Source: Planctomycetota bacterium
GTDB lineage: Bacteria > Planctomycetota > Phycisphaerae > SM23-33
Reading direction: 5' to 3'
Assembly: GCA_030635145.1 (NCBI GenBank)
Contig: DAOVZK010000015.1
Span: 1-38,843, forward strand
DNA length: 38,843 nt
In this document: in pieces, positions 1 through 38,843 of the stretch
Layout: the number at the start of each line of letters is the position of its first letter
Numbering within the stretch: position 1 is the stretch's first letter
Notes under the pieces: generated by a model
What the model was told of the DNA's origin: nothing
The model's input: only the letters and a program-made list of their open reading frames with translations
Databases searched by the model: none
Program-made: the position numbers and the translations under genes

Positions 1-2
1 CT

Positions 3-143
3 AAGGCTCAGAAGATTCAAACTGCTCTTCTTGGTAAAATCCCAATCGGCGACCCGACTGACCAACTACTGACCAACTCGGGTCAAAAACGGGTATTTCC
101 GGGAATGCAGGGATGTCAGCCAAAAAGAAAAGCCCTTGATTAA
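3..143 (+). CDS. C-terminal tail of a truncated protein, possibly a tyrosine recombinase (integrase)
   Basis: An open frame enters from the left edge and encodes 46 residues before a TAA at 141-143. The tail is basic and polar, with the stretch DQLLTNSGQKRVFPG. No catalytic domain is inside the window, so the family cannot be proved. I suggest an integrase for two reasons: variable polar tails like this follow the catalytic domain in many planctomycete tyrosine recombinases, and the frame stops only 17 bases from the 3' end of a tRNA gene, a usual attachment site. The stop codon lies inside the hairpin that also ends the tRNA transcript. It could equally be the end of an unrelated protein. 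Confidence 0.35.
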   Translation, partial: KAQKIQTALLGKIPIGDPTDQLLTNSGQKRVFPGMQGCQPKRKALD

Positions 144-152
144 CAAGGGCTT
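130..152 (-). terminator. Rho-independent terminator of tRNA-Arg (possibly bidirectional)
   Basis: A perfect 9-bp stem pairs 130-138 with 144-152 around a 5-base loop. Read on the minus strand it is followed by TTTCTTTTT, a good U-tract, and it lies 8 bases past the tRNA 3' end. On the plus strand the stop codon of the left-edge reading frame falls in the loop and stem, so the hairpin may serve both converging transcripts. Confidence 0.75.
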
Positions 153-159
153 ATGGCAA

Positions 160-233
160 TACGCCCGAGAGGACTCGAACCTCTAACCTTCGGTTCCGAA
201 GACCGACGCTCTATCCAATTGAGCTACGGGCGC
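160..233 (-). tRNA. tRNA-Arg (anticodon TCG)
   Basis: The minus strand folds into a full cloverleaf. The 7-bp acceptor stem ends in one G-U pair. The D stem is GCTC/GAGC, and the anticodon stem TCGGT/ACCGA encloses the loop CTTCGGA, giving anticodon TCG for CGN arginine codons, chiefly CGA. The T stem AGAGG/CCTCT encloses TTCGAGT, and the discriminator base is A. The CCA end is not encoded, so it must be added after transcription. The 3' end faces the left-edge reading frame, the arrangement expected if this tRNA is an integration site. Confidence 0.95.
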
Positions 234-341
234 ATATATTTCGGAAGTTTTAGCGGCAAAATCAAATCAGCAATCCTGCATGACGGCATCGGATAATCGC
301 GCCGGTCAGCACAGACAACTCGTAGAGAGAATCATAGAAAA

Positions 342-377
342 ACCGCCGCAAAACGCAAGGCAAAACCGGCCGGCGGT
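342..377 (-). terminator. Terminator of the zinc dehydrogenase gene
   Basis: On the minus strand ACCGCC (372-377) pairs with GGCGGT (342-347) across a long loop, followed by TTTTTC. It begins at the stop codon of the upstream dehydrogenase and so probably ends that transcript before tRNA-Arg. The large loop makes it a weaker call than a compact hairpin. Confidence 0.5.
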
Positions 378-1417
378 CACTTTTTAATATTGATCATCGC
401 CTTGATCACACCGTCCTTATAACCCTCGACCAGCTCAAACGCCTGCGGAATTTCATCAAACGAAAAATGATGCGTCATCATCGAATCCAGCTGCACGGTT
501 CCGCTGGCGATCATCTCTACTGCAGGGGCGACGCATCTGTTTTGGCGGCGAACGTTTTGGAAGGTTATTTCTTTGCGGCGGGCGTTGGCGATAATCATGC
601 TCGTACGCTCCTCCTCTGGAATCCCGACAACCACCAGCTTTCCGCCCGGGGCCAGCAGCTCCACGCCCTGATCGACGGTCTCTTGCTTCCCGGCGCATTC
701 GAAAACCACGTCTAACCCCAGCGGTTCGAGTTTCGCAATCTCCGCAACAACATCCTGCGACTGCGAATTTCCAACCCAGTCGGCCCCGAATGTCTTGGCA
801 AATTTCACTCGCTCTGGCAGCAGATCTGTCATATAGACTTTCCCCACGCCCTGCGTTTTGCAAGAAGCAAGCGTACATAACCCGATCGGCCCTGCCCCGA
901 GAATGCCAACTCGTTTACCGGTGATCTCGCCACCAAGCCGCTGCGTATGAATGCCGATAGAAAACGGCTCGGCCAGTGCGGCCTGCTCGGGCGAGACGTT
1001 ATCGGGAACCGTAAAGCAGCTCGCCGCCGGCATAACAATTCGTTCGCAGAGGCAGCCTGCAACTTGCCCGGGGCATCCGAGGAAAACCTGGTTGCGGCAG
1101 GTATGTTCGCGGCCGGCGCGGCACTGGTCGCATTGCTGGCACCACATCAGTGGGTCGACGGCAACTCGCTGGCCGACTTTTACGTTTGTCACGTCGTCGC
1201 CAACCTCCAACACGCGGCCGGAAAATTCATGCCCGACGATAAATGGGTATTGTACCACCATCTCGCCGATTCGGCCGGTGCGATAATAATGGATGTCCGA
1301 CCCGCACATGCCCACAACTTCAACATCGATTAAAACGTCGGTTGGTTTTTCGAGTTTCGGTTCGGGAGCGTCGCGAAGTTCGACTTTGCAAATTCCGGTA
1401 AGGTACGCTGCTTTCAT
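377..1417 (-). CDS. Zinc-dependent medium-chain dehydrogenase, sorbitol/polyol dehydrogenase type
   Basis: This 346-residue protein is a member of the zinc MDR superfamily and probably oxidises a polyol or secondary alcohol with NAD(P). Catalytic-zinc features are visible in order: GMCGSDIHYY with the zinc cysteine, VGHEFSG with the His-Glu pair, and AEPFSIGIH. The structural-zinc lobe CQQCDQCRAGREHTC carries four cysteines, and GILGAGPIG is the Rossmann turn. The EP motif and GCSDIHYY-like start favour the sorbitol dehydrogenase branch over simple alcohol dehydrogenases. The frame stays open upstream to 1750, but that would overlap the divergent etfB. I chose ATG 1417 because it gives the family's usual N-terminus and follows AAGAG at a good distance; ATG 1432 is possible. 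The substrate cannot be read from sequence. Confidence 0.9.
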   Translation of the reverse strand: MKAAYLTGICKVELRDAPEPKLEKPTDVLIDVEVVGMCGSDIHYYRTGRIGEMVVQYPFIVGHEFSGRVLEVGDDVTNVKVGQRVAVDPLMWCQQCDQCRAGREHTCRNQVFLGCPGQVAGCLCERIVMPAASCFTVPDNVSPEQAALAEPFSIGIHTQRLGGEITGKRVGILGAGPIGLCTLASCKTQGVGKVYMTDLLPERVKFAKTFGADWVGNSQSQDVVAEIAKLEPLGLDVVFECAGKQETVDQGVELLAPGGKLVVVGIPEEERTSMIIANARRKEITFQNVRRQNRCVAPAVEMIASGTVQLDSMMTHHFSFDEIPQAFELVEGYKDGVIKAMINIKK

Positions 1418-1432
1418 TTTTCGCTCTTTCAT

Positions 1433-1451
1433 TTGTGGAACAACTCCACAA
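1433..1451. promoter_or_regulatory. Candidate operator: inverted repeat TTGTGGA-N5-TCCACAA
   Basis: A perfect 7-bp inverted repeat with a 5-base spacer sits 16 bases upstream of the dehydrogenase start and inside the intergenic region shared with etfB. Its size and symmetry suit a dimeric regulator. A second short hairpin (CCCCG/CGGGG, 1464-1478) follows. No regulator gene is adjacent, so its role is inferred only from position. Confidence 0.35.
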
Positions 1452-1532
1452 CGCCCAAAATATCCCCGTATTGCGGGGAATTCAAACAAAACCGACGCGG
1501 CGAGCAAAAGTATTTGTTTATTTTCGGGGGCG

Positions 1533-1561
1533 TTAATGGTAGAAGGGGCGTTCCATATAAT
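1533..1561 (+). promoter_or_regulatory. Sigma-70-type promoter for the etfBA operon
   Basis: A perfect TATAAT (1556-1561) lies 17 bases after TTAATG (1533-1538), a weak -35 match. The expected start near 1568 leaves a leader of about 79 bases before etfB. Two copies of GGGGCGTT overlap the spacer and could bind a regulator. Confidence 0.5.
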
Positions 1562-1646
1562 CTCCTGTGTAATTTTACCCGCTTTTTCGTTTAGTATCCA
1601 AACAGGTAATCGTTTTTGTTTTGAGGATGTCGGAGCTCTATAAAAA

Positions 1647-2453
1647 ATGAGAATAATCGTTCCAATAAAGCAGGTTCCCGAGACCAGCGCCGTCCGCATG
1701 GACGAGAAAACCGGCACAATGATCCGCGACGGCGTCGAGGCCATCGTCAATCCGCTGGATCTGTACGCGATAGAGGCGGCACTGCTGCTAAAGGCGTCCC
1801 AGCCGGAAGGTCAGTGCGAAGTGATTGCGGTTTCGATGGGCCCGCCCAAGGCGCAGTCGGCGATTCGCGAGGCGATGTCGATGGGTTTCGACTCCGGGGT
1901 GCTGCTCAGCGACAAAAAATTCGCCGGTGCCGACACCTGGGCTACCAGCTACGTGCTGGCCGCGGCAATAAAAAAACTCGGCGACGTCGATCTGATAATT
2001 TGCGGCGAGCGGGCAACGGATGGCGACACGGGGCAGGTCGGCCCGGGCATTGCCGCCTGGTTGGACTTGCCGGTAGGTTCATACGTCGGGAAAATCGACG
2101 GGCTGACCGACGGGCGAATCAACGTGCAGCGATTGCTCGAGGACGGCCACGAGGGGTTGGAAGTTCAACTCCCCGCGGTGCTCACGGTCGTTAAGGAAGT
2201 CGCCGACCCCAGACTTCCGACTCTTCGCGGTAAGCAGCGTGCGAGAAAAGCCGAACTTACCACATGGAACGCTGACGACCTGAACTTGCCCGACGAAAAT
2301 CTGGGATTAAATGGCAGCCCGACCCGCGTGGTGAAAATTTTCCGCCCGAGCGTCACACGCGAGTGTGAAAAACTTATCGCAACTGATGACCAAAGCATCA
2401 ACACCGCTGCCGACCGCGTATTGGAATTTTTGCAAGAACGTGAGTTGGTGTAA
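1647..2453 (+). CDS. etfB: Electron transfer flavoprotein, beta subunit
   Basis: This 268-residue protein is EtfB, which holds a nucleotide cofactor and pairs with EtfA to shuttle electrons from flavoprotein dehydrogenases. The N-terminus MRIIVPIKQVPET, with DEKTGTMIRDGV and INPLD-like NPLDLYAIEAALLLK, is the clostridial/anaerobe-type EtfB pattern rather than the mitochondrial one. The stretch ICGERATDGDTGQVGP is the AMP/FAD-binding region. Length is normal. GGAG lies about 12 bases before the ATG. It is first in the series etfB-etfA-membrane miniprotein-FAD oxidase. The pairing with a GlcD-type oxidase suggests the Etf serves that enzyme. Whether it bifurcates electrons cannot be settled by eye. 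Confidence 0.93.
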   Translation: MRIIVPIKQVPETSAVRMDEKTGTMIRDGVEAIVNPLDLYAIEAALLLKASQPEGQCEVIAVSMGPPKAQSAIREAMSMGFDSGVLLSDKKFAGADTWATSYVLAAAIKKLGDVDLIICGERATDGDTGQVGPGIAAWLDLPVGSYVGKIDGLTDGRINVQRLLEDGHEGLEVQLPAVLTVVKEVADPRLPTLRGKQRARKAELTTWNADDLNLPDENLGLNGSPTRVVKIFRPSVTRECEKLIATDDQSINTAADRVLEFLQERELV

Positions 2454-2530
2454 CTGATTTTTAAATAATGATTGCCTTAGTTAGGACATCATAATACCTA
2501 GAATGCCGCGAGAATTGCGAAAGTGTTCTG

Positions 2531-3547
2531 ATGGAAAAAAACGACATGAAACATAACGGTGTTTGGATATTGGCAGAGCAAAACGGCGGAATTGTGCAGC
2601 GGATTTCGCACGAGCTGATCACCCGCGGGCGCAAGCTCGCCGACAAACTCGGGTGCGATCTGACGGCGATGATTCTCGGAAGCCAGATCGGCAACGACGG
2701 ATTGCAGGGATTGCTCGACCGTGGGGCCGACCGTGTTATCGCGATGCAGGCACCGCAGCTGGAATTTTTTCTCATTGAACCATACGCCAAATGCATGATG
2801 AAACTTCTGGAGGATTACCGCCCTGAAATTCTCATCGCCGGTGCCACGACTACCGGGCGAACGCTGCTGCCGTACGTGGCGGTGAAGGTTCACACAGGAT
2901 TGACCGCCGACTGCACGGTGCTGGATATCGAGGACGAGACGGGAAATTTATTGCAGACGCGTCCGGCCATCGGCGGAAATATTCTCGCGACGATCAAGAC
3001 CCCGAACCATCGGCCTCAGATGGCAACCGTTCGGCCGCGCTCGACTCAACCGGCAACCGTTATAGAACAAAACCGCGCCGGTGAAATCATTCGCCTCGAC
3101 GCACCGCCCGAGCTGCTAACCAGCAAAATCAAACGCACCGGATTTACCCCGCTGGAAGATTCACACAATATCGAAGACGCGGACGTTGTCGTCGCCGTCG
3201 GCCGCGGGATTAAAAAGGCGGACAATCTGCCCGTCGTGCAAAAGCTCGCCGACAGTCTCGACGCTGCCCTCGGTGCCTCACGAGATGTGATCGACCGCGG
3301 GTGGATGAGTTATCCGCACCAGATCGGGCTTAGCGGAAAAACCGTCACGCCGAAACTTTACGTTGGCGTTGGGGTATCCGGGGCCATCCAACACCTTGCC
3401 GGCATGCAGACCGCCGAAAACATCGTCGTCATCAATAACGATCCCGACGCCCAGCTGTTTCGCGTTGCCGATATCGGAATCGTGGGCGACCTGTTCGAGA
3501 TCGTGCCCGTGCTGACGCAAAAAATTAACGAAAGAAAGAAACCGTAA
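2531..3547 (+). CDS. etfA: Electron transfer flavoprotein, alpha subunit
   Basis: This 338-residue protein is EtfA, the FAD-binding partner of EtfB. The C-terminal FAD domain is textbook: VVAVGRGI, GASRDVIDRGWMSYPHQIG, SGKTVTPKLYVGVGVSGAIQH and NNDPDAQLFRVADIGIVGD. The N-terminal half has the usual adenine-nucleotide-like fold. There is no added ferredoxin-like [4Fe-4S] extension of the kind found in LctC of Acetobacterium; the length matches plain EtfA. ATG 2531 and ATG 2546 are both possible; neither has a strong ribosome-binding site. A 77-base gap separates it from etfB. Confidence 0.94.
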   Translation: MEKNDMKHNGVWILAEQNGGIVQRISHELITRGRKLADKLGCDLTAMILGSQIGNDGLQGLLDRGADRVIAMQAPQLEFFLIEPYAKCMMKLLEDYRPEILIAGATTTGRTLLPYVAVKVHTGLTADCTVLDIEDETGNLLQTRPAIGGNILATIKTPNHRPQMATVRPRSTQPATVIEQNRAGEIIRLDAPPELLTSKIKRTGFTPLEDSHNIEDADVVVAVGRGIKKADNLPVVQKLADSLDAALGASRDVIDRGWMSYPHQIGLSGKTVTPKLYVGVGVSGAIQHLAGMQTAENIVVINNDPDAQLFRVADIGIVGDLFEIVPVLTQKINERKKP

Positions 3548-3588
3548 AATCGATATAAATCCGGGTCACCGGGAACTGGAGTGACAAT

Positions 3589-3840
3589 ATGATGACAAAA
3601 AACGAGGATACGATATTGGACAAGACCGTGGAGTTTATTCTTGCGCCCCTGCTGGTCATCCTGATCATCAGTGGAGTCGTACTTACGCTGGCGTTGGTAT
3701 TTTTGTTTCTGATCCCGGCGATTTTCACGGCCATCATCATCGCAGTCGCCATCGGATCGATCGGAACCGCCATTGCTGTTGTGTGCCATGCATTCCGGCG
3801 GCGTTCCAAAGTGTGCCGCTTCCAGGACAGAGACGAGTAA
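3589..3840 (+). CDS. Small membrane protein, two transmembrane segments
   Basis: I do not recognise this 83-residue protein. It has a charged N-terminus, two hydrophobic helices (roughly residues 16-40 and 43-66) joined by a short turn, and a basic tail with FRRRSK, so the tail is probably cytoplasmic. GGAG precedes the ATG at good spacing. It lies between etfA and the FAD oxidase on the same strand, with 41 and 29 bases either side, so co-transcription is likely. It could anchor the Etf/oxidase pair at the membrane, but that is only a guess from position. Confidence 0.65.
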   Translation: MMTKNEDTILDKTVEFILAPLLVILIISGVVLTLALVFLFLIPAIFTAIIIAVAIGSIGTAIAVVCHAFRRRSKVCRFQDRDE

Positions 3841-3869
3841 CATTATTTACATGATATCAGGAACCAAAC

Positions 3870-5303
3870 ATGACTTCGATGCAGCAGGACTATAATCCGG
3901 TAACGCAGCAAATCGCCGACGAGCTAAAGGGCATCGTCGGGGATCGGTACGTGGTGTACGGCGACGCCGAGAAACTCGAGCCATATTCGCACGACGAAAT
4001 AGTCGAGCGACAGTATGCTCATCCCGCGGAGGTGATGATCCGTCCGCGGACGGCCGACGAAATCGCGGCGATAATGAAGCTCGCGAATCGCGAAAACATT
4101 CCCGTTACTCCGCGTGGTGCGGGCAGCGGGCTTTCCGGCGGGGCGGTGCCGATATGTGGCGGGATTGTGCTGCTGTGCGACCGCATGAACGAGATTCTCG
4201 AAATCGATACCGAGAACCTGATGATCGTCGTGGAACCGGGCGTGGTGACGGCCGACATCAACGAGAAACTTTCCGGGACGGGTTTGTTCTACGCCGGTTA
4301 TCCCATGAGCCTCGAAACCTGCTACGTGGGTGGCAACGTCGCGGAAAACGCCGGGGGTGGCAAGGCCATCAAATACGGCGTCACCAATCGCTACGTACTC
4401 GGAATCGAAATGGTCACGCCCACCGGGGAGATTGTGCAGTACGGCGGAAAACTCGTCAAGGATGTCACCGGTTACAGCATGGCGCAATTGATGGTCGGAT
4501 CCGAGGGAACGCTGGGAATTTTCACAAAGATTATTTTAAAACTGCTCCCGGCCCCGAAAGCGAGTGTCGATTTGCTGTGTCTATTTCTCACAGCCGACGA
4601 GGCCATCGCGGCCGTGCCGAAGATTATGACCGAGGCCGGGCTGACCCCGACGGCAATCGAATTTATGGACCGCGCCGCCGTGAAGGCTGCGTGCGAATAC
4701 CTAAACGAAACGATACCCTACGAAAACGCAGGGGCCATGCTGCTGATAACCGTCGACGGTTCCGACGCACAGCAGGTAACGCGCGAATACGAAACCATCG
4801 GCGAACTCTGCCTCGCCAACGGAGCGTTCGAAGTCTACGTCGCCGACAACCACACCACAAGCGAACGCATCTGGTCCGTCCGCCGCAACATCGCCGAAGC
4901 CTTCGCCATAATTTCGCCGATCCAATCCAACGAAGACCTCGTCGTACCACCGTCGAAGATCACCGAGCTGCAGGCCGAGCTGGAAAGGCTGGCCGAAAAG
5001 TACAATATTCTCACTCCATGTTACGGCCACGCCGGTGATGGGAATCTGCATACGCGCATCAGCCCCTCACCCGACATGACCCGCCAGCAGTGGGATGAAC
5101 TAAAACCCGGAATGCTGCAGGAACTCTACGAAACGACAAATCGCCTCGGCGGGCATGTTAGCGGCGAGCATGGCATCGGACATAAACGTAAAGAGGCGCT
5201 GAAAATTTTCGTCGACGAACCCACGCTCGAAACCATGCGAGCGATTAAACGCGCATTCGACCCGAACAACATCCTCAACCCCGGAAAAATTTTCGACGTT
5301 TGA
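3870..5303 (+). CDS. FAD-linked 2-hydroxyacid oxidase/dehydrogenase (GlcD / D-lactate dehydrogenase family)
   Basis: This 477-residue enzyme belongs to the vanillyl-alcohol-oxidase flavoprotein fold and should oxidise lactate, glycolate or a related 2-hydroxyacid. The FAD-binding half shows PRGAGSGLSGGAVP, ENAGGGKAIKYGVT and MVGSEGTLGI. The catalytic C-terminal half has YGHAGDGNLHTRI and SGEHGIG, whose histidines are typical metal/substrate ligands, and ends in the family's FDPNNILNPGKIFDV. CAGGAA precedes the ATG. Following etfB and etfA, it matches the gene content of the electron-confurcating lactate dehydrogenase of Acetobacterium (lctBCD), though the substrate and bifurcation are unproved. 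Its last 51 bases recur in degenerate form at 6541-6591. Confidence 0.9.
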   Translation: MTSMQQDYNPVTQQIADELKGIVGDRYVVYGDAEKLEPYSHDEIVERQYAHPAEVMIRPRTADEIAAIMKLANRENIPVTPRGAGSGLSGGAVPICGGIVLLCDRMNEILEIDTENLMIVVEPGVVTADINEKLSGTGLFYAGYPMSLETCYVGGNVAENAGGGKAIKYGVTNRYVLGIEMVTPTGEIVQYGGKLVKDVTGYSMAQLMVGSEGTLGIFTKIILKLLPAPKASVDLLCLFLTADEAIAAVPKIMTEAGLTPTAIEFMDRAAVKAACEYLNETIPYENAGAMLLITVDGSDAQQVTREYETIGELCLANGAFEVYVADNHTTSERIWSVRRNIAEAFAIISPIQSNEDLVVPPSKITELQAELERLAEKYNILTPCYGHAGDGNLHTRISPSPDMTRQQWDELKPGMLQELYETTNRLGGHVSGEHGIGHKRKEALKIFVDEPTLETMRAIKRAFDPNNILNPGKIFDV

Positions 5304-5348
5304 ACACGCTATAGCAAACACCGTCTAATTCAATGTTAGGAGAATACA

Positions 5349-5837
5349 GTGAATTTCCGGGAACATATCCTTTACATGTATAGCAATGATTTTTGGTACT
5401 CGTCTCCTAACTTTGAAGAGTATGGCCAGTCCAAAATTGATCTCTATGCAGCAAGCCAAAACGAAAAACCTATAATCTGGCACTTGGCTCATATTGTTCA
5501 TAAGGAAGAGGTACATATAGGTCACTTTCTTGAACAACCTCGTAGAGAACTGCTTCATCCTGAACTCAACCCATTGGTAATGGAGGGTGAGCGTCTTGAT
5601 TCAATCCTGGATCTGATTCCGAGCCTCGACTTTATCGCAGAATGGCACATGAAAGTGAGAATCGCTACCCTTTCGTTCATCGAAGGCTTATCTGATGAAG
5701 ATTTTTTCGCGGTGCCAAAAGAATCTCCAATGGGGTTATGTATAGCGAACTGGCTGTCAATTACCCAGGTGCATACCGGAGTTCATCTTGGCCACATCGG
5801 CAGTATCATCAACTCAAATCTTCTAGCAAGGCCATGA
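5349..5837 (+). CDS. DinB/YfiT-like four-helix metal-binding protein
   Basis: This 162-residue protein resembles the DinB-like superfamily, small four-helix bundles that bind a metal through histidines and in some members act as thiol-dependent transferases. WHLAHI near residues 44-49 and HTGVHLGHIG near 142-151 supply His48, His142, His146 and His149 in the usual places. The start is GTG at 5349, supported by TAGGAGA directly upstream. Base composition is visibly AT-richer than the etf/oxidase genes before it. With the next gene it forms an insert bounded by two copies of the oxidase 3' end. The substrate is unknown. Confidence 0.65.
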   Translation: MNFREHILYMYSNDFWYSSPNFEEYGQSKIDLYAASQNEKPIIWHLAHIVHKEEVHIGHFLEQPRRELLHPELNPLVMEGERLDSILDLIPSLDFIAEWHMKVRIATLSFIEGLSDEDFFAVPKESPMGLCIANWLSITQVHTGVHLGHIGSIINSNLLARP

Positions 5838-5901
5838 ACACAGACGAAAAGGCGTTGGCAAATTTTTGCGTCGGTTATAGCAATAGTTAGAGGAAAGACA
5901 A

Positions 5902-6531
5902 ATGAGAACAAATATACTTGAGATCGCTACCGAACTGCTCCAAAGGCATTCTGTCCGTGGCTTCATCGTTCCGGCCAATTCTGGCGCAACCGCAAGAGAT
6001 GTATTCCAACGTTTTGGCAATAATGATAATTTCCAATTTTTTGCCGTAGGTAATCCTGCAAGCTCCCATAAGCAAGGTTTCGTTTATCACAGCGGAATGA
6101 GCAAAGAAACCAAGGCAGAACTCGAACAGCTCAGCTATGAGGTAATTCTTCAGGAAGTGTCGGCATTCCAACCGATGAATTCATCTACGGTTTTTCATCA
6201 ACATGCGAAACGCATGCATGATTCATACCAAAAAGCAATCCAAGATAAGCAAGTGAAGATTGAAGGCACTACTTTGTCATGGATTGTAGAACGTACAATA
6301 TGTAGCTTCTTTGATGAGCAGGTCAAAACATGTATTGAAATCGCACTCATGGCAGGTGAATCAAGCTCCATCGACAAAAAGGGGAAATACATTTCATTCT
6401 GTACGCCTTCTCGCTGGTCGGATATCAGAGACTGCGCTGTTGTACTGACCCCGTCGACACCTTCTGAGTTTTTTCAGAATTCTCCACATATTTATGAGAT
6501 AGCATATAGTAATAAACCAAAAGAACTCTAA
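5902..6531 (+). CDS. Pyruvate-kinase alpha/beta (C-terminal domain)-like protein
   Basis: This 209-residue protein resembles stand-alone versions of the pyruvate kinase C-terminal domain known mostly from archaea and some bacteria (the MTH1675-type proteins). The order of motifs fits: VRGFIVPANSGATARDVF at the front, FAVGNPASSHKQGF and HSGMSKETKAELE in the middle, then CIEIALMAGESSSI and CAVVLTPSTPSEFF near the end. There is no kinase barrel, so catalysis of the pyruvate kinase reaction is not expected; the function of these proteins is not established. AGAGGAAAG precedes the ATG. Codon use is AT-rich like the DinB-like neighbour, suggesting both arrived together. Confidence 0.6.
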   Translation: MRTNILEIATELLQRHSVRGFIVPANSGATARDVFQRFGNNDNFQFFAVGNPASSHKQGFVYHSGMSKETKAELEQLSYEVILQEVSAFQPMNSSTVFHQHAKRMHDSYQKAIQDKQVKIEGTTLSWIVERTICSFFDEQVKTCIEIALMAGESSSIDKKGKYISFCTPSRWSDIRDCAVVLTPSTPSEFFQNSPHIYEIAYSNKPKEL

Positions 6532-6540
6532 TCAATCACT

Positions 6541-6591
6541 GCACTCGACCCCAACAACATTCGCAACCCGGGGAAAAATTTCGACGTTTGA
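6541..6591 (+). pseudogene. Remnant of a GlcD-type oxidase 3' end
   Basis: These 51 bases match 5253-5303, the last 17 codons of the FAD oxidase including its TGA, at 44 of 51 positions. They translate as ALDPNNIRNPGKNFDV and stop, against AFDPNNILNPGKIFDV in the intact gene. A stop codon only 9 bases upstream (the end of the preceding gene) shows that this is not a gene. It is either the tail of a lost paralogue or one end of the DNA displaced by insertion of the two AT-rich genes. Confidence 0.75.
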
Positions 6592-6607
6592 GTTTTGGTT
6601 CTTGGTT

Positions 6608-6700
6608 TTAAGCCCGAAGGGCTGGTAAGAATTTAGACGGGGGTGAAACCCCCGGAGTACGGCCGAAAAGAAGCACAAGCCCTGAAAGGGCGACACCAGC
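6608..6700 (+). repeat. Palindromic intergenic repeat, copy 1 (AAGCCCGAAGGGCTGG type)
   Basis: The block contains AAGCCCGAAGGGCTGG, ATTTAGACGGGGGTGAAACCCCCGG and GCCCTGAAAGGGC, three small stem-loops in a row. The same modules appear at 13441-13520 and, inverted, at 13590-13650. A motif next to it, CCTGTCGTGCTACG (6732-6745), also recurs inverted at 13528-13541. Its role is unknown; it may form hairpins in transcripts. Confidence 0.75.
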
Positions 6701-6757
6701 AACACTGGAGGTAATAATTGGCTCGGCTATTTGCCTGTCGTGCTACGACCTGCGAAG

Positions 6758-7063
6758 CTAATCGCCCCCAGCGGGTTTTTCTTTCGCCGCCTCAGAATGT
6801 TTGCAGGATTTGCATGCATCGCTGGATCCGCAATCGGGAGGCGGAGCGGTGTCTTTTTTGGCGTCAGCTTTGTAGGAGTCGTTGCGATAGTCGGTATGAT
6901 AAAACCCGCTGCCCTTAAAGATGATTCCCGCGCCGGTGCCGATCAGCCGCTTGACTTTGTTCTTCTTGCATTCGGGGCATTTCTTAATCGCGCTGGCTGT
7001 GATCGACTGAAATTTCTCAAAACTGTGCCCGCAGGCTTGGCATTGATATTCGTAGGTTGGCAT
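6758..7063 (-). CDS. FmdB-family zinc-ribbon regulatory protein
   Basis: This 101-residue protein starts MPTYEYQCQACGHSFE and continues with KKCPECKK, the two CxxC knuckles of the FmdB/CxxC_CxxC_SSSS zinc ribbon. The rest is a flexible, lysine- and proline-rich tail with three further cysteines (DCGSSDACKSC). Proteins of this family are small putative regulators with poorly defined targets. It follows grpE with a 4-base gap and shares its operon, so it probably belongs to the chaperone regulon. Confidence 0.85.
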   Translation of the reverse strand: MPTYEYQCQACGHSFEKFQSITASAIKKCPECKKNKVKRLIGTGAGIIFKGSGFYHTDYRNDSYKADAKKDTAPPPDCGSSDACKSCKHSEAAKEKPAGGD

Positions 7064-7067
7064 TTTG

Positions 7068-7619
7068 TTACTCCGCTTCCTTGGAAACGATAACTGCAGC
7101 TGGGCGGAGGGTTCTGCCTTTAAGTTCGTATCCTTTTTGCAACTGCTTGAGGACGGTCATCGGCGGAACTTCGTCGGTTGGTTCCTGCATCATGGCCGAG
7201 TGTTTTTCCGGATCGAACACCAGCCCCTCAGCTGCGATTAATTCCAACCCGAACTTCTTCAACGAATCGAGCAGTTTGTCATGCACCAGCTGCATACCCA
7301 CGAGTAGCGGGTCGTCGGCGTCGTGATTTTCGGCGGCGACTTCGAGCCCACGCTCCATATCGTCGAGCACGCCGAGCAGTTCCTTCATTATCGACTCGTT
7401 GGCATATTCGCGGGCCGAGACCACTTCCTTCGCCGCACGTTTCTGGTAGTTTTGATAGTCGGCCATCAACCGAAGATTCTTGTCGCGTTCCTCGTCAAGT
7501 TCCTGCTCAGGCGTTAATGGGAGAGCCTCGACGATTTTAGGTTCGTCTTGCTGCTGCGATTCGTCGATGACCGCTTCTTCGGATTGCTTCTTTGCCTTGT
7601 CTTGTTTTTTCTTGCTCAT
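7068..7619 (-). CDS. grpE: Nucleotide exchange factor GrpE
   Basis: This 183-residue protein releases ADP from DnaK. It has an acidic, disordered N-terminus, then the long coiled-coil helix (about residues 40-90; LRLMADYQNYQKRAAKE), the four-helix segment around LLGVLDDMERGLE, and the C-terminal beta domain EGLVFDPEKHSAMMQ...GYELKGRTLRPAAVIVSK, all standard for GrpE. The start lies 2 bases after the dnaJ stop, so translation is probably coupled. dnaK itself is not in the window. Confidence 0.95.
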   Translation of the reverse strand: MSKKKQDKAKKQSEEAVIDESQQQDEPKIVEALPLTPEQELDEERDKNLRLMADYQNYQKRAAKEVVSAREYANESIMKELLGVLDDMERGLEVAAENHDADDPLLVGMQLVHDKLLDSLKKFGLELIAAEGLVFDPEKHSAMMQEPTDEVPPMTVLKQLQKGYELKGRTLRPAAVIVSKEAE

Positions 7620-7621
7620 GA

Positions 7622-8788
7622 CTATTTCGTTTTCTTATCTGATGAATGCGTCTTGAAATGATCCTTCAACGATTGCAAAAAACTCTTACGCTGCGGTGTG
7701 ACGTGATCGCCTTCTGTTTCCCCGTAGGCCTGCAGAAGTTCACGCTGCTGCTTGGAGAGCTTCTTCGGAACCTCGATAAATATCTGCACGTGTTCGTCGC
7801 CGACTGCGTGGGAACCGAGCTTCGGTAACCCGCGCTTGCGAAGCGTAATAACGTCTCCGTGCTGCGACCCGGTGGGCACGCTGATTTCCTCAGGCCCGGT
7901 GAGTGTGGGTACCGTGATCTTCCCGCCAAGCGCCGCCGTCGTAAACGTTACCGGCACCTGGGCGATTAAGTCGCTATTGCGGCGTTGCAGCAGTGGGTGC
8001 GGTTTTATTGTGACGTAAACGTGCATGTCTCCGCGGGATGACCCGCTGCTGGAATACTCGCCCGGTTCGCCTTCGTCTCGCACACGTACGACTTGTCCGT
8101 CGGAGATGCCCTTGGGAATCTGGACGTTCAGCGTTCGCTGCGTTCGCGTTCGCCCCGATCCGTGGCAGTCTTCGCAGGGGTCAGTGATGGTTGTACCCTT
8201 GCCGCTACAGTCGGGGCAGGTCACGACGCGCACGCTCATTCCGAAAACGCCCGACATCTGCTGTTGTACCTGCCCGTATCCCCCGCAAGTGCTGCATTTT
8301 TTCGGATCCGTTCCCGGCTTGGCTCCGCTGCCTTTGCATGTTTCGCAAAAATCCATCCGCTCGAATTCAAGTGTTCGTTCTACTCCGGTGGCGACTTCTT
8401 CCAGTGTAAGTTCGACTTCGGTTTCGAGATCCAGTCCGCGAGAACTTCGCCCGCCGCGCGTGGAAAATCCGCCCATTCCGCCCCCGGAGAAAATATCGTT
8501 GAACATCGAGAAGATGTCGCCGAATCCCATGGACGAAAAGTCGTGCATGCCGCTACTTCGCAACCCGGCGTGGCCGTATCTGTCGTAGAGTTGGCGTTTT
8601 TCGGCGTCGCCGAGAACCTCGTAAGCCTCGGCGAGTTTCTTGAAATGTGCCTCGCCCTCGGATTTGTCGCCCTTGTAGTTGTCAGGGTGATATTTCAACG
8701 CGAGCTTGCGGTAGGCTCGCTTGACCTCATCGCCATTAGCCGATTTCGACACGCTCAGGACTTCGTAATAACATTGTTTCGTCGACAT
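7622..8788 (-). CDS. dnaJ: Chaperone protein DnaJ
   Basis: This 388-residue type I Hsp40 presents unfolded clients to DnaK and stimulates its ATPase. The J domain (residues 5-70) holds the HPD tripeptide in [10 protein letters not shown] glycine/phenylalanine-rich linker follows (about 80-115), then four zinc repeats [24 protein letters not shown] and CEDCHGSG, then the two beta-barrel substrate domains. The first residues [11 protein letters not shown] fit the family start. It leads the dnaJ-grpE-fmdB run. A terminator-like hairpin and a repeat lie between it and groEL1, so it may have its own promoter. Confidence 0.96.
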
Positions 8789-8811
8789 TTTTTGTCTATT
8801 CCGATTTCGCT

Positions 8812-8852
8812 GCGAAAGAAAACAGGGACGCCGATAAGTTACCGACGTCCCT
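8812..8852 (-). terminator. Hairpin with T-rich tail between groEL1 and dnaJ
   Basis: AGGGACG (8824-8830 on the plus strand) pairs with CGTCCCT (8846-8852). Read on the minus strand the stem is followed by GTTTTCTTT. It could end the groEL transcript or reduce read-through into dnaJ, which starts 24 bases downstream. Confidence 0.5.
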
Positions 8853-8901
8853 ATCTTCTGTTTTCATATTTCACAATGATCTGTAAAAAACATGTTTTTA
8901 T

Positions 8902-9013
8902 GTCATTGCGAGCGAAGCGAAGCAATCTTACTTTTGGAAGTTTAGATTGCCGCGTCGCTATGCTCCTCGCAATGACAAGCAATTCAAAACGCTGCTGGGA
9001 TAACCATGTTTTC
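8902..9013 (-). repeat. Dispersed MITE-like repeat, copy A
   Basis: TGTCATTGCGAGCGAAGCGAAGCAATCT and its near-reverse-complement enclose a short spacer, giving a long hairpin. Read on the minus strand, this copy matches 20027-20139 both in the hairpin and in a flank running from GAAAACATGGTTATCC to GCTTGTCATTGCG. The shared flank shows a mobile unit of about 110 bases rather than a bare palindrome. No transposase is present, so any movement would depend on one supplied elsewhere. Confidence 0.8.
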
Positions 9014-9109
9014 TACATAATAGCAATTTCGTAATACAATCAACAATTTCAATTCACGTATTTATAATTCTTCAAATCGCAAATCGCAAATTGGAACTTG
9101 CAAATTGCT

Positions 9110-10729
9110 CTACTTCACGGCGCCGGGGATTTTCTCCGCGTCTTCATCGTCGGCATCGTCGGTGACCATCAGGTCGGTCGTCAGCAGCAATCCCGCGACT
9201 GATGCTGCATTTTGCAACGCCGTTCGCGAAACTTTCGCCGGATCGATAATACCAGCGGCGACCATGTCTACATACTCGCCGGTGCGGGCATTGTAACCCT
9301 TTTTGGCACCGTTTTCGAGGATGTTTGCCACGACCACGTCACCGTCGACACCTGCATTGTCGCAGATCTGACGGCATGGGGCGGTGATGGCACGTGCGAC
9401 AATGTCGACGCCGATTTTCTCGTCGCCTTTGGCTTTGCTGCGGGAGGCGTTGACGGCATCGATACATGCCAGGAACGTAACTCCGCCACCAGGAACGATA
9501 CCTTCTTCAGCGGCAGCCCGTGTTGCATGGACGGCGTCGTCGATGAGGTCTTTGCGTTCCTTCATTTCGGTTTCGGTAGCTGCACCGGCACGGATGACAG
9601 CGATACCACCGGTCAGCTTTGCCAGCCGCTCGTTGAGTTTTTCACGATCGTAATCGCTGGTGGTTTTTTCCATCTGCATGCGGATGTTGTCGATGCGGGC
9701 CTTGACGGTTTTCTTCGTACCGGCACCTTCCATGACGGTGGTGTTTTCCTTACCAACGATAATCTGTTTGGCCTGGCCCAGCTGCGAAAGCTCAATGCTC
9801 TCGAGCTTGACACCGAGCTCTTCGCTGATAACTTCACCGCCGGTTAAGGCAGCGATGTCACCGAGGATAGCTTTGCGGCGGTCGCCGAAGGCCGGAGCCT
9901 TAACCGCACAGATATTCAGCGAACCACGCAAACGGTTAACAACCAAGGCAGCTAATGCTTCGCCTTCAATATCTTCCGCAAGAATCAGCAACGGTTTGCC
10001 GCTGGTGGCGATTTTCTCGAGCAGCGGAACCAAGTCACGCAGCGACGAGAGCTTCTTTTCGTGGATGAGGATGTAGGCGTCTTCGAGGACAGCTTCCATG
10101 GTGGTGGGGTTTGTCATGAAGTACGGCGAGATGTAGCCCTTGTCGAACTGCATACCTTTGACAACTTCCAGCTCGGTCTCGATGCTCTTGCCTTCCTCGA
10201 CAGTAATTACACCGTCGGTGCCGACCTTGTCGAAACCTTCGGCGATCAACGCGCCGATGTCTTCGTTCCAGTTTGACGAGACGGTAGCGATTTTGCGAAG
10301 ATCGTCGTTGTCCTTGACCTTTTTGCTGATGTCCGCGATTTTGTCCGTGGCAGCTGCGACGGCGAGATCAATCCCACGTTTTACGCTGACAGGATTTGCA
10401 CCGGACGCGACGATTTTCAGGCCTTCCTTCATGATAGCTTCGGCCAGTACGACAGCAGTCGTCGTACCGTCACCGGCGATGTCGGAAGTTTTCGACGCGA
10501 CCTGATTGGCCATCTTTGCGCCCATGTTTTCAAACGGATTCGGTAAGTCGATGTCTTTGGAAACCGTCACACCGTCTTTTGTTACCTTCGGGCCACCGAA
10601 GGATTTTTGAAGCAGCACATTGCGGCCTGTCGGACCAAGGGTCACTTTTACCGCGGCGGCCAGCTTCGATACGCCCGCAAGGATTGCTCCTTTAGCGTCG
10701 GCGTCGTATAGCATTTGCTTTGCAGCCAT
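9110..10729 (-). CDS. groEL: Chaperonin GroEL (paralogue 1)
   Basis: This 539-residue Hsp60 forms the double-ring folding chamber that works with GroES. All ATPase landmarks are present: [17 protein letters not shown] with the conserved Asp, GDGTTTA, PGGGV and the second catalytic Asp in [10 protein letters not shown]. Instead of the usual Gly-Gly-Met tail it ends in an acidic segment [16 protein letters not shown], unlike the neighbouring paralogue. AGGAG precedes the ATG. It follows groES by 55 bases and is the likely partner in a classic groESL operon. Confidence 0.96.
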
Positions 10730-10784
10730 TTTATTCTCCTAATTTTTTAATTACTGTAAAGTATCAGTTGGTTGATGTTGGTGA

Positions 10785-11072
10785 TTAGGCAACGATGGCG
10801 AGGATGTCGGACTCACGCAGAATGACGTAGTCGTCTCCGTCGGCCTTGATTTCGGTACCGGAATATTTCCCGTAGAAAACCTCGTCGCCCTTTTTAACGC
10901 TCATTGCACCGCGTTTTCCACCGTCGAGCAACTTGCCCGGGCCGGTGGCTACGACTTTACCGCGTTGGGGTTTTTCCTGGGCACTGTCGGGAAGAACAAT
11001 GCCACCAGCTGTTACTTCTTCTGCTGCACACTGCTTTACGATTACTCTGTCGTCCAAAGGTTTAATAGCCAT
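10785..11072 (-). CDS. groES: Co-chaperonin GroES
   Basis: This 95-residue Hsp10 caps the GroEL ring. It has the family N-terminus [10 protein letters not shown], the mobile loop region [21 protein letters not shown], which contacts GroEL, and the end [15 protein letters not shown] strong AGGAGAA lies before the ATG. It is the only groES in view and sits between two groEL genes, so both chambers may share it. Confidence 0.97.
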
Positions 11073-11184
11073 TTCTATTTCTCCTGTATCTTTATAATAC
11101 TTAATCTTAGATTTATCTTTTGTTTACTCGTTTGTTTTGGGTATTTGCAGTCGCGTTATGCGATGTGTATTCCGCCGTTGCGGA

Positions 11185-12888
11185 TTACATCATCGGCATA
11201 CCGCCCATGCCGCCCATACCACCCATGCCGCCGCCCATTCCGCCCATGCCACCCATACCGCCGGGCATTCCGCCACCGGGCATACCACCCGGGGCTGCGT
11301 CTTTGGCATTGGGAGAGTCGCAAACGGTAGCGTCGCACGTCAGCAGAAGCGTTGCTACGGAGGCTGCGTTTTGTAGTGCTGAACGAGTAACTTTCGTCGG
11401 GTCGATAACACCGGCGACGACGAGGTCTTCGTACTCGAGCTTGTCGGCGTTGAAACCGAATCCGCCCTTGCCCTTGGCTACTTTGTTTAGGACGACGGCG
11501 GAGGGTTGCCCGGCGTTGTCGACGATCTGACGCAGCGGAGCGCTGAGTGCACGACGGACAATGTCACAACCTGTAGCTTCGTCGCCTTTGCATTTGCAAT
11601 TGTCCAGCACCTTGGCTGCTCTCACCAACGCCACGCCGCCACCGGGAAGAATACCTTCTTCGATAGCTGCGCGAGTTGCGTGAAGTGCATCTTCGACGCG
11701 GGTCTTCTTTTCCTTCATTTCGGTTTCGGTAGCTGCACCGACATTGATTTCAGCAACCCCGCCAGCGAGCTTCGCCAGGCGTTCCTGAAGTTTTTCGCGG
11801 TCGTAATCGCTGGTAGTCGTGGAGATTTCGCTGCGGATCATTTCGATGCGTGCTTTGATGTCGGAGGTCTTGCCGGCACCTTCGAGGATGATGGTATTGT
11901 CGTTGCCGATGCGGATACGCTTTGCAGTACCCAGTTCGCCAAGCTCGATAGTTTCCAGATCGATGCCGAGGTCCTTACTGAAGACCTTCGCACCCGTGAG
12001 AGTAGCGATATCCTGCAGCATGGCTTTGCGGCGGTCACCATAACCCGGTGCCTTGATCGCACAAACGTCAAGAACGCCACGCAGCTTGTTGACAACGAGA
12101 GTCGACAGGGCTTCGCCTTCGACATCTTCGCTGATGATCAGCAGCGGGCGTTTGGATTTGGCGGCTTTTTCCAGCAGCGGAACGATTTTCGCGATGTTGG
12201 AAATCTTTTCCTCGTTTATGAGGATAAGCGGTTTGTCCATTACGCATTCCATCGCGTCGGGATCGCTGACGAAGTGGGGGCTGAGGTAACCGCGGTCGAA
12301 CTGCATGCCTTCGACGACGTCGATGGTGGTGTCCATGCTTTTACCTTCTTCGACAGTGATAACACCGTCGGATCCGACCTTGCCCATCGCGTCGGCCAGC
12401 ATTTTGCCGATTTCGGCGTCGTTGTTGGCGCTGATGGCGGCGATGTTGCGGATGTCCTTGTCGCTGGTTTTGTCGATGGGAGTGCTCATCTTGAGCAGTT
12501 CGTCACTGATGAGGTCGACGGCCTTGCGGATACCGCGTGCCAGCGCCATTGCGTCGGCACCGGCAGCGAGGTTGCGGTAACCTTCGGCGAAGATGGCTTC
12601 AGCCAATACGGTTGCGGTGGTGGTTCCGTCACCGGCGGCGTCGGAGGTTTTGGAGGCAGCTTCTTTTACCAGCTGCGCGCCCATGTTTTCTTTTTTGTCC
12701 TTGAGTTCGATTTCTTCAGCTACGGTGACTCCGTCTTTCGTGACGGTCGGTGCACCCCAGCCCTTGTCCAAAATCGCACATCGCCCACGCGGGCCCAAAG
12801 TACTTTTTACTGCACGGGCAAGCTTCTGCACGCCTGTGAGTAATGCTTCTCGGGCCTCTGTGTCAAATGCCAGTTGTTTAGCTGCCAT
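11185..12888 (-). CDS. groEL: Chaperonin GroEL (paralogue 2, Gly-Met-rich tail)
   Basis: This 567-residue Hsp60 has the same ATPase elements as paralogue 1 ([32 protein letters not shown]) but clearly diverged apical and tail sequences. Its last 35 residues or so are repeats of GGM with proline (GGMGGMGG and similar). This is a long version of the tail that lines the folding chamber in most GroELs. AAAGGAGA precedes the ATG. It is the first gene of the chaperone block, 112 bases before groES. The two groELs probably divide client proteins or growth conditions. Confidence 0.95.
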
Positions 12889-12933
12889 CGACTTGTCTCC
12901 TTTCCAAAATTTTTGAATAACGTTGATGCTGCA

Positions 12934-12960
12934 ATTGAAGCTGTAACGTGTTTCTTCAAT
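12934..12960. promoter_or_regulatory. Candidate operator upstream of groEL2: ATTGAAG-N13-CTTCAAT
   Basis: A perfect 7-bp inverted repeat with a 13-base spacer lies 45-72 bases before groEL2. It is not CIRCE, but its position and symmetry suit a heat-shock repressor or activator site. No second copy was seen before groES, groEL1 or dnaJ. Confidence 0.3.
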
Positions 12961-13409
12961 AGCAACTTATGTTCAATAATGGCTTACTGCCAATCTATAC
13001 CTCTCCGCGACGCGCGCAGAGGCAACGCTGGGGATAGAGCAAACTCCGTGCCATACCATTGTGGGAATTGTAACAGCTGTTTAGAAAAGCAGTTAGTGTT
13101 TGACAGGTAAGTCTCGCGTTGGCTAAAAATCATGCTCGTCTGACAGCTCGCAGTTGCCGGTGGCAGGTTTTGGCATGATTCTCAATTTACCATTTCCAAT
13201 TTGCAATTTTCAATTGGAGATAGCAAATGGGACGCTTTAGCATCGCGAGGCGAAATTGGAAATTGATACTACACCAGTACCAGCGTAAGAATTCTGGATT
13301 CTTGGCTTGTCGAAAGGCACGGTAATAGATCAGAATCTTCCCGCGGTACATGCCAAAGAAGTTGATAGGTACCAGTATAGTAGGGGCTAGGCGTCAGATG
13401 TTTCGGTTT

Positions 13410-13545
13410 TAAGCCCGACTTAATGGGATGAAGCTTTTGCAAGCCCGAAGGGCTGGTGAGGATTTAGCCGGGGGTGTAACCCCCGGTATCAGTTTCAATA
13501 TGAAAAAGCCCCGGAGGGGCGGCAGTCCGTAGCACGACAGGCCCG
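13410..13545 (+). repeat. Palindromic intergenic repeat, copy 2
   Basis: The modules AAGCCCGAAGGGCTGG, GATTTAGCCGGGGGTGTAACCCCCGG and GCCCCGGAGGGGCGGCA match copy 1 at 6608-6700 and are followed by CGTAGCACGACAGG, also found inverted beside copy 1. Together with the inverted copy just downstream it forms a large potential cruciform. Confidence 0.75.
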
Positions 13546-13588
13546 TTGCACCTCTTGTAAACAGATATTGCCTCCGCGGTTCGCGATT

Positions 13589-13652
13589 TGTCCGGGGGTT
13601 TCGCTTTGCTTCACCCCCGGCTAAATTCTTATCGCCCCTGTCGGGGCTAAAA
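13589..13652 (-). repeat. Palindromic intergenic repeat, copy 3 (inverted)
   Basis: CCGGGGGTTTCGCTTTGCTTCACCCCCGGCTAAATTCTTATCGCCCCTGTCGGGGCTAAAA is the reverse complement of the repeat type seen at 6608 and 13410. The Nudix-like gene begins about 50 bases downstream. Confidence 0.7.
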
Positions 13653-13704
13653 CATCCATGTTGCAATCTCGCCCTCCGCTGTGTTACACTCCGAGGAGTT
13701 GCTG

Positions 13705-14916
13705 TTGGGTAATACTACGTTAGATATTATAGTTGGGGTACTATTGACTATGATGACAAGATTTAGACGATTGTTGCGAAGATTACGAGGCATCGGGGTC
13801 TCACTTACTGGATTATCGCTTTCTTGGGGACCTAAGGAACTTGATCGAGAGTTGGTCGCTGAACTCAAGCACGCTTTGGATAACCCTGAAGTCGAAAAGT
13901 TAATTCCAGAGGCACTGATTTCATACTATGCGAAGAATGTTGACAAAGGGGCATCGCTTCAACTTTTTCAAAATAAGGCAACGACGTTTCCGATTCTGAA
14001 GAAGCATGAGTGGATTGCAGATCCGTTCCGGCATCCAACAGGACTCCATCCTCGACTTACTCTTACTGGCCGAGAATCTCCACTTGCGCATCCTGAGTTG
14101 GCCAGAGAGTATCGAGAAGCAATCAGTGAGTTAAATTACCACTTCGTCGAGAACCCTATTTTTGCAGCTTCCAAGATTGGGTCTGTTGGAGAAGACGGAG
14201 CCGTTCCAATTGAAGTGAAAATGTCAAGGTACGCTGATTACGTTTTTACGGCCGAGATTCTCAATGCGGAGCTTTGTCTCAAACTTGTTCGATCAGGCTT
14301 AACTGAAAGCCGAAACGCGTTCCCACTCCGAGACAATGTAGGCATCCTAAATTTAGATCGATATGTAGCCAAGATCGGACTCAATGTACTCACCGCAAAA
14401 TACACGGGTTCTGAATATCAGTTTTACGTAATGGATCGCTCGTTTATGGTAATGCGACGCCCGTTGGAATATCCAAATGCTATCCATGTGGTACCCGCAG
14501 GAACCGTTCAACCCGAGGGCGAAGAGTTTCGCGACAATGCTGAACTCAGTTTGGAAATGACACTTGTTCGCGAATATGCGGAGGAGTTCTTCAAATCAGA
14601 CTTGAACGCGAGAACGCATCTCCAGCAAGCTCTCAAAGCAGGTTCTTCAAAGTTCTTAATTACAGGTCTAGGTATCGATGCTTTGACACACAAGCTGGAA
14701 ATATGCGGACTCCTTTTGCTTGAAAAAGAATCTCCCCTAGGCGACGAGCAAATCCGCAGCCCTGAGGGTCTGATTAAGCCGGTAAGTCGCGATGAGTTGG
14801 AAGTTATTGGGCAACAAGTTAAAACAACATTACCAGCAGGAGCGGTGGCAATTTGGCAAGGACTAAGATACCTTGATGTACTCTCCCCGCCGAAATACCC
14901 CCCAAATGAAACCTAA
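13705..14916 (+). CDS. Membrane-anchored protein with a Nudix-like domain, function unknown
   Basis: This protein has about 403 residues. A short hydrophobic segment (TLDIIVGVLLTMM) is followed by TRFRRLLRRLR, so it is probably anchored with its body in the cytoplasm. The middle is unfamiliar. Toward the C-terminus, HVVPAGTVQPEGEEF and LVREYAEEFF look like a Nudix-type fold with an REXXEE core, but spacing in the box is irregular, so catalysis is uncertain. I chose TTG 13705 because GAGGAG lies 6 bases before it; GTG 13681 and ATG 13750 are alternatives. It is AT-richer than its neighbours and flanked by repeats, which suggests acquisition. A defence or signalling role is conceivable but unproved. 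Confidence 0.6.
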   Translation: MGNTTLDIIVGVLLTMMTRFRRLLRRLRGIGVSLTGLSLSWGPKELDRELVAELKHALDNPEVEKLIPEALISYYAKNVDKGASLQLFQNKATTFPILKKHEWIADPFRHPTGLHPRLTLTGRESPLAHPELAREYREAISELNYHFVENPIFAASKIGSVGEDGAVPIEVKMSRYADYVFTAEILNAELCLKLVRSGLTESRNAFPLRDNVGILNLDRYVAKIGLNVLTAKYTGSEYQFYVMDRSFMVMRRPLEYPNAIHVVPAGTVQPEGEEFRDNAELSLEMTLVREYAEEFFKSDLNARTHLQQALKAGSSKFLITGLGIDALTHKLEICGLLLLEKESPLGDEQIRSPEGLIKPVSRDELEVIGQQVKTTLPAGAVAIWQGLRYLDVLSPPKYPPNET

Positions 14917-14987
14917 CATGCGAGAGTACCAGATATTAGACACTAAACGTCAGAGGTTTTGTTTCTTTCTATTGCCTTGTCCCTAAT

Positions 14988-15737
14988 TTACGCCACCTTC
15001 ATTGATGTTGCCGAGCGTCGGAGTCGTTTGATCAGGGCCTTGTGGCGGAGGCAGACGGAGGATTCGCTGATTTTCATAACGCCGGCGATTTCGCGGAATG
15101 TCATGTGCTCGCTGTAGTACATCATCAGCAGCGTGCGATCTTTGTCTTCGAGGCGTTTGAGGAGCGTGCGGGAAAGGTCGCGAACTTCCATGAGGTTCTT
15201 GGCGTGGTCGGCCTTGACGTCCTGGATGTCCGGTGTCCACCCTTCGTCGGTATTGGCACTGAGGACGGCTTCGCTGAACGGCAGAACGCGCGGCATGTTG
15301 GCACTGCTGCGGCGGCGAAGTATACCATCTTTACGCATTTCGTCAATCGCCCAGAACATTCCTTTTTGCGAGGCGTAGTTCGGGAAGGGTACACCGCGGG
15401 ATGGATCGTAAGCGTTTGCGGACTGTGTTAACCCCAAAAGTGCGTAGCTATATAGATCCTCCATGGCAACCCATGTGTAGCGGCGTTTCAACCTTGACGA
15501 GATTTGGCGGGCGATGCCGATATGCTCGCGGGCCATCTCGGTTACGTTATTGTTCATTTTTTTCTTGGCTACAGGCTTCTTTGCTACCTTTTTTGTTGTC
15601 TTTTTGGTTCCCATTTTAACGACCTTCCTTCCAGGCGTCTTTGGGGTAGCGGACTTCTTAGCCGCCGCTTTCCTCACTTTTGACTTTTTTACTGCTGTTT
15701 TCGTTTTAGTAACCGCTTTAACTGTTTTAGTTTTCAT
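14988..15737 (-). CDS. Sigma-70-family factor with a lysine-rich, histone-H1-like N-terminal tail
   Basis: This is a 249-residue protein. Residues 1-62 are mostly Lys, Ala, Thr, Val and Pro (KKTTKKVAKKPVAKKK), like histone-H1 or Hc1 tails that bind DNA without sequence preference. Residues about 65-135 form sigma region 2 (EDLYSYALLGLTQSANAYDPSRG and FPNYASQKGMFWAIDEMRKDG). Residues about 185-240 form region 4 with its helix-turn-helix (TFREIAGVMKISESSVCLRHKALIKRL). Region 3 is short. ATG 15737 follows GAGAAAG; internal ATG starts at the end of the tail could give a tail-less form. The promoter class it recognises is unknown. It stands alone. Confidence 0.85.
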   Translation of the reverse strand: MKTKTVKAVTKTKTAVKKSKVRKAAAKKSATPKTPGRKVVKMGTKKTTKKVAKKPVAKKKMNNNVTEMAREHIGIARQISSRLKRRYTWVAMEDLYSYALLGLTQSANAYDPSRGVPFPNYASQKGMFWAIDEMRKDGILRRRSSANMPRVLPFSEAVLSANTDEGWTPDIQDVKADHAKNLMEVRDLSRTLLKRLEDKDRTLLMMYYSEHMTFREIAGVMKISESSVCLRHKALIKRLRRSATSMKVA

Positions 15738-15970
15738 TTTTTACTTTCTCTGTCTTCTGATGCCAGGAAACTTTTAACGTCTTAACAATTCAATAATAGA
15801 CCTGATGATAATTTAGACAATCAGGCAGATTACTCAAAGTTATAGGATAATTCCGATTTTGAAGCCGGCCCGGGAACGTCTAATGTTAAGATGCGTAAGA
15901 TTTCAGGTTTTAAATGTTTTTAGCGTTTTTGCGGTAATTTCGATAAGGCCTTTGAAGATATAATGTTAAG

Positions 15971-16219
15971 GCGACTTATGCTACGAAGCTGGCGGTGAGC
16001 TAATCCCGATTGGCTAAGTGTTTTCACCTAGCATATGTTGCGGAGCAAACCGTAAAAAAAAGGTTTGCAAGGTTAAAATTAGGGCTTTTACCTGTAAAAT
16101 TTGTCGCGAAGGCAGGTGAAATTTGTTCTTCAGGCGGTATGGTGGGGGTAGTCACCTTGGTTATGGTACCTTAATTTGGGTCAGCAGCTACGCTGTGGTG
16201 GTTTTGCCCGGCAACTAGG
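15971..16219 (+). ncRNA. Candidate structured RNA or long leader between the sigma gene and rpmF
   Basis: No gene is supported in 15738-16599, but pairing is dense. A 13-by-13 stem (15971-15983 with 16029-16041, one mismatch) encloses GGTGA/TCACC (15994-15998/16024-16028), which encloses a 6-bp stem with a CCCG loop (15999-16014). Next come GCAAACC/GGTTTGC (16045-16068) and TTTTACCTG/CAGGTGAAA (16086-16121), and TCACCT/AGGTGA closes a further domain near 16152-16221. I could not match it to tmRNA, RNase P, SRP, 6S or a common riboswitch. Either strand could carry it: as a leader for the sigma gene (minus) or as an independent RNA (plus). Confidence 0.35.
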
Positions 16220-16368
16220 TGATAGACTCCACGATTTGGACGGTTTATACCCGTGAAACGAAATCTAATGCAGGGCATTGCAGCCTGGTTTGGTGGTATG
16301 CCCCAACGGGCGTGCCTTCAAGGTACGAGACTAATTCCAGACGGACTATTAAAACCGCCGATTTGTCC

Positions 16369-16397
16369 TTGACAAAAACGTTTTTTGGGCTTAACTT
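16369..16397 (+). promoter_or_regulatory. Possible sigma-70 promoter for rpmF-plsX-fabH
   Basis: A consensus TTGACA (16369-16374) is followed after 17 bases by TAACTT (16392-16397), a weak -10. It leaves a leader of roughly 195 bases before rpmF, with no open frame of its own that looks real. Confidence 0.4.
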
Positions 16398-16599
16398 CCC
16401 GCTTTGCGCATTTTTGTTGTGTGAAAGTGTATCCAGAATGCTCTGGATTTTGTACCGAGGTGATGCGATAAGTTTCCCTGGGTTTAAGCTTTCATTAGTT
16501 TGGATTAGTTTAGAGGTGTATTTCGACGATGGGTTAAGCATTTTGCTTTTCCGCCTGTTTATGTCGTTGAGATGCAGACACATAGCGAGAGAAGATACA

Positions 16600-16782
16600 A
16601 TGGTACCAAAGCAAAAAATCAGCCGTGCTCGTACGCGCAGCCGTCGAAGTCATCACGCCAATCCAGCGGTGAACTACTCCGGTTGTTCGCGTTGTAACCA
16701 CCCCAAGCTGCCCCACGCAGCCTGCGACAACTGTGGTTTTGTACGCCCGGGATTGAGTCTCAAGGTCGACAAGGAGAGCTAG
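16600..16782 (+). CDS. rpmF: 50S ribosomal protein L32
   Basis: This 60-residue protein starts MVPKQKISRARTRSRRSHHA, the family's basic N-terminus, and carries the zinc-binding CSRCNHPKLPHAACDNCG. The open frame continues upstream to 16219, but only this last part is L32, and AGAGAAG precedes ATG 16600. As in many bacteria it is directly followed by plsX, here with a 1-base gap, linking ribosome and lipid synthesis. Confidence 0.95.
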   Translation: MVPKQKISRARTRSRRSHHANPAVNYSGCSRCNHPKLPHAACDNCGFVRPGLSLKVDKES

Positions 16783-16783
16783 C

Positions 16784-17776
16784 ATGCGCATCGGCTTAGA
16801 TGCGATGGGTAGCGACCTTGGTCCTTCTGAGGTCATAGCGGGAGCAATCGCAGGATGCGAGTTTCTCGATGACGGTGACAGTCTGGTACTCGTCGGGGAT
16901 GAAAGTGTAATTTCAGCTGAGCTGGAAAAATGCGAAACCCCGCCCAACATCACCATCCAGCACGCTTCCGAAACGATCGACATGGACGAGTCGCCCGTTG
17001 TTGCTGTTCGCAGCAAACCCGACAGTTCGATTGTGAAGCTGGCGAACCTTCAGCGGCACGGGGAATTGGATGCTTGCATATCTGCGGGTAGCACGGGTGC
17101 TTGCGTAGCAGCCTGCCAAATGCACTTGCGACGCCTTAAGGGCGTGCACCGTCCGGGTATTGCTGTAATTGTCCCTACCCCTAAAGGCCCGCTTGCTCTT
17201 TGCGATGTTGGCGCCAATGTTGAGGCTCGGCCTTCGCATCTATATCAGTATGGTGTGATGACCTCCGTTTACCTCGAAGCCGTGACTGGAATCAAAAATC
17301 CTCGTGTCGGGCTGGTTTCTGTAGGTGAGGAAGAAGGTAAGGGCAACGAGCTTGTCAAAAAAACGTTCGACCTACTCAAGGCCGACGACAATGTAAACTT
17401 TGTCGGGTATGTCGAGGGCAATGATTTGCTCAAGGGCGTATGTGACGTTATGATCAGTGACGGATTTGTGGGGAACATCATTCTCAAGCTCATCGAAGGT
17501 TTGGGAATGGGATTCATGAAAATCTTAGTCAAGCAGTTCATGGAAACTATGCCGGATCAGATGGAACGCATCATGGAAGCCGTCGGGGTAATTGCGAAAG
17601 AATACGATTTTAACGAACACGGCGGTGCACCGTTGTTGGGCGTTAATGGAATTTGGATAATTTGCCACGGAGCCAGCAGCTCCGACGGAATCAAAAACGC
17701 GATTCGCGAGTGCAAGAAGGTTTCCGCCCACAAGGTTAACCAGCACATCACCGAATTGCTCTCTGCGGGAAGTTAG
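16784..17776 (+). CDS. plsX: Phosphate acyltransferase PlsX
   Basis: This 330-residue enzyme turns acyl-ACP into acyl-phosphate, the acyl donor for PlsY in phospholipid synthesis. MRIGLDAMGSDLGPSEVI is the diagnostic N-terminus. SAGSTGACVAA and ALCDVGANVEARPSHLYQYG are the conserved core, and VGLVSVGEEEGKGN and GNIILKLIEGLG follow in the usual order. AGGAGAG lies inside the end of rpmF. The fabH ribosome-binding site overlaps its stop, so rpmF-plsX-fabH form one coupled unit. Confidence 0.97.
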   Translation: MRIGLDAMGSDLGPSEVIAGAIAGCEFLDDGDSLVLVGDESVISAELEKCETPPNITIQHASETIDMDESPVVAVRSKPDSSIVKLANLQRHGELDACISAGSTGACVAACQMHLRRLKGVHRPGIAVIVPTPKGPLALCDVGANVEARPSHLYQYGVMTSVYLEAVTGIKNPRVGLVSVGEEEGKGNELVKKTFDLLKADDNVNFVGYVEGNDLLKGVCDVMISDGFVGNIILKLIEGLGMGFMKILVKQFMETMPDQMERIMEAVGVIAKEYDFNEHGGAPLLGVNGIWIICHGASSSDGIKNAIRECKKVSAHKVNQHITELLSAGS

Positions 17777-17784
17777 GAGTCTTC

Positions 17785-18774
17785 ATGCCGGGTATGCGTG
17801 CTGTAATAAAAGGAATTGGATCAGCTGTCCCATCTCGGATTATGACGAACCATGATTTCGAGGCGATTCTCGATACCTCTGACGAGTGGATTACCAAGCG
17901 AACGGGCGTAAAGGAACGTCATTTGCTGGGTGAGGGTGAAACCAGTTCAACTTTGGCGACGACAGCTGCTAAGCAGGCTCTGGAAAACGCCAATCTCAAA
18001 CCCGACGATCTCGATCTTATCATCTGTGCCACCGTCAGCCCCGACATGCCTTTCCCCGCCGTGGCCTGCCTCGTGCAAGACGCCATCGGTGCTGTGGGCG
18101 TACCGGCATTTGACCTTTCGGCTGCCTGCAGCGGTTTCATATATGCTCTTTCCGTCGGGTCGCAGTTTATCGAGACGGGTAAGTACAAACGCGTGATGGT
18201 AATCGGCGTCGATGCTTTGTCGCGATTTTGCGATTATACAGATCGTGGCAGCTGCATTCTTTTCGGTGATGCCGCCGGGGCAGTCGTTCTCGAAGCGAGC
18301 GAAGATCAGACCAAGGGTATCGAATACACAGTTTTGCACACAGATGGCAGCGGATGGGATTATATTCACGTTCCCGGTGGTGGGACAGCGAAGCCAACTT
18401 CGCAGAAGACTCTTGACGACGGGGAGCACTACGTCAAAATGCGAGGCCGCGACGTTTACAAGTTTGCCGTCGAAAAAATGCAATGGCTGCTGGGCGACTG
18501 CATGGAAAAGTGCAACCTCAGCGTCGATGACGTGGATCTGGTCGTTCCGCATCAGGTCAACATTCGTATTATCGAGTCGGCCACCAAAAAGTACAATTTC
18601 CCGATGGACAAAGTTTACGTGAACATCGACCGTTATGGAAATACGTCGGCGGCATCGATTCCATTGGCGTTATCTGAGGCCGTCGCCGCCGGTAAGGCCG
18701 GGCCAGGATCTACAATCGTTATGGTGGCGTTTGGTGCAGGGCTTACCTGGGCCGGTGCCGTCGTGAAAATGTAA
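17785..18774 (+). CDS. fabH: Beta-ketoacyl-ACP synthase III (FabH)
   Basis: This 329-residue condensing enzyme starts fatty-acid synthesis by joining acetyl-CoA to malonyl-ACP. The triad is visible: Cys in DLSAACSGFIYAL, His in VPHQVNIRIIE and Asn in DRYGNTSAASIPLAL. The start TSDEWITKRTGVKERH and the ending MVAFGAGLTWAGAVVKM are standard. ATG 17785 sits 5 bases after AGGAG, which overlaps the plsX stop. Confidence 0.97.
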   Translation: MPGMRAVIKGIGSAVPSRIMTNHDFEAILDTSDEWITKRTGVKERHLLGEGETSSTLATTAAKQALENANLKPDDLDLIICATVSPDMPFPAVACLVQDAIGAVGVPAFDLSAACSGFIYALSVGSQFIETGKYKRVMVIGVDALSRFCDYTDRGSCILFGDAAGAVVLEASEDQTKGIEYTVLHTDGSGWDYIHVPGGGTAKPTSQKTLDDGEHYVKMRGRDVYKFAVEKMQWLLGDCMEKCNLSVDDVDLVVPHQVNIRIIESATKKYNFPMDKVYVNIDRYGNTSAASIPLALSEAVAAGKAGPGSTIVMVAFGAGLTWAGAVVKM

Positions 18775-18824
18775 CGAAACTAGGCAATAGGGATTAGTGA
18801 CCAGGCACTAGGAAGAAAAATTTC

Positions 18825-18904
18825 TTGTAGGCCGGGTCTTGACCCGGCAGGATAGGAATATCGCCTTCCAGTAAAAAAACGCCGGGTCGAGACCCGGCCT
18901 ACAA
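18825..18904. repeat. Inverted pair of GTAGGCCGGGTCT-GACCCGGC elements
   Basis: TTGTAGGCCGGGTCTTGACCCGGC and its reverse complement flank about 32 bases, so the unit can form two small hairpins or one long one. It sits between fabH and fabD and may act as a partial terminator. Upstream, 18783-18811 carries AGGCAATAGGGATTAG and AGGCACTAGG words that recur at 25228-25292. Confidence 0.75.
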
Positions 18905-19022
18905 ACTTGTGTATTATAAATATTATCAGTGTTCATCTGTGTCCATCCGCGGTTCTCTTTTCTTACTGAAATCTGATAACTGATAGCTGAAAACTTAAAA
19001 AATCAGAAGGATTTTATAAAAA

Positions 19023-19964
19023 ATGTCGAAAACGGTTTTTCTATTTCCAGGGCAGGGTGCCCAATACGTAGGGATGGGCAAGGATATCTACGAAGCCAGC
19101 GATGCGGCGAAAGATTTGTTTGCACGCGCCGAGGCTGCGACCGGAATTGATATCGCCAAGGCCTGCTTCGACGGGCCTGAAGATGTGCTCAACCACACTG
19201 ATATTGCCCAGCCGGCGATTTTTACAGTCTCAGCTGCCATGCTGAGCGTGATGGGCGAACTGCTTGCGGACAAAATGCCGAAACCAGACGTCGCCGCCGG
19301 GCTTTCGCTGGGTGAATACACCGCTTTGTACGCAGCTGGTAGTATGGACTTTGAAACGGGCGTAAAACTCGTCGCCAAACGCGGAGAGCTGATGCAATCC
19401 GCCGCCGTGAACTGCCCCAGCAGCATGGTCGCCATTATAGGCCTCGACGAAGCCCAGGCCACCGAGCTTTGCCAAAAGGCCGCCGAAGGCCAAATCCTTA
19501 CCCCCGCGAATTTCAACTGCCCCGGACAGATCGTGCTTTCCGGTGAAACCGAAGCCTGCCAGCGAGCCGCCGACATCTCCGAGCAATTCGGTGCCCGCGG
19601 TGCGACAGTACTCAAAGTTGCCGGTGCGTTCCACAGCGAGATTATGGCCCCTGCCGCCGAAGAATTCGCCAAAATCCTCGCCGATGTGAATTTTGCAAAT
19701 CCTGAGATTTCAGTTGTTGCGAATGTTGACTTTGCAGAGTATGCTTCCGCTGGAGATATTCCCGCTAAGCTACTGGGGCAATTGACCGGTGCGGTGCGGT
19801 GGTCGCAGTCGATGGAAAAACTTATCGCCGATGGTGCGGATGAATTTTACGAGATCGGCCCGGGAAAAGTTTTGGCTGGTCTCATGCGTAGAATCGACCG
19901 CAAAACGAAAGTCAAAATGGTTAACTCGCTTGATAACGCCAAAAAACTGGCTGGCCGCGAGTAG
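19023..19964 (+). CDS. fabD: Malonyl-CoA:ACP transacylase (FabD)
   Basis: This 313-residue enzyme loads malonyl groups onto ACP. It shows LFPGQGAQYVGMGKD, the nucleophile motif GLSLGEYTALYAAG (Ser in GxSxG; the usual His before it is Leu here), the arginine in AKRGELMQ and the catalytic His in AGAFHSEIM. AGAAGGA precedes the ATG by 12 or so bases. It is separated from fabH by 248 bases of repeat-rich DNA, so it may have a separate promoter. Confidence 0.96.
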   Translation: MSKTVFLFPGQGAQYVGMGKDIYEASDAAKDLFARAEAATGIDIAKACFDGPEDVLNHTDIAQPAIFTVSAAMLSVMGELLADKMPKPDVAAGLSLGEYTALYAAGSMDFETGVKLVAKRGELMQSAAVNCPSSMVAIIGLDEAQATELCQKAAEGQILTPANFNCPGQIVLSGETEACQRAADISEQFGARGATVLKVAGAFHSEIMAPAAEEFAKILADVNFANPEISVVANVDFAEYASAGDIPAKLLGQLTGAVRWSQSMEKLIADGADEFYEIGPGKVLAGLMRRIDRKTKVKMVNSLDNAKKLAGRE

Positions 19965-20026
19965 CGAATATAGATGTAGAATTGGCCGTAACAGAAATGA
20001 GCTTTTGAGACAGCTTTGCCTTGTTG

Positions 20027-20139
20027 GAAACATAGTTATTCTGGCAGTATTTTAGATTGCTTGTCATTGCGAGGAGCGCAGCGACGCGGCAATCTAACAA
20101 TGCAGGGAGCGAGATTGCTTCGCTTCGCTCGCAATGACA
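20027..20139 (+). repeat. Dispersed MITE-like repeat, copy B
   Basis: TGTCATTGCGAGGAGCGCAGCG and AGATTGCTTCGCTTCGCTCGCAATGACA form a long hairpin, and the left flank GAAACATAGTTATTC...GATTGCTTGTCATTGCG matches the flank of copy A at 8902-9013 read on the other strand. It lies between fabD and fabG. Confidence 0.8.
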
Positions 20140-20206
20140 CAAAAATATATTTTTAACAAAGCAAAACAGCCTCTAGTACTTTATTATTGTGAATAGGAGT
20201 ATGGAA

Positions 20207-20959
20207 ATGGCAAAGTCGAAATCAGTACCCGATAACGAAAAAATTGCAATTGTCACCGGTGCCGCCCGCGGTATCGGTTTGGAAATCGCCCGCGAACTGC
20301 TCGATATGGGCATGACCGTTTTGGGCGTGGATATAAGTGTCGAAAATCTCGCAGCTGCCAAGGCTGAACTGGCGAGCGATAAATTCGACATCGCCACCCT
20401 CGACGTAACCGACAGCGCCGGATTCGAAAAGGTCGTTTCTGACATGGTCGACAAGCACGGCCGACTGGATGTGCTCGTCAACAACGCCGGAATCACACGC
20501 GACAATATCTGCGTGCTGCTGACCGACGACGACTGGGATCTGGTGATGAAGGTTAACCTCAAGAGTGCGTTTATCGGAACTCGCGAGGCTGGTAAGGTTA
20601 TGATGCGACAGCGTTGCGGTTCGATTATCAACATGTCGAGCTACAGCGGGCTTGAAGGTAATCGCGGCCAGGCCAATTACGCCGCCAGCAAGGCCGGGAT
20701 GATCGGGCTTAGCAAGTCGGCAGCCAAAGAGCTCGCCAAGCGCAACGTTCGCGTTAACTGCGTCTGCCCCGGATTTATCAAAACCGAAATGACCGACGCT
20801 ATCCCGCAGGAAGCAAAAGACATGGCCTTGACCATGATCCCCATGAAACGAATGGGCCAACCTGGCGATATAGCCAAGGCTGTGGGATTTTTGGCGTCGG
20901 ATGCGTCGGGGTACATAACCGCCCAAACACTCAGTGTAGACGGTGGAATGCACACGTAA
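20207..20959 (+). CDS. fabG: 3-oxoacyl-ACP reductase (FabG)
   Basis: This SDR-family enzyme of 250 residues reduces 3-ketoacyl-ACP with NADPH. The cofactor loop is VTGAARGIGLEIA, then NNAGITRDN, the catalytic Ser in INMSSYSG, the Tyr-Lys pair in YAASKAG, and the ending YITAQTLSVDGGMHT. The frame opens at GTG 20189, but AGGAG ends 7 bases before ATG 20207, which also gives the family's usual length. The next ATG at 20201 is too close to the ribosome-binding site. Confidence 0.95.
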   Translation: MAKSKSVPDNEKIAIVTGAARGIGLEIARELLDMGMTVLGVDISVENLAAAKAELASDKFDIATLDVTDSAGFEKVVSDMVDKHGRLDVLVNNAGITRDNICVLLTDDDWDLVMKVNLKSAFIGTREAGKVMMRQRCGSIINMSSYSGLEGNRGQANYAASKAGMIGLSKSAAKELAKRNVRVNCVCPGFIKTEMTDAIPQEAKDMALTMIPMKRMGQPGDIAKAVGFLASDASGYITAQTLSVDGGMHT

Positions 20960-20960
20960 C

Positions 20961-20986
20961 ACCAGGCCAAAGCCTGGTTTAGTACG
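20961..20986 (+). terminator. Hairpin after fabG
   Basis: ACCAGGC (20961-20967) pairs with GCCTGGT (20972-20978) around CAAA, followed by TTAGTACGTTTTTTGG. The stem begins 2 bases after the fabG stop. The T-run is delayed, so termination may be partial. A second small stem, ACCCC/GGGGT, lies at 21032-21046 just before the acpP promoter. Confidence 0.5.
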
Positions 20987-21047
20987 TTTTTTGGACACTT
21001 TGTAATAAACAGACAAAAAAAATGATGACAAACCCCGAAAAGGGGTG

Positions 21048-21076
21048 TTGAAACCAGTGGGCAGGTTGTATATATT
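21048..21076 (+). promoter_or_regulatory. Strong sigma-70 promoter of acpP
   Basis: TTGAAA (21048-21053), a 17-base spacer and TATATT (21071-21076) each match consensus at five of six positions. The predicted start near 21083 leaves a leader of about 77 bases with ATGTTTT repeats. A strong promoter of its own suits ACP, one of the most abundant cell proteins. Confidence 0.65.
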
Positions 21077-21159
21077 ACCCGCCCGAACATGTTTTGAATG
21101 TTTTTTAAATGTTTTTTAATTTAACAGAACTTTAACCTACTAGCAGGGAGGACACTAAC

Positions 21160-21402
21160 GTGCCCGAAGCAATTGAAGAAAAGGTAATTGAGATCGTTTC
21201 TGACCAGATGGGTGTTGATAAGAGTGAAATCACTCGCGAAACTTCGTTCGTAAATGACTTGAACGCAGATTCGCTGGACACCGTCGAACTCGTCATGGAG
21301 TTCGAAGACGAATTTGAACTGAGCATTCCCGATGAGGAAGCTGAAAAGATTCAAACCGTCGGTCAGGCTATCGACTACATCAAGGAACACGCCAGCAAAT
21401 AA
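21160..21402 (+). CDS. acpP: Acyl carrier protein
   Basis: This 80-residue acidic four-helix protein carries growing acyl chains. [16 protein letters not shown] contains the serine (DSL) to which phosphopantetheine is attached; [16 protein letters not shown] and YIKEHASK are typical. The start is GTG 21160, supported by AGGGAGGA 8 bases upstream. It lies 66 bases before fabF, so the two are probably co-transcribed. Confidence 0.97.
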
Positions 21403-21467
21403 TTGTTGCGTTTTCCAATCTAACAAGGTGTAGCGAATCCCACATTTCTACGCCAAGGAAGGTTTAG

Positions 21468-22709
21468 ATGTCCCAGCGACGTATTGTAATTACCGGTCTG
21501 GGGACGGTTAATCCCGTTGCTCAGAATGTCCCTGATTTCTGGGCCGGCCTCATGGAAGGCCGCTCCGGAGTCGCCCCCATTACGCTGTTTGATGCTTCAC
21601 AGTTCGACAGCCGAATCGGCGGTGAGGTCAAGGACTGGAAAGTTCCAGCTGAAGCTCTCGATCACCGCGAAGCCAAGCGCGTCGACCGCTACGCGCAGTT
21701 TGCCGTTGCCGCCGGTGTCGAAGCTGTCAACAACAGCGGGCTGGATTTTGCCACCGAAGATCTCGAGCGATGTGCCGTGATCGTAGGTAGCGGAATCGGC
21801 GGACTTTGGACGCTGCAGGAGCAGCATCTCCGGTTGCTGAACAAAGGCCCGGGTAAAGTCAGCCCATTTACCGTTCCGCGACTGATGATCAATGCCGCCG
21901 GTGCCCACATCGCCGTCAAGTACGGGTTGCGTGGCGCGAATTTCGGTGTTGTAACCGCCTGTGCCTCCGGTGCCCACGCCATCGGCGAAGCATTCCGCAT
22001 TATGCAGCGCGGCGAGGCAGACATCATCATCTCTGGTGGAGCCGAAGCGGCGCTTTGTGATGTCGGCCTGGCGAGTTTCTGTGCCCTCAGGGGGCTTTCC
22101 ACGCGTAACGACGACCCCACACATGCCTCGCGGCCGTGGGATAAAGATCGCGATGGATTCGTCCTCGCCGAAGGTGCCGGATGTGTCGTTCTCGAAGAGT
22201 ACGAACACGCCAAAGCACGCGGAGCCGACATCTACTGCGAACTCGTCGGTTATGGTGCCAGCTGCGATGCGCACCACATTACAGCCCCTGACCCAGAAGG
22301 TACAGGCGCTGCCCGAGCGATGGAAAAATGTATCGAAGACGCCAAAATCAACGCGGCCGACATTGGTTATATCAACGCTCATGGTACCAGCACAAACCTG
22401 GGCGACATCGCCGAGGTCACAGCTGTCAAGAAAGTCTTCGGCGACAAACCGCAACTGCTTATGTCGTCCACAAAAAGTCTCACCGGCCACCTGCTTGGTG
22501 CTTCTGGGGGTGTGGAGCTTATCGCCTGTGCAAAAGCGATGCAGGACAATGTACTCCCGGCGACGTTCAATCACGACAATCCCGGTGACGGATGCGATTT
22601 GGACTTCATTCCGAACACCCCGCGCGAAAAGAAGGTTGATTATATGTTGTCCAACAGCTTTGGATTCGGTGGCCACAACGGCTGCCTGATTATCAAGCGT
22701 ACGGATTAG
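21468..22709 (+). CDS. fabF: Beta-ketoacyl-ACP synthase II (FabF)
   Basis: This 413-residue elongating condensing enzyme has its catalytic Cys in VVTACASGAHAIG and its two histidines in NAHGTSTNLGD and SLTGHLLGASGG. SRPWDKDRDGFVLAEGAG and the ending SFGFGGHNGCLIIKR are diagnostic. GGAAGG precedes the ATG. It is the last gene of the fatty-acid cluster; fabZ and fabI are not in the window. Confidence 0.97.
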   Translation: MSQRRIVITGLGTVNPVAQNVPDFWAGLMEGRSGVAPITLFDASQFDSRIGGEVKDWKVPAEALDHREAKRVDRYAQFAVAAGVEAVNNSGLDFATEDLERCAVIVGSGIGGLWTLQEQHLRLLNKGPGKVSPFTVPRLMINAAGAHIAVKYGLRGANFGVVTACASGAHAIGEAFRIMQRGEADIIISGGAEAALCDVGLASFCALRGLSTRNDDPTHASRPWDKDRDGFVLAEGAGCVVLEEYEHAKARGADIYCELVGYGASCDAHHITAPDPEGTGAARAMEKCIEDAKINAADIGYINAHGTSTNLGDIAEVTAVKKVFGDKPQLLMSSTKSLTGHLLGASGGVELIACAKAMQDNVLPATFNHDNPGDGCDLDFIPNTPREKKVDYMLSNSFGFGGHNGCLIIKRTD

Positions 22710-22842
22710 AGCATTTTCAGCTTGATCTGCAACCGTACTGCTGGCTTGCGGCATCGGATTGGCGTCCGACTCCGCAATCAGAAGGCATGTTGCAGGCTAA
22801 TAACTGCTCCAGAAAGCCCCGTCTCCACCCCGATTACCCGGC

Positions 22843-23133
22843 CTAAAATTCGGAGTCGAAAATTCGCTCTGCTACCCGCCTGATCGCCTCGGGGCTGTCA
22901 AGCTCCCCCGCCGCCAACGCCTTTTTTGCCTCTTCGACAGCTTTGGTGTTGATGTCCTCATTGGCGAGTGCAGCCTTCATGGCAGCGGCCGGAGTGGAAA
23001 CATCATTGTGCTGTACTTCAGACTTTGTGGCCTTGGGCTTGACGATTTTTATGGGCAACTTGCCCTTGCCGGTTTTCTTCTCGACCGCCAAATTCCCGGA
23101 AGCAGGTTTGGTTTTTTTAGCTACACGTCCCAT
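22843..23133 (-). CDS. Small FlgM-like protein, possible anti-sigma factor
   Basis: This is a 96-residue protein. The first half is lysine-rich and probably disordered. The second half, AVEEAKKALAAGELDSPEAIRRVAERIF, follows the pattern of the C-terminal sigma-binding helices of FlgM (KVxxIKxAIxxGxYxxDxxxIAxxLL). It is encoded directly downstream of the FliA-like sigma factor on the same strand, which supports a sigma/anti-sigma pair. The similarity is short, so a plain hypothetical protein remains possible. Confidence 0.5.
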   Translation of the reverse strand: MGRVAKKTKPASGNLAVEKKTGKGKLPIKIVKPKATKSEVQHNDVSTPAAAMKAALANEDINTKAVEEAKKALAAGELDSPEAIRRVAERIFDSEF

Positions 23134-23346
23134 CGCATTTCCTTTGTGCGTTTGGTCTTACACAACAAACACAAGCGACCTATCACTATTTATATGGTAC
23201 CACGAAATTTGGCGTTTCCAAGTTTTCTGCAAAAGATTCTGCAAAAAAATGGGTGGTAATTTCTGGGAATTTGCGGGGTGTTGGGGCATTTGAGGGCTTT
23301 GCAAACGGGGCGTGAACGTCTGCGGATTTGTGGAGCTATCGCACCG

Positions 23347-24090
23347 CTACAATTTCATCGAAAGTTTAAACAATGCGCTGGCGTGCAGCTGGCTGACGCG
23401 AGACTCGGTGACGCTTAGAACTTCGGCGATTTCCTTCATGGTCAAATCGCGTTCGTAGTACAGCACCAGTATGTAGCGGTCGCGTTGGGGCAGTTCGGTA
23501 ATCGCCTGCGACAAAACGGCGAGCATCTCATTTCGTTCTGCCTCTTTGTCCGGGGCAAGCCCACGTGCCTGCGGAACAAGATTCCAAACCATCGGTTGGT
23601 CGTCGCCAAGCCCGTGAATTGAAATGAAATTCTGCCGGCGTGCCTCTTCCAGAATTTTGTACATTTTTTCCAGCGGTAATCCAACTGCCACCGCCAACTC
23701 CTCGTCGCTCGGGGGGGTTCCGTCGCTGGTGACGATGTTGCGATAGGTTTCCTGAATCGTCTGGATTTGATGGTGAACTCCCGACGGTACAAACGACCGC
23801 CCGCGAAGTTCGTCGATAATTGAACCGCGAACGCGGATGTAGGCGTAGGTCTTAAAGGCAACTTCGCGGGATGGATCAAAACTCTGTGCCGCCTTTACCA
23901 GCCCCAATGTCCCGGCTGAGATCAAATCCTCGCGGTCGGCTGACCGACCCATGTTGCCCACAACTTTGTTAACGAGATGCTTGACGAGCGGAATATGGCT
24001 GAGAATCCACTGCTCTTCCATCGACTTGCGCGACTCGTATGCACCCGCGGTGGCGATGTTGGGTTCCAAAATTTTAGCAGGCTGATTCAC
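23347..24090 (-). CDS. RNA polymerase sigma factor of the FliA (sigma-28) / SigB-F type
   Basis: This is a 247-residue factor. Region 2 (residues about 30-105) reads HIPLVKHLVNKVVGNM, DREDLISAGTLGLVKAAQSFDP and FKTYAYIRVRGSIIDELRG. Region 3 (about 110-165) includes PPSDEELAVAVGLPLEKMYKIL. Region 4 (about 190-245) contains LPQRDRYILVLYYERDLTMKEIAEVLSVTESRVSQLHASAL. All three regions are complete and FliA-like. In flagellated bacteria it drives late flagellar genes; no flagellar genes are in this window. Confidence 0.9.
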   Translation of the reverse strand: MNQPAKILEPNIATAGAYESRKSMEEQWILSHIPLVKHLVNKVVGNMGRSADREDLISAGTLGLVKAAQSFDPSREVAFKTYAYIRVRGSIIDELRGRSFVPSGVHHQIQTIQETYRNIVTSDGTPPSDEELAVAVGLPLEKMYKILEEARRQNFISIHGLGDDQPMVWNLVPQARGLAPDKEAERNEMLAVLSQAITELPQRDRYILVLYYERDLTMKEIAEVLSVTESRVSQLHASALFKLSMKL

Positions 24091-24477
24091 TTACGACCTC
24101 TTTTTTAATTAACGTCCTCGTACGAACTTTGTCGCCCCTACTTCAACGCTGGGGCAATAAATACAAATTCCTATACAATAAACTTTCTGATGCTCACTGC
24201 CACCTGTCCTGGTAGCTCGTAACTTCCATATTCTCAGCATTCCTCAGTTTTCAATGACTGCTGATGGGCCTCCACGAGCCAACCAGCCACGTTTTTATCG
24301 GATTCAAAACCACAAACATGCAAGATTCGTCGAAAGAGATTCGGAAAAATATCGCTCGCAAAATCCGCCTGTTAAAATGGGCAATTTGTGCAATTCCCAC
24401 CGCCAAAATCGCGATTTCTTTCAGGCCCGACATACGCCCCGCTTGAATTTGACACGCCGAATCCTTACTCTCTCGTA
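24091..24477. other. Gene-free interval between the sigma gene and recO
   Basis: Short open frames here have no family features or ribosome-binding sites. A TTGACA lies at 24449-24454 but no acceptable -10 follows at 16-18 bases. The interval probably carries divergent promoters for the sigma factor and recO that cannot be placed with confidence. Confidence 0.4.
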
Positions 24478-25242
24478 ATGCGGCATCGAGAAATGGGAAT
24501 CTGTTTGAAGACGGTAGACTACAGCGAAACTTCGCAGGTGGTCTACTTTCTTACGCGCGATGCTGGTGTCGTAAACCTGATGGCAAAGGGCACAAAACGC
24601 CCAAAAAGCAAATCCGGCGGGGCAATCGACCTGCTCGCCGAGGGGCAGGTGGTCTTCTCGCAAAAAAATCCCGAAACCCTGGGGCTGCTCATGGAATTTT
24701 CGGAGACCGTTTCGCGTACCCCCTTACGGCGGGATGCAAGACGGTTAAACGTATCGCTTTACATGATCGAGCTGATCGGCAAAATGCTCCCCGAGGGCGA
24801 CCCGCACCCGTCGGTGTTTGACTTGCTGCACAATGCGTTGGAGCGTTTAGGCCAAAACGACGCCCCGCCGCAAGCGGTGCTGGCGTTTTTTCAGTGGCGA
24901 TTTTTGCGGCACATCGGACTGCTGGGCCAACTCAACACCTGTGCGAGTTGCCAAGCGAATATATGCGAAATTCCCCCAGATGCGGGACTCTATTTTTCGT
25001 CGCAACAGGGCGGAATTCTCTGCCCGCACTGCCACGCCCCCACCAACGAAAAATTCCGCATCACCCCGCCCTGCCTCGCCGGAATCGGTGCACTACTAAC
25101 CGTAACAAAGGGCCAAAAGGCTACCCTCCCCGAAACCCAAGCTGTTGAGGTTAACCGCTTATTGGGATACCATATCACCCATCAGCTCGGTAGGCCGTTG
25201 AAAATGACGAAATATGTGATAAGCACAGGCACTAGGGAATAG
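24478..25242 (+). CDS. recO: DNA repair protein RecO
   Basis: This 254-residue protein works with RecR to load RecA at gaps. It has the N-terminal OB fold (LKTVDYSETSQVVYFLTRDAGVVNLMAKG...KSGGAIDLLAEGQVVF), a helical middle and a zinc finger with CASC and CPHC knuckles. The frame opens at 24388, but ATG 24478 gives MRHREMGICLKT, which fits the family, whereas the extra 30 residues do not. No clear ribosome-binding site is seen. Confidence 0.85.
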   Translation: MRHREMGICLKTVDYSETSQVVYFLTRDAGVVNLMAKGTKRPKSKSGGAIDLLAEGQVVFSQKNPETLGLLMEFSETVSRTPLRRDARRLNVSLYMIELIGKMLPEGDPHPSVFDLLHNALERLGQNDAPPQAVLAFFQWRFLRHIGLLGQLNTCASCQANICEIPPDAGLYFSSQQGGILCPHCHAPTNEKFRITPPCLAGIGALLTVTKGQKATLPETQAVEVNRLLGYHITHQLGRPLKMTKYVISTGTRE

Positions 25243-25292
25243 AGATTAGGCAATAGGAAGAAGTGCCTAGCTCCTAGTGCCTAATCCCTGAT
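25228..25292. repeat. Short AGGCACTAGG / CTAATCCCTG repeat cluster
   Basis: AGGCACTAGGGAATAGAGATTAGGCAATAGG is followed by its approximate reverse complement GTGCCTAGCTCCTAGTGCCTAATCCCT. The same words occur singly at 18783-18811. It spans the recO/permease junction and can fold into a hairpin. Confidence 0.65.
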
Positions 25293-25300
25293 TGATAATT

Positions 25301-26995
25301 ATGAAACTACCAGACGAACAATTTGGATTCAGGCTTTCGAGGAAGCATGTTTTCTACGACGTTTTTGCCGTGGCGATACTGGGGCTGATGACGTTTATGA
25401 TGCTTCGCAGCGCATTGCAGATTGAGTATGAATCGCAGCTGCGGATTCCGAGGATATTGGCTGGGGCGGGCTTACCGGCGGCTGTGGGATTTTTGCTTGC
25501 GCTGCGGTACGGGGTGGTTGATCTTAGCGTTTGGGCAGTAATGGGCCTCGGTGGGCTGGTGGCGGCGGGGTGCATAAACGCCGGGCTGTCACCCTGGATC
25601 GCATTCGTCATCGCCGTGGGAACAGGAGCAACAATCGGTGCGATCAACGCGCTGCTGGTGTCGCGAATTCGCCTGCCGGGAATTATCATCACCGCGGTAG
25701 TCGCCTTGATTTTGCTCGGTGCGATGAACTGGATTTACCCTCAGCGCAGCGTCGCCGTGCCGGAAACAACATTCGATAACTGGGTGTCCAACATCCACGC
25801 TTTTTCCGATGCCGCGAACAATGGGCTGGAGCAAATAACACCTTCGCAGGACGACCAAAAACCAATCACACACCCCGGTGTCATCTCCGGGCCGTTGGTA
25901 TTAATGCGTATGCTGATAGTCATCATCGCGTGGGCAGCGGTTTTGTTCGTGCTTGGAGTCACCGACAATATCGTCCCGAAAAAGTCGCATCCACCCAGCC
26001 CGCGCAAGTTGCGGGCCTTGTGCCTCTGCGTATGCGGCGCGATGGCCGCCCTCAGCGGGGCCTGCTGGTTGATGGAATTGGGCGACACACCCGTTCCGAC
26101 ACGACTGATCGACGAATTCACGATTCCCGCAGCTGTGATTCTTACCGGCACGTTGCTGCTGCAAGGGCGAGGCCGAACAATGCTGGCGGTAATGTTTCTC
26201 CCGGCTGCGATGCTGTGCGCGAGTATCGGGAAACAAACCGTCTACCCCATCACCACGTACGGATATTCGCTACAGCTGCTGGTATTGGGTGCAATCGTGC
26301 TGACTGCCCAGTGGGCATACGTTCGCGGGTGCGACAAATCGTGCAAATACCGCTGGTTCTACCGGGCGGGGTGCGGGTTGGCGGTGGTTGGGCTTGTTGT
26401 TGCAGGGTTCCCCACACAGCTGGGCGTGGGGAACGCAAAAGCAATCTTCCTCAGCGGTGTGGGAATTTCATCTGCGAGCTTGGTACTGATTATCGTCTTG
26501 GGTATCATCTCGCATATAACGCGCAAAGACGACCCGAAGAAAACATCCACCACCATGCACAAAACCTACAAAACAAACTCGCCCGCAGAAACGCACGCCC
26601 TGGCCGCCGAACTGGGCGCAACGCTGACAACCGGAGACTGCATCGCGCTTGTCGGAAATCTCGGAGCCGGTAAAACCGCGTTCGTCCGAGGGCTCGCCGA
26701 CGGGATCGGCTGCGATGTTCAGCTGGTTTCTAGCCCAACCTACGTGCTCGTTCAGGAATATACCTGCCCCAACGACAAGCACATTCCGATATACCATCTC
26801 GATTTGTACCGGCTGGGCAACCCGGTTGAGGAGTTCGACGACCTTGGGGTAGACGAGATGCTGACCAACGGTGCGGTGGTAATAGAGTGGGCCGACCTGG
26901 CCGCCGAGGTTCTCCCCCGCCCCCACACACAAATTGCCATAGACATCGACGGGCCCGACGCTCGCAGCTGGACAATATCACGCATAGACAATTGA
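25301..26995 (+). CDS. Fusion: RbsC-like membrane permease domain + TsaE ATPase
   Basis: This is a single frame of 564 residues. The N-terminal ~410 residues hold about nine or ten hydrophobic helices in the two-half layout of ribose/branched-chain ABC permeases: VVDLSVWAVMGLGGLVAAG, ALLVSRIRLPGIIITAVV, then ELGDTPVPTRLIDEFTIPAAVILTGTLLLQGRGR. No transporter ATPase or binding protein is nearby. From Met at 26555 the last 146 residues are complete TsaE: P-loop GNLGAGKT, SSPTYVLVQEY, YHLDLYRLG and VVIEWAD. TsaE makes tRNA t6A with TsaBCD. The join has no stop; an internal start at 26555, with a weak ribosome-binding site, could also yield free TsaE. Confidence 0.8.
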   Translation: MKLPDEQFGFRLSRKHVFYDVFAVAILGLMTFMMLRSALQIEYESQLRIPRILAGAGLPAAVGFLLALRYGVVDLSVWAVMGLGGLVAAGCINAGLSPWIAFVIAVGTGATIGAINALLVSRIRLPGIIITAVVALILLGAMNWIYPQRSVAVPETTFDNWVSNIHAFSDAANNGLEQITPSQDDQKPITHPGVISGPLVLMRMLIVIIAWAAVLFVLGVTDNIVPKKSHPPSPRKLRALCLCVCGAMAALSGACWLMELGDTPVPTRLIDEFTIPAAVILTGTLLLQGRGRTMLAVMFLPAAMLCASIGKQTVYPITTYGYSLQLLVLGAIVLTAQWAYVRGCDKSCKYRWFYRAGCGLAVVGLVVAGFPTQLGVGNAKAIFLSGVGISSASLVLIIVLGIISHITRKDDPKKTSTTMHKTYKTNSPAETHALAAELGATLTTGDCIALVGNLGAGKTAFVRGLADGIGCDVQLVSSPTYVLVQEYTCPNDKHIPIYHLDLYRLGNPVEEFDDLGVDEMLTNGAVVIEWADLAAEVLPRPHTQIAIDIDGPDARSWTISRIDN

Positions 26996-27020
26996 CTTTT
27001 TCGCGATTTGACGATAAAGT
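26992..27020 (+). promoter_or_regulatory. Sigma-70 promoter for argB-argF
   Basis: TTGACT (26992-26997), 17 bases, TAAAGT (27015-27020). The -35 overlaps the stop codon of the TsaE fusion gene. The predicted start near 27027 leaves a leader of about 20 bases. No ARG-box-like palindrome is obvious. Confidence 0.5.
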
Positions 27021-27047
27021 TTACGATTCTTCAAACGGAATAATACT

Positions 27048-27935
27048 ATGGATAAAGCAATTCAAAAAGCAGCGACGCTGATCGAGGCGTTGACGTATAT
27101 TCAGCGATACAACGGCAAGGTCGTTGTGATCAAATTCGGCGGGTCTGTGATGGATTCTCCGGAGGCGATGCGGAATATTCTCACCGATGTTGTGTTCATG
27201 AACACCGTCGGAATGAAACCGGTGCTGGTACACGGCGGGGGAAAAGCAATTTCCAACGCCATGGACGAGCGGGGCCTGGAGGTTCAGTTCGTTAAAGGGC
27301 GGCGATACACCGACCAGCGAACACTGACCGTCGTTGAGCATGTGCTATGCAACGAAGTTAATACCGGCATCGTCGACACGATTGAATCGCTGGGTTGTCG
27401 GGCGATGGGAATGCATACGCTCAGCAGCTGCGTGCAGTTTGGCGAGAGACTTTACTTAGACGAGGACGGCAAGAAAATCGACCTCGGTTTTGTCGGGCAG
27501 ATCACGCGGGTTAATTCGGAGTTGTTGCACTTGCTGTGCGAGGCGGGAACCATTCCGGTTATCGCTCCGCTGGCGCGCGACAGGGCGGGGCAAAAACTCA
27601 ACTGCAACGCCGACACCGCCGCCGGTGAAATCGCCGCCGCCCTGGGGGCCGAGAAGTTTGTGGTTATATCCGACACGCACGGAATACGCCAAAACGTCGA
27701 CGACCCCGACAGCATGATTCCCTCGATTACCGAGACGGAAATTCGCAAGCTGATCGCAGACGGAACAATCTCCAGCGGGATGCTCCCGAAAGTCGAAGCC
27801 TGCTTGCGGGCACTGGACGCGGGTGTCAAACGGTCGCACATTATCGACGGGCGAACACCGCACTCGCTGCTGCTGGAAATATTCTCGGACAAGGGCATCG
27901 GAACCCTGATCCGCAAAGATGATGACGGAAAGTAA
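27048..27935 (+). CDS. argB: Acetylglutamate kinase
   Basis: This 295-residue enzyme phosphorylates N-acetylglutamate in arginine synthesis. It has the amino-acid-kinase features VVVIKFGGSVMD, PVLVHGGGKAIS, LNCNADTAAGEIAAAL and VVISDTHGI, and ISSGMLPKVEACL near the end, where it binds substrate. It lies 30 bases before argF; argC, argJ and argD are not in the window. Confidence 0.97.
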   Translation: MDKAIQKAATLIEALTYIQRYNGKVVVIKFGGSVMDSPEAMRNILTDVVFMNTVGMKPVLVHGGGKAISNAMDERGLEVQFVKGRRYTDQRTLTVVEHVLCNEVNTGIVDTIESLGCRAMGMHTLSSCVQFGERLYLDEDGKKIDLGFVGQITRVNSELLHLLCEAGTIPVIAPLARDRAGQKLNCNADTAAGEIAAALGAEKFVVISDTHGIRQNVDDPDSMIPSITETEIRKLIADGTISSGMLPKVEACLRALDAGVKRSHIIDGRTPHSLLLEIFSDKGIGTLIRKDDDGK

Positions 27936-27965
27936 ACGTAAACTCAGGAATCCGAAAGCAATACC

Positions 27966-28895
27966 ATGATCAAAGATTTTATCACGCTTGAACAGTTCAA
28001 CACCGGCCAACTCGAAAATCTTATCGAACGCACGATTGCCGACAAGAAGCTGTACCTCGCCGGTAAGGGCTCTGCCCCGCTTACGCGCCAAACACTGGCG
28101 ATGATCTTCGAGAAACCGTCGCTGCGAACACGCGTGAGCTTTGAAGTCGCCATGACCCAACTTGGCGGTGCGGCGACGTATCTCGACCAGACGTCCATCG
28201 GGCTTGGCACGCGAGAATCGGCAAGCGATACCGCCTGCGTATTGGCCAAAATGTGCGACGGAATCATGGCACGCACCTTCAGCCATAAAATGGTGGAAGA
28301 CCTCGCGAAATACTCCGACATACCCGTCGTCAACGGACTGACCGACTATTCGCACCCCTGCCAGGCGATGGCCGACATGGTCACCGTCCACGAACACTTC
28401 GGTAAGCTCAAAGGCAAAACCCTCACGTTTGTCGGTGACGGAAACAACGTCGCACGAAGCCTCGCCACCGCATGTGCCAAACTCGGAATGCGATTTATCC
28501 TGTCGTGCCCACACAATTATGAGCTTGAGGAGAAATTCTTCGAAGACCTGCTCGACAAACACCCCAAGGCCGACAGCCTCGTGCTCCACGAACCAGGCCT
28601 CGCCGTCAAAGAAGCCGACGTCATCTACACCGACACATGGATCTCGATGGGCCAGGAAGAAGAGAAGTCCAAACGGCTGCACATTTTCCGCAACTATCAG
28701 GTAAACGCACAGCTGTTGTCGCTGGCACCGAAACACGCAATCGTCCTGCACTGCCTACCGGCATATCGCGATTACGAAATCACCGACGAAGCCTTCGACG
28801 CCAACGCCACGCATATTTTCAACGAGGCCGAAAACCGACTGCACTTCCAACGCACGCTGTTAAATGTGCTGATGGCAGAAGGCGGAATCGAATAG
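27966..28895 (+). CDS. argF: Ornithine carbamoyltransferase
   Basis: This 309-residue enzyme makes citrulline from ornithine and carbamoyl phosphate. The carbamoyl-phosphate site is EKPSLRTRVSFE; the further landmarks are DYSHPCQAMADMVT, FVGDGNNVARSL, and HCLPAYRDYEI, whose Cys is catalytic. The ending FQRTLLNVLMAEGG is typical. It is in one operon with argB. Confidence 0.97.
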   Translation: MIKDFITLEQFNTGQLENLIERTIADKKLYLAGKGSAPLTRQTLAMIFEKPSLRTRVSFEVAMTQLGGAATYLDQTSIGLGTRESASDTACVLAKMCDGIMARTFSHKMVEDLAKYSDIPVVNGLTDYSHPCQAMADMVTVHEHFGKLKGKTLTFVGDGNNVARSLATACAKLGMRFILSCPHNYELEEKFFEDLLDKHPKADSLVLHEPGLAVKEADVIYTDTWISMGQEEEKSKRLHIFRNYQVNAQLLSLAPKHAIVLHCLPAYRDYEITDEAFDANATHIFNEAENRLHFQRTLLNVLMAEGGIE

Positions 28896-29031
28896 AATTG
28901 TAGATTAAAGATTCCTTATAAGGTTGCAAAATCACTTCAACCAGGATTCCCTACGACTGCCGAAAACCGCTTCCGTAAAATACGCTCGACAGGTTAACCA
29001 CAAAATTCGTGCGCATTTTCGTATTGTAAAA

Positions 29032-29060
29032 TTGGAAAACAAAACCGCACCTGCTACACT
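29032..29060 (+). promoter_or_regulatory. Promoter giving a possibly leaderless rph transcript
   Basis: TTGGAA (29032-29037), a 17-base spacer and TACACT (29055-29060). The expected start, about 7 bases later, falls on the ATG of rph at 29067. No ribosome-binding site is present there, so the mRNA may begin at or almost at its start codon. Confidence 0.5.
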
Positions 29061-29066
29061 ACAGGC

Positions 29067-29795
29067 ATGAGTATCAAATCAAACAAGCGAATGGACGGGC
29101 GACGCACGAATGAGCTTCGGCCTGTGAAAATTACGACCGGTTTTGTTCGAACTGCCGACGGTAGCTGCCTCATCGAGATGGGCGGAACGCGGGTTATCTG
29201 CACCGCCACTGTCGAAAGCGGCGTACCCAAGTGGCGCGAGAATTCCGGGCTGGGATGGGTAACCGCCGAGTACGGAATGCTCCCCGCCTCCACCGGGCAA
29301 CGCAAACGCCGCCCCGGAGTCAAAAACGACGGACGCAGTGTGGAAATCCAAAGACTCATCGGCAGAGTAATGCGCAGCGTTGTGCGTTTCGAGAAACTTG
29401 CCGGTACCACCATATACATAGACTGCGACGTTATCGAGGCAGACGGTGGGACACGGACGGCGTCGATCACCGGTGCTTACGTGGCGCTGGCGTTGGCGAT
29501 AAAGCGAGGCGAGAAGGACGGTCGATTCCCACGCGGGGTTCTCAGCGGATCAATTGCCGCCACCTCCGTCGGAATTGTCGGCGGGGTTGAAATGCTGGAC
29601 CTGTGCTACGTCGAAGACGCCACCGCCGACGTCGACATGAACATCGCCATGACAAACGGCGGTAAATACGTCGAACTGCAAGGTGCCAGCGAAGCTGAAC
29701 CCTTCACCAAAGAACAACTAGAAAAATTGCTATCACTCGCACAACGGGGTATAAAGCAGCTACTCCGGGAACAATCCAAAGCACTCAAAACATAA
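29067..29795 (+). CDS. rph: Ribonuclease PH
   Basis: This 242-residue phosphorolytic exonuclease trims tRNA 3' ends. It shows RMDGRRTNELRPVKI, GTRVICTATVE, the phosphate-binding RSVEIQRLIGRVMRSVV, and DCDVIEADGGTRTASITGAYVAL. Length is normal. The ATG lacks an upstream ribosome-binding site but lies just after a promoter match. The exported chagasin-like gene follows by 12 bases. Confidence 0.96.
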   Translation: MSIKSNKRMDGRRTNELRPVKITTGFVRTADGSCLIEMGGTRVICTATVESGVPKWRENSGLGWVTAEYGMLPASTGQRKRRPGVKNDGRSVEIQRLIGRVMRSVVRFEKLAGTTIYIDCDVIEADGGTRTASITGAYVALALAIKRGEKDGRFPRGVLSGSIAATSVGIVGGVEMLDLCYVEDATADVDMNIAMTNGGKYVELQGASEAEPFTKEQLEKLLSLAQRGIKQLLREQSKALKT

Positions 29796-29807
29796 GGAGA
29801 GCTTGCC

Positions 29808-31622
29808 ATGAAACAAAAACGATTACTGACCCTGTTAATTGCGATTGTTGTGTTAAATGGGTTCTCAACAACCGCTGTTGCCGACAAAGTAATGTTGTCA
29901 AATAAGCATGACAGCAAAACCGTCACCGCTACCGTGGGCGACGAGATTGTCCTTCGGTTAAAGGGAAATCCCACGACCGGTTATCAGTGGATGCTCGATG
30001 ACCTTGCAGGTAAAAGCGCCAAGCCCGATGGGATCATCAAATACGAAGCCATCGACAGTGCCAAGCGTGTGGGGGCAGGCGGGTTTTTCATCGCTCGCTT
30101 CAAGGCGGTTAAGGCTGGTAAGACGACGTTTAAACTCGTTTACGCTCGGCCTTGGGAAAAAGACAAAAAACCCGACGAAGTTTTCCTCGTGACCCTGGAT
30201 GTCAAAAAGGTGAAAAAACGCCCCGTCAAGAAAATCGAGGCGAAGTATCTCACCCACTCTCACGGGAAAATGGAAGGCAAGCGAAGTATTGCCGGTAGCG
30301 GGCACGGGGTGGTTTTTGAAACTCCCAAGGGCAACCAAAAGTTAATCGCCGTCCAGATTTTCGCCGCCCGATACGGCACGCGCAAGGCCCCCAACGAAAG
30401 CTTCTACCTCTACCTCCTCGAAGAAGACGGGGAAACGATTATCAAGAGCTTCAAGTTTCCGTACTCGCTCATCAAACGCGGCAAAATGAAATGGTATCTG
30501 TTGGACATTCCGCCCACCCGTGTGCCGCAAAAAATTTTCGTGGCCCTGTCGTTTAATCCCACACAAACCAAGGGCGTATACCTTGGGTATACTAAAACCG
30601 ACGCGGTGAGTTTTTCCCGAGTCGGCCTACCAGAGAGAGGGTTAAGACCTGTTCGCAAGCCTATTGAATGGATGGTGCGGGCATTCTTTCAGGCACCGAA
30701 AGCAGCGGCGCCAAAACCCAAAAATCCGCAAGTGATTTTCGTCTCCCCAACCCCCATGACCAACAATGTCGATCCAAAAACCAACAAAATCGTCATCAAA
30801 TTCGATCGCCCAATGATGCCCAAAAGCTTTTCGTGGATGGGTGGAGGCGATAGTTTCCCGAAACTGTCTGGTCGCCCGTTTTACGACCAGAAGCTAACCA
30901 CATGTACGTTGCCGGTGAAGCTCGAACCGGGGCATGTCTACTGGGTGGGCGTCAATAGTCCAACCCACAAATACTTTCAGACGAAAGACAAGACCCCCGC
31001 CGACCGCTACGTGATTCTCTTCGCCACGAAAGACAAAAACGACAAGCCCACCGCGATACCGAAGGATCTTGTCGAAAAAGCCAAGCGAATAAACGCAGCC
31101 TCACCTGTCACCGCTATCCAGGCAAACAAGAAACTCTCACGCAAACTCACCGCCAAAGGTTGGAAACTTTGGAAGCAGAAGAAATTCTTAGAGGCCGAGG
31201 AGTTTTTCGCAGAAGCCGTCAAAAAAGATCCTAAAAACGCCGATGCCTGGAACGGGCTGGGGTGGTCAAACCTTAATCAGAACAAGCGGCGTGATGCACG
31301 CTTCGATTTTAAGAAATGCCTCGCCCTTGACCCAAAAAATTCCGCTGCCCTCCACGGGATGGGATGGATATCCAAAGGCCAGGGCAAAACCGACGCCGCC
31401 ATCGCCTTTTGGGAGCGTTCACTCAAGGCTTCGCCAAACGCCACCGGCGCCATGACCGGGCTGGCGTCGACGTATTTTGAGCAAAAGGATTATAAGCAGG
31501 CGGTGCTGTACTACAACATGTGGTTGAAGGTTGAGCCTGAAAATGCCACCGCCAAAGCGGGGCTGAAAAAGGCCCGGGCGGCACGGCGGAAAGCTGAGCA
31601 ACGCAAGGCAAACAATAAGTAG
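29808..31622 (+). CDS. Exported protein: chagasin-like (I42) inhibitor domain, Ig-like domain and TPR repeats
   Basis: This 604-residue protein has a signal peptide (MKQKRLLTLLIAIVVLNGFSTTAVA). Residues about 30-130 carry the chagasin/I42 pattern: GNPTTGYQW, then VGAGGFFIARFKAVKAGKTTFKLVYARPWE. That domain blocks papain-like cysteine proteases. A middle section includes SPTPMTNNVDPKTNKIVIKFDRPM, an Ig-like (Big_5-type) strand pattern. From about residue 440, TPR units read AWNGLGWSNLNQ, ALHGMGWISKGQGKTDAAIAFWERSLKA and AMTGLASTYFEQKDYKQAVLYYN. The protein is probably periplasmic or surface-bound. GGAG precedes the ATG. Confidence 0.82.
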   Translation: MKQKRLLTLLIAIVVLNGFSTTAVADKVMLSNKHDSKTVTATVGDEIVLRLKGNPTTGYQWMLDDLAGKSAKPDGIIKYEAIDSAKRVGAGGFFIARFKAVKAGKTTFKLVYARPWEKDKKPDEVFLVTLDVKKVKKRPVKKIEAKYLTHSHGKMEGKRSIAGSGHGVVFETPKGNQKLIAVQIFAARYGTRKAPNESFYLYLLEEDGETIIKSFKFPYSLIKRGKMKWYLLDIPPTRVPQKIFVALSFNPTQTKGVYLGYTKTDAVSFSRVGLPERGLRPVRKPIEWMVRAFFQAPKAAAPKPKNPQVIFVSPTPMTNNVDPKTNKIVIKFDRPMMPKSFSWMGGGDSFPKLSGRPFYDQKLTTCTLPVKLEPGHVYWVGVNSPTHKYFQTKDKTPADRYVILFATKDKNDKPTAIPKDLVEKAKRINAASPVTAIQANKKLSRKLTAKGWKLWKQKKFLEAEEFFAEAVKKDPKNADAWNGLGWSNLNQNKRRDARFDFKKCLALDPKNSAALHGMGWISKGQGKTDAAIAFWERSLKASPNATGAMTGLASTYFEQKDYKQAVLYYNMWLKVEPENATAKAGLKKARAARRKAEQRKANNK

Positions 31623-31652
31623 CAATGCTGCTTACAGAAAGTGGATTGAACT

Positions 31653-32684
31653 ATGCCAAACAAACGAATTTTTGTGTCGGATATTTCTAACGGGATGACT
31701 GTCGATCAGGTGTTTGTGGTTCGCTCGAAAGAGCTGCGGACGACGAAGGCGGGCGGGCTTTTTATTTCGTTCGAGCTGGGCGACTCCAGCGGGGGCATTC
31801 CCGCAAAGTTGTGGCAGGCGAGCGAGGCGGTTTTTAACGGCATTGAGGCTGAGGGGTTTTTGCAGGTCAAAGGGCGGGTCGAAGATTACCGCGGAACATT
31901 GCAGCTGTCCATTGATTCGTGCCGCCCATACCCCAAAGACAAAGTCAATATGAGCGAATTTCTTCCCGTCTCCCCGTACGACATTGAGGAGATGTGGACA
32001 GAGACGTTGGAGATTTTGCACAAGATCAAAAACAAGCATATCAAGCGGCTGATTAAGAAATTTCTCGAAGACCAAAAACTCGTCGCCGCCATCAAGCGTG
32101 CCCCAGCTGCGATGCAAATGCATCAGAACTATATCGGTGGGTTGCTGGAGCATACGCTTAACGTGATGCGGGGGGCGGATCGTTTGCTGACGATGTATCC
32201 GCTGTTAAACGCCGATCTGGTTCTCGCCAGCGCATTTTTGCACGACCTTGGCAAGGCAGCCGAGCTTACCAGCGGGCTGACGATTCACTATACCGATCGC
32301 GGGGCGCTGGTGGGGCATATTGTAGTCGCGGCGATGTGGGTTCAGCAAAAGGCCGCCGCCGTCAGCGACGAACTCGGCGAACCGTTCCCGCGGCGGATCG
32401 TGGATTTGCTGCAGCATATCATTCTGGCACACCACGGGCAGTACGATTTCGGATCCCCGAAGTTACCCGCCGTCCCCGAGGCGTTTTTCATCCACTATCT
32501 CGACAACCTCGACGCCAAAATGTTCATGACCGCCACCGCCATCGAAAACGACACTAACCACGATTCGCATTTTACCTCGTATATCCGTTCGCTGGAAACA
32601 CGGTTATACAAACACTCCGATAATCTCGACGGAGACGACGAAAGCTCCGGGGCGGATGACGCATCAGGATCGTTGTTCGGATAG
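31653..32684 (+). CDS. OB-fold plus HD-domain 3'-5' exoribonuclease (YhaM-like)
   Basis: This is a 343-residue protein. The N-terminal OB fold (residues 5-95; VRSKELRTTKAGGLFISFELGD and LQVKGRVEDYRGTLQLSID) is followed by an HD domain with GGLLEHTLNVMR, AFLHDLGKAAEL, HIILAHHGQYDFG and HYLDNLDAKM, the metal-binding His/Asp series. This two-domain order is that of Bacillus YhaM, which degrades RNA and single-stranded DNA from the 3' end. A hairpin terminator follows. Confidence 0.88.
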   Translation: MPNKRIFVSDISNGMTVDQVFVVRSKELRTTKAGGLFISFELGDSSGGIPAKLWQASEAVFNGIEAEGFLQVKGRVEDYRGTLQLSIDSCRPYPKDKVNMSEFLPVSPYDIEEMWTETLEILHKIKNKHIKRLIKKFLEDQKLVAAIKRAPAAMQMHQNYIGGLLEHTLNVMRGADRLLTMYPLLNADLVLASAFLHDLGKAAELTSGLTIHYTDRGALVGHIVVAAMWVQQKAAAVSDELGEPFPRRIVDLLQHIILAHHGQYDFGSPKLPAVPEAFFIHYLDNLDAKMFMTATAIENDTNHDSHFTSYIRSLETRLYKHSDNLDGDDESSGADDASGSLFG

Positions 32685-32685
32685 G

Positions 32686-32723
32686 GCTTCGCGGGGGATT
32701 GGGGGCGAAGCTTCGTTTTCGTT
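32686..32723 (+). terminator. Terminator after the YhaM-like gene
   Basis: GCTTCG (32686-32691) pairs with CGAAGC (32706-32711) across a G-rich loop, followed by TTCGTTTTCGTT. The stem starts right after the stop codon. The U-tract is interrupted by C and G. Confidence 0.5.
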
Positions 32724-33053
32724 AAAATCCGAGAGTTTCGGACGAGTTTGGTGCGTGTGGGGCAAACACCCTAATCGGCATAACATGCTTTATGGTGGGC
32801 ATTTACGCCAGCAAGCCCGGCCAAAAAAAGTTAAAAAAACCCAGAAATTCCTTTGCAGCAAGAGCGTGTTTTAGTAACATATTACATTCAATGGCTCTTC
32901 TCCGTTTAATCGCAGAGTGCGGTAGCGGTGGATTGTCGATCTGGAACGGATAGCGAAGTAAAGAAGCTTGAAGAATTGTCGGGTGTGATGTCGATATTAA
33001 GTATATGACTTGGGCCCGGCTTTTTCTGTATGCGGTGTCTGTTCCCGGTTGAT
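32724..33053. other. Gene-free leader region upstream of the first DUF1571 gene
   Basis: No coding sequence is supported. The region holds GTGTGGGGCAAACACCC and a poly-A-interrupted stretch, and ends in the perfect hairpin at 33054-33078. It probably contains the promoter for the DUF1571 gene, but no confident match was found. Confidence 0.4.
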
Positions 33054-33078
33054 TTTACGGGCAGTGCAGGCCCGTAAA
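33054..33078 (+). promoter_or_regulatory. Hairpin overlapping the ribosome-binding site of a DUF1571 gene
   Basis: TTTACGGGC (33054-33062) pairs perfectly with GCCCGTAAA (33070-33078) around AGTGCAG. The AAAGG used as Shine-Dalgarno (33076-33080) overlaps the 3' arm, so folding would hide it. This could regulate translation, for example by temperature or a bound factor. Confidence 0.4.
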
Positions 33079-33088
33079 GGAATGAATG

Positions 33089-33997
33089 ATGAAGAAATAT
33101 ATTGGGATGATATTCAGGCCCAGCAATAAAGGCGTGCGAGTGCTCGTAGGCCTGCTGCTTGTTGTTTTGATGGCGATTCAAGTTACCCAATGTGTTACCG
33201 CCACCCCCGAAGTCAGCGAACTCACCATTGTACGGATTGGTGAAAACGAAGTTGTTACCGACAACCAGTCGCGTTTGGAAAAGATTACCGAGCTGGCGAA
33301 GACCGATCACCTTGCCCTGCTGAAAATGTGCCAGGACGAATTTAACCGTCAATATTCCCAAAACGGTTACACCTGCACTTTCGTGAAGCAGGAACGCATC
33401 CGCGAAAAAATGAGCAAGGAACAGCATATCAATGTCAAGTTCCGCCCCGAACCATTCAGCGTCGCGATGCTCTGGATTAAAAATGCTCCTATCGGCGATT
33501 CGCTTGTGTATGTAGAAGGCAAATATCTGGACGATCATGACCGAACCCAAATGGTAGTTCGTCCGAAGAACGGATTAATTCAGAAGCTCGTAGGCGGATC
33601 GGTTAAGAAGTTACCCGACGGCCGCGAGGCCATGAAAAAGACGCTTCGGCCTTGCACGGAGTTTGGTTTCGCCAACAGCATTCAAAGCCTTATCGACATT
33701 TACGCCATCGCCCGCGAACGTGGCGAATGTATTGAAGAGTTCACAGAAGGGTTCGCCGACATCGACGGGCGGAGCTGCATTATCCTCACTCGCTTTCTCC
33801 CCGAGCGAAAAGACTACCCCGCCAAGAAAACCCTCGTCTTCATTGACGTAGAATATCTCTTACCCGTCCGAGTCGTCGGATACGATTGGAAAGATCGCCT
33901 CAGCTGCAATTACGAATTCAAGAACGTGCAACTCAACGTTCCCTTCAACGACGAAGACTTCACCCCCGCCGCCAACGATATCGTCTGCAAAGACTAG
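33089..33997 (+). CDS. DUF1571-family exported protein, copy 1
   Basis: This protein has about 302 residues. A basic N-terminus and hydrophobic helix (VRVLVGLLLVVLMAIQVTQC) give it a signal/anchor. The DUF1571 core follows: YTCTFVKQERI, VKFRPEPFSVAMLWI, DSLVYVEGKY, QMVVRPKNG, and VFIDVEYLLPVRVVGYDW, ending in EDFTPAANDI. The family has no known function; the order of strands resembles outer-membrane lipoprotein carrier folds such as LolA, but this is only an impression. ATG 33089 fits the AAAGG at 33076-33080 best. Its paralogue follows at 34133. Confidence 0.75.
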   Translation: MKKYIGMIFRPSNKGVRVLVGLLLVVLMAIQVTQCVTATPEVSELTIVRIGENEVVTDNQSRLEKITELAKTDHLALLKMCQDEFNRQYSQNGYTCTFVKQERIREKMSKEQHINVKFRPEPFSVAMLWIKNAPIGDSLVYVEGKYLDDHDRTQMVVRPKNGLIQKLVGGSVKKLPDGREAMKKTLRPCTEFGFANSIQSLIDIYAIARERGECIEEFTEGFADIDGRSCIILTRFLPERKDYPAKKTLVFIDVEYLLPVRVVGYDWKDRLSCNYEFKNVQLNVPFNDEDFTPAANDIVCKD

Positions 33998-34132
33998 ACG
34001 CCCCAAAATTCAGGTGGCGTAGTTCTCCAACACAACCAGGCGGTCTCGGTGTTTTCTCATTCCCGTTGTTCTCCCCGAGTTTGCATGGTAAAATTCCCGC
34101 GGTGCTACAAGTCCCAACAGAAAGGCTCAAAA

Positions 34133-34993
34133 ATGAAGCTCATATCGCAGCTGTCAACTTTTGCGTTGCTTATTGTGCTGGCGGCCATCATCGTCGGGTG
34201 TGAAACTCCAAAATCGCCACTTGGCGATAAAGGAGTGACGCAAGTCGAACCTGCCGACAAACTCAACGATGGCGATGTGCCTAAAGAGTTAGTCAAGCTA
34301 GCCAAAACCAATCATCTTAAGCTGATCAAAAAGTCGTTGCACACCTATGACAGCAAACCCGTGCGCGATTACACATGCACGTTCTATGAGCACGAACGCA
34401 TTAACGGCCAACTGCAGCCCGAGCAGCTGACTAAGGTAAAATTTTTACAAACCCCGTTCAGTGTTGCGATGAAATGGATCAAAAATCCGCCCGCCGCCAA
34501 TGCGGTGGTATACGTCGCTGGAAAGTACAAAAATTCCAAGGGTGTTGCGCAGATGGTGGTTCGTCCGGCCAGTGGGCTGGGGCGTTTCTTTACTGGCGGG
34601 TCGGTTTTACGGCTGCCGGATTGTCCCGAGGCGATGCAGCATTCTCGACAGCCGGTAACGGAGTTCGGTTTTAAGAATAATCTCAACACAATGCTCGCGG
34701 CGTACCAGGCGGGGCTGAAACAAAATCGAGTTCAGCAGGAATATGCCGGTGCTGCCCTCGTGGGTAAGCAAAAATGCGTTATTCTTATCGGCACGATGAA
34801 GGATTTACCGAAACACCCACCGGCCAAGCTGGTGACGTTTTTTAACGTCAAAACCCTGCTGCCGGTTCGTTTTATCGGCTACGATGCCGACGGGAAATTT
34901 CTGTTCGATTACAGGTACACGGACATCAAGCTCAATACTGGCTTGAAGCAAGACGACTTTACCCCCGCCGCGAATGATATTCCCAATCCGTAG
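34133..34993 (+). CDS. DUF1571-family lipoprotein, copy 2
   Basis: This 286-residue paralogue of the previous gene shares YTCTFYEHERI, FSVAMKWI, MVVRPASG, EFGFKNN, LPVRFIGYDADG and EDFTPAANDI-like DDFTPAANDIPNP. The N-terminus MKLISQLSTFALLIVLAAIIVGC has a lipobox (IVGC), so it is lipid-anchored. The frame stays open upstream to 34049, but ATG 34133 is preceded by GAAAGG and gives a proper signal. Tandem duplication with a different anchor from copy 1 suggests related jobs at different membranes or sites. Confidence 0.82.
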   Translation: MKLISQLSTFALLIVLAAIIVGCETPKSPLGDKGVTQVEPADKLNDGDVPKELVKLAKTNHLKLIKKSLHTYDSKPVRDYTCTFYEHERINGQLQPEQLTKVKFLQTPFSVAMKWIKNPPAANAVVYVAGKYKNSKGVAQMVVRPASGLGRFFTGGSVLRLPDCPEAMQHSRQPVTEFGFKNNLNTMLAAYQAGLKQNRVQQEYAGAALVGKQKCVILIGTMKDLPKHPPAKLVTFFNVKTLLPVRFIGYDADGKFLFDYRYTDIKLNTGLKQDDFTPAANDIPNP

Positions 34994-35139
34994 CGGCATT
35001 TCGGGTAAAAAAACGTCGCAATTTGCCCGGATTTGCTTACTATATTCAGGACAGTGATGTGACGAATTGGAGAACTGCACTACCACGGATGGTTATAGAA
35101 TCGTTTGAATTTTCATGAACGGCTAGAGGATTTTTTCTG

Positions 35140-35316
35140 ATGGATTTCGATACGACGCTTGGTTTGATTCTCGTGGTTACTGCAGTGGTTCTGCTTTGCG
35201 GGCTGGTGTGGTGGAGCAGGAGGATTATTAATTATATCGACCGTACGGGTGCGCGTTCTGCCCGCATGATTCAGCGAGATTTGGCTACGCAGCGAGGCAA
35301 GCGTAATGGCAAGTAG
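35140..35316 (+). CDS. Single-pass membrane miniprotein (58 residues)
   Basis: ATG 35140 encodes MDFDTTLGLILVVTAVVLLC and onward: one membrane helix (residues 7-25, WW at its end), then SRRIINYIDRTGARSARMIQRDLATQRGKRNGK, a strongly basic tail. GAGGA lies about 10 bases upstream. Its stop codon overlaps the ATG of the transporter relic. I do not know its function; its place just before the transporter suggests a small accessory protein. Confidence 0.5.
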   Translation: MDFDTTLGLILVVTAVVLLCGLVWWSRRIINYIDRTGARSARMIQRDLATQRGKRNGK

Positions 35317-35392
35317 CAAGCAATCACAGCATGTTGTTCATGCGGAGCTTTCGCGGGATTTTCAAATGCGAGGTCTCTGCGATGTCAGATAA
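35306..35392 (+). pseudogene. Relic of a transporter N-terminus (28 codons)
   Basis: The frame MASSKQSQHVVHAELSRDF continues for nine codons to a stop. Its QSQHVVHAELSRD is identical to residues 6-18 of the transporter starting at 35382, yet many of the codons differ only at silent positions. That points to an old paralogue whose remainder was lost rather than a fresh copy. It also contains the ribosome-binding site of the transporter gene. Confidence 0.65.
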
Positions 35393-37136
35393 CGAACAAT
35401 CACAGCATGTGGTACATGCAGAGTTATCTCGCGATTTAAAACTTTTCCATATCACGATGATGGGCATGGGGATGATGATCGGCGCGGGGGTGTTTGTGGG
35501 TATCGGGTTGTGCATGGAAGGTGCAGGCCCGGGCGGGTTGTTGCTGACGTTTTCGCTTAATGGCCTCATCGCGATATGTTCGGCGATGAGTTTTGCGGAG
35601 TTGTCGTCGGCGATTCCTCGTGCAGGTGGAGCGTATAATTTTGCGAGGATCGGTTTTGGGCGGGCTGCGAGTTTTATCGCCGGTTGGATGGAATGGCTGG
35701 CGGCGAGTGCAGCGGGCGGTTTTTACGCTCTCGTGCTGTCGAAATACTTGCTCGAATTTCTTTACGGTTTGGGTTGGATTCCGAACCCGGAAATGTGGAC
35801 AGTTCGCATTTGTGCAATCTGTGCCGCCATCGGATTCGTGTACGTTAATTTCCGCGGGAGTAAAGAAACAGGCAGGCTCGGTGCGATTTTCACTGTTGGG
35901 CAAATGATTTTTGTTTTGGGTATCGGGGTGATGGGGGCATTGCAGTTTTTGCACGACCCGTCGCGGATTCAAAACTTTCAGCCGTTCCTCGGCGACGGTG
36001 ACTGGGCCAGGCTGCTTGGGGTCATGGGCATAATTTACGTTGCCTTTGAGGGCTTTGAAGTTATCGCTCAGGCGGGAGACGAAACTATCGATCCGCGAAA
36101 AAATATTCCCAAGGCCATTCTCTATTCCGTACTGGGCGTGACGATAACTTACCTGCTGGTGGGGTTTGGTGTGGTTGTTGCGATCAAAAGCGGAACGGTG
36201 CATAACGGCGAGAGCATCGACGTTGTGTGGAGGTGGATCGGATCCCAGCAGGAGATGGGATTCCGTGGTGCGGTAAGCGTTTTGCTTGGCGGATGGGGAG
36301 GGTTGTTGGTGACGTTGGCGGTAATTTTCTCGGCCACCAGTGCACTTAATGCCACTATCTATTCGGCCACGCGTACCAGCTATGCTCTCGGTAGAGACCG
36401 TATGCTCCCTGCGATTTTCTCGCGAATCCATCCCAAAACCAAAACCCCGTGGTTCGCGCTGATGATAACATCGTTGCTGGTGCTGGGAATTATTCTTGGC
36501 GTTTCGATCAAGGATGGTTCGGGCACGGCGAGCATGATGTTTTTGATGCTGTTTTTCATAGTGAACCTATGCGTTATCCGCATTCGTCGCAACATGGGCG
36601 ACGAGCTTGAGTATGGCTACCTAATGCCGCTGTTTCCGCTGTTTCCGATTCTGGCGATTCTGCTGCAGCTGGGCCTGGCGTATGGTCTGCTGCACGAAAG
36701 CATCACCTCCTGGATTATTGCCGGTGTGTGGATATCTGCCGGGGCGCTGCTGTACATACTTTATTCTCGCAAGCACGCCATCACAACCGACGACGAAATT
36801 CACGTCTTCCACGAAGACAAACCGCTACCCGGGGATCATGGATACAAGGTGATGGTGGCCGTCGCGAACCCCAACAGCGCCTTGCAGCTGGTGGAAAGCG
36901 CTCACAAAATCTGCGAGAACAAAGACGCCTCCGTCGAGCTGATTCATATGGTGCCGGTGCCAACTCATGTGCCTTTGTCCGACGCCAAAAAATACATGGC
37001 CGCGGGTCGCGAAGCAATTCTCGAGACGTCGCTGTACCTCACAATGACTCGGCCGATAAGCACAACCCTGCGATACTGCCGCAATACCGCCCGCGGGATC
37101 GTTTCTGCGATTCGCCAAAGCGGGTCGATATGCTGA
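35382..37136 (+). CDS. APC-superfamily transporter with C-terminal universal-stress domain, split by frameshift
   Basis: This 584-residue protein has about twelve membrane helices of the amino acid-polyamine-cation type: MGMMIGAGVFVGIG near the start, SAIPRAGGAYNFARIGFG, AFEGFEVIAQAGDET and SATSALNATIYSATRTSYALGRDRMLP. It probably exchanges or imports amino acids. After residue ~490 comes a Usp-type domain (GYKVMVAVANPNSALQLVESAHKI) that breaks off at SAIRQSGSIC. The missing half continues in the -1 frame as KRVDMLIMGWHGKH. GAGG precedes ATG 35382. A one-base loss in the CAAAG run near 37116 would explain the break. Confidence 0.85.
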   Translation: MSDNEQSQHVVHAELSRDLKLFHITMMGMGMMIGAGVFVGIGLCMEGAGPGGLLLTFSLNGLIAICSAMSFAELSSAIPRAGGAYNFARIGFGRAASFIAGWMEWLAASAAGGFYALVLSKYLLEFLYGLGWIPNPEMWTVRICAICAAIGFVYVNFRGSKETGRLGAIFTVGQMIFVLGIGVMGALQFLHDPSRIQNFQPFLGDGDWARLLGVMGIIYVAFEGFEVIAQAGDETIDPRKNIPKAILYSVLGVTITYLLVGFGVVVAIKSGTVHNGESIDVVWRWIGSQQEMGFRGAVSVLLGGWGGLLVTLAVIFSATSALNATIYSATRTSYALGRDRMLPAIFSRIHPKTKTPWFALMITSLLVLGIILGVSIKDGSGTASMMFLMLFFIVNLCVIRIRRNMGDELEYGYLMPLFPLFPILAILLQLGLAYGLLHESITSWIIAGVWISAGALLYILYSRKHAITTDDEIHVFHEDKPLPGDHGYKVMVAVANPNSALQLVESAHKICENKDASVELIHMVPVPTHVPLSDAKKYMAAGREAILETSLYLTMTRPISTTLRYCRNTARGIVSAIRQSGSIC

Positions 37137-37666
37137 TTATGGGCTGGCACGGCAAGCACAGAACGCACGGGTTCCATCTCGGTGCGACGGTCGACCCGAT
37201 TGTGGAAATTGCACCCTGCAGCGTGGTAATGATGAAAAATTGCGGCGGCGGGCGAAAGTATAATCGCGTGCTTGTTCCCATCGCCGGTGGGCCGAACAGT
37301 TCGCTCGCTTTGGAAATCGCCAGTATCCTCGCCGAGAAGGATACCGGAACAGTGACGGCGTTTACGGTGGCGTCGCGCGGTCGAAAATTTGACCTCGCCA
37401 CGTTCGTCGACCAGCATGCTGAGCGGCTGGACATTCCGCGAGATCGCATACATTGCAAAACGGTTACCGGGAAGGACGTTGTCGGGGCGGTTTTACGAAA
37501 GGCTGAAGATTACGATATGGTCGTGCTCGGTAATACGCGGGAAAGTGCCCTGCGGCAGATGGCTCACACGCCGATTCCGGAAACCATCGCACGAAACTGC
37601 AAAAAACCACTCGTGATGTGCCGCGCCATATCCGGTATGCAAAGCTGGATCAGAAGATACATCTGA
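37130..37666 (+). pseudogene. Downstream part of the transporter: rest of Usp domain 1 and all of Usp domain 2
   Basis: In the shifted frame, MLIMGWHGKHRTHGFHLGATVDPIVEIAPCSVVMMK completes the first Usp domain and KYNRVLVPIAGGPNSSLALEIASILAEKD begins a second, which ends YDMVVLGNTRESALRQMAHTPIPETIARNCKKPLVMCR. It could be translated from ATG 37130, which overlaps the upstream stop (ATGCTGA), but a start inside a domain is unlikely to be original. A sequencing error, a real mutation or programmed slippage are all open. Confidence 0.75.
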
Positions 37667-37793
37667 CGCAACCGCGGTGCCGGGAAAATTGTTGGGGATA
37701 TGACGAAAATTTGGGAAATTTAAACTATCGTACGCTGCTGTGATTGCATATAAAATTTACAGGCATTCGATAGACAATGGTTTGGAGATGAAG

Positions 37794-38843
37794 ATGAAGA
37801 AATTTGCGATCATTATAAGTTGTATTTTTCTCTTGGTGCTGCTGGCCGGGTGCGGAACTCCGCCGAAATTCGCCACGGGATACTCATCCAATGATGATCC
37901 CGCAACGGCCGCCCGCAAGGCCACCCAAGATGCAATCGCTGCACTCGGAGACGTGCCGGTAAAAGGGCTCGTTTTTGTGGTCTACTATCCCAAAGACGGA
38001 ATTGACGCGGATAACCCCGCGCAGTATTGCCCCGACGAGTCGAAAGAAAAGCTGGCGGCAGAGACTGTCGCCAAAATCGCCGCCGACCTTGGTACCGCCA
38101 ACGGATGGGCGCGTCAGATACCAAAACCCAAGGCCACGAAGGCCGTCGCCAAGGATGCTTCCAAACCTGCAAACGACACCGCGAAAAAAACGGATAGAAC
38201 CGACGCCGACAAGAAGCCTGTGGCGAAAAGTGCTGATGGCAAAACGGTAAAAACTCACACATGGGAGCCAAAACCCAATGCTAAAAAATCTTCCGAAAAA
38301 CCCACCGCAAAACCGCCGGCAAAATCCGTAGCCGAAACTCCCAAGAAAACCGCGCCGACAAAATTTAAAGGGTCGTCTAAGGCGATTCCGAACATTGGTT
38401 GTCGTGCGAGGGGAATGACGCAAGCCGGGACGTTGAAGCAAGGTGTTGCGGTGCTGGCGATTGGCGGACATCAGGCAAATTGCCGCTCATCGCGCATTGC
38501 GATCTACAAAGATCGTTACGCCAGCGGCCGACGCACTGCCCGGGAAATGCAATCCGTTCCCGGATTGAAGCTCGTGGTGGTGTTGGCCGAAATGCAGCTG
38601 TGTTTCGGTAGCGAGACCGAGTCGCGGGCGGACGATTTTCTTCGCGGGATGATGGGGAATCTTCCTCGCGGGACAATTATGCTTGGTGGAAACAGCATGA
38701 ATGTTCCCGGAGCGTCCGGCAAGGCGGCCCTTGCTGGGCGGGAGTTTCACAATGGTCTCGCGTTGGAAGGGCAAATTGTTAGCATGGGCATCGGCGGGCC
38801 GATTCGGGTTTACGCTAACCAGACCAGTGAGTTTAAACCTGTC
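37794..38843 (+). CDS. Lipoprotein with a FIST-like sensor domain (3' end outside the window)
   Basis: The first 350 residues are visible. MKKFAIIISCIFLLVLLAGC has a lipobox (LAGC). DPATAARKATQDAIAALGDVPVKGLVFVVYY and AIPNIGCRARGMTQAGTLKQGVAVLAIGG match the start and middle of FIST_N, a small-molecule-sensing domain whose core usually has V-G-C-S. Between them, about 100 residues of Lys, Pro, Ala and Thr (KPAKS-like) replace the normal loop. FHNGLALEGQIVSMGIGGPI follows. GGAG lies 6 bases before ATG 37794. It is exported and lipidated rather than fused to a kinase or cyclase as many FIST proteins are. Confidence 0.65.
   Translation, partial: MKKFAIIISCIFLLVLLAGCGTPPKFATGYSSNDDPATAARKATQDAIAALGDVPVKGLVFVVYYPKDGIDADNPAQYCPDESKEKLAAETVAKIAADLGTANGWARQIPKPKATKAVAKDASKPANDTAKKTDRTDADKKPVAKSADGKTVKTHTWEPKPNAKKSSEKPTAKPPAKSVAETPKKTAPTKFKGSSKAIPNIGCRARGMTQAGTLKQGVAVLAIGGHQANCRSSRIAIYKDRYASGRRTAREMQSVPGLKLVVVLAEMQLCFGSETESRADDFLRGMMGNLPRGTIMLGGNSMNVPGASGKAALAGREFHNGLALEGQIVSMGIGGPIRVYANQTSEFKPV

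Follow-up and report, generated by a model that had tools for sequence, protein, structure and literature searches.

Can TsaE, an ATPase that is normally a lone soluble protein of about 150 residues and is essential in most bacteria tested, be carried on a membrane protein? The question is raised by a locus at positions 25301 to 26995 of a 38,843-nucleotide stretch of planctomycete DNA (hereafter the window), where a membrane domain runs into a TsaE domain on the plus strand. This stretch makes up contig 4 of a draft metagenome genome of 2.38 Mb in 90 contigs, 93% complete. The reading that we prefer, with a probability of about 0.6, is a lineage-specific end-to-end fusion between a membrane gene and tsaE, in which the membrane part would anchor a TsaE that keeps its ordinary role. 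If real, this would place an essential and normally soluble tRNA-modification ATPase on a polytopic membrane protein, although the weight of the case is limited to that of one draft genome.

A single open frame with two halves

The frame opens with the ATG at 25301 and runs to 26995 as 564 codons with no internal stop; starting from the alternative TTG at 25292 it would give 567 residues. The original prediction of a membrane domain of some 410 residues, continuing without a stop into a complete TsaE, thus holds in the assembled DNA. The membrane domain and its linker occupy 418 codons (25301 to 26554), as delimited by a match to PF02653, hydropathy, AlphaFold2 and the alignment of relatives. 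The remaining 146 residues (26555 to 26992, residues 419-564), which were delimited by PF02367 and by alignment with stand-alone TsaE, match both PF02367 and TIGR00150 over their full length. The codon-position GC pattern is unchanged across the join. All the neighbours considered here are on the same strand: recO (24388 to 25242; PF02565/PF11967) ends 58 nt before the ATG of the fusion, and argB (acetylglutamate kinase, 27048 to 27935; PF00696) and argF (ornithine carbamoyltransferase, 27966 to 28895; PF00185/PF02729) follow it. A repeat scan found an 18-nt inverted repeat in the interval between recO and the fusion (25241 to 25289), 89% complementary and with a 13-nt loop. It is one copy of a short interspersed repeat resembling TAGTGCCTAATCCCT, which lies in or near intergenic stretches and has 6 matches in the window against 0.45 expected, other copies being at 14931-14984 and 18789-18810.

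The TsaE half matches the Pfam model PF02367 at residues 426-549 with about 120-124 bits (cut-off 26.6, E 6.3e-35) and the NCBIfam equivalog model TIGR00150 with about 95-99 bits (cut-off 60.1). It has the Walker A motif GNLGAGKT, the H-x-D-x-Y-R switch segment as HLDLYRL and the E-W Walker B region as IEWAD. It is 52-59% identical to seven stand-alone relatives, with every invariant column kept, and its nearest solved structures are the TsaE entries 5mvr and 5np9 of the PDB (E 3e-27), with whose chains the motifs align. This ORF is the only one in the genome with a TsaE match above the cut-off, so that the search for a second tsaE, suggested with the original prediction, returned none. A TsaD (317 bits), a TsaB-like match and thiL are found elsewhere in the genome, the last away from the fusion. 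Given a single TsaE and its essentiality, the protein is very probably supplied by this ORF, although the 7% or so of the genome that is missing might encode a second copy. The domain resembles TsaE (YjeE), the ATPase subunit of the bacterial t6A complex TsaD-TsaB-TsaE, in its full length, invariant residues, single copy and the presence of TsaD elsewhere. It differs in that the usual form is stand-alone and soluble whereas here it is the C-terminal domain of a 564-residue membrane protein, in a frame continuous with 12 predicted transmembrane segments. Stand-alone solubility is however a descriptive rather than a defining trait of TsaE, since fusions with ThiL and YacG exist (see below).

Hydropathy predicts that these 12 segments have both ends inside. 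The AlphaFold2 model of the membrane domain, built with five relatives, has a mean pLDDT of 75 and places the last helix at residues 376-409; from residue 411 the pLDDT falls below 50, as for an unstructured linker. This linker (HITRKDDPKKTSTT, 26513 to 26554) is a positively charged tail of about 15 residues, delimited by the alignment of 19 proteins and by pLDDT, and predicted to be cytosolic. In the same alignment the relatives' membrane proteins, 32-40% identical to the window protein over the whole domain, stop a few residues past the last helix, where the linker begins. Their C-terminal tails are basic, like that of the window protein (HITRKDDPKK, then TsaE). Twelve helices with basic ends predict cytosolic termini, and the tail of the membrane domain is therefore probably, according to these models, on the side where TsaE must meet TsaD-TsaB.

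The membrane half had been called RbsC-like, which holds only as a weak match. It is the only ORF of the genome that matches PF02653 (BPD_transp_2), at residues 60-333 with 40.5 bits (cut-off 26.8, E about 1.5e-10 to 2.4e-10), and its DLSVW motif lies near the GIDLSVG region of RbsC. On the other hand, only 5 of the 18 members of the membrane-protein family match the model and the comparison with the fold of type II ABC importers is not significant (best ABC match 2nq2_A, probability 0.66, TM 0.48 by target, E 1.2). Fold searches with the whole fusion and with the membrane domain alone gave no significant match, and a PDB sequence search with the membrane family gave no credible one. The protein shares with BPD_transp_2 permeases such as RbsC and GguB a weak match above the cut-off and a multi-helix membrane architecture, but unlike them it has neither a PF13407 partner in the genome nor an adjoining ATPase. 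PF13407, a sugar-type periplasmic binding protein and the only binding-protein family searched, has no match in the genome, where there are 23 matches to ABC ATPases. That no transporter ATPase lies nearby was confirmed, the fusion being the only ORF of the window with a Walker A motif. A motif scan, which was not exhaustive, showed no complete ABC ATPase either within the window or around the relatives' membrane genes, where one truncated P-loop ORF was seen at a contig end (L041). In the class sample, strong matches to the profile of the membrane family are confined to the Phycisphaerae family of this genome and weaker ones occur in a neighbouring family; weak matches elsewhere in the sample are taken to be ordinary sugar permeases. 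The relatives (L033-L052) and window positions 25301-26554 represent a family-restricted orphan membrane protein that is weakly PF02653-like.

Gene order in relatives and other TsaE fusions

In 60 relatives the membrane and TsaE halves match separate places. TsaE is present in 32 of the 35 genomes of the family sample and is fused to the membrane protein only in the window genome. Searches of 35 genomes of the family, 397 of the class and 392 of the phylum showed no other instance of the fusion. A scan of named genomes gave no match to the fusion and only stand-alone relatives of the membrane family, the named records of relatives being from Phycisphaerae, Phycisphaerales and other Planctomycetota. 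Two separate genes in relatives had been put forward as evidence against the fusion. In every relative with both genes they are indeed separate, but they are also unlinked and lie at different genomic places, which favours a lineage-specific fusion and does not in itself prove an error.

The fetched neighbourhoods show how the two genes are usually placed. In relatives tsaE typically follows argH-thiL and is often followed by argB-argF-rph. The window keeps argB-argF-rph downstream of tsaE and has recO and the membrane gene in place of argH-thiL. The relatives' membrane gene mostly follows genes for etfB-etfA-acyl-CoA dehydrogenase and adjoins prfB (enzyme names come in part from reading the sequences), and in a sister genome (G030) it follows rph-rdgB. 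In trees both halves are placed near the same genomes, which is consistent with vertical descent, and neither branch is unusually long. Long frames upstream of TsaE in several other genomes (G037, G214, G046, G047, G088, G691, G695 and others) turned out, when checked, to be spurious products of high GC.

We propose that a family-specific orphan membrane gene was relocated directly before tsaE, where argH-thiL usually lies, and that the stop between the two was lost in frame. The resulting protein would cross the membrane with about 12 helices and carry, behind a short basic linker, a complete TsaE facing the cytosol. In the published cycle TsaE binds TsaD-TsaB as an ATP-bound monomer, stimulates the complex and departs after hydrolysis (PMC9654439). 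A flexible tether would in principle be compatible with this cycle: the tethered TsaE would dock ATP-bound on TsaD-TsaB and reset it whenever a round of t6A37 synthesis ends, while the membrane part would serve as a passive anchor, and some free TsaE might perhaps arise from initiation at 26555. The uninterrupted frame, the full-length TsaE, the single tsaE and the predicted cytosolic C-terminus bring the membrane-tethered TsaE of the original prediction as far as plausibility. Our literature searches on TsaE, which covered fusions, membrane association and YacG, retrieved no report of a membrane fusion. If real, the protein would mean that TsaE withstands being tethered to a membrane by its N-terminus, and it would raise the question of whether t6A synthesis can occur there.

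Fusions of TsaE with other partners are found in the same phylum. Two separate lineages of Planctomycetota have genuine in-frame fusions of thiamine-phosphate kinase with TsaE (ThiL-TsaE; G097, L127:2127-3470, and G514, L137:1412-2719), neither of which has an ATG where the two parts meet. In five Phycisphaerae genomes (L129, L131, L132, L133 and L134) TsaE has a C-terminal YacG-like zinc-finger domain, for which the match is strongest in L132 (PF03884, E 4e-16) and weaker in the others, several being below the Pfam cut-off. Hence, tsaE tolerates fusion, and is often flush against its neighbour and sometimes fused with it. As in the window, TsaE is in frame with another gene in these proteins, and ThiL is its usual neighbour, but their partners are soluble and none has a membrane domain. 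In terms of gene order, the window fusion would be a tidy example of the fusion of neighbouring genes, and within the phylum tsaE has fused with two or more further partners.

Possible alternatives: lost stop, internal start or coupling

The main rival to a genuine fusion, in our opinion unlikely but to be taken seriously, is that the locus holds two abutting and translationally coupled genes, and that one wrong base or indel in the consensus or assembly removed the stop between them. Relatives give this idea some substance, as their tsaE lies directly behind another gene. Gaps between thiL and tsaE are commonly of -4 to +16 nt, and in three genomes (G008, G028 and G034) the thiL stop directly precedes the tsaE ATG, in frame, with nothing else between. 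Furthermore, the join falls exactly at the native start of TsaE and the ATG is retained: that at 26555 aligns with the first residue of the relatives' stand-alone TsaE (MHKTYKTNSPAETHALA against MEQIFKTQSPAETHALG). The draft state of the genome and the lack of a second genome with the fusion in the family, class and phylum samples point the same way. Yet, scans of the window recovered its identified conserved genes as open frames, and obvious indel errors were not seen in them, which lowers the probability of a consensus error without removing it, and the continuity of codon-position GC across the join also speaks for one frame. Because of the out-of-frame stops that precede the join, an indel error would have to lie within or just past a conserved transmembrane helix. 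Finally, such fusions do occur, as is seen from the independent ThiL-TsaE proteins, which have no ATG at the boundary.

It is improbable, if the frame is truly open, that TsaE is made mainly or only from the internal in-frame ATG at 26555 to 26557, the long fusion being minor or non-functional. The conservation of this ATG at the native position and the often tight coupling of the relatives' tsaE to the preceding gene are compatible with a separate start. A Shine-Dalgarno sequence is absent before it, the scan for anti-SD pairing giving -1.0 kcal/mol, a value equalled or bettered by 66% of the ATGs of the window. This is weak evidence against internal initiation because the start at 25301 has no Shine-Dalgarno sequence either. 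With no stop in the frame, termination-reinitiation could not help, and both ThiL-TsaE fusions are without a boundary ATG, so that a C-terminal TsaE can suffice.

A membrane-anchored TsaE might also be more than anchored. It is very unlikely, in our view, that t6A synthesis is under the control of the membrane domain, or that this domain is itself regulated by the ATP cycle of TsaE; if true, tRNA modification would be linked to a signal from the membrane or from a solute. We give even less credit to a functional coupling, whereby ATP hydrolysis by TsaE would drive the membrane domain or gate it, or the latter would control t6A synthesis as the sensor of a solute: the two are physically fused in the assembled frame and the membrane domain has no ABC ATPase or PF13407 binding protein that was recognized as its partner, but TsaE has no ABC signature, the fusion is in a single genome, and the other TsaE fusions join unrelated neighbours (ThiL, YacG), as expected from the fusion of adjacent genes and not from selection for coupling. 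The relatives' membrane protein is moreover an orphan, with no TsaE and, in the motif scan, no complete ABC ATPase next to it, so that its ancestral function cannot have depended on TsaE. Hence, the permease driven or gated by TsaE of the original prediction finds no support, the name of permease being itself a weak one.

Other genes of the window

Two further loci of the window deserve mention. On the minus strand, positions 9110-12888 hold two chaperonin-like ORFs of one cluster, of 539 and 567 residues, the first of which matches PF00118, and a 95-residue ORF between them that may be groES. On the plus strand, at 29808-31622, a chagasin-type peptidase inhibitor domain (PF09394) is joined to a long TPR array.
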